Shown piece by piece: positions 1 to 64,000 of a DNA stretch of 64,000 bases. A model generated the notes under the pieces. The model was not told the origin of the DNA, made no database searches, and was given only the letters and a program-made list of their open reading frames with translations. Source of the stretch: Siminovitchia fordii DSM 16014 = CIP 108821 (lineage in GTDB: Bacteria; Bacillota; Bacilli; Bacillales; Bacillaceae_C); NCBI RefSeq assembly GCF_000374565.1, contig NZ_KB894685.1, positions 534,221 through 598,220 on the forward strand, read 5' to 3'. Position numbers and translations under genes: made by a program. The first letter of the stretch is position 1; each line of letters begins with the position of its first letter.

Positions 1-292
1 CGGTCATGTTCCATCCGCCGTTTCTTGACACAGCATGCCCCAGGAATGCCCAATGGATTTCCGGATATTGAAGATAAAAATCAAGATAGGCTTGTGTCCT
101 AGTTATATTGTTGATATTCAGCATCATTGTCATCTGTTTGATCTGTCCCACAATCGCTTTGTCCTCTCGAGACAAATCTCCAATTTCCAAAGTGCAGGTA
201 TTCAACAGGCCTTTCTTCAATTTTCCCTTTATATCGTGAAGCTGGCGGGAAAGCGGTTCTATATTTTTCTTCTTCTTGCAAAAGAAAATCTT
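1..292 (-). CDS. DUF2515 (YppC-like) protein, 5' part, runs off left edge
   Basis: The minus-strand frame below position 292 reads through to the window edge and contains a stretch with TRTQAYLDFY, PEIHWAFLGH and VSRNGGWNMT. I recognise this as the N-terminal signature of the DUF2515 family (B. subtilis YppC), whose function is unknown. The start is unclear. A good ribosome site (GGCGGGGGTG) and ATG at 296-294 lie one frame away, and the recognisable frame has a stop at 295-293 and no ATG. A single-base change in the A-rich run near 260-275 would join the two, so this may be a frameshifted gene, a sequencing error, or a gene using a rare start. The neighbouring sqhC is divergent. The family call is from memory of the motif. 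Confidence 0.65.
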
Positions 293-358
293 TCATCACC
301 CCCGCCAAGCATTCTTTCACATTTTTTTGAATAAATATTTTCAGGGAGATGATTTAGC

Positions 359-2257
359 ATGACGTACAGTACAGAAGAATTAATCAGTAAGATCACCGAA
401 ATCCTGAAGGATGAGCAGACGGCTGATGGATCGTGGAATTACCCTTTTGATACAGGGGTAAAAACCGACTCCTATATGATCATTTTATTAAGAACTCTGG
501 AAATAAATGATGAAGATTTAATTCGCAGGTTAACGGAGCGGATTCTAAGTAAACAGGAAAAGGATGGGGCCTGGAAGCTATTTCACGATGAAAAGGAGGG
601 AAATTTATCCTATACGGTTGAATCCTATTATGCCCTTCTTTATTCGGGTTTTTATTCAAAATCCGATACTCGTCTCCGGCGAGCCAAAAGCTTCATATTA
701 AAAAATGGCGGTATGGAAAAAACGGAGATGTTTACAAAAGTCTTACTTGCTCTGACAGGACAATACAAGTGGCCGACCTTTTTCCCTCTTCCTGTGGAAT
801 TGATGCTTTTGCCCCTTTCCTTCCCAATCAATTTCTATGATTTTTCGGTATTTGGCAGGGCCAATCTTGCCCCGATCATGATTTTGGCCGCAAAAAAATA
901 CAGCAAAAAAGCGAAAGGCAGCCCGGATCTTTCCGATCTTTTTGCCACAAGGACAAACGAATTTTTTTCAGCAAAGGAAAAACGCAGTTTCGAAAATATC
1001 TATTCAATTATCGAACATGGGATCAAAAGCATTTTGATGGCTCCAGGTTATGTTCGTTCATATGCCATCGAGCGGGCTAAACAATATATGCTCAACCACC
1101 TGGAAACGGACGGGACGTTTTATAGTTATTTCAGTTCCACCTTCCTGATGGTATTCGCGCTCATGTCCCTCGGATACAAGAAAGATGATCCCATTATTTT
1201 AAATGCGGTCGACGGCCTGAAAAGAATGGAATGTACAATTCAGGGATACTCCCATATGCAATACACAACAGCGAACGTCTGGAATACTACCCTCATTTCC
1301 TATGCTCTGCAGAATGCAGGAGTTCCTCCATCGGATCCGACGATCGTAGCGGCAAACGAATACTTATTGGAAAGGCAGCAATATAAGTACGGTGATTGGG
1401 TCATCCACAACCCGGATCCTTTGCCAGGCGGATGGGGGTTTTCGGACATTAATACGTTCAATCCGGATGTTGATGATACAACCGCTGCATTAAGAGCTTT
1501 CTCTCCATTGGTAACCGAAAATTCCGCTTTGCGTTCTTCATGGGATCGCGGAAGCGGTTGGGCTCTTTCAATGCAAAATGATGACGGTGGGTGGCCTGCT
1601 TTTGAAAAAAATGTCGATAAAAAGATAATGGATCTCTTACCCATTGAAAAGTCAAGATTCCTTGTTTCAGATGCAAGTAGTGCCGACTTGACCGGAAGGA
1701 CCCTTGAGTTTTTTGGAAACTATACGAACATGCCGAAGAAGAACAAAAACATAATAAATGGAGTGGATTGGCTCTTGGCCAATCAGAAAAAAGACGGGTC
1801 ATGGTACGGTCGGTGGGGAATCTGTTTTATCTACGGAACGTGGGCTGCCATCACAGGATTAATAGCAACAGGTGTTGACCGTAAGAATAAAAGTATCCAA
1901 AAGGCCATAGCCTGGCTTAAAAAGATTCAAAACAAAGATGGCGGATGGGGAGAATCATGCAACAGCGACATTAAAAATACGTATGTTCCGCTGCATAAAA
2001 GCCACATTACCCAAACAGCTTGGGCGCTGGATGCACTAATTGCCGCAGAGAATCAGCTGACACCGGAAATTGAAGCGGGAATCCGTTATTTGCTCCACTC
2101 ATTTGATAACGAAGATTGGACTTGGGATTACCCCGTCGGCCAAGGGATGGGAGGTTCATTCTACATCCATTATCACAGTTATCGTCATATTTACCCTTTG
2201 CTTGCGCTCGCCAATTACGAAAAGAAAATAAAGAAACAAAAATCGCCTGCACACTAG
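359..2257 (+). CDS. sqhC: Squalene-hopene cyclase / sporulenol synthase
   Basis: Terpene cyclase of 632 residues, the usual family length. It should protonate and cyclise a linear polyprenyl substrate; B. subtilis SqhC cyclises tetraprenyl-beta-curcumene to sporulenol in spores. The catalytic acid motif DVDD lies at residues 370-373, and many QW-type repeats are visible (for example QKKDGSWYGRWG and QNKDGGWGE in the C-terminal half, QQKYGDW-like and EKDGAW in the N-terminal half). The start ATG at 359 follows GGGAGATGA. It is a single-gene unit ending in a hairpin that overlaps the stop. Choice between hopene and sporulenol product cannot be made from sequence alone; host type favours sporulenol. 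Confidence 0.93.
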   Translation: MTYSTEELISKITEILKDEQTADGSWNYPFDTGVKTDSYMIILLRTLEINDEDLIRRLTERILSKQEKDGAWKLFHDEKEGNLSYTVESYYALLYSGFYSKSDTRLRRAKSFILKNGGMEKTEMFTKVLLALTGQYKWPTFFPLPVELMLLPLSFPINFYDFSVFGRANLAPIMILAAKKYSKKAKGSPDLSDLFATRTNEFFSAKEKRSFENIYSIIEHGIKSILMAPGYVRSYAIERAKQYMLNHLETDGTFYSYFSSTFLMVFALMSLGYKKDDPIILNAVDGLKRMECTIQGYSHMQYTTANVWNTTLISYALQNAGVPPSDPTIVAANEYLLERQQYKYGDWVIHNPDPLPGGWGFSDINTFNPDVDDTTAALRAFSPLVTENSALRSSWDRGSGWALSMQNDDGGWPAFEKNVDKKIMDLLPIEKSRFLVSDASSADLTGRTLEFFGNYTNMPKKNKNIINGVDWLLANQKKDGSWYGRWGICFIYGTWAAITGLIATGVDRKNKSIQKAIAWLKKIQNKDGGWGESCNSDIKNTYVPLHKSHITQTAWALDALIAAENQLTPEIEAGIRYLLHSFDNEDWTWDYPVGQGMGGSFYIHYHSYRHIYPLLALANYEKKIKKQKSPAH

Positions 2258-2273
2258 AATGCAGGCGATTTTC
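2238..2273 (+). terminator. Rho-independent terminator of sqhC
   Basis: A GC-rich inverted repeat (AAAATCGCCTGCA paired with TGCAGGCGATTTT) surrounds the sqhC stop codon and is followed by TCTTT. It probably also helps stop transcription from the convergent SDR gene. Confidence 0.85.
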
Positions 2274-2355
2274 TTTATAAATGACGTCAGCGGCGGCTGG
2301 ATTGTCATTCCACATAAGCCATAAGCCGCTTTGGGATTTAAATTTATTTTTAGAT

Positions 2356-3111
2356 TTACTCTACATTGCGCAGATCAAGAAGGACATCCAACTCGGAAAA
2401 TTTATCGCTATGAATCAGGCGTGCAAGCTTGCCCGCTGTCTCTTCGGGTGAACTAAGAAGACCCTTTTCCTTATATTCAATAAATTGATCAACCAATTCA
2501 AATTCCTGCTTTCCGCTTTTACGTATTTCCTTTTGCATATCCGTATCAATAATACCCGGGGCAACAGAAACGATTTTTACACCGAATGGCTCTTTTTTCT
2601 GTTCCAACGCAACAGCATTTGAATAATGGTCAAGCCCTGCCTTTGCAGCACAGTAACTGCTCCATCCAATATAAGCATGACGTCCTGCGCCGGAAGAAAT
2701 ATTGACTACCCGCTTAGGCACATGCCTGTCCTTTAGCATTCGGATAAAGGCAGATGTCAATATCATTGGCGCAGTCAAGTTTACAGCGATGTTCTTTTCG
2801 ATGGACTCCGGCAAATTGTCTTCTGTATGGCCGATCGGTTCAATGACACCGGCATTATTGATGAGTGTAATGGAGCCTGGAAACTCTGGAGTATAAGAAA
2901 TCATGGTATCCATCAATTCTTCCAGACGCGAAGTTTCATTCAGATCAAACTCAATGAATGCAAACTTACAGTTATGGTTATTGGCGATCTTTGCAAGCTC
3001 TTCGTTTTTTGAGCGTGCCGAGCAGACAAGAACACTGTTTTCTTTCATAAGCTCTTTGCTCAAAGCGAGGCCAATTCCTCTTGAAGCACCTGTTATAAAA
3101 AAGACGTCCAT
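2356..3111 (-). CDS. Short-chain dehydrogenase, YueD/benzil reductase type
   Basis: NAD(P)-dependent SDR of 251 residues, cytosolic. The Rossmann motif TGASRGIG is at 7-14, NNAG at 85-88, catalytic serine near 139-140 and the YxxxK pair at Y153/K157; PG follows near 189. The overall sequence resembles B. subtilis YueD, a benzil reductase giving (S)-benzoin, and sepiapterin reductases. The physiological substrate is unknown. It is the last of three co-directional oxidoreductase genes; the gap to the upstream flavin reductase is about 105 bp, so a shared transcript is possible but unproven. Confidence 0.85.
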   Translation of the reverse strand: MDVFFITGASRGIGLALSKELMKENSVLVCSARSKNEELAKIANNHNCKFAFIEFDLNETSRLEELMDTMISYTPEFPGSITLINNAGVIEPIGHTEDNLPESIEKNIAVNLTAPMILTSAFIRMLKDRHVPKRVVNISSGAGRHAYIGWSSYCAAKAGLDHYSNAVALEQKKEPFGVKIVSVAPGIIDTDMQKEIRKSGKQEFELVDQFIEYKEKGLLSSPEETAGKLARLIHSDKFSELDVLLDLRNVE

Positions 3112-3216
3112 CTTGTTATCATCCTTTCTTCAGACACTGCATTGATTCAATCAGTATTTCGTTATCTTTATTGTATTGTTTAACCCTTCAAAAAACCTCC
3201 GAAACATCTGATACAG

Positions 3217-3729
3217 CTATTTCCTCTCATCGATGTCTGTATAAAATTGAGCTGGAATAGAGCCGAAATTTCTTCTGTGATATAACATCGGATCCCGATT
3301 TTCAATGTCGATATCAAGTACTTCTCCAATGATAATCGTATGGTCTCCTGCTTCCACAGCTTGGTGCAGCCTGCATTGAAGGACAGCAAAAGCCCCATCA
3401 ATAATAGGGATATTGTGGTCTGACATGTTCCAGCTGCAATTGCTGAAACGGTCGACATTCGGTGTGGCAAACGTTTTGCAAAGATCCACCTGATCCGCAG
3501 CCAAAATATGTACTGCAAATTTTTCTCCATTGATAAAAGTATCTTTGGAAGATACGCGATGATCGACTGACCATAAAATAAGTAAAGGATCTAATGATAC
3601 GGATGCAAATGAATTAACGGTCAGACCTACTGGAGTTCCATCTTTTGTAGCAGCAGTCACAATCGTGACACCTGTTGGATAGTTTCCAAGAGCTTCTTTG
3701 AATAATTGCTGTTTCTCTTCTTTTGACAT
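3217..3729 (-). CDS. Flavin reductase-like domain protein
   Basis: 170-residue protein of the flavin reductase / FMN-binding split-barrel family (HpaC-like). Family hallmarks are YPTGVTIVTA near residue 17, GLTVNSFASVSLDP near 35-48, GDHTIIIGEV near 128, and a C-terminal PMLYHRRNFG. Members supply reduced FMN/FAD to partner monooxygenases or are stand-alone NAD(P)H:flavin reductases. No monooxygenase partner is encoded nearby. The start is preceded by AAAGGAGAGAGGATC. It lies 37 bp downstream of the tartrate dehydrogenase gene on the same strand, which suggests co-transcription. Confidence 0.85.
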   Translation of the reverse strand: MSKEEKQQLFKEALGNYPTGVTIVTAATKDGTPVGLTVNSFASVSLDPLLILWSVDHRVSSKDTFINGEKFAVHILAADQVDLCKTFATPNVDRFSNCSWNMSDHNIPIIDGAFAVLQCRLHQAVEAGDHTIIIGEVLDIDIENRDPMLYHRRNFGSIPAQFYTDIDERK

Positions 3730-3766
3730 AATGATCCTCTCTCCTTTTTCTATTTACACGGTTGTT

Positions 3767-4837
3767 TTAGAAAAGCCCTTTTAATATTTGGGCGACACGG
3801 TCGCCAACCTCCGATGTAGTTGCGATACCACCAAGATCTTGAGTAAGTACTTCTTTCTCTTCCAAAAGTATCTCAATTGCCTGCAGCAGTTTTTCCCCTA
3901 TGTCACTATAGCCGAAAAAGTCAAACATTTGGCTGGCTGACCAGACTGTTGCCAATGGATTGGCAATCCCTTTGCCAGCGATATCAGGAGCCGAGCCGTG
4001 AACAGGTTCGAACATGGAAGGGTACTTTCTTTCAGGATTGATATTCGCGCCTGCAGCAAGTCCCATCCCTCCTGCGAGAGCAGCGCCTACGTCAGTTAAT
4101 ATATCTCCGAACAAATTTGAAGTAACAACTACTTCAAAGCGCTCGGGATCTGTGATCATATGCATGGCCGCCGCATCGACAAGATATGAATAAGTCTGGA
4201 TTTCAGGGTAATCTTTGCTCACTTCTTCAAACACTTCATCCCAAAAGACCATGGAATAATTAAGTGCGTTTGCTTTACTGATGCTAGTCACCGTTTTTCC
4301 AGCTTCTTTTGCTGTTTCAAAGGCATAGCGGATAATCCGTTCTGTTCCTTTTCTTGAAAAAACACCTGTCTGTAGGACGACTTCTTCAGGCTTTCCTTTA
4401 AAAAGCCAGTCACCTGCCCCCGAATATTCACCTTCACTGTTTTCCCGGATAAATAACATGTCTATTTTTTCCTTATTGCCCCCTTTTAAAGGGCAAGGAG
4501 CTCCATTCAAAAGTTGAATGGGGCGGATATTCACATACTGGTCAAATTCTTTTCTGATTCGCAAAAGTAAATCCCAAAGGGAAATATGGTCTGGAACTCC
4601 TGGATAACCGACAGCACCCAAAAAAATTGCATCAAAATCCCTTAAACGGTCAATCCCATCTTCATCCATCATTCTGCCATGCTCAAGATAATATTCACAA
4701 CCCCAGGGAAACTGAGTAAATTCAAACTGAATCCGGCCATCCAACTCTGCAGCTTTTTCTAAAACTTTAATACCCTCAGTAATGACTTCGGGACCGATTC
4801 CATCCCCCGGAATGACAGCTATTTTCAGGTTTTCCAT
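3767..4837 (-). CDS. Tartrate dehydrogenase / D-malate dehydrogenase family
   Basis: NAD-dependent beta-decarboxylating hydroxyacid dehydrogenase of the isopropylmalate/isocitrate dehydrogenase superfamily. The frame opens with IAVIPGDGIGPEV; other family landmarks are RENSEGEYSG (YcsA/TtuC/DmlA group), SKANALNYSMVFW, the metal-binding VTSNLFGDILTDVGAAL and the NAD-loop EPVHGSAPDIAGKGIANP. B. subtilis YcsA is the closest relative I know. An in-frame ATG exists at 4855, but the ATG at 4837 gives a normal N-terminus (MENLKIAV) and has AAAGAG about 9 bases upstream, so I prefer it (356 residues). Substrate could be tartrate, D-malate or a related acid. Confidence 0.85.
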   Translation of the reverse strand: MENLKIAVIPGDGIGPEVITEGIKVLEKAAELDGRIQFEFTQFPWGCEYYLEHGRMMDEDGIDRLRDFDAIFLGAVGYPGVPDHISLWDLLLRIRKEFDQYVNIRPIQLLNGAPCPLKGGNKEKIDMLFIRENSEGEYSGAGDWLFKGKPEEVVLQTGVFSRKGTERIIRYAFETAKEAGKTVTSISKANALNYSMVFWDEVFEEVSKDYPEIQTYSYLVDAAAMHMITDPERFEVVVTSNLFGDILTDVGAALAGGMGLAAGANINPERKYPSMFEPVHGSAPDIAGKGIANPLATVWSASQMFDFFGYSDIGEKLLQAIEILLEEKEVLTQDLGGIATTSEVGDRVAQILKGLF

Positions 4838-5279
4838 CCTCTTCAACTCTTTCATCTATTATTTGAGTAGATAATCATTTCTATTTTATCAAAAGAAAGT
4901 GAGAAAGACTTGCTTTTTGCAGCAAGCCTTCCACTCATTCCGATTGCAGTGTTCTCTTTACTTCTGTCCCTTACAAGTTCCCGGGTTATTTTTCCATTGT
5001 AACTGGTACGAACAATTCCACTCCCTTTATTTCTTACATATTACTTCCTTACTATTCAACTGTTATGAAATAATTTGATTGTAAAGAGGGGTTTTCCAGG
5101 TATTCCTTTTTAAAATCATTTTTTCCAAGAGCTTTTGTTACTCCTATACTTTCCTTTTTAGGTTGGCTGTATTTCGCAATGTCCCTTACCTTCGTTTCAT
5201 TTAAGAGAGACGAGGAAAGAAGAAGCCGTCAAAAAAACGAAACCAATTAAGACCTGAGAATATCAATTTGTTTTTTATT
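4838..5279. other. Intergenic gap, no gene seen
   Basis: About 440 bases between receptor A and the dehydrogenase gene. I see no credible reading frame or RNA motif. A short inverted repeat around 4911-4927 (CTTGC...GCAAG) could be a weak terminator. Confidence 0.5.
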
Positions 5280-6872
5280 TCAATCGTTTAGCCTAAAATC
5301 AACCACCGACGCATTCAATTCTTCCGCCAGTTCTGCCAATGCGCGGGCACTGGAAGCGGTTTCTTCACTGCTCGCTGTTGCCTCTTCTGTCGTGGCTGAA
5401 ATACTTTCGATGAAACCAAGAACTTCGGCCGATTGAGCTGCTTGTTCCACACTGGCACTGGCTATTTCCGTCACTTTCTTGCCTGTGTCTCTGACCATTT
5501 TGATAATTTCTTCAAAGGCTTCACCTGATTTTTGTGTATAAGCAAGCCCTTCATGTACTGATTTCACACTCATTACCATGTTTTCCTGCATGTCTTTGAT
5601 GATGGAGGTAATCTGCTTTGTCGCTTCCCCGCTTCTTTCCGCGAGCTTGCGGACTTCATCTGCCACAACAGCGAAACCTCTTCCCTGCTCTCCTGCCCTT
5701 GCCGCTTCAATTGCCGCATTCAATGCCAAAAGATTCGTTTGATCAGCGATATCATCGATCACTTCGATAATTTCTCCGATTCTATTGGAATTCTGTTCCA
5801 AAGTGATCATCTTGTCACTAACAACATGGGCACCTTCAACGGAAGACAGCACCACTTTTTCCCCATCCTGCGCTATCTTGATTGTCTCATTTGACAACAA
5901 AGCTGCCTGCTCCGTATTTTTTGCAACGGAGTGAATCGCATCCGATAGCTCCCCAAACAGTTCATTCATTGTTTGTGCGGCATTTGCCTGATTAGCGCTG
6001 GCGCTGGCAATCTCCACAGTGCTTGCAGACACCTGCTCTGAGGATGCCGACAGATTTTGCGCGGCATTCAATATGTTTTGAATCATGCCCCTCAAATTGA
6101 CTACCATTCGATTGACAGATTGTGCTAATATTCCAATTTCATCCTTCGTATGAATATTAGTCGTTTCTGTCAGATCACCGTCAGCCACCTTTTCTACCAG
6201 GTCGACAACTTGATTGAGCGGTTTAGAAATGACTCGTGAAATGAGAATTCCAAAAGCGATACACAGTATAAAGGTCAATGTGATATTAAAAAGTGTAATA
6301 TTTTTCACCATTGTATACGTTTTTCCGGAATCAATATTCTCATTTTCCGCGTCGGCGGTGTTGATTTCAATCAATTTATTAATAATGATGCCCAATTCAA
6401 TTTGCAGTTTGTTCAAGTTCATTTGATTATAATAGCCCGTATCATTTTTTATAATCACTTCTATAGATCTATCATACTCCCTGTTATACTTCTCTAACTC
6501 GACTTGGAATTTATCCAGCAATTCTTTCTGTTCTTTATTTAATGAAGTTTTGCTATACAGCTCAATATTTCGATTAATTTCACTTCTGGCTGCCTTAACA
6601 TCATCTAATAGTTTTGTCCTTTCTTTGCTGGAGACACTTATAAAAATATCACGCCAGTTCACCTTCAACTCTTGAAAAAGATATCTTGTCTCATTCAAAT
6701 TTTGAATTGGTTGAAGACTTTCACCATACATATTTTCCGTATTTTCATTCAATTTCCCCATGTTATATACTGAAAAAAATCCACCTCCTATTTGTATACA
6801 GGCAATTAGAATAAAAGCGAATAATAATTTCAAGGATGTTTTCAAATTCAGGAAGCCCGAAAGAAACTTCAT
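5280..6872 (-). CDS. Methyl-accepting chemotaxis protein A
   Basis: Membrane chemoreceptor, 530 residues. Order: cytoplasmic start, membrane helix 1 (about 13-35), extracellular four-helix-bundle ligand domain to about 190, membrane helix 2 (about 192-212), HAMP, then a coiled-coil signalling domain whose hairpin tip contains [41 protein letters not shown], the CheA/CheW contact region. No C-terminal CheR-docking pentapeptide is seen. Its start (ATG after GAGGA) lies 148 bp below cheB. Its ligand domain resembles those of receptors B and E, which share the LKT-start and the same spacing. I could not find a sigma-D promoter directly upstream. Confidence 0.93.
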
Positions 6873-7019
6873 TCCTCAATACCCCCTTTAAAATTTCTAC
6901 CTTCCATGCCAAACCACCAAGACTATTAATTCTAAACAAAATAAAAAGTGAAAAAATTCACGATAAAGATAGGCTCCCGGATTTACCGAGAGCAGATTCA
7001 CAATATGTAATAAGCAAAT

Positions 7020-8096
7020 TTATTTTGTCAAATCTATCATTTTGGAAGAAATACGGTTCAACGGCAGAATGTGGTCGACACATCCCAAATTCACTGCTGT
7101 TTTTGGCATCCCGTAAACGATGCAAGTCTCTTCGGACTCGGCAATAGTCGAAAAAGCTGCACCCGTCGTTTTAGCCCTTTTCATCCCTTCGGCTCCATCA
7201 CCACCCATGCCTGTCATAATGATATAGTGGCGTTTCAATCCGGCGAGTCTGCTTACAGAATCATATAAAACATCAACGGAAGGACGATGACCATTGCAAT
7301 GTGGCTCTTTATTCAGAACAATTCTGTATTGATTGCCTCTTTGACGTACTTCCATATGGAAATCTCCAGGAGCAATATAAACCGTCCCGCCACTTATGAT
7401 TTGATTATTCTGGGCTTCAACTACATTCACATTGGAAATGCCATCCAGTCGTTTCGCCAAGTACTCTGTAAATTTTGGAGGCATATGCTGAACTACTAGA
7501 ACAGGGTCCTTGAAATTAGCAGGCAACCCTGTTATGACAGTTTCCAGTGCTTTCGGACCTCCTGTAGAGGTCCCGATGGCAAACAGCTGCTTAAAATCCG
7601 TCACATTTTTTGGCTGCTTTTCTATTTTTGCAGCCTTCTCTCCTGCTTTCGGGCTGATAGGTGTCTGGCGGACTGGAATAGCTGTTTTTGATAGGCGTGC
7701 TTTAGAGACTGCCTTAATTTTGGCAATCAGTTCTTCTTTTACTCGAAACAGATCCAAAGAAACGGAACCGGATGGCTTTTGTACAAAATCTACTGCACCA
7801 AGCTGTAGGGCCTTTATCGTTTCATAGGCTCCTTTTTCAGTCAAAGAGCTCACCATGAGCACAGGAGTCGGGAATGTTTGCATAATATGCTTTAAAGCTG
7901 TCAACCCATCCATTTCGGGCATTTCCACATCCATCGTGATGACATCAGGCTTTAATTCCGCCGTCAGCTTAATAGCTTCCTGACCGTTCTTTGCTGTTCC
8001 AGCCACTTGCAAACGATCATCCTTCGAAACGAAGTCGGAAATGAGCTTTCGCATGAAAATAGAATCGTCTACAATAAGTACCTTAATTTTTACCAT
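7020..8096 (-). CDS. cheB: Chemotaxis protein-glutamate methylesterase CheB
   Basis: Two-domain response regulator, 358 residues. The receiver domain has acidic pair D10/D11, phospho-acceptor D56 and K107. The C-terminal methylesterase has the catalytic triad S177 (GTSTGG), H204 (VVQHMPP) and D300 (MTGMGGDGAEG). It removes methyl groups, or deamidates glutamines, on the receptors encoded around it and so resets sensitivity. The start ATG follows AGGTGAG. It lies 11 bp after cheR, so the two adaptation enzymes form one unit. Confidence 0.96.
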   Translation of the reverse strand: MVKIKVLIVDDSIFMRKLISDFVSKDDRLQVAGTAKNGQEAIKLTAELKPDVITMDVEMPEMDGLTALKHIMQTFPTPVLMVSSLTEKGAYETIKALQLGAVDFVQKPSGSVSLDLFRVKEELIAKIKAVSKARLSKTAIPVRQTPISPKAGEKAAKIEKQPKNVTDFKQLFAIGTSTGGPKALETVITGLPANFKDPVLVVQHMPPKFTEYLAKRLDGISNVNVVEAQNNQIISGGTVYIAPGDFHMEVRQRGNQYRIVLNKEPHCNGHRPSVDVLYDSVSRLAGLKRHYIIMTGMGGDGAEGMKRAKTTGAAFSTIAESEETCIVYGMPKTAVNLGCVDHILPLNRISSKMIDLTK

Positions 8097-8107
8097 ATCA
8101 ATCTCAC

Positions 8108-8899
8108 CTACATCTTTTTGTAAAAAAATGTGTCAGCTTCTTTCAACTGGTACCTCTGTGGCTGAAAGATCTGCTCTGAGCCGCCAACAAAAAGGTAGCC
8201 TCCCTTATTCAACGACCTGCTGAACTTATGAAACAGATGATCTTTTGCCTCATCCGTAAAATAAATAAGTACATTGCGGCAAATGATCAGATCAAATCCT
8301 TGTTCAAATGGATCTGACAAAAGATTTTGCCGTTTAAAATGGACGGTTTTTTTGACCTCATCTGAAATCACATGCTGGCTCCCCTGATCAGTAAAAAACT
8401 TTTCCCGATTCTGATGAGAAAGGTTTTTCAGCGTCCCGGTATTGAACACGCCGGATTTCGCTTGTTCAATCACCTTTTGATTTATGTCTGTAGCCAATAT
8501 CCGAATATCTTTCCAGTCTAGGAAAGAAGAAAGCAGCATGGCCAGGCTGTAGGGCTCTTCACCCGTTGAGCAGGCGGCGCTCCAGCATTTAATCCTCTTT
8601 TTATCCTTTAAAAGTTCAGGGATGATCTTCTTTTCCAAGACGTCCCACCTGGAAGGGTTACGAAAAAATTCTGTGACATTGATCGTCATATGATCTAAAA
8701 ATTCTTTATATATCATTTCATCCTGCATCATCGCTTTAAAGAAATCATCAAAAGTCCGGAACCCTTTCCTGCTTTTTAAAGCATTCAATCTCCGTTTCAT
8801 CTGATCTTCTTTATATGAATGCAGATCTATATTTGTCCGCTTCTTAATTCTTTGGATAAACAAATCATAATCTTGGTTTTTGTCCAATACTTCAAGCAT
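8108..8899 (-). CDS. cheR: Chemotaxis protein methyltransferase CheR
   Basis: SAM-dependent methyltransferase of 263 residues that methylates receptor glutamates. The helical N-terminal domain (about 1-80) is followed by the Rossmann domain with SAACSTGEEPYSLAM (SAM binding) and FDLIICRNVLIYF. It ends with the typical GGSEQIF stretch. It lacks a C-terminal TPR extension. The start is preceded by GAAGGTGAAGC. It is immediately upstream of cheB; about 230 bp without a clear promoter separate it from cheY. Confidence 0.96.
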   Translation of the reverse strand: MLEVLDKNQDYDLFIQRIKKRTNIDLHSYKEDQMKRRLNALKSRKGFRTFDDFFKAMMQDEMIYKEFLDHMTINVTEFFRNPSRWDVLEKKIIPELLKDKKRIKCWSAACSTGEEPYSLAMLLSSFLDWKDIRILATDINQKVIEQAKSGVFNTGTLKNLSHQNREKFFTDQGSQHVISDEVKKTVHFKRQNLLSDPFEQGFDLIICRNVLIYFTDEAKDHLFHKFSRSLNKGGYLFVGGSEQIFQPQRYQLKEADTFFYKKM

Positions 8900-9131
8900 T
8901 GCTTCACCTTCAGCCTTTATAACTTTTCAAACATTACACTTATTTCTGCTGTATCCGTGCCAACGATCGTTAATCTGAGGATAATGTTTGAACCTCGGCC
9001 CCCTTCACTTCAATTGAATTACCTACCAGAAAAGCAGGAGGTGCTATTCAAAGAAAATCCTTTTTCAATGAAAACGGGCAACGCAGTCTCGCAGATTATG
9101 CTTTACGCCAGCTGATCCACCCCTGCTTTAT

Positions 9132-9491
9132 TTAGCTTTTAGCGGCTTTCGCTACAGCGTTCATCATTCTTTGAGGATTGATCGGCTTTACAATAAAATC
9201 AACTGCCCCTGCGATGATCGCCTCTTTAACCATTGATTCCTGCCCCATGGCAGAGGAAATTAGAACTTTTGCTTTCGGGTCGTATTGCTTTATTTCTTTT
9301 GTAGCGGTGATCCCATCCTTATTCGGCATGGTGATATCCATCGTAACCAAATCCGGTTTCAATTCCTTGTATTTTTCCACAGCGTCATTTCCATCAACTG
9401 CCTCACCAATCACCTCATGCCCGAACTCTTCCAGCATTTTCCGCAAAGTCATGCGCATAAACGCAGCATCATCCACAATTAAAATTTTCAT
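9132..9491 (-). CDS. cheY: Response regulator CheY
   Basis: Single receiver domain, 119 residues. The acidic pocket is D7/D8, phospho-acceptor D52 (VTMDITMP), conserved S79/S80 in LISSAMG and K102 (FIVKPINP). It should take phosphate from CheA and act on the flagellar switch. It lies 26 bp below cheA in the same orientation. The MPNKDG and SSAMGQ stretches closely match the Bacillus CheY group. Confidence 0.95.
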   Translation of the reverse strand: MKILIVDDAAFMRMTLRKMLEEFGHEVIGEAVDGNDAVEKYKELKPDLVTMDITMPNKDGITATKEIKQYDPKAKVLISSAMGQESMVKEAIIAGAVDFIVKPINPQRMMNAVAKAAKS

Positions 9492-9517
9492 ATTATGCTC
9501 ACTTCCAATCTATGAAT

Positions 9518-11611
9518 TTATACATTATTGATCATTCGGTTGATGCCGGCCACTTCCAGAATTAATTCCACACGGCCGTCCCCTAAAATTGTAGCCCCAG
9601 ACACTCCATTGATTTTTCCTACATATTTTCCTAATGACTTGACGACAATCTCTTGGTTGCCCTGAAGTTCATCGACAATCAAAGCAATCCTTTTTTCTCC
9701 CACTCCTACGATAACAACGGGCAATTGCCTGTTGCCCGGATCTGTCCGCGGAATTTCGAGCAAATCATGAAGCCACACGACAGGTAATACCTGCTCCCTG
9801 ACGACCACAATCGATTTGCCTTTAATTGTTTGTATTGTATCAGGATGAATCCTGACAATTTCAACGACATTGCTCATTGGTAAAATGAAAGTTCTGTCAG
9901 CCAATCGGATGATCAATCCTGTAATGATGGCCAACGTCAAAGGCAGTTTGATTTTAAAAGTAGTGCCCTTGCCGAGTTTTGTGTCCAATTCAATAATTCC
10001 GTTCAAGCTCTCTATATGGCTTCGGACGATATCCATCCCGACTCCCCGGCCAGAAACATCACTCACTTCTTTAGCAGTGGAAAAACCAGGACGGAAAATG
10101 AGGTAAGCAGCTTCATCATCAGTCAGCTTTTCGGCTTCCTCAGCACTGATGACCCCTTTCTTTACCGCTGATGCTCTCATTTTTTCAGGATCTATCCCCG
10201 CTCCGTCATCCTCCACAGTGATGACTACCTGATTTTCTTCATGGCTGGCAGTAATACGCAATACTCCCTTGGGAGGTTTATTGGCTTTTATTCGGTCTTC
10301 TTTTGATTCAAGCCCATGGTCAACAGCATTTCGAATCAGGTGAATCAAAGGATCGCCGATTTTTTCAATGACTGTCCTGTCCAATTCCGTTTCTTGCCCT
10401 TCAATGACAAGGTCTATGTCCTTATCAAGTGTTTGTGCAAGGTCACGGACCATCCTAGGGAATCTGCTGAACAGCTGTCTGATCGGAAGCATCCGCACTT
10501 TCATTACACTTTCCTGCAGTTCCCCGATTACTCGAGCGACATGATCGGAAACCTGTATCAGATCATCAACGGTATCATCTTCCGTATAACGATTATGGAG
10601 TAACCCGCTCACTTGGCTGATTCTTGTTTGGTCAATGACGAGTTCACCCACCAGATTCATCAGGTGCTCCAAACGGCCTACATCCACTCGGATAGTTTGA
10701 GCCTGTTGCCGACCTTGGGCCGGCTTTTTCTCTGCCGCTTTTGACGGTCCGGGTTTACCGGCAGGCTGCACTTCTTTTTCCTGGGGCTTTTTCTCCTCTT
10801 CAGTTGACTTTGCAGCTATAGCTGTTTTTTCCACTGCTGTTGCTGAAGCAATTTCACCTGCGGCAGTCTCCTGTCCAAAAACATTTACGGCGACCTGATC
10901 CACATCAGTCATCGATTCCACAATGTCTAAGATTTCCGTTTTGTTTTGTTGTGTCGCAATAAGGAATTGGAGTTTAGCGTAATCTTCTTCTTGATTTTCT
11001 TGATGATCAAAGTCCGGTACGGATTGAATAATTTCGGTGCCGCCAGATTCCAGCTGATTTTGAATTAAAAAAGCACGTACTGACTTCATCTCGCATTCAT
11101 CCGAAATGTTAATATCCAGCTGAAAAATGTTCAGTCCTTGCTGTATAAAAGAATCTGCCTTTGATTGAAATTCTGCAGACAGCTTATTACGGGGAGCAGT
11201 TTCCTCTTTCTGCCCGGATAGTTTACCGCTGGAAAAACTTTGCACCTCTTCAATGAGCGGAGTGATATCCGTCCTTTCCTCCTGCCCCGAAACAATTTCA
11301 TCCTTCAATTGCTTTAATTCATCCAGGCATTTGAATAATAAATTAGTCAAATCATGGGTGACTGTCAATCTGCCGTTTCGGACATGATCAAGCAAATGCT
11401 CCATTTCATGGGTCAATTTCGTCATATCCTCGAAGCCCATCGTGGCCGAAGAGCCTTTCAGTGTGTGCGCAGCGCGGAAGATTCTCTGAATGACTTCCGG
11501 TGACTCGCCTTCCTGTTCCAGAACAAGTATCTCCTGGTCGATAATATCCAGCTGTTCATCCACCTCGTCAATAAAGACTCCCAAAAACTCACTCAAATCA
11601 AATGTATCCAT
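9518..11611 (-). CDS. cheA: Chemotaxis histidine kinase CheA
   Basis: 697-residue kinase with the five CheA modules in order: P1 Hpt with phospho-histidine H49 (AAHTLKGSSATMGF); a P2-like region followed by a low-complexity Lys/Pro/Glu linker (about 265-305); P3 dimerisation (LMNLVGELVIDQTRI); P4 ATPase with HLIRNAVDHGLE, VEDDGAGID and SGRGVGMD; P5 CheW-like C-terminus. It phosphorylates CheY and CheB in response to receptor state. The start ATG follows GGCGGTG. It sits between cheW and cheY with gaps of 13 and 26 bp, so it is the core of an operon. Confidence 0.97.
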   Translation of the reverse strand: MDTFDLSEFLGVFIDEVDEQLDIIDQEILVLEQEGESPEVIQRIFRAAHTLKGSSATMGFEDMTKLTHEMEHLLDHVRNGRLTVTHDLTNLLFKCLDELKQLKDEIVSGQEERTDITPLIEEVQSFSSGKLSGQKEETAPRNKLSAEFQSKADSFIQQGLNIFQLDINISDECEMKSVRAFLIQNQLESGGTEIIQSVPDFDHQENQEEDYAKLQFLIATQQNKTEILDIVESMTDVDQVAVNVFGQETAAGEIASATAVEKTAIAAKSTEEEKKPQEKEVQPAGKPGPSKAAEKKPAQGRQQAQTIRVDVGRLEHLMNLVGELVIDQTRISQVSGLLHNRYTEDDTVDDLIQVSDHVARVIGELQESVMKVRMLPIRQLFSRFPRMVRDLAQTLDKDIDLVIEGQETELDRTVIEKIGDPLIHLIRNAVDHGLESKEDRIKANKPPKGVLRITASHEENQVVITVEDDGAGIDPEKMRASAVKKGVISAEEAEKLTDDEAAYLIFRPGFSTAKEVSDVSGRGVGMDIVRSHIESLNGIIELDTKLGKGTTFKIKLPLTLAIITGLIIRLADRTFILPMSNVVEIVRIHPDTIQTIKGKSIVVVREQVLPVVWLHDLLEIPRTDPGNRQLPVVIVGVGEKRIALIVDELQGNQEIVVKSLGKYVGKINGVSGATILGDGRVELILEVAGINRMINNV

Positions 11612-11624
11612 ATTTTTTCACCGC

Positions 11625-12050
11625 CTATTGCTGGAGAACTTTATCCAAATTTAGTATACTGACCAGTTCCTCATCTACATGTCCGATCCCGGAGAAAAAT
11701 GACCCTTTTATATCTCCAAATGTTTCGGGTGGAGGCTGAATATCTGTAAACGTGGTCACTTGGCTGACATTGTCGACAACAATGCCAATCATTTCATCTG
11801 TATATTTCACGACAACAATACGAGTATCTTTTGAATACTCTTCCTCACTCAATCCGAACCGATGGCGTAGGCTGACAATCGGAATGATCCTTCCCCTGAG
11901 GTTGATGACCCCTTTTATATGGGCTTGGACATTAGGTATTTTCGTAATTTCCTGCATTCGGATAATTTCTTCAATATCATGAATTCTGATGGCATATTTT
12001 TCGGTACCTACACCGATGGCAACGTATTGTTCCTGCCTTACTTCCCCCAT
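11625..12050 (-). CDS. cheW: Coupling protein CheW (copy 1)
   Basis: SH3-like adaptor that bridges receptors and CheA; about 141 residues. Typical CheW landmarks are EEIIRMQEITKIPN, GVINLRGRIIPIVSLRHRFGL and VVVKYTDEMIGIVVDNVSQV. A GTG three codons further upstream (12059) is in frame, but the ATG at 12050 has AGGTGAG about five bases before it and is the better start. It is 13 bp upstream of cheA. A strong hairpin separates it from receptor B. Confidence 0.94.
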   Translation of the reverse strand: MGEVRQEQYVAIGVGTEKYAIRIHDIEEIIRMQEITKIPNVQAHIKGVINLRGRIIPIVSLRHRFGLSEEEYSKDTRIVVVKYTDEMIGIVVDNVSQVTTFTDIQPPPETFGDIKGSFFSGIGHVDEELVSILNLDKVLQQ

Positions 12051-12086
12051 ATTTCTCACCTGCTTTATTTTTTTCGCCGTTTACAG

Positions 12087-12116
12087 TTCACCCCCAATTG
12101 AGCCATTGGGGGTGAA
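12087..12116 (-). other. Strong intercistronic hairpin between receptor B and cheW
   Basis: Perfect 12-bp inverted repeat (TTCACCCCCAAT / ATTGGGGGTGAA) with a 6-base loop in the 74-bp gap. On the transcript it is followed by CTGTAAACGG, not by a U run, so it is not a classic terminator. It may stabilise mRNA ends or partly reduce transcription into cheW-cheA. Confidence 0.7.
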
Positions 12117-12123
12117 TGTAACG

Positions 12124-13710
12124 TCACTTGATTTTAAAAGCTGCAACCGATGCATTTAATTCTTCTGCCAAATCGGTGAGCGATTGTGCTGTAGAAGCAG
12201 TTTCCTCACTGCTTGCAGTCGCTTCCTCAGTCGCAGCGGAAATGCTTTCGATGAACGTGAGAACTTCTGCCGACTGTGCCGCTTGTTCTTCGCTCGCTCC
12301 GGCAATTTCCGTCACTTTATTTCCTGTATCATTTACCATTTGAATAATATTTTCAAAGGCGACGCCTGACTGTTCAGTAAAGGAACGTCCTTCCCTTACA
12401 GATTTGACACTAAGCGTCGTAATTCCCTGCATCCCTTTGATAATCTGAGTGATTTGTTTCGTTGCCTCACTGCTTCTTTCCGCAAGTTTACGGACTTCCT
12501 CTGCAACAACGGCAAACCCTCTTCCCTGGTCTCCTGCACGGGCCGCTTCAATCGCTGCATTGAGGGCTAAAAGGTTCGTCTGGTCAGCAATATCATCAAT
12601 TACTTCGATAATTTCTCCAATTCTGTTTGACTCATGTTCCAGTTTGGAAATCTGTTCATCGACGATGTTGGCACCCTCCACCGAAGAAAGAACAACCTGT
12701 TCCCCGGCCTGCGCTATTTGAACCGTCTTGTTCGCAAGTTCCGCTGCCTGCTCAGTATTTTGGGCGACTGCATTGATCGCATCAGACAATTCCCTGAACA
12801 GCTCGTTCATCGTCTGAGCGGCGTTCGCCTGATTTGAGCTTGCGCTGGCAATTTCATCTGTGCTTGCAGAAACCTGTGCAGAGGATGCCGACAGATTTTC
12901 AGCAGCGCTCAATATGTTTTGAACTGTGGCCCTCAAATTTAACACCATCGTATTGACAGACTTGGCTAGTATTCCGACTTCATCTTTCGTCTGGATATCC
13001 GCTGTTTCGGTCAAATCACCGTCAGCGACTTTTTCCACAAGACCCACGACCTGTCTTAGAGGGCGGACAATAACCCTGGAAGTGGACAGCCCCATGGCAA
13101 TACTAAAAAGAAAAATAAAAATGATTACCGTAATCATAGTCACTTGCGTATTTGAGAACATCTTCTCCGCATTTTTATGTTCTTGTTCGGCCATGCCCCG
13201 CCCAGATTCCTTCATCTGGTAAAGTATCTCAAGCAACTCATTTTGATGTGCTAGTAAATCTCCACCAATATAGCTTTTATAATCTTTTTTCTCATCAATG
13301 ATTTCATAAATAGACTTATCATATGCTTCTTTATATGCAGCCCAAGCTGGACTAAAGTCATCCAAAAGCTTTTTTTGATCTTCCGTCAAGGCAGATTTGC
13401 TATACATTTCTAAATTTTTATCAATGTCAGCTCTGATTTTATTAACCTCATTCATGAGCTCTTCACTTGAATTACTAGTATTCGCATCCCGCCACTTAAC
13501 TCTCAATTCCTGGAAGAGAAATCTGGTATCATAAATATAGTCCATCGGCTGCATTCGTTCATTGTACATGTCATCTATGCTGCTATTCATTTTGCTCATG
13601 TTGTTTAATCCATATAGATTGACCCCAATCTGAATGAAAGCGATCAAAATAAAAACAGATATGATTTTAGTTGCTGTTTTTAAATTGTAATACCAGTTAA
13701 AAAACTTCAC
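12124..13710 (-). CDS. Methyl-accepting chemotaxis protein B
   Basis: Membrane chemoreceptor, 528 residues from the preferred start. Helix 1 at about 12-34, extracellular four-helix-bundle domain, helix 2 near residues 192-212, HAMP, then the signalling domain with [41 protein letters not shown]. The longer frame begins at 13728, but GTG at 13710 ([12 protein letters not shown]) has AGGAAG about ten bases upstream and matches the N-termini of receptors A and E. It is embedded between the two cheW genes (31 bp below cheW copy 2), so it is probably the cognate receptor of this cluster. Confidence 0.93.
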
Positions 13711-13740
13711 TCTTGGACACTTCCTCATTATTAAGTTGTA

Positions 13741-14184
13741 TTAATTTAAAGCTTTTTGCACATCGACCTGCTGCAATAAGGTCTGTAAATTCAGCAAAGC
13801 GATCGTTTTATCATCGTGGTGGTATACTCCGTCGATCCATTCACTTTGCGACATGTGCGGCGCAGGGCTGATATGTTCATCTGATAAAAACATGACATGG
13901 TCAACCTCATCCACTACAAATCCAAACTCTTGGCCTTTGGTCTGTAAAACAATCATTCTTGTTTTTGAATCAATTGTTTTTTCTTCTTCAGAAAAAATCC
14001 GGTGGAGACTGATAATAGGAATGATATGTTCTCTCAGATGAATAACACCCAGAAACTCCTCACGTGAGTTGGGCACCCATTTGACAGTCTGCATCCGAAT
14101 GATTTCCGAAACATCATGAATCGAAATGGCATAAAGGTTTTGATTAATGGCAAATACGACGTATTGTGCATCTTGCGAACCCAA
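13741..14184 (-). CDS. CheW-like coupling protein (copy 2)
   Basis: Second CheW-domain protein, about 147 residues, with SEIIRMQTVKWVPN, FLGVIHLREHIIPIISLHRIF and GFVVDEVDHVMFLS. The frame is open from 14205, but the AAAGGAGG inside that extension points to the TTG at 14184 as the true start. It is clearly diverged from cheW copy 1, so it may favour particular receptors. It is the first gene behind a strong sigma-D promoter and heads the cheW-mcp-cheW-cheA-cheY run. Confidence 0.9.
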   Translation of the reverse strand: MGSQDAQYVVFAINQNLYAISIHDVSEIIRMQTVKWVPNSREEFLGVIHLREHIIPIISLHRIFSEEEKTIDSKTRMIVLQTKGQEFGFVVDEVDHVMFLSDEHISPAPHMSQSEWIDGVYHHDDKTIALLNLQTLLQQVDVQKALN

Positions 14185-14340
14185 GATATAACTTCCTCCT
14201 TTCAATTGAATTGATCATACATCTTCGTCACTGCATCAAGTGACTGTACAAGTTTCACGGGACTTTTGATTCACCGCCAGTTTTTTTTGTTAAGAAATAG
14301 GATTCTTTATTACTATTTTCATAAATGACCGATATAGTTT

Positions 14341-14367
14341 TTATCGGCATATGTATGATTTTTTTTA
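14341..14367 (-). promoter_or_regulatory. Sigma-D promoter for the cheW-mcp-cheW-cheA-cheY run
   Basis: On the minus strand, TAAA (14367-14364), a 15-bp spacer, then GCCGATAA (14348-14341). This fits the Bacillus sigma-D consensus TAAA-N14-16-GCCGATAT with one mismatch. The first gene starts about 150 bp downstream. Confidence 0.85.
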
Positions 14368-14417
14368 TATAAGTCATGGAAAATTCACTTTTCAGCATAT
14401 TTAAAGCAAGCAAGACT

Positions 14418-14444
14418 AAAGCCCCGATCCAAGACCAGGGCTTT
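14418..14444 (-). terminator. Terminator of receptor C
   Basis: Inverted repeat AAAGCCC...GGGCTTT just below the receptor C stop, isolating it from the promoter of the cheW run. Confidence 0.75.
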
Positions 14445-14456
14445 TATGTCTGATAA

Positions 14457-16058
14457 TCAATTTATTTTAAAAGATGCAACCGAAGCGTTCAATTCCTCTG
14501 CCAACTCTGTTAGTGCATTTGCGGTAGAAGCTGTTTCCTCACTGCTTGCCGAAGCTTCTTCTGTTGCAGCAGAAATGCTCTCAATAAACGTCAGCACCTC
14601 AGCCGATTGTGCCGCCTGCTCTTCGCTAGCTCCAGCAATTTCCGTTACTTTGTTTCCTGTATCATTCACCATGTTGATAATTTCTTCGAAGGCTTCGCCA
14701 GATTGCTGTGTAAAGGCCAGCCCTTCTTCTACGGATTCTACACTTTGATGTGTATTCTCCTGCATCTCCTTTATGATGGTGGTGATCTGTTTTGTCGCTT
14801 CCCCGCTTCTTTCTGCCAGTTTGCGCACTTCATCCGCTACAACGGCAAACCCTCGACCTTGGTCTCCCGCCCGTGCAGCTTCGATTGCAGCATTCAATGC
14901 CAATAGATTCGTTTGATCCGCGATATCATCAATCACTTCGATAATTTCCCCGATTCTATTAGAATCCCGTTCTAATCTTGTCATCTGCTCACTGACAATA
15001 TTGGCTCCTTCAACGGAAGAAAGCACCACTTTCTCCCCATCCTGTGCAATTTTGATCGTCTTGTTCGCAAGTTCCGCAGCATGTTCGGTGTTCTGTGCCA
15101 CAGCGTTAATGGCGTCAGACAATTCCCTAAACAGCTCGTTCATGGTTTGGGCTGCGTTCGCCTGGTTGGCACTTGCATTAGCAATCTCATCGGTGCTTGC
15201 AGACACCTGCTCGGAGGAAGCCGAAAGATTTTCTGCTGCACTTAAAATGTTTTGAACTGTTGCTCTTAAGTTTAAAACCATTGAATTGAAGGACTGCGCC
15301 AGTTTTCCAACTTCATCTTTTGTTTTGATATCGGAAGTTTCGGTCAAATCCCCTTCAGCAACTTTTTCCACCAGATTCGCCATTTCATTGAGCGGACGAG
15401 CAATGACTCTTGTAAGGATCAGCCCAAGAAAGATACAAAACACGAATGTCAGAATTGAAATGGTAATTAAAATGGTTGTTGTGTTGGAATACAACTTCCC
15501 TGAATCTAAATATCCTTCGTGATTGATATCCATATCAACTGCCTTGATTTCTTCAATATAGTTAGCTACTTCCTCATGTGATTTATTTAATTCTGAATCA
15601 TATTGTTGAAAACTTCCTCGGTCAGTGGAAATTGCTTGGATTGCATTATCATATGCTTTATTATACTCATTAAAATTCGAGGTGAATCCCTCGCGAAATC
15701 TTTTCCCTTTTTCCTGTATTTCCTCTCCGAAATCCAAATAAGCATCAGCATAGATGTTAACATTTTTTTCAATATCCTGTCTCAAGCTCTTTATTTCTTC
15801 TAATTTTCCTGAATTATCCGCCTTTGCATCAGACATTGCAATGTCTTGCCAAATAGTCTCTAATTTATACAAATCAATCTGGGCTTGTGTAAGATGACTC
15901 ATAGGTACTAACGTTTTTTCATAGGTCATCCATACGTTGCTATGAATTTTCTTCATGCTAAGCATTGCATATATACTTACACCGGCGAGTATTACAGCCA
16001 CTAATATAAAAGCTGATAACAATTTGAATGATGTTTTTCTATTTAGGTACCAACGCAT
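14457..16058 (-). CDS. Methyl-accepting chemotaxis protein C
   Basis: Membrane chemoreceptor, 533 residues. The N-terminus [18 protein letters not shown] leads into membrane helix 1 (about 10-32); a four-helix-bundle sensor domain, helix 2 (about 193-213), HAMP and the signalling hairpin ([36 protein letters not shown]) follow. The start and the layout are most like receptor D, so C and D are probably a recent duplicate pair with diverged sensor domains. The signalling half is nearly the same in all five receptors. Its own terminator lies below; a sigma-D-like promoter is 310 bp above its start. Confidence 0.93.
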
Positions 16059-16124
16059 AATTTAACATCCCTTTATTTTTAAATTTTCACTTCTCTTAGC
16101 ATGCTTTTACTAGATGTTTAAAAC

Positions 16125-16215
16125 TTATGCTGACTTGAAAACTGCCACGGAAGCATTCAACTCTTTCTGTCGAATATATCAGATTCTTTATTGGCTTCTT
16201 TCAGTAGATTACTAT
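16125..16215 (-). pseudogene. Receptor gene remnant (C-terminal tail only)
   Basis: On the minus strand the bases ending at 16125 read KELNASVAVFKSA-stop, matching the conserved C-terminal tails of the neighbouring receptors ([16 protein letters not shown]). Upstream, similarity to receptor E fades after about 16210 and the frame is broken. It is a leftover of a deleted receptor gene between receptors C and D. Confidence 0.75.
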
Positions 16216-16368
16216 GCTTTATATAAACCTCCTTACCCACCAACATTTTCCAATAGTAGAACAATTCCGCCTTTACTTATTAACAGCCGTCCTTACCTCT
16301 ATCCATTTTATTTTTTCTAGTATTTGTTAAATCCTCATGACTATAGAACGTCCTTACTATCATTATCT

Positions 16369-16394
16369 TTATCGGTATAAGGAAGTGTTTTTTA
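16369..16394 (-). promoter_or_regulatory. Sigma-D-like promoter between receptors C and D
   Basis: Minus strand TAAA (16394-16391), 14-bp spacer, ACCGATAA (16376-16369). It reads across the receptor remnant toward receptor C, and may originally have served the lost receptor. Confidence 0.65.
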
Positions 16395-16427
16395 ATAAAT
16401 GACAGATATTTTGTTCATAAAATATAA

Positions 16428-16457
16428 CAAAGCCCCGGTAAACAACCGGGACTTTTG
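16428..16457 (-). terminator. Terminator of receptor D
   Basis: Inverted repeat AAAGTCCCGGT / ACCGGGGCTTT followed by TTGTTAT on the minus strand, directly below the receptor D stop. Confidence 0.85.
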
Positions 16458-16467
16458 AAAATGTTAT

Positions 16468-18069
16468 TCAATTCACCTTGAAAGATGCTACTGACATGTT
16501 CAATTCTTCAGCAAGTTCCACCAAGTTTTGCATAGTTGCTACTGTTTCCTCGCTACTTGCTGTCGCTTCCTCTGTTGCAGCCGAAATACTTTCGATGAAT
16601 GTCAGAACTTCCGCTGATTGTGCTGCCTGTTCTTCGCTTGCACCGGCAATTTCTGTTACTTTGTTCCCTGTCTCATTAATCATATGAATAATTTGTTCAA
16701 AAGCTTTACCTGACTGCTGTGTAAAGGAGGCCCCTTCTTCCACTGATTTAACGCTCGTTATTGTAGCTTCCTGCATTTCCTTGATAATGGAAGTAATCTG
16801 CTTCGTCGCTTCCCCGCTTCTTTCAGCAAGCTTACGGACTTCATCAGCGACAACCGCAAAACCTCGGCCTTGGTCTCCTGCCCTTGCAGCTTCGATCGCC
16901 GCATTCAACGCCAATAAATTCGTTTGGTCCGCGATATCATCAATCACTTCAATGATTTCTCCAATTCTTTTAGAATCTTCTTCCAAACGTGCCATTTGTT
17001 CGCTGACTAGGTTAGCCCCTTCCACGGAAGACAGAACAACTTCTTCTCCGTCCCGTGCAATTTTTATCGTCTTATTCGCAAGTTGAGCAGCTTGTTCCGT
17101 ATTCTGGGCAACTGCGTTGATCGCCTCTGATAACTCTCTGAAAAGTTCATTCATCGTTTGGGCAGAGGTCGCCTGATTGGCACTGGCACTCGCAATCTCT
17201 TCAGTGCTTGCTGATACCTGCTCTGAAGATGCCGACAAATTTTCCGCTGCACTTAAAATATTTTGGATCATTCCCTTTACATTGGCAATCATATGATTGA
17301 TCGATTGCGCCAATATCCCAACTTCATCTTTTGTCTCGATATCAGCCGTTTCTGTCAAATCCCCTTCAGCTACCCTCTTCATCAGTTCCGCCATGTTATT
17401 TAGGGGACGGGCAATGATTTTTGAGAGAAAGAGTCCAAGGGCAATACAAACAGCAAGTGTTAATATTACGATCGCAATCATCGTTTTTATTGTAACGGAA
17501 TACATACTTTCAGATTTAAGGTGTTCCTCTTCCGATATGGACATATCCACCTCCCATATTTCATCAAGATATGTTGTTAACCTGCTGTGGTATCCGTTTA
17601 ATTCAGCATCCAGTTTTTTGAAGCTGCTCCGATCTTTTTTAACTTGTTGGACCGAATCGTCAAAAACACTGTTGTATGATTCAAAATCCGACATGAATTT
17701 GTTAAAAAATTCTTGAGCGTCCTGCTGTGCTTCTGGAGACTCATTCTCGTAGGAATCGGTATAAATTGTAATATTTTCTTCAACTTTCCCCCTGATGTTT
17801 TTTATTTCTTCCATCTTTGTATCAATATCCGCATTTGAGTCTGCAAGAGCAATATCACGCCAGGCGATTCTTAATTCCAAGAGCTCATTTTTGGCAACAG
17901 CCATGTTTTCCATTGGCTTCAACGCCTGTATATACATATCGGAACCAATGGTATTAACTTTTTTTAAATTCGTCATTGCATAGATACTTACTCCTGCGAG
18001 TATAATTCCTATAAAAATAAAAGCAGATAATAGTTTGAACGAAGTTTTTCTATTGATAAACCAACGCAT
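16468..18069 (-). CDS. Methyl-accepting chemotaxis protein D
   Basis: Membrane chemoreceptor, 533 residues, closest in start ([18 protein letters not shown]) and layout to receptor C. Membrane helices at about 10-32 and 193-213 flank a four-helix-bundle sensor domain; HAMP and the signalling domain follow ([36 protein letters not shown]). It ends [13 protein letters not shown]. It has its own terminator. The region upstream is a decayed receptor gene, and I could not locate a clear promoter there. Confidence 0.93.
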
Positions 18070-18149
18070 TCTACCACATCCCTTTACTTAAAATCCTTCC
18101 ATGTCCATTCTTGGGGAACGGTCTATTAAATAATGCGGGCTGCTCTCAC

Positions 18150-18645
18150 AAACTCTTGGAGCAGTATGCCGCAAATGATTCATTCTCCAAAATAAAGTTT
18201 CTAGCACCGCATACAAGGCCAGAGGATTTGTCTGTTTCACAATGTCATCAGTGTCATCCATACTTTTCCAATCCTTGGAGTCCTAATCCAGGATGGCCAT
18301 TCGCTTACTGACTACGTGGACCTTCCGCAAAAGACAGCACTTCTTTTTACCCCGTCATGGTAACCTGAATAGTCTTATTCGAAAGTTCAGCCGCTTGTTT
18401 CGTAAAATTGGATACTCATAGCTCGCTTTATTCCCTGAACAGGTCGTTCAACGTTAGGGACGTTCGCCTGGTTGGTATTGGCACTGCAATTTCTTCCGGT
18501 ATTGCTGAAACTTGCGCGGAGGGTGTCTATAGGGACCATGCTTTATATTGAAAAATCATGATTGGCAGACTGGGAAAGAGTACCCCTTTCATCCTTCGCT
18601 CGATTATCAGCCGTTTGCCAAGTCACCTTCAGGGTAGACCCATGC
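18150..18645 (-). pseudogene. Heavily decayed receptor gene
   Basis: The 640-bp gap between receptors D and E is not empty. Blocks at about 18200-18260, 18320-18400, 18420-18530 and 18600-18640 align at the DNA level with the signalling and HAMP coding parts of the neighbouring receptors, for example the stretch encoding the [19 protein letters not shown] region near 18380-18460. Frames are broken by stops and indels. It is a dead receptor copy from the same tandem array. Confidence 0.8.
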
Positions 18646-18711
18646 ATTCTTAACACCCCTCAACTTGCGTAAACCGCCAATTCGCATTCCCACTTTTCCA
18701 GGCTATGGAAA

Positions 18712-20307
18712 TTACGATATTTTAAACGCTGCAACGGATGTATTCAGCTCTTCTGCCAAATCGATCAGATTTTGCGTTGTTAACGCGGTTTCTTGGCTGC
18801 TTGCTGTTGCTTCCTCGGTAGCGGCGGAAATGCTTTCGATGAATGACAGCACTTCTTCCGATTGTGCAGCCTGTTCCTCACTCGCCCCCGCAATTTCTGT
18901 CACTTTGTTGCCTGTTTCGTTGATCATCCGAATAATATTTTCAAAGGCCTCTCCAGATTGCTTCGTATAAACCAACCCATCTTGCACCGATTTTACACTG
19001 TGCGCAGTATTCTCCTGCATGCCTTCGATAATTGAGGTGATTTGTTTCGTCGCCTCCCCGCTTCTTTCAGCAAGTTTTCGGACTTCGTCTGCAACTACAG
19101 CAAAACCTCTGCCTTGTTCTCCGGCTCGGGCAGCTTCGATAGCAGCATTTAATGCAAGAAGATTCGTCTGATCTGCAATATCATCTATAACCTCGATGAT
19201 TTCCCCAATTTTGTTGGAATCGTCTTCCAAGCGGGATATCTGCTCACTGACAAGATTGGCTCCTTCAACAGAAGACAAAACCACTTTTTCTCCGTCCTGT
19301 GCAATTTGTATGGTCTTGTTCGAAAGATCAGCAGCTTGCTCTGTATTCTGGGCAACGGCATTGATGGCTTCAGCCAATTCCCTGAACAGCTCATTCATCG
19401 TTTGGGCAGCATTCGCCTGATTGGCACTGGCGCTTGCTATTTCTTCAGTACTTGCGGATACCTGCTCCGAAGATGCCGACAGATTTTCCGATGCACTTAA
19501 AATATTCTGGATCATCCCTCTGATATTCATGACCATTCGGTTGACTGATTGAGCAAGAATTCCAACCTCATCCTTCGTGTCTATATTTGCCGTTTCCGTC
19601 AAATCTCCATCAGCAACCTTCTCCACAAGTCCGACCAAACGTTTGAGCGGCCGGGATATGATACGGGAAATGAAGAATCCGAAAGCAATACAGATGGCAA
19701 GAGTGATAATAACACTTGAAAGTGTAATGATTTTAGCTGTCGCATGTGCATTGTCAGCTTCCTCTTTTGCCCTGTCTGCTCTTTTCATATCCGATTCAAC
19801 CAATTGGTTCATGATGCTAAGCAATTGGAGCTGGAGATTATTAAAGTCCCCTCCCATATAGGATTTATAGTCCCCTTTCCCATTGATAATTTGCTGGACC
19901 GATTCATCATATTTGGTGCTATATTCTTCCCACACTTTATCATAGGTCTCCAGCAGCCTTTCCTGGTTTTTGTTTAAAGGCCTGTTCCTGTATAGCTCAA
20001 AATAATATGTAATTTCTTCCCGTAGTGTGTTGACATCCATCAGCAAGCCGGCTCTTTCGTTCGGTGAGTCAATCAAGTTAATGTCCCGCCATTTTAAACT
20101 TAATATTTGGAAATTATTTCGTGCCTGTGACATGTATTCAATGGGTTTCAGGCTTTCATCATAGATAAGGTCTAGATCATCATTGACCTTTCCCAAGCCG
20201 GATAGACCAAAGTATCCGGCACCAGCCTGTAGTAATGCGATACATATAAAAGCGGATATAAGCTTCGTCGCTGTTTTAAGATTTAAAAACCATTTTAATC
20301 GTTTCAT
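18712..20307 (-). CDS. Methyl-accepting chemotaxis protein E
   Basis: Membrane chemoreceptor, 531 residues. [21 protein letters not shown] leads into membrane helix 1 (about 15-36), then the four-helix-bundle sensor domain, helix 2 (about 193-214), HAMP and signalling domain ([36 protein letters not shown]). The sensor half resembles receptors A and B. Start ATG follows AGGAAGGTGAG. It is separated from HemAT by a terminator. I see no convincing promoter in the 55 bp between that terminator and the start. Confidence 0.93.
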
Positions 20308-20363
20308 TAAGGCTCACCTTCCTGTTCGTGATGTTTTCTTTATTCACTTTAAAGTCGATTCAC

Positions 20364-20385
20364 AAAAAAACCCCCAAGAGGGGTA
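20364..20385 (-). terminator. Terminator of hemAT
   Basis: ACCCC-TCTT-GGGGGT stem followed by seven T on the minus strand, 56 bp below the hemAT stop. Confidence 0.85.
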
Positions 20386-20440
20386 AAAGAATTTGGTTGT
20401 TCATTCTCATTCAATCCGATTATAATCGCACCTCTAAAAA

Positions 20441-21763
20441 CTATGCCATTGCCGCTTCGTTCAATTGTTCAGCTGATGATGTAACAACGGATGAAGCATT
20501 TTCAATTTCATTGATAACCGCAACGAGCTGATCCATTTGTTCCTGCACTTTCATATTCGTCGTGCTGTTTTGCTGGATGGACTGGGCAATATTCTGAAAT
20601 GCCTCATGAGTATGCTCAGAAGTTGCAATACCTGACATCAAGGCTTCTTCAACATGTTTCAGCGATTCTATCACCCGCTCCTTATATAGGTTGGAGTTGG
20701 AAATCAGTTCATGGATTTGAGAAATGGAATTTTTCGTTTGTTCTGCAAGGCTTTGCACTTCTTGAGAAAGCACGGCAAAGCCTCTTCCATGTTCGCCTGC
20801 CCTTGCAGCTTCAATAGCGGAATTCAGCGCCAATATGTTTGTCTGTTCTGCAATATCTTGAACAATGTGGATGACACTGGAAATTTGATCGGATGATTCA
20901 CCGAGGCGGTGGATGCTTTCGATCATATCCCTCGAATACTTGTCCATGACACTGATTTTGTCCAACAATTCCTTCAGTTTGTTTTGGCCCTCGTCTGCAT
21001 AATTTTTAGCCAAAATCGCTTGTTCATTGCTTTCAGTTGTCGTTTGATTCACTTCACGGATATTTGTGCTCAAAGTGACGACTGATGCCTGGGTCTGTTC
21101 GGCCAGAGCAACCAGTCCTTCACTTACAGAAGTCATTTTGTTTTTGAGATAGACTTTCCCCTCTTCAAACTGAGCATTTAATTTTTTCATATTTTCCCGT
21201 TCATAAGCTTCAAGGACGATCTGCTGTTCCAAGCTTAAGATTTTATTGACAGCGGAAAGGACAGCTTTAAGCTTTCTTCTATCTTTTATGTCCTTAAAGG
21301 CCAAATTAGTGATCGTATCGTGAATGCTTTGAAATGACCCCATATACCATGCGGGCTCTAATCCGATCTCATAGTGGACCTTTGCGATTTTCAAACGCTT
21401 TTCTATAAAGCTTTGATCAATATTCCCTTCGAACATCTCAATAATATGGACCCTTAATGTTTTCCTTAGCCGATCGACAGTGGAATGCTCATCAATGATG
21501 ACTTTTAAGCTTTCAACATTCATAACAATCGTATAGAAATCTTCTACCAACCGATCGATATTTGCTTCTATCAAAGGTTGGATACTTTTGAGGAGCTTCA
21601 TATCTTTGTCAGAAAGATGAATCATGCTTATTTTATCCAATATGGAAGCATCCTTTATTTTGGTCTCCAATTTCATATTTCCTGCTTCGTTGAGATTTAC
21701 TACCTCATTGAGATTAAGTTCAGCTTCCTTCTTTTTCGACTTGCCCAGTCCAAAAAAACTCAT
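20441..21763 (-). CDS. hemAT: Haem-based aerotaxis transducer HemAT
   Basis: Soluble oxygen receptor, 440 residues, close to the 432 of B. subtilis HemAT. An N-terminal globin-coupled sensor domain (about 40-190) holds the proximal haem ligand H130 (AKVHYEIGLEPAWYMGSF) and a tyrosine, Y77, at the place of the B. subtilis distal Tyr70. It is joined directly to a cytoplasmic signalling domain with [41 protein letters not shown]. There are no membrane helices. Oxygen binding is expected to modulate CheA. It is a single gene under a strong sigma-D promoter, with its own terminator. Confidence 0.95.
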   Translation of the reverse strand: MSFFGLGKSKKKEAELNLNEVVNLNEAGNMKLETKIKDASILDKISMIHLSDKDMKLLKSIQPLIEANIDRLVEDFYTIVMNVESLKVIIDEHSTVDRLRKTLRVHIIEMFEGNIDQSFIEKRLKIAKVHYEIGLEPAWYMGSFQSIHDTITNLAFKDIKDRRKLKAVLSAVNKILSLEQQIVLEAYERENMKKLNAQFEEGKVYLKNKMTSVSEGLVALAEQTQASVVTLSTNIREVNQTTTESNEQAILAKNYADEGQNKLKELLDKISVMDKYSRDMIESIHRLGESSDQISSVIHIVQDIAEQTNILALNSAIEAARAGEHGRGFAVLSQEVQSLAEQTKNSISQIHELISNSNLYKERVIESLKHVEEALMSGIATSEHTHEAFQNIAQSIQQNSTTNMKVQEQMDQLVAVINEIENASSVVTSSAEQLNEAAMA

Positions 21764-21864
21764 GTGTCGTCCTCCTCTTAGCCGATTGCGTTTATAAAAA
21801 TATTCCTTCTTTTCGTAATGGGTCTAAAATCCCGTTTTATCTTTATTCGCATCTACAACTGTAT

Positions 21865-21891
21865 GTATCGGCTACTTTTTGACAATCTTTA
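21865..21891 (-). promoter_or_regulatory. Sigma-D promoter of hemAT
   Basis: Minus strand TAAA (21891-21888), 15-bp spacer, GCCGATAC (21872-21865), about 100 bp upstream of the hemAT start. One mismatch from the Bacillus sigma-D consensus. Confidence 0.85.
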
Positions 21892-22009
21892 TAGAGAATT
21901 ATGAATATCTCCATTTGTACAGCATCAAAAAGTCATAGGTTTAAATACCTACACCCATGGTCTGGGACACATATCAAACGTGCCTTCTCTCTTTAGAGTA
22001 AGATTGTTC

Positions 22010-22348
22010 CTATAGGTTTATCCATAAATTGTAATTTTGCAAGGATACATCAAACTTTATCTCTTTATTTATTTCTTTATTATTTTTTAGATACAGAGTA
22101 AAAATTTTAATATCACTTATTGCCTGGGTAAAAGATATAATTTTAAATTGCTTTGATTGGTGATACTTAAGATACTGAATCAACGTTTCTTCCTTTAAAA
22201 AAAAGAGATAGTATACGTCTGTATTTTCAAGCAGAAAATGAAAAATTCTATTTAACGAATCATACTCGGGACTGTGAACGGGAATATTCTTAAATGGAAA
22301 CTGTGATGACAGTATACTAAACCTGTCATATTTTTTTATTGCTGACAT
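22010..22348 (-). CDS. Hypothetical protein downstream of the EAL gene
   Basis: 112-residue protein that I do not recognise. It has no signal peptide or membrane helix, is rich in Lys, Ile, Phe and Tyr, and contains a hydrophobic stretch DVYYLFFLKEETLIQYL. A very good ribosome site (AAGGAG, 6-base spacing) precedes the ATG, so it is a real gene. It begins 52 bp below the EAL gene with no terminator between, so both are probably made from the riboswitch-controlled transcript. That places it in c-di-GMP-linked physiology by context only. Confidence 0.75.
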   Translation of the reverse strand: MSAIKKYDRFSILSSQFPFKNIPVHSPEYDSLNRIFHFLLENTDVYYLFFLKEETLIQYLKYHQSKQFKIISFTQAISDIKIFTLYLKNNKEINKEIKFDVSLQNYNLWINL

Positions 22349-22400
22349 CTGTAACTCCTTAATCCTATACTGGTATTGTTCTGCTAGAGTGCAAGAGAAA

Positions 22401-23129
22401 CTAGATTAATAGGCAGTTCTTTAGAACAGCCGGTTTTCCGAGAAAATATCCTTGAGCAATCGAAATACCCAATGCTTTTGCCACTTGGAGCTCCTCTTCG
22501 ACTTCCACACCTTCTAAAATAAGCTGACTTTTTGTTTTTTCACAAAAATTTTTAAAAACCGAGATAAACTCCTGCTTTTTTTGGGACTTATGTAAATCTT
22601 GTGCAAAGTAGCGATCCAGTTTTAGGTAATCAGGTTCAAATTCAATAATAGATTCAACGCTTGAGTAACCTGTTCCTATATCATCCATTGCTATTAAGAA
22701 TCCGTCCCTTCTAAGTTCAGATAGCCGCTTTTTAAAACTGATCACATCTTCAATAATCTCAGATTCAGATATCTCAAGGACTACTCGTTGATGATCCAGA
22801 TTGGAATCAGCCAAAATTCGGTCGAGAAAAGACGGGAAACTTGAATTTAAAATCGTCGACGGAAAGATATTTAAAAACAATCGGCCATATTCACTCGTTG
22901 AACCTGCCATACGGAAGCTTGAAATGGCTTTTTGGATAGACCGGGAATCCATTTCATAAAGCTGGTTCTCTTTTTTGGCCATTTGGAAAATAATTTCGGG
23001 ATTTGGATATGCCTTTGTTCTTAACAGTGCTTCATATCCAACCTTTCTACTTTTCTCTAAATCGAAAATTGGTTGAAAAAAATGAAAGAACTGCTCCGTT
23101 TGGACAAAGCTATTAATCGACAACTTCAT
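22401..23129 (-). CDS. EAL-domain c-di-GMP phosphodiesterase
   Basis: Stand-alone cytosolic EAL domain, 242 residues, without GGDEF, PAS or membrane parts. All residues known to be needed for catalysis are visible: E33 (EALLR), N87 (LFLNIFP), E119 (VLEISE), D149/D150 (AMDDIGTGYSS), K170 (YLKLDR), E206 (ILEGVE) and Q226 (AQGYFLGKP). It should hydrolyse c-di-GMP to pGpG. The frame is open up to 23192, but that extension lies inside the riboswitch terminator; ATG at 23129 (MKLSINSF) has AGGGTGG just upstream. Expression is predicted to be set by c-di-GMP itself. Confidence 0.92.
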   Translation of the reverse strand: MKLSINSFVQTEQFFHFFQPIFDLEKSRKVGYEALLRTKAYPNPEIIFQMAKKENQLYEMDSRSIQKAISSFRMAGSTSEYGRLFLNIFPSTILNSSFPSFLDRILADSNLDHQRVVLEISESEIIEDVISFKKRLSELRRDGFLIAMDDIGTGYSSVESIIEFEPDYLKLDRYFAQDLHKSQKKQEFISVFKNFCEKTKSQLILEGVEVEEELQVAKALGISIAQGYFLGKPAVLKNCLLI

Positions 23130-23146
23130 ACCACCCTTCATCAATA

Positions 23147-23181
23147 CAAAAAAGGCAGGCCCAGGAAAAAAGGGCCCACCT
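23147..23181 (-). terminator. Riboswitch expression-platform terminator
   Basis: Minus-strand stem AGGTGGGCCC / GGGCCTGCCT (two G-U pairs) followed by six T, located between the c-di-GMP aptamer and the EAL start. It ends about 18 bases before the start codon, as expected for a regulated leader terminator. Confidence 0.85.
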
Positions 23182-23198
23182 ATAGAGTCCAATTTCCT

Positions 23199-23283
23199 TT
23201 GGTAACTCGGCCACCATAGTCATAAAGCCTTAGGTCCGTAGCTTTGCGTCCTTATTTTTCAATAAGTTTGCCTTTATCTGGAA
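23199..23283 (-). promoter_or_regulatory. Cyclic di-GMP-I (GEMM) riboswitch aptamer
   Basis: The minus-strand leader carries the class-I aptamer signature in order: AAAGGCAAAC, a small hairpin, GGACGCAAAGCTACGG, ACCTAAGG, then TGGCCGAGTTACC closing the P1/P3 helices. A -10 box TATAAT is at 23313-23308 on the minus strand, placing the transcript start about 17 bases before the aptamer. The terminator and the EAL phosphodiesterase gene follow. Whether ligand turns expression on or off cannot be read with certainty from sequence. Confidence 0.88.
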
Positions 23284-23443
23284 AATAATGAATTGATTAT
23301 CAATGCTATTATAACAAAACACAACAAAATTCCTAGTCTTTTGACAAAAATCTGTGATTTTCCCAAATCCTTTTGCATGAAATGAACTCCGGATACACGG
23401 CATTTTTATCTACCAATAATAAGAAATAAATAAAATTTCTCAT

Positions 23444-23475
23444 AAAAAAATCCCAGTTATTAAAAAACTGGGAAG
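23444..23475 (-). terminator. Terminator of the nitroreductase gene
   Basis: TCCCAGTT...AACTGGGA stem followed by seven T on the minus strand, 14 bp below the stop codon. Confidence 0.88.
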
Positions 23476-23488
23476 GTCTTTAGAACTA

Positions 23489-24217
23489 TTAATTTTTTAA
23501 AAATCCTTTTGATTGCAGGAATTCCAGCATATATGTCCTGCGCGGTTCAGACAGGAAGGCAGCCATGGCGTCTGTCCACCCGCTGTTTTTATTGTTGGCG
23601 GAACGATTGCGGTAATATTCTTCCATGGTCGAATCATATTCTTTAAGAATCTTTTCATATTTGCTTGCATCATATGTATCTTCATGTAAAATTGCATCCA
23701 CAGGAAGGCGTGGCTTCACTTCGTTCGTTTCTTCAGGTACACCTATTGTCATGCCGAACAGTGGGATGACATGATCCGGCAGTTCCAACATCTCGCTAAT
23801 CAGCTCCGGATTATTCCTAACACCTCCGATATAACAAATGCCATATCCTTTCGATTCAGCAGCCACAACAAAGTTTTGTGCAAACAGTGCCGTATCTATA
23901 ACGGCAACCAGAAAGCTTTCCGCTGCCCCGGCCAGAATCTCTTTTCCATGAAGAGACGCTGCGTACTCCAATCTCTTCAGGTCTGCACAAAAAACAAGTG
24001 GCAAGGCGGCTGAATCATATTGTTTACGGTTTTTCGACAGCTCTGCCAGCTTGTCTCTTTTAACCGGATCCTTCACCCGTATGACGGAATAAGCTTGGAC
24101 AAAATTGGAGCTGGCCGCATGCTGAGCAGCATGAAGCATTTCATGGAAAGTTTCGTCCGAAATCGGCACATCTTTATATTTACGGACTGAAGCGTGCGAT
24201 GTTAATAAATCCAGCAT
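23489..24217 (-). CDS. NADPH-dependent nitro/flavin reductase, NfrA/NfsA family
   Basis: FMN-dependent, oxygen-insensitive nitroreductase of 242 residues, the normal length. Family marks are HASVRKYKDVPI (FMN-phosphate contact) at 8-19, QHAASSNFVQAYSVI, the SKGYGICYIGGVRNNPE loop and the C-terminal NSGWTDAMAAFL. It probably reduces FMN, quinones or nitroaromatics with NADPH. The start ATG follows AAAGGAAG. It is transcribed after the EamA gene (61-bp gap) and ends in its own terminator. Confidence 0.9.
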   Translation of the reverse strand: MLDLLTSHASVRKYKDVPISDETFHEMLHAAQHAASSNFVQAYSVIRVKDPVKRDKLAELSKNRKQYDSAALPLVFCADLKRLEYAASLHGKEILAGAAESFLVAVIDTALFAQNFVVAAESKGYGICYIGGVRNNPELISEMLELPDHVIPLFGMTIGVPEETNEVKPRLPVDAILHEDTYDASKYEKILKEYDSTMEEYYRNRSANNKNSGWTDAMAAFLSEPRRTYMLEFLQSKGFLKN

Positions 24218-24278
24218 AATATCTTCCTTTCAAATGGTTCATTATTTTCATCATATCAAATAATAAAAGGCATTGAAA

Positions 24279-25187
24279 TCATCCACCTTCGGTAATCCCC
24301 AAGAATATTATTCCCAGCATGACAATTGCTATCATGAAATATTGCCGGATGGTCAGAACTTCTTTCAAGAAAATTCGCGATAAAATCACCGAAAAAATCC
24401 CATGTGCAGCAATAAGTGGTGCAGCAATTATTGCATTTCCTGCCATTGCGAACACATAAAAAAATTGACCTGTCGTTTCCAGTATGGCAGCCAATCCTTT
24501 ATCGTGTTCTTTAAAAATGACGAATGATTCCTTCCTGATTATTTTTACATAAAGGTAGGAAAGGACTGCCGCAACGAGAAAGGTGAACTCATATGCCAAT
24601 AGAGCTGAGTCTTCACTGATTAGTTTCAATTCATCCAAATATATCCCGTCCGCAAATGTTCCCAAACCATCAATCAAACTGTATAGAATGGGGAAAGTAA
24701 TGGCTAACACACCAATCTGATACTTCTTCTCAATGATTTCATTACTCGCCTGTAGAGCTGCCGTGTCAGCCTGCCTCTCCATAATAGCAAGCCCAATCAC
24801 ACCCACTGTCACGACAATAATTCCTGAAATTTCTATAAAACTCATTTCCCGCGGAAAAAATATAAATAATAAAAGCGCACTGACGGCTCCAGAAGAGTTT
24901 TGCACAGGTGCAGCTATCGACAACTCAATATACCTTAATCCTATGTAGCCGATAGTCATCGACAAAATGTACATGGCCGAAACCGGAAAATATCTGACCA
25001 TATCAAAAGGATCGAAACTGACTCCTTTAATCAACATATACAGAACGGCATGAATACCCATGACAAAACCAACCATTGTCACAATTTTAAGGTGGCTGTA
25101 TTTGTCACTGCTGTCAGAGCCTTTCTTGTAAAAAAGATTTGCTGCTCCCCAGGACACAGCTGTTAATATAGAAAAAATAAACCACAT
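24279..25187 (-). CDS. EamA/DMT-superfamily transporter
   Basis: Ten-helix membrane protein of 302 residues built as two EamA repeats. Features include WGAANLFYKKGS after helix 1, PVQNSSGAVSALLLF in the first repeat and AAPLIAAHGIFSVILSRIFLKEVLT in the second, all typical of drug/metabolite transporters. Substrate unknown. The first helix starts right at the N-terminus; the ATG has AGGAGAG about 12 bases upstream, somewhat far. It is downstream of a tRNA terminator and upstream of the nitroreductase gene, so it may start a two-gene unit. Confidence 0.85.
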   Translation of the reverse strand: MWFIFSILTAVSWGAANLFYKKGSDSSDKYSHLKIVTMVGFVMGIHAVLYMLIKGVSFDPFDMVRYFPVSAMYILSMTIGYIGLRYIELSIAAPVQNSSGAVSALLLFIFFPREMSFIEISGIIVVTVGVIGLAIMERQADTAALQASNEIIEKKYQIGVLAITFPILYSLIDGLGTFADGIYLDELKLISEDSALLAYEFTFLVAAVLSYLYVKIIRKESFVIFKEHDKGLAAILETTGQFFYVFAMAGNAIIAAPLIAAHGIFSVILSRIFLKEVLTIRQYFMIAIVMLGIIFLGITEGG

Positions 25188-25309
25188 GATGTCATTGATC
25201 TCTCCTGCCTGTTAATATAGTTATTCTGCTGGAGGTATGATAAATCCGAAACAAGAATAGCTGAAATTTCTTTTGGGGGTTCGTGACGATTCATCGGCGA
25301 AATCAGCAG

Positions 25310-25350
25310 AAAAAAAGCGCCTAACCCTTGTATTTAGGGTTAAACGCTTC
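25310..25350 (-). terminator. Terminator of tRNA-Val
   Basis: Minus-strand stem AGCGTTTAACCCT / AGGGTTAGGCGCT followed by seven T, 11 bp beyond the tRNA 3' end. Confidence 0.9.
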
Positions 25351-25360
25351 TTTTCAGTAG

Positions 25361-25433
25361 TGATTCCGACTGGGTTCGAACCAGCGACCTCCACCCTGTC
25401 AAGGTGGCGCTCTCCCAGCTGAGCTACGGAATC
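25361..25433 (-). tRNA. tRNA-Val (anticodon GAC)
   Basis: Complete 73-base cloverleaf on the minus strand. Acceptor stem GATTCCG/CGGAATC, D arm with AGCTGGGA, anticodon stem CCACC/GGTGG around loop TTGACAG (anticodon GAC, reading GUC/GUU), T arm with GGTTCGAAC. The discriminator is A; CCA is not encoded. It has its own promoter and terminator. Confidence 0.95.
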
Positions 25434-25461
25434 AAAAAACAATATCAAGTCGACAATTAAT

Positions 25462-25490
25462 AATATATAACAGCTATCAAATAATGTCAA
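25462..25490 (-). promoter_or_regulatory. Sigma-A promoter of tRNA-Val
   Basis: Minus strand TTGACA (25490-25485), exactly 17 bp, TATATT (25467-25462), about 29 bp upstream of the tRNA 5' end. Confidence 0.88.
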
Positions 25491-25585
25491 CTATTATTCT
25501 TAAATTTTTTAATGTGCACCACCCTATGAAGGTCAAATGTATTCCTCAATAACCTATCTTATCTTGCTATAAAACGCTATATATT

Positions 25586-25617
25586 AAAAAGCCCGGCGCT
25601 GAACGGGCTTAATTTTT
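25586..25617. terminator. Bidirectional terminator between tRNA-Val and vgb
   Basis: AAGCCCG/CGGGCTT stem with A and T runs on both sides. It can end the vgb transcript (stop 275 bp above) on the minus strand. The remaining 25491-25891 stretch holds no gene I can see. Confidence 0.7.
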
Positions 25618-25891
25618 CATAGTGTATGTTATTATATCCTCCCGATTCCTCCACAATCGCCAAGGTTGTTCAAGGACCAATTGACAAGTCCTATTCTCTA
25701 TTTCATTTATATTGATATAGGACTGGATCCTTAAAGGATTTTCCTAGTTTACTATTGTAAATCAGAATATCCCCCACCAAAATATTTTTTTATCGAAGGT
25801 TTTGTAAATTGAAGATTCCGATTTCCTTATATCGGAAATATCTCTTTTGGATCAGGCCCATGGTGATTGCTTGAAAGTAAAAGATTCATCC

Positions 25892-26788
25892 CTACTTTTC
25901 ATTAGTTAAAGTTAACTTTCCAATCTTGTCACATTCCAATGCAAACCAAATGGTTTCACCATCGACACTAGAAATACCATGCGGTTCAGCATTTGCAGTT
26001 TGAATTGGATATTCCTCAATAACTTTATTGCTTGTCAACCTTCCTATTTTATTAGCCCCCCATTCTGTAAACCATAAATCCGTTCCTGATCCAGCAATAA
26101 TTGCATGAGGCTGAGCATTTGGCGTTGGAATTTTGAATTCAGTAATTTCTCCAGAGGTAGTTATTCGCCCTACTTTATTACCGATAATTTCTACAAACCA
26201 TAGAGCATCATCGTTTCCCTTTGTAATACCTACCGGTCCTGATGCAGGTGTAGGAATTTTAAACTCCGTAATCTGTCCATCTTCTGTAATTCTACCAATA
26301 GCATTATTTTGATTTTCTGTGAACCACAAGGCATTATCTGGCCCTAGAGTGATATAAGAAGGGTAAGAACCTTTATTGGGTAGCTCATATTCACGAATTT
26401 TACCGTCTTCCGTAATATGTCCAATACGGTTTCCATCCATTTCTGTAAACCATATATCTCCATTTGGCCCTTCTGTAATACCAAAGGGTTTTGAATTTGG
26501 GTAAGGCAATGTATGCTCAGTAATAATCCCCTCTTTTGTAATCCTTCCAATTTTGTTTGCTGCATTTTCAGTAAACCAGACATCACCTTCTGAAGATACT
26601 GTTAAACACAACACTTTGGCATCTGGTGTCGGCAATGAGTACTCTGTCATTTTTTCATCTACATCGATGCAAATTATCTTATTTGCTTTATGTAGTGTAA
26701 CCCAGACTTGCCCCTTATCTGAAACAGTTATTCCGTATGGCCCCGTATCTTGGTTGGCAAGATTTAATTCTTGTAATTTATATTCCAC
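25892..26788 (-). CDS. vgb: Virginiamycin B (streptogramin B) lyase
   Basis: 298-residue seven-bladed beta-propeller lyase. Vgb opens the depsipeptide ring of type B streptogramins by Mg-dependent elimination, without hydrolysis. Repeated blades with DxWFTE...NKIGRI/T are obvious. The residues reported for the staphylococcal enzyme are all present at matching places: Y18, H228 (QPHAI), E268 and H270 (AEPHG), and the later glutamate at 285 (one-residue offset). The sequence is very close to what I remember of staphylococcal Vgb, so function as a resistance enzyme is likely. Start is GTG after GGAGGGG. It lies in the tRNA-flanked accessory segment and is preceded by a leader hairpin. Confidence 0.93.
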   Translation of the reverse strand: MEYKLQELNLANQDTGPYGITVSDKGQVWVTLHKANKIICIDVDEKMTEYSLPTPDAKVLCLTVSSEGDVWFTENAANKIGRITKEGIITEHTLPYPNSKPFGITEGPNGDIWFTEMDGNRIGHITEDGKIREYELPNKGSYPSYITLGPDNALWFTENQNNAIGRITEDGQITEFKIPTPASGPVGITKGNDDALWFVEIIGNKVGRITTSGEITEFKIPTPNAQPHAIIAGSGTDLWFTEWGANKIGRLTSNKVIEEYPIQTANAEPHGISSVDGETIWFALECDKIGKLTLTNEK

Positions 26789-26823
26789 TCTAACCCCTCC
26801 GTGTTTTTTAAAATTAAATTTTA

Positions 26824-26860
26824 AAACAAAAAGCTCCTATCTCGTTTTTAGAGATAGGAG
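26824..26860 (-). terminator. Hairpin with T run in the vgb leader
   Basis: Perfect 10-bp stem CTCCTATCTC/GAGATAGGAG with a 7-base loop, followed by TTTTTGTTTT, ending about 35 bp before the vgb GTG. A possible promoter (TTGTAC, 18 bp, CATAAT, minus strand, about 26874-26903) lies just upstream, so this could be an attenuator in the vgb mRNA. It could also be the terminator of the PadR remnant upstream. Confidence 0.75.
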
Positions 26861-27080
26861 GAAATTTAACACCAATTATGACTTAAATAGGCTTTCGGGT
26901 ACAAAAGTCTAATTCAAAGTCAAAAAAAGCACATTTCATTCATCCTATCTCAGAAAAAGTCGATAAGCAAATAGAGTCCATTCCAACGATTGTGAAACTG
27001 AACCCAGGGCTAAAATATCGAGTTCTTTCAAAGTTAGAATTATATGATCATGTACTTTTATTCACCCTTCGGTTATTGAT

Positions 27081-27389
27081 TTATTTAACCGTAAGATATT
27101 TATTGTGAAAAGTCAAATAATATTCCAACAAAATTGAGGATTTCTCTGTTTTACAAAGTATCCCATTATCTGGCCCTATAATCATTTTCCCTTCGTACAA
27201 TGATAAAATATGCGATATCCTTTCTCGTTCTATTTTCAGAATGGTGCTTCCTTCTGTAGTTATCGTATAAATTTTTCTCAGATCCGAAATTCCAACAGGT
27301 TCAATCCAAGCATGTTTATTCAAGTTTTCAATTGCACTGTATAATGTACCAGCCGCTAAAATAACAGTACCATTACTTATTTTTTCTAT
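27081..27389 (-). pseudogene. PadR-family regulator remnant, 5'-truncated
   Basis: The minus-strand frame from 27389 reads IEKISNGTVILAAGTLYSAIENLNK then HAWIEPVGISDLRKIYTITTEG. This is the second half of a PadR winged helix (GTLYSAIE recognition region, KxYxITxxG wing). The first helices are absent: a stop codon sits at 27392-27390 and the sequence above is unrelated, including a small palindrome ACGGCATAGCCGT. A shorter ATG-initiated frame exists from 27323 but would lack DNA binding. It is probably the broken regulator of a lost neighbour. Confidence 0.75.
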
Positions 27390-27472
27390 CTACTGCATTA
27401 CGGCATAGCCGTGGATAAGCCCCTATTAATGGAGTAAGTAACTTACTTCTATTAGTCGGTGAATTAAAAAAT

Positions 27473-28438
27473 TCAATCAAACTTATGGGGTTTAAGCAGA
27501 TCTACTGCTTCCATAACAACTGTAGGATGAAGTATCGGTATCATATGTCCTATATTTGGTATTACTTGTAACTGAGAGTTAGTTATTTCATTTATTAATC
27601 TTTTACCTTGTTCAATCGTTCCAAACGGGTCCTTTTCGCCTACTACAACTATAGTAGGAATATCTATATTTGAATAAGTAGAACTTATCTTTTTAGAAGT
27701 TTTCGGGAACTCCAAGACATCTTCACGATTAGCCTTAAATTGGTCAGGTCTAAATCCTAAAGCAATGGTTTCTTCTAGATATTCCTCGGGTGCATTTTCT
27801 GGGAAAAATGTTGAATTTACAGTACTTTTAGCCAAACCTTTACCTAAAGCTGTTCTCAAAAGTGTATTTAATATAAAATCTCCCGCAATTGGTGTTGTGA
27901 CTATTTTAGATAGTGCATCTCCATTTTCTGCTGGGTAGCCTTCTTTAAACATAGCTGCTCCCAACAATACAATCCCCGCTACTTCTTCTGGAAATTGCTG
28001 TGCATAAGAAAGTGTCATCGTTCCACTCCATGAATGACCAACAATGATAATTGGTTCATCTACTCCTATTTCCTTTAAAGCTTCACGGATTAGTGCTGCT
28101 TGAGATATAGGTGTCACCTTTCCTTCTGGTCTATCACTGTAGCCATAACCTGGACGGTCAAATGCCAATCCCTGATATCCCTGAGAAGCTGCCAGATGAA
28201 GCACATCTTTATAATCATTACCAGAAAGCATTGCTCCGTGTAGGAACACAATTGGCTTACCCTCTCCTTCTATGTAGTAATGTAGTCTTACACTATCAAC
28301 AGTAACGAATTTTCCCTTTGGTGGAAAGGATTCTTCTCCTTTCTTCACCTCAACAATGTTATAAAAATATAAACCTAAATACATTAGTAAAAGACTAGCA
28401 AAAAAAATAATAAGCATTTTTTGATATCCTCTTTTCAT
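27473..28438 (-). CDS. Membrane-anchored alpha/beta hydrolase
   Basis: 321-residue alpha/beta-hydrolase with an N-terminal membrane helix (about 9-27), so the catalytic domain is likely outside the membrane. HG oxyanion motif FLHGAM near 65-70, nucleophile S136 in GHSWSG, acid in VVGEKDPFG and histidine in NIGHMIP complete the triad. Substrate unknown. AT-rich codon use matches the rest of the accessory segment. Its upstream gap contains a 26-bp palindrome related to the one in front of the tetR gene, so the TetR protein encoded just upstream probably controls it. Confidence 0.88.
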   Translation of the reverse strand: MKRGYQKMLIIFFASLLLMYLGLYFYNIVEVKKGEESFPPKGKFVTVDSVRLHYYIEGEGKPIVFLHGAMLSGNDYKDVLHLAASQGYQGLAFDRPGYGYSDRPEGKVTPISQAALIREALKEIGVDEPIIIVGHSWSGTMTLSYAQQFPEEVAGIVLLGAAMFKEGYPAENGDALSKIVTTPIAGDFILNTLLRTALGKGLAKSTVNSTFFPENAPEEYLEETIALGFRPDQFKANREDVLEFPKTSKKISSTYSNIDIPTIVVVGEKDPFGTIEQGKRLINEITNSQLQVIPNIGHMIPILHPTVVMEAVDLLKPHKFD

Positions 28439-28481
28439 TTTATCTACTTTAACTCCCTTTTGTTTATACTATCAATACACT

Positions 28482-28507
28482 ATTAACATACTTAATAGTA
28501 TGTTAAT
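28482..28507. promoter_or_regulatory. Palindromic operator upstream of the hydrolase gene
   Basis: Inverted repeat with 11-bp perfect arms and a 4-base centre (left arm ATTAACATACT). It shares the core AACATACT...AGTATGTT with the larger palindrome in front of tetR, so both are probably sites for the same TetR-family protein. It lies 44 bp before the hydrolase start. Confidence 0.78.
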
Positions 28508-28527
28508 TATTATAAAAAACCCGCACT

Positions 28528-29319
28528 TTAGATTACGGATCTTTTTTTTGGAGCTATTCCATCCCAAAGAACATTAGAAATGGTTTCAAAGATGGGGTTT
28601 ATTTTAAAATGTGTTGGATCAATGATGTATTCTATTAAAATTCCTTTCATAAATGCATCAATTGTAACGCTAAGAGAGTTCGGGTGTAACTCACTTGAGA
28701 CAAGACCTTTTTTTTGCATTTCATGTAAATAAGTTCCTACCCCGTCAATTATTTTCCCATGTATCGATTGTAGCTTTTTTTGAACTTCAGGCTCTCTATT
28801 TGCGGCAACAAACTCGAGGAAAAGTCTCGAAGACCCATCATTTATTTCAAAGAAGTTAAACTGAGTTTTGAGCCAATCTGTTAGTGCAGTTTTGGGATTG
28901 CTTGTAGAAAGCATTTTTTCAATTTGCGATGGTAGAATTTGAAGCTGTTGTGTTAAATGATGTTCTAATATGGCTAAAAATAAGTCTTGTTTACTGGAGA
29001 AATGCCAATAGACTGCTCCCTTTGTTAATCCTGCATCAGATGCAACTTTATCTAGGGATGCATTCCCATAGCCTTGTACAGAAAATATTCTTGTACCTGC
29101 TTCTATGATTCTTGTCCTAGTATCTTTAAAACCCTCTTTCATATTTGATTGTTTTTCCTGTAACCAATTCCTCATACCTTCCCTACCACCAAAATGTCTT
29201 CTAACAGCTGTCCAATGAACACCAGCTAATTCGGCAATTTCAGCAAAAGTAATTTGATCGAAAGGCTTTGATTCAAGTAATTTTTCTGCAACTTTATAGA
29301 TTTTCTCTTGAACAGACAA
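28528..29319 (-). CDS. TetR-family regulator with two tandem DNA-binding domains
   Basis: 263 residues, about 65 longer than a normal TetR repressor. The extra length is a second TetR_N-like helix-turn-helix. Domain 1 (about 5-55) holds TFAEIAELAGVHWTAVRRHFGGR; domain 2 (about 67-120) holds ASLDKVASDAGLTKGAVYWHFSSK; a single ligand/dimer domain follows. Start is probably the TTG/ATG after GGAGGTGCAAAT. It overlaps its own promoter with a 42-bp palindrome, which indicates autorepression, and the hydrolase gene downstream has a related site. A dimer would present four recognition helices. Confidence 0.9.
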   Translation of the reverse strand: MSVQEKIYKVAEKLLESKPFDQITFAEIAELAGVHWTAVRRHFGGREGMRNWLQEKQSNMKEGFKDTRTRIIEAGTRIFSVQGYGNASLDKVASDAGLTKGAVYWHFSSKQDLFLAILEHHLTQQLQILPSQIEKMLSTSNPKTALTDWLKTQFNFFEINDGSSRLFLEFVAANREPEVQKKLQSIHGKIIDGVGTYLHEMQKKGLVSSELHPNSLSVTIDAFMKGILIEYIIDPTHFKINPIFETISNVLWDGIAPKKRSVI

Positions 29320-29352
29320 ATTTGCACCTCCATAATCTCCGACATTTATTTC

Positions 29353-29394
29353 AGTATTTTGTAAACATACTTATAAGTATGTTTACAAAATACT
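29353..29394. promoter_or_regulatory. 42-bp perfect palindrome, tetR operator
   Basis: Uninterrupted perfect inverted repeat, 21 bp each side, centred between 29373 and 29374 (centre AACATACTTATAAGTATGTT). It covers the -10 box of the tetR promoter and ends 34 bp above the tetR start. The length is about twice that of a usual TetR site, in keeping with the doubled DNA-binding domain. Confidence 0.88.
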
Positions 29395-29415
29395 TTTTAC
29401 AATGTAAAATGTCAA
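29387..29415 (-). promoter_or_regulatory. Sigma-A promoter of tetR
   Basis: Minus strand TTGACA (29415-29410), 17 bp, TATTTT (29392-29387). The -10 box lies inside the palindromic operator. Confidence 0.82.
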
Positions 29416-29615
29416 GCATTTTCCACTCTTCTTCCATGTTATAACCCCGCTTTATTTAAATAAACCTACTATGCCTTCATCTTAAACAAACGTAAAGTTT
29501 AAGTATACTTCTACACAAAATCCATTAACGTTACTTTAATGGAATATTATATGGCTAGAACATTTTAAGCATCGCAATTGTAAATGTAACGGCTTTATTT
29601 ACATTTAAACAACTG

Positions 29616-29822
29616 TTACTCAACCGATTGGTCATTATCTGCTATTGGTGAGACCAAAATACTAAATCCTACATCTCCATAATCCCACATTTTCACCCAA
29701 GGATAAGTCCCTTTTGGTAAAATAAAGGTTCTTTCTTCAAGATAATTAATCGGTTCCTTATCGCCAGTGTATCCATGAAGGAATGTGGCGGGATGAATAT
29801 ATTTGAAACATTTAAATTTCAT
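29616..29822 (-). CDS. Small hypothetical protein (68 residues)
   Basis: Not recognised. The protein is soluble, with several Trp/Tyr/Phe residues and the stretch ERTFILPKGTYPWVKMWDYGDVGF, which looks like a small beta domain. A strong ribosome site (GGGGAG, 7-base spacing to ATG) supports it. It is the gene nearest the tRNA-Val fragment, in the accessory segment. An AAATGTAA/TTACATTT repeat at 29579-29607 lies just below its stop but lacks a T run. Confidence 0.65.
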   Translation of the reverse strand: MKFKCFKYIHPATFLHGYTGDKEPINYLEERTFILPKGTYPWVKMWDYGDVGFSILVSPIADNDQSVE

Positions 29823-29931
29823 CTTTTCTCCCCATCAATGGATTAGACACGGCAACGGCTTTAAGCAGGTTTGTGTAGTATTTGTGCAATGTATAAATAT
29901 TCAAGGTGATCTTGAAGTTGTTTGAAAATAT

Positions 29932-29973
29932 AAAAAGGCGCCAACTCCTTAATATATAAGGGATCAGCGCCTC
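29932..29973 (-). terminator. Terminator below the tRNA-Val fragment and TRAP genes
   Basis: Minus-strand stem AGGCGC...GCGCCT, strengthened by CCCTT/AAGGA, followed by TTTTTATA. It stands 11 bp beyond the tRNA fragment, as a tRNA terminator would, and now ends the TRAP operon. Confidence 0.85.
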
Positions 29974-29980
29974 TTTCATG

Positions 29981-30032
29981 TAGTGATTCCGACTGGGCTC
30001 GAACCAGCGACCTCCACCCTGTCAAGGTGGCG
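29981..30032 (-). pseudogene. tRNA-Val(GAC) 3' fragment
   Basis: About 52 bases match the 3' part of the complete tRNA-Val at 25361-25433 with one difference in the T arm, plus three shared bases beyond the 3' end. The anticodon arm, T arm and 3' acceptor strand are present; the D arm and 5' acceptor strand are replaced by the end of the TRAP permease gene. It cannot fold into a tRNA. The join makes a short perfect repeat AAGGTGG-CGT-CCACCTT at 30023-30039. Confidence 0.9.
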
Positions 30033-30044
30033 TCCACCTTATGA

Positions 30045-32003
30045 TCAACTTTCCGCCAATTTATACTTCCCTTTATTTTTCGTGAAAATTTGTACGGCAA
30101 GCATTGCGATAAATAATACTAAACCGATGATATCTGACATTCCTTCAGGGTACATGAGCATGAGTCCTGAAGCAATGGCAATTATACGCTCGTACCAGTA
30201 CAGTTTCCTGTACCAAAACCCGATAATTCCGGCGCCTGTTGCAAGCATTCCAGTAAATGCCGTGAATAACATCCAGATGAGATAAGGAATCGTTGTATCA
30301 ATCATTAACAATTCTGGCGATAGTACAAACATATAAGGAATGATGAACGCTGCAATTGCCAATTTCGATGCGTTGACTCCGGTTCGTATCGGTTCCCCTC
30401 CAGAAACTCCCGATGCCGCAAATGCCGCCAAAGCGACCGGCGGTGTAATATCGGCTACAATCCCAAAATAGAAGACGAACAAATGGGCAGAGAGTGCAGG
30501 TACACCTAACAATATGATGGCAGGTGCCGCAATTGTTGAGGTGATGACGTAGTTCGCTGTTGTTGGTGAACCCATGCCAAGTACAATGGCTGTCAGCATT
30601 GTAAAGAACAGAGTCAATAACAGCTGGCCGTTGGCCAGACCGACCAATCCATTGGCAAGCTTCAGCCCCAGACCCGTTTTCGTAACTACACCAACGATGA
30701 TTCCCGCAGATGCGGTAGCCGCCGCTACGGAAAGTGCCGTTCTCGCACCGTCCACTAGGGCCTCCACCATTTGCTTAAATCCGATACGAGTACTTTTCCG
30801 GATGGCACTGACAACGATCGTACCAATGATGGACCAAAGAGCCGCACGCATAACACTCACTCCGGTCATAAGGAGAACAATGATCAGGAGGATCGGGAGC
30901 AATAGATAAATCTTCCCAAATACCTCTTTCCTGTCCGGCATTTCCTCTTTTGATAAACCTTTAAGGCCCACTCGTTTTGCTTCAAGGTGAGTCATGATCC
31001 ATATTCCGGAGAAATACAGGATTGCCGGGATAACAGCCGCCTTTGCTATTTCCCAGTATGTGATTCCAATGAATTCAACCATCAAGAATGCTGCTGCCCC
31101 CATGACAGGCGGCATGATCTGTCCACCTGTTGATGCAGCGGCTTCAACGGCACCTGCAAATTCTTTGCGGTAACCAAGTTTTTTCATCATCGGTATCGTA
31201 AATGAACCTGATGTGACAACGTTGGCAACTGAGCTTCCACTGATAGTTCCTTGCAAAGCACTGGAAAAAATCGCAACCTTTGCCGGTCCCCCCACCCTTC
31301 TGCCTGCAATCGAAAGGGCCAAATCATTGAAATATTGGCCGACGCCGGTTTTCACAAGGAACGCACCAAACAACAGGAATAAAAATATGAACGTTGCAGA
31401 AACATACAACGGCGTTCCCAAAATTCCTTGTGATGTATAAAACATAGTATTAATGAGACTTTCAAAATTCAAACCTCTATGTGCCAGGAAACCCGGCATC
31501 GACGGACCAAAATATGCATACAACATAAATAAAAGAGCAATGATCGTGATCGGAAGTCCTACAGCGCGCCGCGTTGCTTCTAGTGTCAATAAAACAGCGA
31601 GCGTTCCGACTGTCAAATCAAGCGTGGTCAATGTTCCCACCCGATTGACTATGGTTTCAATCATTAGGGGCCAATAAGCACCCACCCCAACTGATAGGGT
31701 GGCAAAAATGATATCATACCACGCTACAATGTCCTTCCGCCTCGTCTTTCTTTTCGCCGGAAAAAGAAGGAATATAAGTGAAAGAGCAAATCCCAGGTGG
31801 ATGGACAGCAGAATTTGACGCGGTATCGATTGTGTAATAGACGCATACAATTGAAAAATGGAAAACGCCAACAATCCGAAAAATATTATCCAACCAAGCG
31901 TACCTCTTACTCTCCGCGTAGCTGATTCCGGATCATATTTTTCCAATATTTTACGTTGTTCCTCTTCCGATAAAGCTTCATGGGTCGGTTTATCTGCCAA
32001 CAA
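30045..32003 (-). CDS. TRAP transporter fused permease (4TM/12TM)
   Basis: 652-residue membrane protein in which the small DctQ-like and large DctM-like TRAP subunits are fused. It has four N-terminal helices (about 35-150) and then the large subunit with GQIMPPVMGAAAFLMVEFIG, GLVTKTGLGLK-like and GMGSPTTANYVITSTIAAPA motifs. It uses ion gradients to import organic anions delivered by the TAXI binding protein. It starts at TTG (32003) after AAAGGAG, overlapping the end of the DUF1850 gene by 14 bp, so the three genes are translated together. Its stop is 12 bases from the tRNA fragment. Confidence 0.92.
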   Translation of the reverse strand: MLADKPTHEALSEEEQRKILEKYDPESATRRVRGTLGWIIFFGLLAFSIFQLYASITQSIPRQILLSIHLGFALSLIFLLFPAKRKTRRKDIVAWYDIIFATLSVGVGAYWPLMIETIVNRVGTLTTLDLTVGTLAVLLTLEATRRAVGLPITIIALLFMLYAYFGPSMPGFLAHRGLNFESLINTMFYTSQGILGTPLYVSATFIFLFLLFGAFLVKTGVGQYFNDLALSIAGRRVGGPAKVAIFSSALQGTISGSSVANVVTSGSFTIPMMKKLGYRKEFAGAVEAAASTGGQIMPPVMGAAAFLMVEFIGITYWEIAKAAVIPAILYFSGIWIMTHLEAKRVGLKGLSKEEMPDRKEVFGKIYLLLPILLIIVLLMTGVSVMRAALWSIIGTIVVSAIRKSTRIGFKQMVEALVDGARTALSVAAATASAGIIVGVVTKTGLGLKLANGLVGLANGQLLLTLFFTMLTAIVLGMGSPTTANYVITSTIAAPAIILLGVPALSAHLFVFYFGIVADITPPVALAAFAASGVSGGEPIRTGVNASKLAIAAFIIPYMFVLSPELLMIDTTIPYLIWMLFTAFTGMLATGAGIIGFWYRKLYWYERIIAIASGLMLMYPEGMSDIIGLVLFIAMLAVQIFTKNKGKYKLAES

Positions 32004-32502
32004 TATTCACTCCTTTCCATTGCTGCCATAAAGAAAGCTTCCTTTTCTCAATCCTTACCACAGATCCCGGCTCGGTAATCTCTGTAAATGGCGTTACCTT
32101 CTCCCCAACCACAAGACGATGGTCGGCGCTTACCTGGCCAGTGCTAAGATCAATCCAAGGAAAATCACGCTTCATGTTTCGGATATAATATTTACCATCT
32201 TTCATCTGGAAGGTTTCCCCTTCCTCTGAATTGGATGGCATGCCTACAGCTGTATCTTCATATTCCAATTCCACTTGGCGGACGACACCATTTTCCAGTA
32301 CCTGATATTCCTCTTTAACATCTGAATGGTGAATGGAATGGTTATATACTATTTGAAATCGGCTGTTCGCTGCCCTAAGCGGGAAGTAGGCGAGCAGCTG
32401 ATTTTCTTTTTGAGACTTGATTGTAATCGTATCTGTTACTGGAACCACTAAAAATATGAAAGCTATAAATGGTATGATGAACAGCATCAAACGTTTGGGC
32501 AT
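31990..32502 (-). CDS. DUF1850 protein of the TRAP-TAXI cluster
   Basis: 170-residue protein with an N-terminal hydrophobic anchor (about 5-22), then an extracytoplasmic beta-rich domain with FQIVYNHSIHHSDVKEEYQV, EDTAVGMPSNSEEGE and GSVVRIEKRKLSLWQQW. DUF1850 genes regularly sit beside TAXI/TRAP-fused permeases; the function is unknown. The frame is open to 32571, but ATG at 32502 has GGGGGAG right upstream and places the anchor at the N-terminus. It lies between receptor and permease genes. Confidence 0.85.
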   Translation of the reverse strand: MPKRLMLFIIPFIAFIFLVVPVTDTITIKSQKENQLLAYFPLRAANSRFQIVYNHSIHHSDVKEEYQVLENGVVRQVELEYEDTAVGMPSNSEEGETFQMKDGKYYIRNMKRDFPWIDLSTGQVSADHRLVVGEKVTPFTEITEPGSVVRIEKRKLSLWQQWKGVNIVGR

Positions 32503-32590
32503 ATTTCTCTCCCCCAAAAAAATCCTCTTCAAAGAAAAGAATAGACCGAAAGGATGGTCCGGTCTATTCACGCCATTGGATATACATCAC

Positions 32591-33592
32591 TTATTTTTCC
32601 GCTGAAATGCCCTTTTCATCAAAGTACTTTTTGGCACCTGGGTGAATATCAATGGCCATTCCATTCAATGCATTTTCAACACTGATTTGCTTGCCTTTTG
32701 CATGACCGACTTTATCAGTATTCTCATATATCGATTTCGCCATTTCGTAGACAAGGTCATCTGATAAATCGGATCTGACGACAAGCATAGCTTGGACCGC
32801 TACTGTATTTACATCCCTCTTGGCATCATACGTTCCTTTTTTGATTGTTTCCTTTGCATAATAAGGATATTTTTCTATAAGGGCATCAATTTTATCATCT
32901 TCAAGGGGAACAATAACGACTTTTTCAGTTGCCGCTAATCCCTCAACAGCTCCTGTCGGTGTTCCTGCAGTTATGAAAGCGGCATCAATTGTACCATCTT
33001 GAATTCCTGTAGTGGAATCATCAAAAGACAGATTTCTGGCTTTTACATCGTCAAGATTCATACCGTACGCTTCAAGAATCTGTTCCGCGTTGGCAAGCGT
33101 CCCTGATCCGGATTCTCCGACAGAGACTGTTTTGCCTTTCAAGTCTTCTACCGATTTAATTCCGGATTTCTTCGTAGTAACTATTTGGAGCGTTTCCGGA
33201 TAAAGTGTTCCCAGACCTTTCAGGTTGTCCACTTTTTCTTTGAACATATTGGTTCCTTCAGTGGCATATGTAGCGATATCCGTTTGTGTGAAAGCCACTT
33301 CGGCTTCTTCTTTTTTAATTAGGGCCATATTTTCCGCAGATGCTCCCGAAGTGACTGCATTGGACTCTATTCCTGTTGCATCCTTGATCAAATTGGCAAA
33401 ACTTCCTCCAAGCGGATAATATGTACCCCCAGTACCGCCTGTCGCAATACTGATGAATTTGACACCATAATCTTTCCCGCCTTTTCCTGTCTTCTCCTTT
33501 CCTTTATCATCTCCACCACCGCCGCAGGCTGCCAGCACTAATGAAATCACTAACATAAAAGTGATGCTAAAAAAAGATTTTTTTCGACTCAT
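32591..33592 (-). CDS. TAXI-family TRAP solute-binding lipoprotein
   Basis: 333-residue extracytoplasmic receptor. Lipoprotein signal peptide with cleavage before C23 (LVLAAC-GGG), then KFISIATGGTGGTYYPLGGSFANLI, the TAXI signature, and KGKTVSVGESGSGT ligand-site segment. TAXI proteins bind glutamate/glutamine or other dicarboxylates; the ligand here is not predictable. It is the first gene of the TAXI-DUF1850-permease operon, with the ATG after GAGGAGGCC. Confidence 0.93.
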   Translation of the reverse strand: MSRKKSFFSITFMLVISLVLAACGGGGDDKGKEKTGKGGKDYGVKFISIATGGTGGTYYPLGGSFANLIKDATGIESNAVTSGASAENMALIKKEEAEVAFTQTDIATYATEGTNMFKEKVDNLKGLGTLYPETLQIVTTKKSGIKSVEDLKGKTVSVGESGSGTLANAEQILEAYGMNLDDVKARNLSFDDSTTGIQDGTIDAAFITAGTPTGAVEGLAATEKVVIVPLEDDKIDALIEKYPYYAKETIKKGTYDAKRDVNTVAVQAMLVVRSDLSDDLVYEMAKSIYENTDKVGHAKGKQISVENALNGMAIDIHPGAKKYFDEKGISAEK

Positions 33593-33826
33593 TTAAAGGC
33601 CTCCTCACTTTTTTTAAACATGATTTAGCATAATGTCTTTCATGCAGGCAAACATAAACGTCACTTTCACAAATGTACTGTAAACGTACGATAAAGTGTT
33701 CTCGCTAAGTTAAACTCCCTCTCATTTTACCCTATTTAAAAATAACAAAACGTCAGCTTTAACATTACACATACCATATGATAAAGTATTTATCATACAA
33801 TCTTCCGAAAAGGAGGCTAATAAAAT

Positions 33827-34546
33827 ATGCAAGGTACGATTACAGAAATAGAGTTTAGCAGCAAAGAGTTAGATGAAAAGCTAGAGCTTTTGATTTATTT
33901 GCCTGCAAATTATTCGCCACTGTATAAGTACTCTCTTTTGATTGTTCAGGATGGAAAAGACTACTTTCAGATGGGCAGACTCACAAGATTTGCGGACCTA
34001 TTGCTCGCCGAGAAAAAGATTGAAAATCTGATCATCGTCGGGATTCCATATAAAAACGTGAAGGACCGTCGGAAAAAATATCATCCAGAGGGTGAAAAGA
34101 ATGAAGCATACATAAGATTTTTGGCCCATGAACTTGTTCCCTGGCTGGAAAAGGAATATCCCACCACCAGCATTGGAAAAAGCAGGACTTTGATGGGGGA
34201 CAGTTTGGCAGCCACCGTTTCTTTAATGACTGCAATAGAATATCCCCACACGTTTGGAAAAGTTATTTTACACTCGCCATATGTAAATGATAAAGTACTT
34301 TCTGCTGTCCGTTCTCATAAAGAGCCTTATCTTTTGGATGTCTATCATGTGATCGGCAAAGATGAAAATGAAATCAAGTTTTCAGCAGAGCGGGTGGAGG
34401 ATTTCTTGACTCCGAACCGGGAGCTTCATGAGGCTTTTGAGGAAAATGGCTTCGATTCTTTTTATGACGAATTTGATGGCGGCCACTCGTGGAAATATTG
34501 GCAGCCCGATGTTAAACGTGCACTGACAATGATGTTTTCCCGTTAA
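33827..34546 (+). CDS. yjcH: Putative esterase, YjcH family
   Basis: 239-residue alpha/beta-hydrolase of the enterochelin-esterase-like (esterase D) family. Landmarks are LLIVQDGKDYF, nucleophile in LMGDSLAATVSL, HSPYVN, and the final GGHSWKYWQPD histidine. Substrate unknown. In B. subtilis yjcH lies next to yjcG and yjcF; here about 2.7 kb of other genes separate them. ATG follows GGAGG. A terminator follows about 170 bp after the stop. Confidence 0.85.
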   Translation: MQGTITEIEFSSKELDEKLELLIYLPANYSPLYKYSLLIVQDGKDYFQMGRLTRFADLLLAEKKIENLIIVGIPYKNVKDRRKKYHPEGEKNEAYIRFLAHELVPWLEKEYPTTSIGKSRTLMGDSLAATVSLMTAIEYPHTFGKVILHSPYVNDKVLSAVRSHKEPYLLDVYHVIGKDENEIKFSAERVEDFLTPNRELHEAFEENGFDSFYDEFDGGHSWKYWQPDVKRALTMMFSR

Positions 34547-34966
34547 ATTATGTTCTATAATTTTACTTCAGTATAAAATGTCAAAAACGTTGATTCATCA
34601 GCATTTGCAATCTTTTTGTATCTCTCATATTGCAATATAAATCATAATACAGCACGCACTTGGGGCTGCTTTCGGGGCAAATAGGGGCTTAAAATGGTAG
34701 ATGCTTGATAATAAAATCCGGTCCGGTCATACCGGGCCTGTTTTAATCTGCCTATTACAATTCAACAACTGTATTAACATCATTTTATGTGCATCTCCTT
34801 TTAAATCCACATGAAGTATGATGCACTTGAACAAATATAAATTTTAAAATTGTTAAAAAAGCAAAAAGGTATTGTAGAAGAATATTATATGCATTTTGCT
34901 GATAGAGTTTTAGATTATTATTTATTAAATCTTGAAATGGAACATTTCTATGTTCAAGGGGGAGAA
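34547..34966. other. Gap between yjcH and the lipoprotein gene
   Basis: About 420 bases. It contains the terminator at 34715-34746 and an AT-rich stretch that probably holds the lipoprotein promoter. The frame in front of the lipoprotein is open from 34850 but has no ribosome site, so I do not count it as coding. It is the left junction of the block inserted between yjcH and yjcG. Confidence 0.55.
34715..34746 (+). terminator. Probable terminator after yjcH
   Basis: GGTCCGGT-CAT-ACCGGGCC stem (one G-U pair) followed by TGTTTTAAT. Confidence 0.75.
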
Positions 34967-35566
34967 ATGAATATGAGAAAAATCTTTTATGGCTTCTTCA
35001 TTGTTTTAGTATTGAGTGCCTGTTCCCAGAAAGAAAATATTGACACTACAGAAGATGAAATTCCTTTTACAACAAAAATAGAAGTCCCTAGTACTATTTT
35101 CACTTCTGAAAAAAACAATAGTACAATTGACGAAGAAGAAATGAAGCTGAGCATAAAAACATATCTAGACAGCAGCGAAGAATTATATAATGCCAGTTAT
35201 CCATTTGAGGAGATTATCGATGCAGGTGAGGAATTAAATAAAAATGAAATAGAGAAATTTAATAGAATTAACAAGCTTACAAAAGAAAATGATGAAAATT
35301 TCTCTAATTATATCTTATATAATACCTTGCCTGAAGGTTATCAAGAAGAGTCTGAAAGAATTAGTCGTTACATTACAGCTTCAAGTGAGTATATTCATGA
35401 ATTAAATAAACTACTCGATAACGTGAGTGATGGAAATTTTTCTGAAATAGACATTGAATCCATCATTGATAAAAGTGATGTGGTGAATGGAAGAGAACAG
35501 AAAAAAATAGAAGAATTCCTTGATAAGGAGAATATTCACACAAAAGCATTTGGACGGGACAATTAA
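34967..35566 (+). CDS. NDxxF-motif lipoprotein
   Basis: 199-residue lipoprotein. Signal peptide MNMRKIFYGFFIVLVLSAC with lipidated C19, an acidic linker, then a helical domain with KENDENFSNYI, which fits the NDxxF motif after which this Firmicute lipoprotein family is named. Function unknown. The frame is open from 34850, but GGGGGAG just before ATG 34967 and the proper signal peptide fix the start. It is AT-rich and Glu/Asn/Ile-rich unlike yjcH and yjcG, consistent with recent gain. Confidence 0.78.
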   Translation: MNMRKIFYGFFIVLVLSACSQKENIDTTEDEIPFTTKIEVPSTIFTSEKNNSTIDEEEMKLSIKTYLDSSEELYNASYPFEEIIDAGEELNKNEIEKFNRINKLTKENDENFSNYILYNTLPEGYQEESERISRYITASSEYIHELNKLLDNVSDGNFSEIDIESIIDKSDVVNGREQKKIEEFLDKENIHTKAFGRDN

Positions 35567-35607
35567 GAAAGAAAAGGTTCATCCTTTTGTACTGCATAAG
35601 ATGAACA

Positions 35608-35647
35608 TTCAAAAAAGGTGCCCCGAATTAATGCGGACACCATTTTT
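35608..35647 (+). terminator. Terminator after the lipoprotein gene
   Basis: GGTG-CCC...GCGGACACC inverted repeat flanked by A6 and T5; it can work in both directions. A GTTCATC/GATGAAC repeat just upstream may add to it. Confidence 0.7.
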
Positions 35648-35779
35648 GTGAATTCTAGATTTTTCACAAATTGTAGAGATTATAGAGAAACACCTTTAAA
35701 GAAGTTACATAAAGAGGATAACTCCATGTATTACGATTAAACGGAGCACCCTCTTTAGTTTATTTTAACAATACTTCGT

Positions 35780-36366
35780 CTAATGCAGAATAATTGAAAT
35801 AGCACTATAAACCAATAATAATGCCATTATTATATTAAATGGCCGTCTGTACTTCGCTAATAACTTTTGAAAAATAGAACCAAATAAACTCCAACTAGAT
35901 GAACTTATAAAACCAACAATCCCTAAAAAAAGTGAGAAAATTAAGTAACTAAAGTAAGAATGATAATAAGGAAGAATAAAGGTTGTTACAACTGTTACGC
36001 TATAAAGAATACCTTTTGGATTAATAAATTGTAATATTGTACCTATTACGAAAAGATTTTTACTGCTGGCATCTTTTCTATCGTTATGATGATCTTTACT
36101 GGTAAGTGTCTTAAAAGCCAAATATAACATATAACCCATACCCAAAATGGTCAAGGGCCTTTTATAATTGGTAATACGTTTATAAGCAAAAGATTAAAAA
36201 AACTACACACTAATGCGAGAACAAAAAATCCTACTGAAACTCCCAGACAAAACTTGATCGTTTTATTAAATCCATATTTGTTTGCAAACGACATCGCCAT
36301 AAAATTGTTTGGCCCCGGAGTAAAACTGTTAATAAAAACAAACAACAAGAAGGATAAAAATGGCAC
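35780..36366 (-). pseudogene. LysE/RhtB-family exporter, frameshifted
   Basis: Two overlapping frames together give one amino-acid exporter of about 200 residues. The first, from GTG 36366 (VPFLSFLLFVFINSFTPGPNNFMAM, with GGGGGGAG upstream), has the LysE start and GPN motif. The second continues with LTILGMGYMLYLAFKTL and FINPKGILYSV. They are offset by one base at TATAAAAGGCCC near 36152-36165; one missing A would explain it. It is either a recent inactivation or a base-calling error. It is divergent from the XRE-cupin regulator, a common exporter-regulator pairing. Confidence 0.85.
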
Positions 36367-36485
36367 TGTTCGAAACTCCCCCCTCACATTTTGCATGTTA
36401 TAATGCACAAAACGCACAACATAAATTACCAAACTATATTGTACATTTCAGACGTTATAATGTAAATCATGGAGGATGATTTTTT

Positions 36486-37040
36486 ATGGAGGATATTCAT
36501 TTGATTTTGGCGAAAAATTTAAAGGCAATTAGGAAGAAGGAAAAACTAAGTTTAGAAAAAGTCTCAGAATTATGTGGTGTCAGTAAAACTATGATAGGTC
36601 AAATTGAAAGAGGAGAATCCAGCCCAACTCTTACAACTATTTGGAAAATCGCTAATGGATTAAAAGTCTCTTTTACTTCCTTAATTAATAATCCACAGCC
36701 TGATACCAAAGTTGTTTCAAAAGAAGAGATTCAAATCTTGTCTGAAGACAATGGAAGGTACAGAGTATATCCCTTTTTTCCTTTCCAAGAGGAAAGGCGC
36801 TTTGAAATTTATGCTGTTGAAATTGAAAAAGAAGGTATGTTAAGTTCTGATTCACACAGAAATGGGACCGAGGAATTTATTACTGTTTTTGATGGAGAAA
36901 TTACTATAACTGTTAATAATTGCGAGTATAATTTAAAAAATGGCGATTCAATAAGATTTAAGGCTGATAGGCCTCACACATATTATAATCCTGGAACAAC
37001 TTTAACTAGGTTAAGTATGACAATATATTATCCTGTTTAA
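36486..37040 (+). CDS. XRE-cupin transcriptional regulator
   Basis: 184 residues: an N-terminal XRE helix-turn-helix (about 6-62; LSLEKVSELCGVSKTMIGQIERGESSPTL) joined to a C-terminal cupin (about 105-182; EEFITVFDGEITITV, LKNGDSIRFKADRPHTYYNPG). Such proteins sense small ligands, often amino acids or polyamines. The gene diverges from the frameshifted LysE exporter with a 119-bp shared region in which GTTATAATG occurs twice, a likely promoter/operator overlap. The ATG is preceded by GGAGGATG. Confidence 0.9.
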   Translation: MEDIHLILAKNLKAIRKKEKLSLEKVSELCGVSKTMIGQIERGESSPTLTTIWKIANGLKVSFTSLINNPQPDTKVVSKEEIQILSEDNGRYRVYPFFPFQEERRFEIYAVEIEKEGMLSSDSHRNGTEEFITVFDGEITITVNNCEYNLKNGDSIRFKADRPHTYYNPGTTLTRLSMTIYYPV

Positions 37041-37294
37041 TACACACTCACGGGTAGCGTTGATTAAACACGTTCCCTAATCTAGAAGGCAAGGCAGTGA
37101 CAGCATTCAGTGAAAGTTTGCCAGGTGGGCTAAAATTCGGCTAAAAAATAAAAATTAGCCCCAAATTCCTAATACACAAATGGTTTTTAATGGTTTAGTT
37201 TCTTATGTCCTATAGGAAAAGCTGTCAAAGATGTGCTATAGTAATAAGATATAGAAGATTTTAACCATTATCGAAATAGGGAGGTTATAAAGAG

Positions 37295-37810
37295 ATGAAA
37301 TATGGAATTGTTATATTTCCCTCTAAGACATTGCAGGATTTGGCAAACTCCTATCGGAAGAGGTATGACCCCCATTATGCGCTGATTCCTCCTCATCTGA
37401 CATTGAAAGCGGCTTTTGAAACAGATATGGATGTCAATTCCATCACTGAGCAGTTGGAAGCGATCGCAAAGAAATATGAACCTTTCACTTTAAACATCAG
37501 AAAAGTGAGCTCATTCCAGCCCATAAACAACACAATTCATTTGAAGGCAGAGAAGACATCACAGTTAGAAGATCTTTACGAGGATCTTTACTCATCTTTG
37601 CCTGGTGATAAGCCGGAACATCCTTTTGTTCCGCATATTACAATCGGACAAAAGCTATCGAATGATGAGCACTCCGATGTGTATGGCCAGCTAAGGATGC
37701 TGGGGGTTGAACACGAAGAAATCGTTGACCGGTTCCATCTTGTGTACCAGCTTGAAAATGGGTCATGGACTGTTTATGAGACGTTTCGCCTTGGAAAGGA
37801 TCCCCAATAA
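37295..37810 (+). CDS. yjcG: 2'-5' RNA ligase-like phosphoesterase YjcG
   Basis: 171-residue protein of the 2H phosphoesterase superfamily. The two catalytic HxT motifs are H34-L-T36 (IPPHLTLKA) and H114-I-T116 (VPHITIGQ). Natural substrate unknown, probably a cyclic or 2'-5' linked nucleotide. Start ATG follows GGGAGG. Its TAA overlaps the ATG of yjcF by one base, so translation is coupled. Confidence 0.92.
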
Positions 37811-38235
37811 TGAAAGTACTTCAAGCCGGAACAGAAAATCAACTTCAAGATGCTTTCAACATTCGTAAAAAAGTGTTTGTCGAAGAACAGGACGTTCCTA
37901 TTGAAATCGAAATCGACGAACATGAAAACAACTCAGCCCACTTCGTTCTTTATGATGAAGAAACGCCAGTAGGCGCGGGCAGATTCCGGGTTCTTGATGG
38001 AAAGGGGAAAGTGGAAAGGATCTGTATTCTTCCGGAATATCGCGGAAATGGTGCAGGCATTCAAATCATGGAAGAAATTGAGGAGTATGCAAAAAAACTC
38101 CCTGTTGACGAGTTAGTTTTGAATGCCCAATCCTATGCCGTTCCCTTTTATGAAAAGCTTGGATATAGTATGATATCGGACGAGTTTTTAGATGCAGGCA
38201 TTCCGCACCGCAAAATGAAAAAGAAGCTGGAATAA
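37810..38235 (+). CDS. yjcF: GNAT N-acetyltransferase YjcF
   Basis: 141-residue GNAT enzyme. Motif A is VERICILPEYRGNGAGIQIMEEIE (acetyl-CoA pyrophosphate loop), followed by LNAQSYAVPFYEKLGY, the typical ElaA/YjcF-like end. Acceptor substrate unknown. It is translationally coupled to yjcG and ends in a strong terminator. Confidence 0.9.
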   Translation: MKVLQAGTENQLQDAFNIRKKVFVEEQDVPIEIEIDEHENNSAHFVLYDEETPVGAGRFRVLDGKGKVERICILPEYRGNGAGIQIMEEIEEYAKKLPVDELVLNAQSYAVPFYEKLGYSMISDEFLDAGIPHRKMKKKLE

Positions 38236-38236
38236 A

Positions 38237-38279
38237 GAATCCCCTTAAGATTTCATTCCGAAATTTTAAGGGGATTCTC
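38237..38279. terminator. Convergent terminator between yjcF and the MBL gene
   Basis: Long inverted repeat AGAATCCCCTTAA...TTAAGGGGATTCT with a T-rich right flank. It overlaps the stop of the minus-strand MBL gene and probably serves both. Confidence 0.85.
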
Positions 38280-39186
38280 CTTTTAGCCAAGGGGTATGTC
38301 CATTTATGGATATAGCAATGTCGCCATTTTCTATGAGTGAGGTTATGTATGCGGTAAAAGAAGTTCTGAATAGCAGCCATTGTCCGATTTCACGGGCCTT
38401 TAACCCGTAGTAATCAAACATTTTTCCCAATAGAACCTCCATTGAAATACCGTTGGGTGACATTATTATGCTGTTTAACAGGAATTGCTTGATGTGTGTA
38501 TGGCAGTTGATATTTGCCTGAATCGTCTCTGAAATATCGGCTTCGTAATCACCGTGCCCCGGAAGCGCCCCTCGGAAAACCAAGCTCTGTAACTTCTCAA
38601 GAGAGTGTATCGTGGCATCCGCATCTACAATGAAAGGAACCTTATGCTTGGCAAGTACTTTGGGACCAAAATAGCTGTCTGCTGCATATAGGATCTCCCC
38701 AATGATAATTCCCATCTGCGAGTAGCTGTGTCCAGGCAAATGAACAGCCTCAAAACGAAAAGGTCCCACTTCATGCCGCCCTTCATGGATGAAACCATCA
38801 ATGATTACCGGCTCCCCCTCCAAAAATTTGTTTCTTAATTGTTTAATCGGCATTGCACCATTCCACAGATAAATCGGTTCAAGAATAGGATGTTCCATAA
38901 TCGCTGCTTCAAGCCGCGGAGCATGCAATTTTACCTTTTGCTGCTTCTGCAAAAAGGATGCGCCTCCATAGTGGTCAGTATGAGCATGAGTCAAAAAAAC
39001 ATAATCGATGGGAAGATTGTATCCCTTCAATATGTTCAATATCTTTTTTGCTGTGCCTTTATCAATACCGGAATCAATGAGCAACCCCTTTCCATCTTTA
39101 TGTATATATCCGATATTGACAGCGCCGCAGAAATAATAGCAGCAATCCGAAATTTCCCTCAATTCCAAACTAAACAGTCCTTCCAA
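38266..39186 (-). CDS. Metallo-beta-lactamase-fold hydrolase
   Basis: 306-residue MBL-fold protein with the dinuclear metal motif THAHTDHYGG (HxHxDH, near 86-95), a third histidine in HLPGHSYSQ, aspartate in YAADSYF and a late LPGHGDY. A C-terminal helical extension (about 225-300) resembles winged-helix tails of BLACT-type hydrolases. Substrate unknown. It is the gene furthest downstream in a minus-strand run with the sporulation genes, but spaced from them. Confidence 0.88.
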   Translation of the reverse strand: MEGLFSLELREISDCCYYFCGAVNIGYIHKDGKGLLIDSGIDKGTAKKILNILKGYNLPIDYVFLTHAHTDHYGGASFLQKQQKVKLHAPRLEAAIMEHPILEPIYLWNGAMPIKQLRNKFLEGEPVIIDGFIHEGRHEVGPFRFEAVHLPGHSYSQMGIIIGEILYAADSYFGPKVLAKHKVPFIVDADATIHSLEKLQSLVFRGALPGHGDYEADISETIQANINCHTHIKQFLLNSIIMSPNGISMEVLLGKMFDYYGLKAREIGQWLLFRTSFTAYITSLIENGDIAISINGHTPWLKGESP

Positions 39187-39194
39187 CTATATTG

Positions 39195-39449
39195 TTATAC
39201 ATATTCGTTTAAATACCGGCCTTTCCCTTTTTCTTTTGTAAATTTTCTATTTTTACGTGGTTTCGCCCCGCTTTTGCCTTTATTTTTCAGCTGGATTACC
39301 GCCGCAGTTGCCCCCGATTGGAATTTTGGCTGAAACCTGATTCTGGGTGTGAAATGGACAGGTATGGGATCACGGGTTTTCTCCTTTTCCTGATCTCTTT
39401 TTTGATATTCCGTGTATTGGTTTATTTTGATTGGTGTAATATATCCCAT
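39195..39449 (-). CDS. Small basic hypothetical protein (84 residues)
   Basis: Starts MGYITPIKINQYTEYQKRD, then a basic Lys/Arg/Gly-rich tail (KNKGKSGAKPRKNRKF). I have a vague memory of Bacillus small proteins beginning MGYI/V-x-P...QY-x-x-Y, but cannot name a family. AGGAGG ten bases before the ATG supports expression. It lies between spoVIF and the MBL gene. Confidence 0.7.
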   Translation of the reverse strand: MGYITPIKINQYTEYQKRDQEKEKTRDPIPVHFTPRIRFQPKFQSGATAAVIQLKNKGKSGAKPRKNRKFTKEKGKGRYLNEYV

Positions 39450-39520
39450 GGAGCAGATTCCTCCTTTTCCATAATTAATACTATTTACCCCAATAAAATA
39501 ACTTTAAACTTGATTTTTCA

Positions 39521-39551
39521 AAAAAGTAGGACTTGCACGAATGCAAGCCCT
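39521..39551 (-). terminator. Terminator of spoVIF
   Basis: GGGCTTGCA-TTCG-TGCAAGTCC stem followed by TACTTTTTT on the minus strand. Confidence 0.88.
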
Positions 39552-39556
39552 CTCGT

Positions 39557-39811
39557 CTATTTTTTATTCAACATATTTGAAATAGTGTTCATATCCAATT
39601 TATTTCCGTCCTTTGTTATCGTACGTACCATCTTATCTTCCATCTCTTTTGAAACCGGACGGTTTGCAATCCTTGCAACTTCCCTGATTACCCGTCGGAC
39701 TGTTCTCTCATCTTTAAAGTTTGCATTTTGTAGTGAATTCGCAAGTTTAAGTACTTCATTCATATCGACCCCGGTCTTGCTCTCAATATTTTTGAAAAAT
39801 TGATTATCCAT
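39557..39811 (-). CDS. spoVIF: Stage VI sporulation protein F
   Basis: 84 residues, matching B. subtilis SpoVIF (YjcC) in length and in stretches such as NQFFKNIESKTGVDM, DERTVRRVIREVARIANRPVS and DMNTISNMLNKK. It is a small helical mother-cell protein that influences late coat assembly, in B. subtilis by stabilising GerR. ATG follows AAGGAGG. The upstream sequence carries a sigma-K-type promoter. Confidence 0.9.
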   Translation of the reverse strand: MDNQFFKNIESKTGVDMNEVLKLANSLQNANFKDERTVRRVIREVARIANRPVSKEMEDKMVRTITKDGNKLDMNTISNMLNKK

Positions 39812-39842
39812 TATTTAAAATAGCCTCCTTTTCATCTTTTAT

Positions 39843-39868
39843 ATATTATGAAGAAGGCTATTTTTGGT
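39843..39868 (-). promoter_or_regulatory. Sigma-K-type promoter of spoVIF
   Basis: Minus strand AC (39868-39867), 16 bp, CATAATAT (39850-39843). This fits the AC-N16/17-CATANNNT form of the late mother-cell sigma factor. It is about 32 bp above the spoVIF start. Confidence 0.7.
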
Positions 39869-40067
39869 GAGGTATAGATGGCCAAAAATGTAGGATTCCA
39901 CCAATATCCTTTATCAGGAAAGTGGTTGGTAGGCTTGGACGGATAGGAACGATGCAACAGGACGTCGCTGCTAGACTGCCGTCAGACAATTTCCCAGTAC
40001 AGGACCTGCTGACAATCGAATATCACCTTTACTGTACGTATTAAACAAGATCATTGCGCTTTGACTC

Positions 40068-40424
40068 TTAGCCTTTTGGCTTGAATATTAAAGCTCCTAG
40101 GAACCCGAAAACAATGGCGGCTGAGATGCCTGAAGAGGTAACTTCGAACATTCCTGTAATGACACCTACAAGTCCGTGCTTGTCGGCCTCCATCATCGCT
40201 CCATGGACTAACGAGTTCCCAAAACTTGTAATCGGTATGGTCGCTCCAGCCCCTGCAAAATCAATAAGGGGATCATACAGACCAAAACCAGCTAATATTG
40301 CACCAGCAACAACCATTGCACTCAAGGTGTGGGCAGGCGTCAATTTGGCAACATCAAACATGAGCTGTCCAATCACGCAAATAACCCCGCCAATAACAAA
40401 TGCCCAAAAAAACATGGCAAGCAT
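40068..40424 (-). CDS. spoVAE: Stage V sporulation protein AE (SpoVAEb)
   Basis: 118-residue integral membrane protein of the SpoVA dipicolinate-channel complex in the spore inner membrane. Three to four helices; conserved [24 protein letters not shown]. The frame is open to 40520, but AGGAGGGATTTC before ATG 40424 and the normal N-terminus ([13 protein letters not shown]) fix the start. It overlaps no other gene but starts 14 bp after spoVAD ends. It shares its fold and the GFGNxxxHGA-type loop with SpoVAC. Confidence 0.92.
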
Positions 40425-40437
40425 GAAATCCCTCCTG

Positions 40438-41454
40438 TTAAATGTATTCGATGGCGACTGCATGAGCGATGCATGGAATGGATTCTTTCTGCTGGAAAGA
40501 AAGCGGTGACAAAAGAGCACCAGTAGCTACAAATAATATTCGTTTATACTTTCCTTCCTTCATCTCATTAAGCAAATGTCCATACATGACAATCGCTGAG
40601 CAGGCAGGACCACTTGCTCCCGCAAATACCTCCTGCTCTTTTTTATATATGAGAAGACCGCAATCCTGAAACTGTTCCGCTTCAACAGATACCCCTTTTT
40701 GTTTAAAAAGATCTAAAGCTGCCCTCCTGCCTATATCGGCGAGGTCTCCGGTTACAATCAGGTCGTAATGGGATGGGTCAATACCAAGATCGAAAAAATG
40801 CCTTTGGATTGTGTCAACGGCTGCCGGCGCCATCGCCCCCCCCATATTAAAGGGATCAGTCAACCCCATGTCAATCACTTTTCCGATAGTGGCCGAAGTA
40901 ATCCTTGGATGCGGAGAATTGACCAATGTTCCCGATCCGACAAGAGCAACCCCTGCTCCTGTTACCGTCCATTGAGCAGTCGGCGGCTTCTGTCCCCCGT
41001 ATTCCGTAGGGTAGCGGAATTGGCGCTCTGCCGAAGCATTATGACTCGAAGCTCCGGAAAGGATATAGTCGGCCCCGCCATTATTAACGATCAAAGCTGC
41101 GAGCCCTAGACCCTCCGTTGAAGTGGCACATGCACTAAATATTCCAAGGTGAGGAATTTGGTTCGTTCGCGCTGCAAAACTGGTCGGAGTAATTTGATTG
41201 ATTAAATCACCAGCCAAAAAAAACTGAACATCCTCCCCTTTTAATGCTTTTTTTCTTAAGGCAATATCAACAGCATCCTCAAGCAAAACAGTTTGCGCCT
41301 TTTCATAAGAATCTTTCCCCATCCATAAATCCGTGTGAAATTTATCAAAGTCATTTGTGAGACGTCCTTCCTTCTCAAAAGGACCGCCTACCGTACCTGT
41401 TGATAATATGGCCGGCTTACGGTCAAATACCCACGTCTGATTGCCAACAAGCAT
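40438..41454 (-). CDS. spoVAD: Stage V sporulation protein AD
   Basis: 338-residue thiolase-fold protein that binds dipicolinic acid and guides its uptake into the forespore. Clear landmarks are [63 protein letters not shown]-type core, and [18 protein letters not shown] 41454 shares one base with the spoVAC stop and has GGGGAGG upstream, so translation is coupled; an in-frame GTG at 41469 is less likely. Confidence 0.95.
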
Positions 41455-41930
41455 TATAACCCTCCCCACTTTATTAATATCGTTTTGATGAGTGCAACAA
41501 GAAACGCAGAAAACACCCCAAATATGATGACGGATCCTGCCAGTTTAAATATATTTCCTCCTACTCCCGTAACAAAGCCTTCACTTCTGTGTTCGATCGC
41601 GGACGATATGACAGCATTACCAAAACCGGTCACCGGTACTGCACTTCCTGCCCCAGCAAATTGGCCAAGCCGGTCATATACACCGAATCCTGTCAGAAGC
41701 ATGGCAAAGAAAACCATTGTAGCAACAGTAGGGTTTCCTGCTGTCTGCTCGGTAAAATCGAAAAAATAAATATAAAAGTAAGTGACCGCCTGTCCGATAA
41801 CGCAAATCGTACCGCCTACCCAAAAAGCCCGAATACAGTTTTTTAAAATGGGCCTTTGGGTTTCATGTTTTTTCTGAAGTTGTTCATATTGGATCTGTTC
41901 AGGTGTCTTTGCCTTATTTTTGCTGGACAT
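41454..41930 (-). CDS. spoVAC: Stage V sporulation protein AC
   Basis: 158-residue membrane protein of the SpoVA channel; in B. subtilis SpoVAC acts as a mechanosensitive component. A charged N-terminus precedes four helices with FWVGGTICVIGQ, RLGQFAGAGSAVPVTGFGNAVISSAIEHRSEGF. The only SpoVA members here are AC, AD and AE; AA, AB, AEa and AF are not in the window. The upstream neighbour, 11 bp away, is a sporulation lipoprotein. Confidence 0.95.
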   Translation of the reverse strand: MSSKNKAKTPEQIQYEQLQKKHETQRPILKNCIRAFWVGGTICVIGQAVTYFYIYFFDFTEQTAGNPTVATMVFFAMLLTGFGVYDRLGQFAGAGSAVPVTGFGNAVISSAIEHRSEGFVTGVGGNIFKLAGSVIIFGVFSAFLVALIKTILIKWGGL

Positions 41931-41941
41931 CTTTTTCTCTC

Positions 41942-42424
41942 CTAAGTCATTTCTTCTTTTAATCGAATGATTTTTTTAAACCGTTTTCCAGCTTCGTCAT
42001 TGGACATATTGTCGTCGTCCAAATCCTCTTTTAACCTCACTGACTCCAAGAAGATTTTATAATCGCTGGAAACTATAAATTTCTCGTCGGGATATTCTTT
42101 GTTCAGTTTTTTGGTAAGTTCTTTTTCAATCTTTTTCATTCTAAACCTTTGAAGATGCTTCACTTTATAAGCCACAATGATATTCTTATCACCTTCTACA
42201 ACTGCTACATCATAAATTTCATCAATTTTTGACACTTCTTTTCTTACCTGGTAGGCAATTGACTTATCCTCATCCCTTTGTTTCAATTCAATAGGAGGTG
42301 GACTCGTCGTTTTCAGCAAGGCTGAATCACTCTTATTGTGTTCCTTGCCGTCATCATAGGAGCATGCGGAAAGAGTCAAAAAAATGACGGCTGAAATAAT
42401 AATCTTTGATGATTTCCTTAGCAT
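41942..42424 (-). CDS. YhcN/YlaJ-family sporulation lipoprotein
   Basis: 160-residue lipoprotein with signal peptide and lipobox LTLSAC (lipid on C21). The domain contains VAVVEGDKNIIVAYKVKHLQRFRMKKIEKELTKKL, typical of YhcN/YlaJ spore lipoproteins. It is the first gene of the lipoprotein-spoVAC-spoVAD-spoVAE unit. Upstream, CATAATTTA on the minus strand (near 42475) resembles a sigma-E/K -10 and CATTCTG (near 42445) a sigma-G -10; I cannot decide between them. Confidence 0.85.
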   Translation of the reverse strand: MLRKSSKIIISAVIFLTLSACSYDDGKEHNKSDSALLKTTSPPPIELKQRDEDKSIAYQVRKEVSKIDEIYDVAVVEGDKNIIVAYKVKHLQRFRMKKIEKELTKKLNKEYPDEKFIVSSDYKIFLESVRLKEDLDDDNMSNDEAGKRFKKIIRLKEEMT

Positions 42425-42523
42425 GTCAACCTCCGCTTTTCAGAATGGTAACTATATTTTTCACCATTTCATGTAAATTATGAACGGAAATGTCTGCTCA
42501 TGTTACTAACAGATATTTTAAAA

Positions 42524-42564
42524 AATAAACAGGGAAATTCCCGTTAAGAATTTCCCTGTTTATT
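42524..42564. terminator. Bidirectional terminator with 17-bp perfect stem
   Basis: Two 17-base arms (left arm AATAAACAGGGAAATTC) around a 7-base loop, with A/T-rich flanks. It ends the 44-codon gene on the minus strand and insulates the spoVA unit. Confidence 0.85.
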
Positions 42565-42595
42565 TATGCATGCCAATCAGCGAAAAAGCTCTTCG

Positions 42596-42730
42596 CTAGT
42601 ACATTTTCGTCTTCTTAGTGGGCCCGCCGCATCCGCAGCCTTTTCTCTTTTTATGAACAGGAGTGACCGGCCTTTTCTTACTTCCATTTTTTTTCAAAAG
42701 TCTCACTTCCCGCTTTGGTATTGGATGCAT
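42596..42730 (-). CDS. 44-residue basic Cys/Gly-tail protein
   Basis: Very short gene: MHPIPKREVRLLKKNGSKKRPVTP then VHKKRKGCGCGGPTKKTKMY. About a third of residues are Lys/Arg, and the CGCGG cluster near the C-terminus is distinctive. AAGGTG lies five to six bases before the ATG and a strong terminator follows. I do not recognise the family. Its place between yjcA and spoVAC, among coat and spore genes, suggests a small spore protein; cysteine-rich and lysine-rich tails are common in cross-linked coat proteins. Function is inference only. Confidence 0.72.
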   Translation of the reverse strand: MHPIPKREVRLLKKNGSKKRPVTPVHKKRKGCGCGGPTKKTKMY

Positions 42731-42789
42731 CTATGCACCTTGTTTATTTTATGTTTATCCCAGGTTTATCGTTTTCCTAAAATCCCAGA

Positions 42790-43146
42790 TCACTCTATGT
42801 TTTTTGACTGAATCCACGTTTCCACTAAAGCTGCAAGTCCCGCGACAGCCAGAACAATGACCACGGGCTTATATAGTACAGGAATGTAATAACGCATCAA
42901 GAATAATCCTATTGACACCCATATGCCTGTGCACCAGAAACAGCTGAGAAGGGCACCCATCCATCCCCGAAGGCCTTCTTCTTTTGGCAGCAAATAGACT
43001 TCTGTTTTCCCTTCATCGTTTTTTTCCTCATATTCATCCATAAATGGACTTCTAATCCACTCCGTTATTTGATCATAGACCAAAAGTCTCGTGAGACGAA
43101 AAACAGCCATGCTGAAAATGATGTATTCCAGCCACGAAATATCCAT
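42790..43146 (-). CDS. yjcA: DUF1360 sporulation protein YjcA
   Basis: 118-residue membrane protein with helices near 5-25, 65-85 and 90-108. It carries FRLTRLLVYDQITEWIRSPF and a LSCFWCTGIWVS segment, the DUF1360 hallmarks. B. subtilis yjcA is a sporulation gene beside cotV-Z and spoVIF, matching this neighbourhood. ATG 43146 with GGGGGTGG upstream is preferred to the in-frame GTG nine bases earlier. It is divergent from cotZ. Molecular role unknown. Confidence 0.88.
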   Translation of the reverse strand: MDISWLEYIIFSMAVFRLTRLLVYDQITEWIRSPFMDEYEEKNDEGKTEVYLLPKEEGLRGWMGALLSCFWCTGIWVSIGLFLMRYYIPVLYKPVVIVLAVAGLAALVETWIQSKNIE

Positions 43147-43269
43147 TGATTCCACCCCCTTAATTGCCTATTTTATGTAAAACAGGCGTCTGTCCGTTAC
43201 TCATTTACCCATGGATTAATATGTTATTAGTGTCAATGACCATATACAATAATAAGGAGGAAATTAAAG

Positions 43270-43827
43270 ATGAGCTTCGAAGAAATGGAATCGCCCTTCG
43301 ATCATACAGAGCCGACATCTCATCATCACGGGGGCGGAGGCAGTGGTGGATGCAGCGGCGGCTGTACCCTAGATTGTGTTTGTCAAGTAGTCAGGGCAAT
43401 TAAAGATATCCAGGATCAGGCAGAAGAAGAATGCGAAGCATGCACATCCAACTGCTTTGTTGAACCGCTTGGGGATTTGGGCGTACGTGGACGCAGAGAT
43501 GCGGACACTCGCGTATTCACTTTAACTCATAAAAACGGTGAATTGTTTAAGGCTCTGTTCAGAGGACATCAAGGCAAATGTGTATCAGTCTTTTTCAGGG
43601 TGGAAGAAATCTTTGATAATTGCTGTGCTACCCTGAGAGTACTTGTTCCTTTGAGAAAAGATGGGAAGACAGTTGTTGATATCATGGACACACACGGAAA
43701 AGTTAACTTTGCCGAGCTTTGCGAAGTAAGAGACTGGGGCCGGAGTAATAGCTGTGTAACGGTTGATCTCCACTGCTTCTGCGCAGTCCAATGTATTGCA
43801 GATGTCGACCTGGAGCTTTGCGATTAA
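43270..43827 (+). CDS. cotZ: Spore coat protein CotZ/CotY family
   Basis: 185-residue cysteine-rich coat protein (about 17 Cys) of the outer crust/exosporium. The N-terminus has a His/Gly-rich run (SHHHGGGGSGGCSGGC) not typical of B. subtilis CotZ, then CVCQVVRAIKDIQDQAEEECEACTSNC and the conserved core with CVSVFFRVEEIFDNCCATLRVL and NSCVTVDLHCFCAVQC. It forms disulphide-linked two-dimensional lattices. Only one CotY/Z copy is present. ATG follows AAGGAGG. A strong convergent terminator follows. Confidence 0.92.
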   Translation: MSFEEMESPFDHTEPTSHHHGGGGSGGCSGGCTLDCVCQVVRAIKDIQDQAEEECEACTSNCFVEPLGDLGVRGRRDADTRVFTLTHKNGELFKALFRGHQGKCVSVFFRVEEIFDNCCATLRVLVPLRKDGKTVVDIMDTHGKVNFAELCEVRDWGRSNSCVTVDLHCFCAVQCIADVDLELCD

Positions 43828-43831
43828 TTCA

Positions 43832-43869
43832 GAAGACGGAAATGGACCTACCATTTCCGTCTTTCAATT
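43832..43869. terminator. Convergent terminator of cotZ and cotO
   Basis: AAGACGGAAATGG/CCATTTCCGTCTT perfect stem with a short loop and T-rich end. Confidence 0.88.
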
Positions 43870-43891
43870 TTCGGGAAAATACTTAAAATCA

Positions 43892-44452
43892 TTAAGCGTT
43901 GATCCGGATGCCAGTCAAATCTTGTTTTTCAATCTTAACGAGTTCTCCGGAATCTGCCTTAACCACTATATTTTCCTTTTCAGCTGCATGAAGCTTTCCT
44001 GTGACACTGCTATTCCGTGTTGAAAAAGTGCAGGAATAAAATTGGGGCTTTGATGATAAATGATGAAGCTTCTCCCCTATTGTCATGGAGATGAAAGATT
44101 TTACAGGGTTAAGCCCTCCTTTCGAAGGTCTGTGGCTGCTATGATCATGATACCTAAAATAATCTGCAGCTGAAACAGGTTCATTTTCTTCTTTGACCTG
44201 CTTTATCTCTTCCTTTTCCTCTACTTTTTCCTCTTCAAAAATGAACTCCTCTTCCTCAAAGTATTTGATATTATTTTTTTTCGTTTTGTTCCTGCCAAAG
44301 TCAACTGTATCTTCAATTCTGCTGGTCGAAGCACCGGTTTGGTCTGTACTTGATCTGTATTGGGTTTGCATCTTGTGGCTGGGCTCCTTTAAACTGGGTT
44401 GCGAAATATATAATAAGGGCTTTTGGGACTTCGGTTTATCTTTTTCCTTCAA
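43892..44452 (-). CDS. cotO: Spore coat protein CotO
   Basis: About 186 residues. N-terminal PLLYISQPSLKEPSHKMQTQYRS, a long acidic low-complexity middle (EEEEFIFEEEKVEEKEEIKQ), and a C-terminal domain with FISMTIGEKLHHLSSKPQFYSCTFSTRNSSVTGKL and a small beta module. This layout and the position between cotZ and fabI match B. subtilis CotO (YjbX), a coat morphogenesis factor. In-frame GTG at 44461 touches its own ribosome site; TTG at 44452, nine bases from GGAGG, is the better start. CATATAATA upstream resembles a sigma-E/K -10. Confidence 0.82.
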   Translation of the reverse strand: MKEKDKPKSQKPLLYISQPSLKEPSHKMQTQYRSSTDQTGASTSRIEDTVDFGRNKTKKNNIKYFEEEEFIFEEEKVEEKEEIKQVKEENEPVSAADYFRYHDHSSHRPSKGGLNPVKSFISMTIGEKLHHLSSKPQFYSCTFSTRNSSVTGKLHAAEKENIVVKADSGELVKIEKQDLTGIRINA

Positions 44453-44461
44453 ATCGGTCAC

Positions 44462-44916
44462 CCTCCATCACTGAAACTTTCTTATTATATGTATGCATAT
44501 CCCTCTTTGATGTTTATTAGGAATAGAACAATAGCGGAAGTTCAATTCATCAATTTATAGGAAATGCCAGCAGCAAAACAATGAAGTCGATTCCCGTAAA
44601 AGAAGAGTGTAAATCTCTATGCAGAATTGTCTTATGCATCGAGTCGATGTCATTAGATCGTCTGTCTTATACATTGAATCTCTTTGTATCATCACAATAT
44701 AAGATCGTAATTCGCAATCTGATCGTTTATTTCTTATTAAAATCACAAAAAACTGCCGTAAATATTGAACGGCAGTTTTTTAATATATCTTGTAGTATAA
44801 AAATATTTACAGCTGGCAATGCCTGTTTCAGCACCATACCAATTGGAATATTATTGATTGGCCGCCTGCTTGGTCATTAAGCATCCTTGGGCAATAATGC
44901 TATACATCCAACCATT
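44462..44916. other. Gap between cotO and fabI with a strong terminator
   Basis: About 455 bases, no convincing gene. A perfect hairpin at 44746-44783 (AAAAAACTGCCGT/ACGGCAGTTTTTT) can terminate in either direction and probably ends the fabI transcript, 134 bp beyond its stop. The rest is AT-rich upstream DNA of cotO. Confidence 0.7.
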
Positions 44917-45693
44917 TTAATTACCCATTATATGGTAACCAGAATCGACATGGATGTTTTCACCAGTAATACCGCGTGAAAGATCACTGAATAGGAATAC
45001 TGCAGTATCTCCGACTTCTTCCGGAGTTGTTGTTCTGCGAAGCGGGGCTTTTTCTTCAATTTCTTTTAAAATGCTGTTAAAGTCGCTGATCCCTTTAGCT
45101 GAAAGTGTACGGATTGGACCGGCAGAAATTGAATTCACCCTTATGCCTTGCTTACCGAGATCGCTTGCCAGATACATGACGCTTGCATCAAGGGAAGCTT
45201 TGGCCACACCCATAACATTGTAGTTCGTTACTACGCGCTCACCGCCAAGGTAGGTCATTGTTACAATGCTTCCACCTTCCGGCATAACATTTAGCTTCTG
45301 CACTGATTTGGCAACAGCAGTCAATGAATAAGAACTGATGTTGTGAGCAAGAAGGAAACCATCCCTGGTTACGTTCAAGTAATCCCCGTCAAGTTCCTCT
45401 TTGTTGGCAAATGCAATACAGTGGGCAATCCCGTGTATGGGTCCTGCCTGTTCCTTGATTTGGCTGAAACACGCCTCGATATCTTCATCTTTTGTCACAT
45501 CGCAAGGAAGAACCAATGATTCCCCTTCAAGCGTATCTGCCAATTCACGGACATTCTTCTCCAGCCGTTCACCTGCATATGTAAAAATCAGTTTGGCTCC
45601 CGCTTTATGTAAGGATCTGGCGATTCCCCATGCGATACTCCGTTTATTTGCAACCCCCATAACCACAAAGGATTTTCCATCTAAAGAAAGCAT
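44917..45693 (-). CDS. fabI: Enoyl-ACP reductase FabI
   Basis: 258-residue SDR-type enzyme that reduces trans-2-enoyl-ACP with NAD(P)H in each fatty-acid elongation cycle. Typical features are GVANKRSIAWGIARSLHKAGA (cofactor loop), LPCDVT, HCIAFANKEEL, and the catalytic TYLGGERVVTNYNVMGVAKASL segment carrying the Tyr/Tyr/Lys set; the substrate loop ISAGPIRTLSAKGI follows. It is the target class of triclosan. Expression is predicted to be repressed by FapR through the operator just upstream. Confidence 0.96.
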   Translation of the reverse strand: MLSLDGKSFVVMGVANKRSIAWGIARSLHKAGAKLIFTYAGERLEKNVRELADTLEGESLVLPCDVTKDEDIEACFSQIKEQAGPIHGIAHCIAFANKEELDGDYLNVTRDGFLLAHNISSYSLTAVAKSVQKLNVMPEGGSIVTMTYLGGERVVTNYNVMGVAKASLDASVMYLASDLGKQGIRVNSISAGPIRTLSAKGISDFNSILKEIEEKAPLRRTTTPEEVGDTAVFLFSDLSRGITGENIHVDSGYHIMGN

Positions 45694-45730
45694 GCCAATT
45701 CCTCCCTTTATAATCTTTTATTACATGTTA

Positions 45731-45747
45731 TTAGCACCTAGTACTAA
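45731..45747. promoter_or_regulatory. FapR operator in front of fabI
   Basis: TTAGCACCTAGTACTAA, one change from the palindromic Bacillus FapR site TTAGTACCTAGTACTAA. It overlaps the start region of the fabI promoter, so FapR would block initiation until malonyl-CoA relieves it. Confidence 0.9.
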
Positions 45748-45776
45748 TCATACACGAGTGCTTTTTGGTTTGTAAA
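45747..45776 (-). promoter_or_regulatory. Sigma-A promoter of fabI
   Basis: Minus strand TTTACA (45776-45771), 18 bp, TATGAT (45752-45747). The -10 box touches the FapR operator. Confidence 0.8.
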
Positions 45777-45793
45777 CAAGATTCTCCCTAATA

Positions 45794-47647
45794 TTATTTC
45801 TTGTATTGCAGTTCCCTTGTCAATTCCTCGACATATTCCAACGATCCTGTAACGATCAACCGGTCATTTATCAACAGTTCTGTATCTCCGTGGGGAACGA
45901 TGGAATCTTTCCCCCTGAAAATCCTCACGATAATGACGTCTCCTGTAAATGGAAATTCCCGGAGCGTCATCTGATTGTAATCAGGATTCAACATCCGGAT
46001 TTCATGTAATGCCGTCTCCTCACTCGTCATGATGTTCGCAATGTTGGGCGACTCGATCAATGCTTTCATTAAGGCTGTTGTAGCGAGCAACGTGGAAAAC
46101 ACTTCAATATCTTGCTCCGTCAGTGCCTTTGCAAGATCGGGGCTTTCGATTCTGGCAATCACCCGTTCAACGTCACGCTCTTTGGCAGCAACGGCCAATG
46201 TTGAATTGAGCTCTTCATCTCCAGTTGAGATAAAAAGGATATCTGCATCAAATGCTCCCTCTTTTTCCAACACCGCTTCGTCATACCCAGTAACCTCCAG
46301 TATTTCAAATGCTGAGTCTGCTGTGTGGGAACCGGCTTTTTCAAATTTCTTATGAATGAGGAATGTATCATACTGCGATTGGCTTAGTTCCTTGGAGACA
46401 GCAAGTGACATTTGGTTGGCTCCTACTAAAACAATTTTGATTTTCTGTTCCCCTACGTTTTCTTTTGGGAACAACTTTTTGAACATAATAGGGGTTAAAA
46501 TACAGGAAATGACAGCCACCAATATTAACGTACCGCTCATCTGCGCCGAAATTACGTTAATCCGCTCCGCGATTTTAGCTGCTGCTATAACCAGCGACAA
46601 TGTCGAAGTCAATAGGAATGCTGATGCGAGCACGGTATTTTTGTCATACCAGCGTTTTAGAATAAGTACTGGGAAGAACTTGGATATAAACAGAGCCAGG
46701 ATCAGAAGCGGGATCAACAATAACATATTTTTATTGCTTAAGAGCGACCATAAATCGAGGTCTACTCCCACCATGACGAAAAATATAGGGATTAAAAATC
46801 CATATCCGAACGAATCAAGCTGCCTGATCATACTCTGATCCGGGTTGAGGAGCGACACAAGTGTCCCTGCTATAAAAGCGCCCAATATATTTTCCGCTCC
46901 CACTGACTCGGATAAGGCGACAAGCACAATGATCAGTGTAAAAATTGCGCGGGTCCCGATCTGTACCGTCCCCGTTGACAGTCGTGCTACAAAATTTCTA
47001 CTTTTAAAACGGACACCGATAAAGTAAAAAATAACGCCTGTTGCGAACAAAACAAGCAACAGCCACATTTGTCCGCCTCCGTCACCTGAAAGAGAAACAA
47101 AAACGGACAGGAGAATCATCGTAACGAGATCGGCAATTACCGCAACAAGCAAGATAATCTGGCCGATACCCGTCTTCATGAGGTCCGCTTCCTTTAATGT
47201 CGGGACAACTACCCCCAGGGAAATAGTCGATATGATTAATGTCATCAGCATCATATTCTCAATAAAACCAGCAAGAACGAAAAGATATGAAAGCAATAGC
47301 GATAAAACAAAAATGCCTGCAAAGATCAAAATGGATACAACTAATCTGTTAGGCTCCAATGTGCCATTTGGAAGAGTCGCCTTCTTTTGCTTACTGCTAA
47401 AAGCCGAAAAATCGATTTCCACTCCGCTCAAAAACATTAAAAAAATAAAACCGAGCGTTGATAGCGTATCTAACCACATATCGTGATGGATAACATTGAG
47501 TCCGCTCTTGCCGATAATCAGACCCATTATTATTTCCGCTACAACAACCGGCATAAAGAATAGACGAAAACGGTGGAGAAGAAGCGGTGTAAAAAATGCG
47601 ACCAGCAATACTATAACCAGTGAAAGTAATGATGATTCAGATTCCAT
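45794..47647 (-). CDS. CPA2 cation:proton antiporter with RCK (TrkA) domains
   Basis: 617 residues. The N-terminal half has about 12 membrane helices with GLIIGKSGL, LMFLSGVEIDF and LGAFIAGTLVSLL, typical of Kef/CPA2 antiporters. The cytoplasmic half has a TrkA-N-like Rossmann domain (IKIVLVGANQMSLAVSKEL, about 398-510) and a TrkA-C domain (about 530-615). The TrkA-N glycine motif is reduced (GANQMS instead of GxGxxG), so nucleotide binding may be altered. Likely K+ or Na+ efflux for ion and pH balance. ATG follows GGAGGAAG. It lies between mgtE and fabI. Confidence 0.88.
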   Translation of the reverse strand: MESESSLLSLVIVLLVAFFTPLLLHRFRLFFMPVVVAEIIMGLIIGKSGLNVIHHDMWLDTLSTLGFIFLMFLSGVEIDFSAFSSKQKKATLPNGTLEPNRLVVSILIFAGIFVLSLLLSYLFVLAGFIENMMLMTLIISTISLGVVVPTLKEADLMKTGIGQIILLVAVIADLVTMILLSVFVSLSGDGGGQMWLLLVLFATGVIFYFIGVRFKSRNFVARLSTGTVQIGTRAIFTLIIVLVALSESVGAENILGAFIAGTLVSLLNPDQSMIRQLDSFGYGFLIPIFFVMVGVDLDLWSLLSNKNMLLLIPLLILALFISKFFPVLILKRWYDKNTVLASAFLLTSTLSLVIAAAKIAERINVISAQMSGTLILVAVISCILTPIMFKKLFPKENVGEQKIKIVLVGANQMSLAVSKELSQSQYDTFLIHKKFEKAGSHTADSAFEILEVTGYDEAVLEKEGAFDADILFISTGDEELNSTLAVAAKERDVERVIARIESPDLAKALTEQDIEVFSTLLATTALMKALIESPNIANIMTSEETALHEIRMLNPDYNQMTLREFPFTGDVIIVRIFRGKDSIVPHGDTELLINDRLIVTGSLEYVEELTRELQYKK

Positions 47648-47733
47648 ATGCTTCTTCCTCCGTTGTTGATTGTTTATGAAATAATAAGTTAATGAATTTG
47701 TTTTTATATAACTGAGATTTTAATTTTCCTAAG

Positions 47734-49110
47734 CTAATGAACAAGATAGCCCATGAATAATGTTGCAAGACCAAAATAGATTAAAATGGATGTCAGATCA
47801 TTCATCGTGGTGATAAAAGGTCCTGAGGCAACGGCAGGGTCGATTTTAAGCTTGTGCATGATAATTGGCACAAGCGTTCCAGCTAAGGTAGCTACGAAAA
47901 GAGATGCCAGAATGGAAATCCCTACGAGGAAGCCCAAAAACAATTCACCTTTCCACAAATAAACAACGATGACGACAAGCAACCCACAAATGGAGCCGGT
48001 AATAAGACCAGTTCCTCCTTCTCTTACAACCATTTTCCATCTGTTTTCTTCCTCCAGCTCACCTGTAGCAATCCCTCTTACAGCCACTGCAAGCGCCTGT
48101 GTGCCGGTATTTCCAGCCATTCCCGCTATTAACGGTATGAACACTGCCAAAATAGATACTTGATTTAAGGTGTTTTCAAACCTTCCGATCAAACTGGCCG
48201 TAAACATTCCCAAAAAAAGCAATATAATCAGCCAAGGCAGACGTTTTTTAGCTGCTGAAAAAGGATTTTTGTCAGGAGTGTCGACATCCATTACAGCTGC
48301 AAGCTTTGAGTAGTCATCCGAGGCTTCTTCATCAATGACATCGATAATGTCGTCAACAGTTATGATACCCAATAAATGATTTTGAAAATCGACAACAGGC
48401 AAAGCCAGCAGGTCATAGTCACGCATTTGGTTCGCAGCCTCTTCTTGATCCGCATCCACGGTGATTGAAACAACCCGTGAAGACATGATTTCGGATATCA
48501 TCGTATCATCATTGCTGATTATAAGGTCACGAAGTGAAATGACTCCCACAAGGCGCCTGTCATCATCGATCACAAACACATAATAAATCGTCTCCGCGGT
48601 AGGGGCTTCATTTTTCAGAATATGCATGGCGGATCTGACTGTCTGATTGGCCGAAATGGCGATGTATTCCGTTGTCATGATACTTCCGGCAGTCGACTCT
48701 TCATAGTGGAGAAGGTCCTTGATCTCCTGCGCACTCTCTTTGTTCATGATGGTCAAATAGCTTGCCGCCTGGAGCTTATCCAGCTTATTCAAGACGTCAA
48801 CCGCATTATCTGTAAACATATGTGACAACATGTCTGCAGCATATTGCGGCTCCATTTCCGCCAATATATCTTTATATTCACTGTCTTCAATATCCAAAAC
48901 CTCAAAAAAGTCCGATACTTCCTTAGGTGATAAATATAGATAGATCTTCAACCGTATGTCATCGTCAATTTTTATAAAAAATTTTGCCTGGTCATACGGA
49001 TGCAAATGTAAAAATTCTTCACGGAAACCCATCATGTTTTCATTATGAAGTGTTTCCAACAGCAGCTCTTCATCCAATTGCTCTTGTTCTTCCTGATTCA
49101 TATCAGACAT
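47734..49110 (-). CDS. mgtE: Magnesium transporter MgtE
   Basis: 458-residue Mg2+ channel. The superhelical N domain (about 1-130), two CBS domains (about 135-260) with EESTAGSIMTTEYIAI and GIITVDDIIDVIDEEASDDY, a plug helix, then five membrane helices. PLIAGMAGNTGTQALAVAVRG and DPAVASGPFITTMNDLTSILIYF contain the pore residues, including N/D positions that select Mg2+. The CBS and N domains close the channel when cell Mg2+ is high. Start has GGAGG ten bases upstream. I see no M-box riboswitch in the 290 bp above. Confidence 0.95.
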   Translation of the reverse strand: MSDMNQEEQEQLDEELLLETLHNENMMGFREEFLHLHPYDQAKFFIKIDDDIRLKIYLYLSPKEVSDFFEVLDIEDSEYKDILAEMEPQYAADMLSHMFTDNAVDVLNKLDKLQAASYLTIMNKESAQEIKDLLHYEESTAGSIMTTEYIAISANQTVRSAMHILKNEAPTAETIYYVFVIDDDRRLVGVISLRDLIISNDDTMISEIMSSRVVSITVDADQEEAANQMRDYDLLALPVVDFQNHLLGIITVDDIIDVIDEEASDDYSKLAAVMDVDTPDKNPFSAAKKRLPWLIILLFLGMFTASLIGRFENTLNQVSILAVFIPLIAGMAGNTGTQALAVAVRGIATGELEEENRWKMVVREGGTGLITGSICGLLVVIVVYLWKGELFLGFLVGISILASLFVATLAGTLVPIIMHKLKIDPAVASGPFITTMNDLTSILIYFGLATLFMGYLVH

Positions 49111-49403
49111 TATTTTCGCGCCTCCTCTCCGCCTGTCTTTCCTATCCTAACAAATCTAAACCAGCTTGTCGTTATTTTTTAAAACGAAGTTTGCATGAAA
49201 CGGAATCGATTAATACAATAATATCAAAGAGCCTGCAACAAAAAAGTTCCGGTGTAATGTAAGAGCATTGCTAGCCGGCAATCCTTGAGAAGACAATTCC
49301 CAAGCGGTCAATCAAGCATGTTTTGAGCTTTGCAAGGTTAGAGCTAAGATGGTCCTTCCGAAGACTTGTATCTCCCCATTCAAAAAAAAGGCAGGTGATT
49401 GTA

Positions 49404-50141
49404 TTGAAAATTGATATTATAGGGGATATTCACGGCTGTTTTTCTGAATTTAAAAACCTCTCACGAGAGCTCGGCTATTCTTGGCAGAATGGTGTTCCTA
49501 TTCACAAGGAAGGAAGGGTTCTCGGCTTTGTCGGTGATCTCACTGACAGAGGTCCGCAATCTTTGACAGTCATCAAAACCGTCTGGACCCTTTGGAAACA
49601 TCACGGTGCTTATTATGTGCCCGGAAACCACTGCAACAAGCTTTATCGATATTTTCTTGGCAGAAATGTCCAAGTCACCCATGGGCTTGAGACGACTGCC
49701 GCTGAGTTGAAAAGTCTGTCATCCAAAGAGGAGAACCATTACAAAAGAATGTTCATAGAACTGTATGAAGGCTCTCCGCTCTATCAAACACTCGATGACG
49801 GAAAGCTTATCATCGCCCATGCCGGAATTAAAGAAGATTACATTGGAAAAGTCAATAAAAGTGTGAAGACATTTGTGCTTTACGGAGACATTACCGGAGA
49901 ATTCTTCCCTGATGGAAGGCCTGTTAGGCGGGACTGGGCAAAAAAGTACCACGGCAAACCTTTTATCGTTTATGGACATACCCCTGTAAACGAGCCCCGC
50001 ACTGTCGGAAGGACAATAAATATCGACACAGGCTGTGTATTCGGAGGCAAACTCACAGCATTCCGATATCCCGAAAAGGAAACAATATCCGTTCCTTCCT
50101 CTATGCCGTATATACCGGAAAAATTCGCTTATTTTTCATAG
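49404..50141 (+). CDS. prpE: PrpE-type metallophosphatase
   Basis: 245-residue calcineurin-like phosphoesterase. Metal-binding motifs [21 protein letters not shown] and AHAG are all present, with a C-terminal [27 protein letters not shown]. subtilis PrpE hydrolyses asymmetric Ap4A and dephosphorylates proteins, with an effect on spore germination. The frame is open from 49323, but TTG at 49404 has GCAGGTGA upstream and gives the family N-terminus ([10 protein letters not shown]). It is convergent with the pseudouridine synthase gene. Confidence 0.92.
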
Positions 50142-50170
50142 GTACAGTATTTTTACCAGCTGTTTTTTCT

Positions 50171-51079
50171 TCAGCACTTGTTTTCCAGTTCCTCCAACAT
50201 AAACTGCATATCGTGCGGCAACGGTATGTTAAAGGCCATCTCTTTTTTTGTAAGCGGATGGAGAAAGGACAGCTCGCTGCAATGCAGGGCCTGCCGCTTA
50301 ATGCCATTCATCGGTCCGCCATACAGTTCATCACCAAACAAGGGATGCCCCAGATAAGATAGATGTACCCTAATTTGGTGAGTCCTGCCTGTTTGCAATT
50401 TAACTTTGAGAAAAGCCGCCTCTTTCATCTGTTTCTTCACTTCATATAACGTAACAGCCCTTTTTCCGTCCTCTCTTACTTCCCTTTCAATAATGCTTGT
50501 CTGCTTTCTGCCAATGGGCGCATCAATGACGCCCTGCTTATTATCAAAGATTCCCAAAGCAATGGCTTCATATGCCCTATTAATTTTCGCCTCTCTCTGC
50601 TGAAGGCCTAATAAATGGTGGGCATGGCGGTGTTTTGCAGCCAACAGCAGCCCTGATGTGTTTCTGTCAAGCCTTGTTACAATATGAACCGCAGCCTGCA
50701 CCGATCCCTGCTGTTCATAGTAATAAGCCAGAGCATTTGCAACGCTCCCCGAGGGATGTTCCCTAGAAGGGATAGTGCTCATATGAGGAGGTTTGTTAAT
50801 GACCAATAGATCCCGGTCCTCAAAAACGATATCCAATGGTACATGATCTTGTCGAAGGTGAGGATTGACCGTTTCGGGCGGGAATACAATTTCCAGCCTG
50901 TCTCCGACATCCAGAAAGTATCGGACATTCTGCTCTTTCCCGTTGACGCTGATGGATCCGCCGGAAAATTTAATATCCGTTAAGGCCCTCCTCGATATAT
51001 GCTCTTCGGATAAAAAAGTTTTAATGTCCTTACCTGAGTGTTCTTTTGAAATGATCCATTCAAGTGAAAAGTTTGACAT
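50171..51079 (-). CDS. yjbO: RluA-family pseudouridine synthase (YjbO)
   Basis: 302 residues. An N-terminal S4-like RNA-binding part (about 15-75) precedes the catalytic domain with HIVTRLDRNTSGLLLAAK (catalytic Asp in RLDRNTSG), and LQTGRTHQIRVHLSYLGHPLFGDELYGG. It should isomerise specific uridines in rRNA or tRNA. It is the last gene of sasB-NAD kinase-yjbO, starting 5 bp after the NAD kinase stop, so the three genes form one operon as in B. subtilis. Confidence 0.93.
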   Translation of the reverse strand: MSNFSLEWIISKEHSGKDIKTFLSEEHISRRALTDIKFSGGSISVNGKEQNVRYFLDVGDRLEIVFPPETVNPHLRQDHVPLDIVFEDRDLLVINKPPHMSTIPSREHPSGSVANALAYYYEQQGSVQAAVHIVTRLDRNTSGLLLAAKHRHAHHLLGLQQREAKINRAYEAIALGIFDNKQGVIDAPIGRKQTSIIEREVREDGKRAVTLYEVKKQMKEAAFLKVKLQTGRTHQIRVHLSYLGHPLFGDELYGGPMNGIKRQALHCSELSFLHPLTKKEMAFNIPLPHDMQFMLEELENKC

Positions 51080-51084
51080 TTTTC

Positions 51085-51885
51085 TTAACCTTCACCCGAT
51101 ATGAACGAATCATGCACTCTTTTCCAAAAAGGAAACGGCCTGAACCTTGCAAATCGCACCTTTTCATCAGCAACTCGAAATTGAATTGATTTTACATCAC
51201 GGTGCATTACATTAAGGTGGTCGATCGTGACATTAAAATCATGGACATATACCGGTTTGAGCATAAGGGTATGATGGGCAGGCAGAATAAGCGGGGAACC
51301 GACTGTCCTAAATACCCTGTTGTTGATGGATGCCATTTCAGCCAGTTGAATCGCGTGGATGGCAGGATGGATGATAGCTCCTCCCAGCGCCTTATTATAG
51401 GCCGTACTTCCGGATGGCGTCGATACACAGAGACCATCTCCACGGAAACGTTCAAAGTGCTCGCCGCGTATTTCCACATCCATGACAAGAGTTCCGACAG
51501 TGCTTTTGACGGTCGACTCGTTCAACCCAAGGTATTTCGTTTCTTTCCCACCATGCCGGTAACGGATGATCACTTCCAAAAGCGGGTATTCTACGACCTG
51601 ATAAGGTGTTTTTGCAATGGCGATCACAAGCTTCTCGATCTCATCCGGAAGCCAGTCAGCATAAAATCCAAGGTGTCCGGTGTGAACTCCAACAAAAGCA
51701 ACTTTGTCCAACCTCGAGCTGTATCGGTGAAATGCATAAAGAAGTGTACCGTCCCCACCGACAGAGATGACGATATCGGGTTCCGCCTCATCATAAATTA
51801 GTTCAAAATCTTGTAAATAAGTAATGATTCTTTGCATCAAAGCATTAGATGTTGAGTCGCCTTTTGATAGTACTGAAAACCTCAT
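51085..51885 (-). CDS. ppnK: NAD kinase
   Basis: 266-residue cytosolic enzyme that phosphorylates NAD to [16 protein letters not shown] carries the catalytic [13 protein letters not shown] (NE motif) and [16 protein letters not shown] complete the active site. The frame is open to 52011, but ATG 51885 has GGAAAGGATGG upstream and gives the usual start [10 protein letters not shown]. It begins 25 bp below sasB and ends 5 bp before yjbO. Confidence 0.95.
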
Positions 51886-51910
51886 CACGCCCATCCTTTC
51901 CCATAAACGG

Positions 51911-52567
51911 TCATTGTTTCCCATCAGGAAGTTCGTAAGCTTCCTTGTTTTTTGTGAAATAGACTTGTGCTTCTTGTATTTCGTCCTTGATTTGTGACAT
52001 TTGTTCATCAAGCCTGAATGCTGCTTCAGCGGCAGACTGTAGTCTTTTTTTAATTTCTTCAGGGATTTGCCCCTGGTATTTATAATTGAGTGAATGCTCG
52101 ATTGTAGCCCAAAAATTCATAGCAAGAGTACGGATTTGGATTTCAGCAAGGATTCGCTTTTCTCCATGGATTGTCTGCACCGGATACTCGATGACTACAT
52201 GGTAAGAGCGGTAGCCGCTTGGTTTTTTATGAGAAATGTAGTTCCTCTCTTCCACGATCCGAAAATCGTTTCTTTTTCTAAGAAGCTGTACGACTGTCTG
52301 AATGTCATCAACAAACTGGCACATCATTCTGAGTCCTGCAATATCCTGGATTTCAGTCTCCAGTTTATCAAGCGGAATGTTTTTCAAATTCGCCTTGACT
52401 AAAATGCTTGCAACCGGTTTTACACGTCCTGTTACAAATTCTATCGGAGAGTGGACATGCTCTTCAGCAAATTGCCCCCTCATACCTTTCAATTTGACCT
52501 TTAATTCTTCCACTGCTTGTTTATATGGCGCTAAAAATTGATCCCAATGATTCAAGATATTTCTCAC
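51911..52567 (-). CDS. sasB: Small alarmone (p)ppGpp synthetase SasB/RelQ
   Basis: 218-residue single-domain RelA/SpoT synthetase. Visible: [34 protein letters not shown] (G-loop region), [18 protein letters not shown], and [23 protein letters not shown] (catalytic Glu and basic residues). It makes pppGpp/ppGpp from ATP and GTP/GDP; the B. subtilis enzyme (YjbM) is an allosteric tetramer. No hydrolase domain. First gene of the sasB-NAD kinase-yjbO operon, divergent from yjbK. Confidence 0.95.
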
Positions 52568-52652
52568 CTCTGTGACTTCTGCTGCAAAAATGGTTCTTAT
52601 TTTCCATAAGATATATACGAACTCATTTTAGCATAAAGTTATCATTCATACA

Positions 52653-52681
52653 TTGAAGTAATTGTTTAAAAAAGCGATAAT
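52653..52681 (+). promoter_or_regulatory. Sigma-A promoter of yjbK-cwlQ
   Basis: TTGAAG (52653-52658), 17 bp, GATAAT (52676-52681), about 30 bp before the yjbK start. Confidence 0.72.
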
Positions 52682-52711
52682 AAGACATAGCTTTGGAAAG
52701 GACGAACAGAT

Positions 52712-53302
52712 GTGGGAAGAAATATTGAAATTGAATTCAAAAACATGGTGAACAAAGAGAACTTTACCAAGCTGCAGCAATATTTTCAAATAGACGAAAA
52801 TGATTTTATCATTCAAAAAAACCATTACTTTGATACGCACGGTCTAACCCTCGGGCAGAAAAAGGCTGCACTTAGAATCAGAGAAAAGGAAGGACGTTGC
52901 GAACTCACCCTAAAGAAAATTGCAAAGAATGGTGTCCTTGAAATCAATCAGTTTATTTCGGATGAAGAAGCAAATGCTATGCTGTGGGAAAACATATTAC
53001 CTCTCGGAGAAGTCCGGGATGAACTCATACTCATGAATATCTATCCAGAGTCTCTGGAATATAAAGGGATGTTACAAACTCGAAGGGCGCAGGTTTCTTA
53101 TATAAAGGGTCAAATAATGCTTGATCACAGCTCGTATTTTGAACAGGAAGATTTCGAAATAGAATATGAAGTGGATGAAAAGGATCTTTTGCGTAGTAAA
53201 AATGATTTTTACAAACTGTTAAATGAACTCAACATTCCACGGAATCATGCCGATAATAAAATTAAAAGATTCTTCGATGCCAAAAAGGAGGGATCACATT
53301 GA
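52712..53302 (+). CDS. yjbK: CYTH-domain phosphatase YjbK
   Basis: 196-residue CYTH domain (triphosphate tunnel) protein. N-terminal EIEFKNMV (ExExK-like metal motif EIEFK), YFDT, ALRIREKEGRCELTLK and the final EIEYEV line the tunnel. It probably hydrolyses triphosphates, but the substrate is unknown. Start is GTG 52712, nine bases after AAAGGA. The stop overlaps the cwlQ start by four bases. It is divergent from sasB. Confidence 0.88.
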   Translation: MGRNIEIEFKNMVNKENFTKLQQYFQIDENDFIIQKNHYFDTHGLTLGQKKAALRIREKEGRCELTLKKIAKNGVLEINQFISDEEANAMLWENILPLGEVRDELILMNIYPESLEYKGMLQTRRAQVSYIKGQIMLDHSSYFEQEDFEIEYEVDEKDLLRSKNDFYKLLNELNIPRNHADNKIKRFFDAKKEGSH

Positions 53303-53964
53303 CTTCACTTGGACAGATCAAGGCATTGCTCGAATGGCAATCACTTCAAAGCTTTTCGGGACAACAGCAAAATTCCGGTATGCCTATATCTTCATCATTT
53401 GCCAGCCTTCTGCAGGAATTTGTTCAATCACAGAATCCTGATACTTCAATTGGACAGTTCGAAAACGAATTGAATACACTTGGACAAGTTTTTCGAAGCA
53501 ACCAATATTATATTCAGCATCCTATAGCAGAAAAAAGAGATGCCCAAACCATTCATGGAACAGCATCTTCCACTGAATTGAATCCCGGTTCTTCCATCGA
53601 ACAGATTGTACAACGTGCTGCTGATGCATATAAGCTACCATCCAAATTAATCAAAGCGATCATTCGCCATGAATCCAATTTCAATGCCCGCGCCGTTAGC
53701 AACGCTGGGGCCTCAGGATTAATGCAGCTGATGCCTGCCACCGCCCGCGGGCTTGGGGTAACCGATATCCTGGATCCGGAGCAAAATGTCATGGCTGGCG
53801 CCAAATATTTACGAAATATGCTTGATAAATATAAGGGGAACGTGAAGCTGGCACTCGCAGCTTATAATGCAGGCCCAGGAAATGTAGATAAATACGGAGG
53901 CATCCCACCGTTTAAAGAAACCCAAAATTATGTCCGAAAAGTAACAGATACCTACTTCGGCTAA
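53299..53964 (+). CDS. cwlQ: Lytic transglycosylase CwlQ (YjbJ)
   Basis: 221 residues. N-terminal Gln/Ser-rich region, then an SLT domain (about 105-220): LIKAIIRHESNFNARAVSNAGASGLMQLMPATARGLGV with catalytic glutamate in HESN, then AGAKYLRNMLDKY and LALAAYNAGPGNVDKYGGIPPF. It cleaves peptidoglycan glycan strands; B. subtilis CwlQ has muramidase and transglycosylase activity. No classical signal peptide is visible. Start TTG 53299 follows GGAGGGATCACA and overlaps yjbK by four bases. Confidence 0.92.
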   Translation: MTSLGQIKALLEWQSLQSFSGQQQNSGMPISSSFASLLQEFVQSQNPDTSIGQFENELNTLGQVFRSNQYYIQHPIAEKRDAQTIHGTASSTELNPGSSIEQIVQRAADAYKLPSKLIKAIIRHESNFNARAVSNAGASGLMQLMPATARGLGVTDILDPEQNVMAGAKYLRNMLDKYKGNVKLALAAYNAGPGNVDKYGGIPPFKETQNYVRKVTDTYFG

Positions 53965-54005
53965 TAGAAATATAGTTGATTTTATACAATTTCTATAACT
54001 CCTTT

Positions 54006-54036
54006 GAACCTTGTTATATATAACAGGGTTTTTTTT
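54006..54036 (+). terminator. Terminator of yjbK-cwlQ
   Basis: ACCTTGTTA-TATA-TAACAGGGT stem (one G-U pair) followed by seven to eight T. Confidence 0.88.
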
Positions 54037-54074
54037 GTGTGTCAATCCCCTTTTCTCCCCAAAAAGCTATTTAT

Positions 54075-54103
54075 TTGTGTTATTTTTAAGCCGTTGATAC
54101 AAT
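54075..54103 (+). promoter_or_regulatory. Sigma-A promoter of yjbI-spxH
   Basis: TTGTGT (54075-54080), 17 bp, TACAAT (54098-54103). It predicts a leader RNA of about 150 bases before yjbI. Confidence 0.7.
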
Positions 54104-54116
54104 GTACATACTATTT

Positions 54117-54235
54117 AAGAAAAGCGACGGCTCTCCACCTTCTTCATGAGAAGGCGATTTCGCGAACAATGAACCGCCTATGACCGGAGAGGCTATGCGC
54201 CGAAGTAAGGCACTGTCCTTATCCATGATATTTTA
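54117..54235 (+). ncRNA. Structured 5' leader of yjbI-spxH, unidentified
   Basis: GC-richer than its flanks and full of local pairing: CTCTCC (54131-54136) with GGAGAG (54185-54190); CCTTCT-TCATG-AGAAGG (54138-54154); GCGA-TT-TCGC; GGCG with CGCC (inner); CGGC with GCCG; and TAAGG with CCTTA (54206-54222). There is no T run, and no reading frame with a ribosome site. The segment GGAGAGGC...GCGCCGAAG faintly recalls parts of glycine and lysine riboswitches, but the full conserved cores are missing. It may be a cis-regulatory RNA. Confidence 0.5.
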
Positions 54236-54261
54236 CTATTTTTTAAAAAGGAGCGATTCAT

Positions 54262-54663
54262 ATGGTTGAAAAGCCAAAGATGCCGTATGACGCAATTGGA
54301 GAAGAAAAACTCTCTGATCTTGTGGATGCTTTTTATCGTCGGGTTGGAAAACATCCCGACCTGATTCCCATATTTCCTGAAGACTTGACAGAAGTCGCAA
54401 GAAAGCAGAAGCAATTTTTGACTCAATTCCTAGGGGGACCCCCTTTGTATTCACAAGAGCATGGACATCCCATGATGCGGGCACGGCACTTGCCCCATGA
54501 AATCACTCCTGTCAGAGCAAAAGCATGGCTGGGCTGCATGAGTGAGGCAATGGATGAAGTGGAGCTTGAGCCCTCTTTTCGGGAATTTTTTTATTCAAGG
54601 CTCGCCATTACAGCCAATCATATGGTCAATACACTGGATGAAGTACAGGGTGAAGTACCGTGA
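54262..54663 (+). CDS. yjbI: Group II truncated haemoglobin YjbI
   Basis: 133-residue 2-on-2 globin. Proximal haem histidine H76 (MRARHLPHEITP), B10 tyrosine Y25 (DAFYRRV) and G8 tryptophan W89 (AKAWLGCM) are present. In Bacillus YjbI binds oxygen tightly and is encoded with spxH. ATG follows AAGGAGCGATTC. Its stop TGA overlaps the spxH start, so translation is coupled. A structured leader precedes it. Confidence 0.93.
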   Translation: MVEKPKMPYDAIGEEKLSDLVDAFYRRVGKHPDLIPIFPEDLTEVARKQKQFLTQFLGGPPLYSQEHGHPMMRARHLPHEITPVRAKAWLGCMSEAMDEVELEPSFREFFYSRLAITANHMVNTLDEVQGEVP

Positions 54664-55487
54664 TGGATTGGAAAACCCAAAACTTGCTTGAGCTCAAAAA
54701 CGTTCGAAATAAACCGATTGAAATATATGTATTCATAGATCCTTTTTGCGAAGAGTGCTGGCTCCTGAATCCGATCATCAAAAAGCTTCAGCTTCAGTAT
54801 GGCGATTACTTCACACTTAAACAAGTACTATGTGGAAACTTAACTGTTTTGAACAATGGGAGTAAAAGCAAAAGGGAAAGAACAATCGGCAATCAAAATA
54901 TGATGGAACAGGGGACAGTCGTTCCTCATTTAGCAGCAATCAGCATAAAAGCTGCAGAACTTCAGGGAAAAAGGGCCGGGTTCCGCTTTTTGAGGAGGCT
55001 GCAGGAACTGATTTTTGCCGAGCAGGCGAATATTACAGATATCAATACATTGGAAAAGTGCGCACAAAGTGTAGGGTTGGACTGCAAAGAATTTATTCGG
55101 GATATTTATTCATCCAGCGCCGCAAGGGCATTTCAATGTGATATAAGGATTTCATCTGAAATGAATGTGGCTGAAATGCCTGCCATGGTATTTTTCAACG
55201 AACATATTGAAGATGAAGGATTAAAAATAACCGGCCTTTATTCTTATTCCATTTATGTCCAAATTTTAAAGGAAATGCTGGGGGGTTATGTACAGCCTGA
55301 AAACATTCCTCCTCTGGAAAAATATTTATCAAGTCAATCAATCATCACTACACATGATCTTTCCGTCATTTACGATATGCCATATCAACAAATGGAAAGA
55401 AAAATGAAAAAACTACAACTGCAACAAAAGGTCGAAAAGATAAATTCAACAAACGGCTCATATTGGAAATGTTTGAAGTTAAGTTAA
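54660..55487 (+). CDS. spxH: ClpXP adaptor SpxH (YjbH)
   Basis: 275-residue DsbA-like thioredoxin-fold protein. DPFCEECWLLNPIIKKL near 27-43 holds the CxxC motif. The helical insert and C-terminal region (LPYQQME-like) are as in SpxH. It binds Spx and presents it to ClpXP for degradation, thereby limiting the thiol-stress response; its target spx is 5 kb away in this window. Start is GTG 54660 or ATG 54663, both overlapping the yjbI stop. A terminator follows. Confidence 0.93.
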   Translation: MMDWKTQNLLELKNVRNKPIEIYVFIDPFCEECWLLNPIIKKLQLQYGDYFTLKQVLCGNLTVLNNGSKSKRERTIGNQNMMEQGTVVPHLAAISIKAAELQGKRAGFRFLRRLQELIFAEQANITDINTLEKCAQSVGLDCKEFIRDIYSSSAARAFQCDIRISSEMNVAEMPAMVFFNEHIEDEGLKITGLYSYSIYVQILKEMLGGYVQPENIPPLEKYLSSQSIITTHDLSVIYDMPYQQMERKMKKLQLQQKVEKINSTNGSYWKCLKLS

Positions 55488-55489
55488 GT

Positions 55490-55520
55490 TGAAAGGCACA
55501 TGAGTGCCTTTCTTTTTTTG
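55490..55520 (+). terminator. Terminator of yjbI-spxH
   Basis: GAAAGGCAC-ATGA-GTGCCTTTC stem followed by seven T. Confidence 0.9.
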
Positions 55521-55586
55521 ATCATAAAATCGTTTCTACTGCATAAAAATCTAAGCAGGGAAAAATGAAACGGAGGGATCACTGGT

Positions 55587-55763
55587 TTGAGAAAAATTCT
55601 GATCGGGTTGATGATCCTTTTTTTCATCATCAGTTTTTATCTTAATATGTTGGGACTTATGCAGTTAATACCTATTTACATTACTTCGCCGCTGCTATTC
55701 CTCTCCATATTTATTTTCTTCTCCTTCATGAATGGCAGGAATAAGTTCAAAGGGTTTCATTAG
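55587..55763 (+). CDS. Small two-helix membrane protein (58 residues)
   Basis: Short gene starting at TTG 55587 with GGAGGGATCACTGG upstream. The product begins MRKILIGLMILFFIISFYL, has two membrane helices (about 3-22 and 28-48) around a Pro/Thr turn, and ends in a basic tail (NGRNKFKGFH). I do not recognise it, but the ribosome site, codon pattern and hydrophobic layout are convincing. It stands alone between the spxH terminator and pepF; about 235 bp beyond it show no further gene. Confidence 0.72.
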   Translation: MRKILIGLMILFFIISFYLNMLGLMQLIPIYITSPLLFLSIFIFFSFMNGRNKFKGFH

Positions 55764-55997
55764 GAAAATCAGGAGTTTTATCTGGTCCCCCTCATCTAGG
55801 TCGTATTTTGCAAATTTCAGGAGTGTACACCCCTCTCAGGACATTGAGTAGACCAACGAAGAAAACTTTAAAGCACAGCCCACGTTTCGTGCGGGAGACC
55901 TGATTTTTCCTGAACGGGCTTTCTCATGGCATCACTATGCTTTTGCTATGACCGGTTTCCGCTTTATTTTTTCCACTGATTTACTAACAATCATAAA

Positions 55998-56027
55998 AAA
56001 TGAGAGCCGGAAGTCCGGCCCTCTCCT
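55998..56027 (-). terminator. Terminator of pepF
   Basis: Minus-strand GAGGGCCGG-ACTT-CCGGCTCTC stem followed by ATTTTTTAT, right below the pepF stop. Confidence 0.88.
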
Positions 56028-56028
56028 T

Positions 56029-57852
56029 TTACATCTCATTTAAAAGCTGTTCCATTTCATTCAGCTTCTCTTCAAAAACCTTGCAGGCTGCTTCAATCGG
56101 CTCTGAGGAGGTCATATCAACCCCTGCCTTTTTCAATACCTCAATGGGGTAGTCAGAGCTTCCTGCTTGCAGGAACTCGATATAGCGATTGACTGCCTCT
56201 TCTCCCTCATCCAAGATTTGCTGGCTCAAAGCTGTTGCGGCACTGAAGCCTGTGGCATATTGATATACATAGTAGTTGTAGTAAAAATGTGGAATCCGTG
56301 ACCATTCAAGCCCAATCTCTCTGTCAATATGAAGGTTTTCTTCACCAAAATACTTCTTATTCAGTTCATAATATTCTCGCGTCAATAGGTCTGGTGTCAA
56401 TGCCTCTCCATTTTGAGCCTTTTGATGAATCAGATGTTCAAATTCGGCAAACATCGTTTGGCGGAATACCGTTCCGCGGAAACCTTCCAAGTAGTGATTG
56501 ATCAGATATAATTGCTTTTGCTTATCATCCGTCGTTTTTTGCAAATAATCTCCCAACAAGGCCTCATTGCAGGTGGAAGCTACTTCTGCCACAAAAATGG
56601 AATAGTTCCCATAAGGATATGGCTGGTATTTCCGTGTGTAATAGCTGTGGACACTGTGGCCGAATTCATGCGCCAATGTAAATAAATTATTCACATTATC
56701 ATGCCAGTTCATCAATATGTATGGGTTTGTCCCATACACTCCGGAAGAATAAGCACCGCTTCTTTTTCCTTTATTTTCTACGACATCCACCCAACGGTTT
56801 TCAAAACCTTCTTTCAAAATATTGATATAATCCTCGCCGAGTGGTTTCAATCCTTCCAGCAGGATATCTTTCGCTTCCTCATATTTGATTTTCATATCCA
56901 CTTCTTTTATTAATGGAACGTAAAGGTCATACATATGAAGCTCATCAACTTGCAGGACTTTCTTTCTTAACCCGACATACCGTTGGAGCAGGTGCAGGTT
57001 TTTATTGATTGTTGAAACAAGACTATCGTAGACACTCTCAGGAATGTTATTTGCCGCCAATGCCGCCTGCCTGGCAGAATCGTAGTTTCTTGCCTTTGCA
57101 TAAAAATTATCTTTTTTAATCGTTCCACTTAAAGTGCTGGCAAAAGTATTGGTATACTTGCCGTATGTATCATACACACTTTTAAATGCCTGTTCGCGTA
57201 CATTCCGGTCTTGGCTTTCCAGAAAACGGATATAGTTGCCATGAGACAACTGAACGTCATTACCGTCTTCGTCTTGAATTACCGGAAAAACAAGATCCGC
57301 GTTATTCAGCATGCCAAAGGTCGTGCCTGATGCACCCAAAACCTCTGATGCCTCAGCAAGCAATGCCTCCTGTTCTGAACTCAGTACATGCCCCCGTTTC
57401 AAGTTGATCTCGTCCAATGCCTGCCTGTAAAGCTGCAAGCCCTTGTTTTCTTCAAGAAACCGATTCAATTTACTCTCATCCATTGCAAGTATTTCAGGGA
57501 CAATATAGGAAAAAACACTTGCAAATCTTGAATAGAGTGATTCCGCTCTAGCATTAAAGCCCTGGTAATGCGAATTAGCCGTATCTTGATCATAGCGCAT
57601 ATGTGCGTATGTATATAATTTCCCCATCCGTTCGGACAGCTTAGATTGAAATTGTAATGCTTCGTACAGCATATCCGCATTTTCATCCAGTCTTCCCTTA
57701 AATTGTTCACCCTCTGGAATCGTTTCCTGAATGGAGGAGTATTCCTTCTCCCATTCCTCATCCGTTTGGAATATATCCTCCAGGCGCCATGTCAATTCCT
57801 CACTCACCTCTGACCGGCTTGGAAGGGTTTTTACGTTCGTATTCTCTGCCAT
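56029..57852 (-). CDS. pepF: Oligoendopeptidase F (YjbG)
   Basis: 607-residue cytosolic zinc metallopeptidase of family M3. The catalytic LAHEFGHSVHSYYTR (HExxH) lies near 385-400, with the downstream glutamate in FVAEVASTCNEALL. N-terminal helical lobe SRSEVSEELTWRLEDIF is family typical. It cuts short peptides and, in B. subtilis, over-expression affects sporulation signalling peptides. ATG after GGAGGATATGTT. It lies below coiA in the same orientation. Confidence 0.95.
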   Translation of the reverse strand: MAENTNVKTLPSRSEVSEELTWRLEDIFQTDEEWEKEYSSIQETIPEGEQFKGRLDENADMLYEALQFQSKLSERMGKLYTYAHMRYDQDTANSHYQGFNARAESLYSRFASVFSYIVPEILAMDESKLNRFLEENKGLQLYRQALDEINLKRGHVLSSEQEALLAEASEVLGASGTTFGMLNNADLVFPVIQDEDGNDVQLSHGNYIRFLESQDRNVREQAFKSVYDTYGKYTNTFASTLSGTIKKDNFYAKARNYDSARQAALAANNIPESVYDSLVSTINKNLHLLQRYVGLRKKVLQVDELHMYDLYVPLIKEVDMKIKYEEAKDILLEGLKPLGEDYINILKEGFENRWVDVVENKGKRSGAYSSGVYGTNPYILMNWHDNVNNLFTLAHEFGHSVHSYYTRKYQPYPYGNYSIFVAEVASTCNEALLGDYLQKTTDDKQKQLYLINHYLEGFRGTVFRQTMFAEFEHLIHQKAQNGEALTPDLLTREYYELNKKYFGEENLHIDREIGLEWSRIPHFYYNYYVYQYATGFSAATALSQQILDEGEEAVNRYIEFLQAGSSDYPIEVLKKAGVDMTSSEPIEAACKVFEEKLNEMEQLLNEM

Positions 57853-57956
57853 AACATATCCTCCGTTCGTTTTGTCTTATTCCAAATTTTGCATAGTTAC
57901 ATATTCTCTTTTTCATGTGAAAAATCCTGCCGAGAGAGCGGGAAAGGGATATTGAT

Positions 57957-59144
57957 TTAACCATTATTTTTTATCAACGCACCCATTACTTTCTTTTCAT
58001 ATGATTTCGTTTCCTCGACATGGGGTGCCCAGGGGAAAAACCGAATCAATCTATATAAGTCTTTCCCTGCACTTTGAAAATAAAACAATTGTTCAAGCAA
58101 TCGAAAATAATGGCGGACAGCCTTTTCCCATTGATTTTTATCATGGAGCGGAAGCGTCCTGCAAACAATATCCCCTTTGGTTATTCTTTCTCGCAGTTTA
58201 TAATTTACATACTTCAAAGAGATCTTTCTGTTTAATTTTAACTTTTTTAGACAATCAGACCAAATGAAAAATTGCCACTCGACCGGGTGGGAAATGAAGC
58301 TTTCCATGTAATTCACCGGCAGTCCGATGAGTGGCGATAAAAGAAATGGATTGGATCCTTCTGTATAAATCGCTCTTAAAAAGCTATCGCGGACAAGGTC
58401 TCCATGGCGAACCCTCTGTTGAATCCAATTCCTTTTTTCATCTGACCATTTCACGATTGGGAAATTAGCATTATCCGTAATGAGAGAAAGGGGAATTTTT
58501 ATTTTTGAAATAGGCATTTGATGTAACTTTGCAAATACTTTTTTTGAAGTAAAAGGGGTAATACCATTCAAAATAGACGCCTTGCCACTTTCCGGCTCAT
58601 ACCCGGCAAGCATGACATGCTTATTTTTTCTTCTTGTCAATGACCAATGATATTCAGTCAGTTCAAACATATCTATTGTTCTTTTTTTATGAAATGGTTG
58701 CCCCCCAACAATCCATAAAGGGGTAATGCCCGATAAAAGGTATTGCAGTGACCTCTTTTCCACACTACGGACAGAAATAGGTGTACATTGAAATTCTATG
58801 GCAATTAGCCGTCCAGCTTTTTCAATAAGCAAATCGGGACGCTGTTTGATGTCAGGCAGATAATATTCAAGTGACACAGCCAATTGATTGGACAAACACC
58901 ATTCAAATAGGTCCAGCTTGCCTTTTAAGTGCTTTGGGCTTTCCGGTTCGGATGCTGTTTCGATACATTGGGAATGTTGGTGGTGGGAAAAATGGGGAAT
59001 TCTTACATGGCCAGCTTTTAGAATGAGGGGTTCTTTACAGATCGGGCAAAAGAATTGTTCATGCTCCCGCAGATGTAGGACTTGTTCCCGCATCTCGCCG
59101 AGCAGCGTGAACAATTCTCCCTTTTTGTTTAATGCTGTTAACAA
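57957..59144 (-). CDS. coiA: Competence protein CoiA
   Basis: 395 residues. N-terminal zinc-ribbon-like CPICKEPLILKAG and HFSHHQHSQC, then a PD-(D/E)XK nuclease-like core RPDLLIEKAGRLIAIEFQCTPIS (Asp, Glu, Gln active-site residues). CoiA helps recombine incoming single-stranded DNA during transformation. The frame is open to 59171, but AAAGGAG lies inside that stretch and the TTG at 59144 gives the usual N-terminus (LTALNKKGE). It lies between mecA and pepF, as in B. subtilis. Confidence 0.9.
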   Translation of the reverse strand: MLTALNKKGELFTLLGEMREQVLHLREHEQFFCPICKEPLILKAGHVRIPHFSHHQHSQCIETASEPESPKHLKGKLDLFEWCLSNQLAVSLEYYLPDIKQRPDLLIEKAGRLIAIEFQCTPISVRSVEKRSLQYLLSGITPLWIVGGQPFHKKRTIDMFELTEYHWSLTRRKNKHVMLAGYEPESGKASILNGITPFTSKKVFAKLHQMPISKIKIPLSLITDNANFPIVKWSDEKRNWIQQRVRHGDLVRDSFLRAIYTEGSNPFLLSPLIGLPVNYMESFISHPVEWQFFIWSDCLKKLKLNRKISLKYVNYKLRERITKGDIVCRTLPLHDKNQWEKAVRHYFRLLEQLFYFQSAGKDLYRLIRFFPWAPHVEETKSYEKKVMGALIKNNG

Positions 59145-59216
59145 AAAACACACTCCTTTCTTCCCTTTCATTATTCATTCGTCAATCGGACCCGTTTCTC
59201 CTTTATTGGCAAAAAT

Positions 59217-59247
59217 AAAAAACCGATTTTCACAAAAATCGGTTTTT
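59217..59247 (-). terminator. Terminator of mecA
   Basis: AAAAACCGATTTT-cac-AAAAATCGGTTTTT, a near-perfect stem with T run, touching the mecA stop. Confidence 0.88.
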
Positions 59248-59905
59248 ATGCAAAGTATTCGTTTAATGTAGTAAAAACGTCTTGGTCGATGACTTTTTTG
59301 CCATACTCTTCGAGACGATGGATTGTAAAGCCTGATTCATGTCCGTATTCCAATAGAATGCTCAATACATCCTCGATCTGGTCCTCATCAGACTCTTCAT
59401 CCGGAAACTTCACATATAAATAATATTTGTTCTCATACGCAAACAACTTTGTTTGAATTTCTTCAAGCCCCTGTCTTTTTGAGAGCGAAAGTACATCTTC
59501 AAAGTCATTGAACATGAGGATAAATTCAAGCAAGTCATCATCAGAACGGACATAATGGTTTAATTGAAGGTGGTGGTCAAGAAATTCTTCGATCCTTTCA
59601 TCTATAGGCAAGTCCTTCAATTTTTCATCCGGGATAGGTAGCTCAAACCTTTGGCCATCTTTGGACAATTGTGCTTTTGTCACTAAAACTTCCAGTCCTT
59701 TGTCCAATGCTTGGACCTGGATCCATAAAGGCCCTTCTGGTACAAATTCTTCCTCATGGTGGATCTCATCCATCATTTCCCAGAATAGTTCCTCGCTTTT
59801 TTCTCGGCTGTACCAAATTTCTTCACGGTCAAAGCCTCTTTCTTCTATATCGACATATGAAATATAAAATTTCACTGTATTTTCATTTATGCGCTCAATC
59901 TCCAC
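59246..59905 (-). CDS. mecA: Adaptor protein MecA
   Basis: 219-residue ClpC adaptor. The N-terminal substrate-binding part starts MEIERINENTVKFYISYVDIEERGFDREEIWY, an acidic linker follows (to about 110), and the C-terminal ClpC-binding domain holds LLEFILMFNDFEDVLSLSKR and YLYVKFPDEESDEDQIEDV. It delivers ComK and other proteins to ClpCP, controlling competence. Single gene with its own terminator, next to coiA and spx. Confidence 0.95.
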   Translation of the reverse strand: MEIERINENTVKFYISYVDIEERGFDREEIWYSREKSEELFWEMMDEIHHEEEFVPEGPLWIQVQALDKGLEVLVTKAQLSKDGQRFELPIPDEKLKDLPIDERIEEFLDHHLQLNHYVRSDDDLLEFILMFNDFEDVLSLSKRQGLEEIQTKLFAYENKYYLYVKFPDEESDEDQIEDVLSILLEYGHESGFTIHRLEEYGKKVIDQDVFTTLNEYFA

Positions 59906-60380
59906 AAAACAACTCTCCCTTCTTTTGTAGGGTGGCGGTGTTGAAGGGACATATATCCCGACAAAGGTATATATTAATAATTAGTCTTCCCCTTGTACTC
60001 TTTATTTTATGATAAATGCTTGTAAAAGGGAAACAATATTGGTTCCCAATTTACAAACCATCAAACGCCTACGAAAGATAATCGATGTTTCGCCTATCTT
60101 AACTAAAAAGTTATAAGAAATCAAGCGATTTTTCCGAAAATTTGACTGTTGTAATAAAAGCCCAGGACCCTTAACAACAAGGATAACACAAATCGCTTCT
60201 GAAGGTGATTAACGGGCTTCAGAAGCGATTTGATTGCAACCTCGATCCACTCGGAGCAGGAATAATGAACAATCGATGCTATGCATCTTCTCTATATTTA
60301 AAAGGGTGAATACACCTTATTAAAAAACCTCCATACTTCTGAATAAAGTATGAAGGTTTTTATGGTTAAACTTTAAGTGT
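59906..60380. other. Gap between mecA and spx with two hairpins
   Basis: About 475 bases. A perfect 15-bp inverted repeat with a 12-base loop at 60190-60231 (AAATCGCTTCTGAAG arms) stands apart from any gene; it lacks a T run. The spx terminator (CCTTCATACTT / AAGTATGGAGG, followed by six T on the minus strand) is at 60322-60362. The mecA promoter must be near 59910-60020. No coding frame is credible. Confidence 0.7.
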
Positions 60381-60776
60381 TTAATTGACCATCTTCTGTG
60401 CTTCACGAAGCTGATACGTCCTCACTTTACGCGGTAGAAAACGCCTGATCTCGTCTTCGTTGTATCCTACTTGAAGACGTTTCTCATCAAGTATGATCGG
60501 TCTGCGCAGCAACCCTGGATTCTTTTGGATGATATCAAACAACTGTTGGAGCGGCAAAGAGTCTAAATCGATATTGAGCTTTTGGAATACTTTGGAACGT
60601 GTTGAAATAATTTCGTCCGTGCCGTCCTCAGTCATCCGTAATATTTCTTTGATTTCTTCAAGGCTCAATGGCTCGGAGAAGATATTGCGTTCTGTATATG
60701 GAATGTTCTGCTCTTCTAACCACGTTCTAGCTTTTCTGCATGATGTACAGCTTGGTGAAGTGTATAATGTAACCAT
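60381..60776 (-). CDS. spx: Redox regulator Spx
   Basis: 131-residue ArsC-fold protein that binds the alpha C-terminal domain of RNA polymerase during disulphide stress. The redox switch C10-T-S-C13 is intact, [10 protein letters not shown] (RNA polymerase contact near Gly52) and the [20 protein letters not shown] segment with Arg92 match B. subtilis Spx; the C-terminal tail (REAQKMVN) lacks the LAN ending seen there. It is turned over by ClpXP with SpxH. ATG follows GGGAGTG. TATAAT at about -135 may be a promoter. Confidence 0.95.
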
Positions 60777-61083
60777 ATTTTAAGCACACTCCCATTTTAT
60801 TTTGAAATATATTAAGGGTTGATTTTGATCAGTTTTAATAAAACCAGCCAGATTAAAATCGGTATTATGAAACACTTTATATTATGTATTATACACTATT
60901 TATTCCTTAATGAATAGATTTTTTTGGAATTTTTATATACTGTATTCCTCCCTTCTTTTATTCTGTTATAGTACCTCCTTAACATATTGTTACCCTTCAA
61001 AAGAGGGATTGAAACTCCCTCTTTTGATTTTCCTTCATTTAATTTAACCTGTTTCTATTTTTCCATTCCTGCTTTCATTGCTT
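60777..61083. other. Gap between spx and the GH-like gene
   Basis: About 307 bases. A hairpin at 60998-61026 (CAAAAGAGGGA/TCCCTCTTTTG) likely terminates the gene at 61084. The rest is very AT-rich spx upstream DNA with a TATAAT box near 60885-60895 on the minus strand. No gene seen. Confidence 0.65.
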
Positions 61084-62292
61084 TTATTCGTTTTCCGGAG
61101 TGTAATCTACACCTGGAGAGTATGTGTTCCCCGCATTCCATAGCAGGTACTCTTCAATTCCAGAATCGTACAGGGCTTTGATTTGAGCCTCCACTTCTGC
61201 TTTTCCATATACGCGGTAGTTCCCGCTCCCTAAGTATGACGCTGTGAAATCTTGCAGCCATGGCCGTGAGATTGGAGGATTTTTCAATTCCGAAAGCTTT
61301 TGATTTTCGACTTTCGCATATTCACGGATAAGTTTATAGGGTTCCAAATCCGGTTTGGCTATACCAAAATAGGATGTCCAGTGGCTTGGGTAAATCATGG
61401 ATGAAATGACATCTACATTTTCGGATATTTTGCTGAAGTTCTGCCCGATTCCCGGCGCTTCAGGCAAGGTAGCGGTGTAACCAAAAATATCCACTGAAAC
61501 TTTGACACCATAAGGCTTTAATTTTTGGCGGGCGTATGCAACAAAATCAGTAACCGCATGAACGCGTTTTTGTACATTATCCTCTTTCATGTCTTTGTAT
61601 TCGCCCATTCCATATTTGAGCTGTTCATCCCGGTTTTCAAATCCTTCCGGAAATCTTACATAGTCAAACTGGATTTCCTTAAACCCAAGCTTAGCTGCTT
61701 CGATGGCAATATTGACATTATAATCCCAGACTTCTTTTAAAAACGGATTGACAAATGCTTCTCCCCGGCCGTTAACCCAGACCTTATCCCCATCTTGGAA
61801 AGAGAGTTCGGGCTTTTCTTTCGGAAGAATAGAGTCTTTGAAAACTACGATTCTAGCAATCGGATAAATCTGTTTCCCTTCCATTTTTTCAAGCATGGCT
61901 CTAGGATTTTTTATGTAGCTTTTTCCGATCTTCGCAAATGGTGAATCTTTGTCACCTTCAAAGGTAACATTGCCCCAGTCATCCTTGATATCTATGACCA
62001 TCGCGTTTAAATCCGTTGACTCTACCAGTTTCATTAATTCCTCCAAACGGCTTCCCCCTGCCGAGTGTCCTGTTACATAAATTCCACGAACAGCATCCGG
62101 ATATTCAAATGTTAAACCGGAATCGTATACAAACCGGGGGGATTCCAGAGGAAGTGGCTTCATCGCTATCGCATTTTCCCTCATCGCATTGGAGGAGTGA
62201 ATTTGTTTGGCTCCCTGCGCCATCACCGGTTGGCTTGTAAGCGTCAACATACCGATTACTCCGGCTGTAGCCATCAGCTTTCTAAAACTCAA
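61084..62292 (-). CDS. Secreted putative glycoside hydrolase (DUF4015, TIM-barrel)
   Basis: 402 residues. Signal peptide with hydrophobic core near 7-22 and a likely cut after PVMA. The mature domain has RGIYVTGHSAGG, NAMVIDIKDDWGNVTF, IYPIARIVVFKD, FKEIQFDYVRFPEGF, VKVSVDIFGYT and VDVISSMIYPSHW, the strand-end motifs of DUF4015/GH-like barrels; D in DIKDD and D/R in FDYVRFP are probable active-site residues. It may act on cell-wall polysaccharide. Start is probably TTG 62292 with AAGGAGTG upstream. Confidence 0.85.
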   Translation of the reverse strand: MSFRKLMATAGVIGMLTLTSQPVMAQGAKQIHSSNAMRENAIAMKPLPLESPRFVYDSGLTFEYPDAVRGIYVTGHSAGGSRLEELMKLVESTDLNAMVIDIKDDWGNVTFEGDKDSPFAKIGKSYIKNPRAMLEKMEGKQIYPIARIVVFKDSILPKEKPELSFQDGDKVWVNGRGEAFVNPFLKEVWDYNVNIAIEAAKLGFKEIQFDYVRFPEGFENRDEQLKYGMGEYKDMKEDNVQKRVHAVTDFVAYARQKLKPYGVKVSVDIFGYTATLPEAPGIGQNFSKISENVDVISSMIYPSHWTSYFGIAKPDLEPYKLIREYAKVENQKLSELKNPPISRPWLQDFTASYLGSGNYRVYGKAEVEAQIKALYDSGIEEYLLWNAGNTYSPGVDYTPENE

Positions 62293-63722
<1,430 letters not shown>

Positions 63723-63818
63723 GAAATGCGATATGGGTAAAAGGCGGTTCCATAGCCACCATCTCAATTTAGGTTGACCCTAAAGCTCGCTATTTTTTAC
63801 TTTTAAAAATAAAATGAA

Positions 63819-63857
63819 AAAATTCCCCTTTGATTGACAAGGGGAATTTTTTCATTT
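63819..63857. terminator. Convergent terminator of trpS and yjbA
   Basis: AAAAAATTCCCCTT/AAGGGGAATTTTTT stem, able to work in both directions. Confidence 0.9.
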
Positions 63858-63869
63858 CCGAGACTTGGA

Positions 63870-64000
63870 TTAATTAACTTTTGAATCATATTCCATTTCC
63901 CAAAGTTTCTCAAAGAACGGCTGTCCTTTCACCATATTTTCACAAAGGGATTGATGTTTTTCCGTCCAACCCTCTTTCGTCTCTTCATATAGATTCTTCC
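63870..64000 (-). CDS. yjbA: Probable YjbA (DUF3603), 3' end only
   Basis: A minus-strand frame enters at the right edge and ends at a TAA at 63872-63870. The visible tail reads [41 protein letters not shown]. Position beside trpS, convergent, matches yjbA of B. subtilis; the sequence call rests mainly on that synteny. Only 42 codons are visible. Confidence 0.65.

Follow-up and report, generated by a model that had tools for sequence, protein, structure and literature searches.

The window (the whole 64-kb stretch of DNA analysed here) holds a gene for a TetR/AcrR-type regulator with two DNA-binding domains, referred to below as head 1 and head 2, together with a palindrome at its promoter (O1) and a related site (O2) in the gap before a hydrolase gene. 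The features of the locus are as follows.

28528-29319, minus strand: TetR/AcrR-type regulator with two N-terminal DNA-binding domains, 263 aa, TTG start
29173-29301, minus strand: DNA-binding domain 1 (head 1), residues 7-49, Pfam TetR_N
29191-29214, minus strand: head-1 recognition helix, residues 36-43 (motif HWTAVRRHF, residues 35-43)
28969-29109, minus strand: DNA-binding domain 2 (head 2), residues 71-117, Pfam TetR_N
29002-29022, minus strand: head-2 recognition helix, residues 100-106 (motif TKGAVYWHF, residues 99-107)
28531-28962, minus strand: C-terminal ligand/dimerisation domain, residues 120-263, from profile and fold matches
29353-29394: O1, 42-bp perfect palindrome, proposed autoregulatory operator, two 21-nt arms with zero spacer
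29354-29357 (GTAT), 29367-29370 (ATAC), 29377-29380 (GTAT), 29390-29393 (ATAC): half-site words of O1
29387-29415, minus strand: proposed regulator promoter, -35 TTGACA 29415-29410, 17 bp, -10 TATTTT 29392-29387
28482-28507: O2, proposed second operator, in the gap between regulator and hydrolase, core CATACTTAATAGTATG at 28487-28502
27473-28438, minus strand: proposed target gene, alpha/beta hydrolase, 321 aa, Pfam Abhydrolase_1 93.7 bits

Elsewhere in the window, the minus strand carries at 25892-26788 a full-length member of the Pfam virginiamycin B lyase family (430.8 bits), named after streptogramin inactivation and assigned here by family match alone, and at 30045-33592 a TRAP-type transporter cluster with a DctM-type permease, an NMT1-like solute receptor and a 193-aa ORF between them. 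The sole tRNA found in the window is a tRNA-Val (gac) at 25360-25433, minus strand, and the 89-aa ORF that overlaps it (25221-25490) is probably not a gene. The long inverted repeats at 63812-63857 (19-nt arms) and 42523-42565 (18-nt arms) are possibly terminators.

The regulator and its two DNA-binding heads

Few switches are used as widely in biology and in biosensors as TetR proteins, and in the cases known to us, as far as the portions of the sources consulted describe them, each chain has one DNA head per ligand domain. The preliminary description had proposed two consecutive TetR_N domains ahead of one C-terminal domain in the 263-residue protein, with a helix-turn-helix in each, and both points hold, the second by structure prediction. 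When the heads are scanned separately against Pfam TetR_N, residues 1-62 score 30.1 bits and residues 63-126 61.2 bits, each passing the cut-off of 24 bits on its own. A full model of the regulator was obtained with AlphaFold2 from an alignment of 52 sequences, comprising 51 relatives and the window's own (pLDDT 87.9, pTM 0.68). In this model, head 1 has helices at residues 3-15, 25-32 and 36-43 and head 2 at residues 67-86, 89-96 and 100-106, and a single all-helical domain lies C-terminal to both three-helix heads. Head 1 modelled on its own (residues 1-62) reaches a pLDDT of 90.6, and a Foldseek search with it returned 49 TetR-family chains, identified by title or by recognition, among the best 50 rows, the remaining one being 7eqf, whose title is merely "Transcription Factor". 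The best E value of this search was 0.046, for so short a model.

The C-terminal domain gives weak Pfam matches to TetR_C_6 and TetR_C_2, under their cut-offs. The fold search aligns regulator residues 61-258 with YfiR (Z 17.1, rmsd 3.1, 194 residues aligned), and QacR (Z 16.5, rmsd 3.2, 185 aligned) and FadR match as well; the modelled domain is thus predicted to have the all-helical ligand/dimer fold of the TetR type. By profile search, the solved sequences nearest to head 2 and the C-terminal domain belong to the AcrR/TtgR/MtrR/NalD/SmeT group (AcrR 2qop, E 2.6e-30; Salmonella AcrR 3lhq, E 3.6e-31), whose members have one head, whereas the window regulator has two. The protein falls short of the NCBIfam equivalog cut-offs for the ScbR type (81.8 of 150 bits), AcrR (72.8 of 271) and MtrR (68.3 of 280). 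No solved chain spanning both heads was found among the best 60 of 187 sequence matches, which start at profile position 57 or later, or among the 50 fold rows listed, which cover chiefly residues 61-259 with a few ranges starting at 15-49. Likewise, a TetR protein that combines two N-terminal heads in tandem with a single C-terminal domain appeared in none of the open-licence PubMed Central matches listed. The host genome (4.5 Mb, 45 contigs) has 28 TetR_N matches in 27 frames, and the regulator frame is the only one with two.

A scan of the genome collection kept 80 of 239 loci. The double-headed arrangement recurs there: 54 of the 56 relatives L013-L068 match across both heads (starting no later than residue 21 and ending no earlier than residue 245), and they range over Bacillota, cyanobacteria, proteobacteria and others. 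The type is uncommon, being found in 2 of 34 genomes of the window's bacterial family and 16 of 398 of its class; around L043 it occurs in 3 of 291 genomes of the class, around L058 in 15 of 300 of the order and around L054 in 1 of 289 of the class. Each count takes in the window's own or the centre genome. The head-2 helix KGAVYWHF (K100-F107) is invariant in the 52 aligned sequences, and V103 is replaced by I in the later loci L105, L128 and L129. In head 1, W36, V39 and R41 are conserved at 90% or more and G44 is invariant in the same alignment. The head-1 helix reads HW followed by T, S or M in Bacillota (HW-type), with the exceptions of L063 and the later L116, and SW, PW, SQ or SR outside this type.

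The operators in the window and in the relatives

The preliminary description of an uninterrupted 42-bp palindrome over the -10 box is borne out: positions 29353-29394 are perfectly palindromic and cover the TATTTT proposed by a consensus scan, which gave 10 promoter-like sites in the region against 4.5 in shuffles. The proposed -10 box sits in the upstream outer arm of O1. The four half-site words are spaced by 13, 10 and 13 bp, so that each word recurs after 23 bp. The second-longest spacerless palindrome in the window has 16 bp, and the base composition predicts about 3e-8 to 6e-7 perfect 42-mers; on this expectation and the conservation in relatives we reject a chance origin. An RNA hairpin in the transcript was also considered and set aside. 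The single strand would fold, but the predicted start lies inside the palindrome, the -10 box being its upstream arm, and the transcript would therefore lack that arm.

A related 26-bp palindrome had been described at the hydrolase gene. O2, about 44 bp upstream of the hydrolase start, does have the AACATACT-N4-AGTATGTT pattern in common with O1, but its 11-nt arms flank a non-complementary 4-nt centre and do not form a perfect 26-mer. In the 4.5-Mb genome this pattern occurs with zero mismatches solely in O1 and O2 and with one mismatch nowhere; the next best sites have two mismatches, and at up to three mismatches there are 35 sites versus 43 for a reversed control pattern. A possible weak second core lies beside O2 at 28463-28480 (ATAC at 28466 and 28475), at a step of 22 bp, versus 23 bp for the second core of the relatives. 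Between regulator and O2-type site, the sequences of the relatives point to a likely terminator; the scan found none there in the window.

The N-terminal segment of the hydrolase is hydrophobic and resembles a membrane anchor. Of 36 HW-type Bacillota loci (the window, L013-L042, L044-L047 and L050), 31 have a homologue of the hydrolase 3' of the regulator, the match in L020 covering 78 residues only. Among other neighbours, L044 has an MMPL transporter and L045 a hydrolase, the proteobacterial L058 and L067 adjoin HlyD-type efflux genes (L058 also an AcrB-type efflux gene), two hydrolases adjoin the cyanobacterial L059, and L056 has a sortilin/BNR-type protein. In the scan of 10 neighbour proteins, those of L048 and L054 matched no family.

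In the relatives we searched for a 16-base, even core pattern (halves CATACYNW and WNRGTATG, that is, CATAC-N6-GTATG) at up to two mismatches, the upstream search covering -150 to +30 of the start. The core was found upstream of the regulator in 47 of 55 loci, compared with 0.4 expected from dinucleotide shuffles, and in the gap 3' of the regulator in 28 of 35, compared with 0.35. Because the pattern was picked after viewing the first loci, the later loci are the cleaner test, and they give 19 of 21 upstream (16 of 18 without L101, L110 and L118, whose operators repeat first-set ones) and 7 of 11 in the gap. The upstream count keeps near-identical pairs and leaves out L052 (frame-shifted) and L066, both under 200 aa, and L012, a duplicate of L035. 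For the later-locus scan, one of each near-identical pair (L023, L031, L061), the identical L102, L111, L117, L119, L120 and L121, and L107, the window itself, were removed, and L125 and L130 were left out, the domain-2 motif not being found in their pieces. A palindromic site near the own gene is thus conserved in the regulator family.

A second core recurs at a fixed distance. In the gap operators 3' of the regulator (n = 33), a weaker second core often begins exactly 23 bp downstream, GTAT being found at +26 in 10 of 33 (background 0.27) and ATA[CT] at +16 in 11 of 33 (background 0.52), and two cores 23 bp apart are present in L128 and L130. Tandem cores with 22-23 bp spacing are also seen by inspection in the non-HW loci L048, L054, L055, L057 and L067. 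Such tandem cores would suit an arrangement similar to that of Mce3R, in which the two heads of one chain read a whole core as a pseudo-dimer and the partner chain reads the core 23 bp away; Mce3R itself seats two different heads of one chain adjacently on one site (PMC11667970, in the portion consulted). However, the two halves of the core are the same word though the recognition helices of the two heads differ, and the Bacillota autoregulatory operators have their dyad centre at the middle of a single core. We therefore consider the pseudo-dimer arrangement rather improbable.

Outer half-sites in the Bacillota operators

The computed conservation of the Bacillota operators extends beyond the core. 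Over 30 distinct operators, both sides show conservation in the columns 13-20 bases from the centre, with the consensus TATNATA upstream and T[G/A]T[G/T]A[T/C]A downstream (other strand), and the information is at most 0.26 bits from 22 bases outward. Since the upstream outer arm coincides with the -10 box, nothing follows from its conservation, and the downstream arm has to carry the argument. A motif built from 29 left arms and placed at the exact mirror offset scores 0.71 on the right arms, against a background of -9.94 (sd 0.69) and a maximum of -6.0 in 2000 shuffles. Applied to 10 unseen loci that share less than 70% identity with those used before, the mirror test gives z 4.8, again with the exact offset best. 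L101 and L110, with the same operators as earlier loci, were left out of the 10-locus test and of the 41-arm tests below.

These arms could instead be promoter elements, the core being the sole operator, the length of the palindrome accidental and head 1 a structural extra. TATNATA can indeed be read as a -10 box from either strand, and in 31 of 43 HW-type operators a -35 box with five or more of six matches lies 16-18 bp from the upstream outer arm. In the gap operators, the downstream arm could, as read from the sequences, be a -10 box behind a TTAACA that overlaps the core, and the window's own downstream arm is one of 11, out of 41, in which both -10 bases are retained. The other 30 of the 41 right arms lack an essential -10 base, yet their mirror match to the upstream arm remains, at the exact offset (z 10). 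A divergent promoter behind the downstream arm was rejected as well, since a divergent -35 was found in just 1 of 43 operators, and a perfect 42-mer is far beyond chance. The arms as promoter elements alone are thus, in our estimate, a remote prospect.

The outer site is not uniform across the family. In the non-HW clade the core is kept, and a general outer site was not found in 15 and then 20 operators; at the O2-type sites, a matching outer arm on the upstream side was not found. The outer arms of O1 itself are a poor fit to the outer consensus of the family, differing from it at -15 and -13, and carry an inner-like G.

Proposed assignment of the heads and comparison with known systems

The inner C/G is present in 41 of 41 operators on both sides, an invariance that is partly built in because the operators were chosen by a pattern holding those bases (with two mismatches allowed), and the same lattice position outside has G in 5 of 41 and 11 of 41. 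Outer sites without the inner G suggest a different reader. The word of the inner sites is one known from AcrR, among the nearest solved relatives of head 2 with the C-terminal domain, which favours head 2 as the reader of the core: the AcrR site, TACATACATTTGTGAATGTATGTA, carries the same ACATAC, with ACATAC/GTATGT in common with the window core, the halves being 6 bp apart in the window family versus 10 bp in the AcrR site (PMC10597343, in the portion consulted).

The outer site varies between clades along with head 1. In a residue-base covariation analysis, the highest-scoring of 4767 pairs joins head-1 residue 35 to operator base -18 (z 15-16); in the downstream arm, H35 goes with a purine in 30 of 31 cases and S or P in 2 of 12. 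On the downstream arm alone, residue 35 gives z 11.4 versus z 10.5 for residue 202 of the C-terminal domain, and inside the HW clade head 1 shows no excess covariation with the outer arms. The signal of residue 35 and base -18 lies between clades, and shared ancestry would give it too. Two relatives bear on the heads from another side. In L051 and L066 no head 1 was found in any frame within 500 bases upstream of the match; these are possibly rearranged loci. L051 has no core upstream and a 1-mismatch core 3' of the gene, which counts against the model below, though the two loci do not decide the roles of the heads.

From these data we infer which head reads which site and with what stoichiometry. 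The best-supported model, to which we give about an even chance, has head 2 reading the core and head 1 the flanks, with one dimer per four half-sites. Head 2, next to the dimer domain, would read the inner half-sites ACATACT/AGTATGT, 10 bp apart, like an ordinary TetR dimer, and head 1, tethered ahead of it, would read on either side a half-site lying 13 bp farther outward. One dimer could then occupy four half-sites across about 42 bp. The fuller version of this model, a single homodimer with four heads of two specificities on a 13-10-13 bp, 23-bp-repeat operator, with head 2 fixed on ACATAC and the flanking site of head 1 evolving by clade, we hold more tentatively, at somewhat under an even chance.

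The main rival to the one-dimer model is binding of two dimers per operator, in the manner of QacR and DarR. Head 2 of four chains would then fill the four half-sites, and head 1 would give only non-specific or protein-protein contacts. DarR, a TetR protein, binds overlapping palindromes of one operator as a dimer of dimers, with four recognition helices, and QacR is cited as filling four half-sites with two dimers (PMC10636190, in the portion consulted); in both, two dimers supply the four helices, each chain having one head. The tandem cores 23 bp apart in the relatives (GTAT at +26, ATA[CT] at +16) would also suit two dimers.

A further point in their favour comes from the host genome itself. 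The preliminary description had matched the doubled head to a double-length operator; the four half-site words stand, with inner and outer pairs conserved in Bacillota, but the match in length is not diagnostic. In the same genome, the promoter region of the single-head TetR L146 (G000:C16:27543-29065) contains a palindrome of 40 bp with 19 of 20 pairs matching, and operator length alone therefore proves nothing. This control covers 19 usable promoters, from 20 of the 26 other TetR_N frames fetched, with L148 masked and uncounted.

On the other side, most outer half-sites are without the G that every inner one has, yet the head-2 helix hardly varies, and the outer site shifts between clades together with head 1. 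Moreover, the recognition helix of head 1 is strongly conserved, and a mere spacer needs no such conservation. On balance, we regard two-dimer binding as less likely, while taking it as the most serious of the alternatives, and retain the model of one dimer on four half-sites.

The N-terminal extension of SimR is reportedly a flexible arm and not a second helix-turn-helix domain. It reportedly lies ahead of the TetR head and touches DNA (title of a paper cited in PMC8053128). Mce3R of M. tuberculosis, like the window regulator, has two TetR DNA-binding domains per chain. It is, however, a 406-aa protein of two fused TetR sequences with a non-palindromic operator (PMC11667970, in the portion consulted), whereas the window regulator has 263 aa, tandem heads, one C-terminal domain and a palindromic operator; neither two complete TetR units in the regulator nor a non-palindromic operator at O1 was found.

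The locus may thus encode a self-repressing switch of a small AcrR-like TetR subfamily in which the N-terminal DNA-binding domain is doubled. We infer repression and the response to a ligand from this arrangement: on O1, the regulator would lie over the start region and the -10 box of its own gene; on O2, it would control the downstream hydrolase too; and a ligand in the C-terminal domain, as assumed from the family, would release the DNA. Judged from its two heads and its operators, the family probably reads about twice the DNA length of an ordinary TetR protein. If the one-dimer model is true, a repressor would thereby gain recognition length and specificity without a second dimer.
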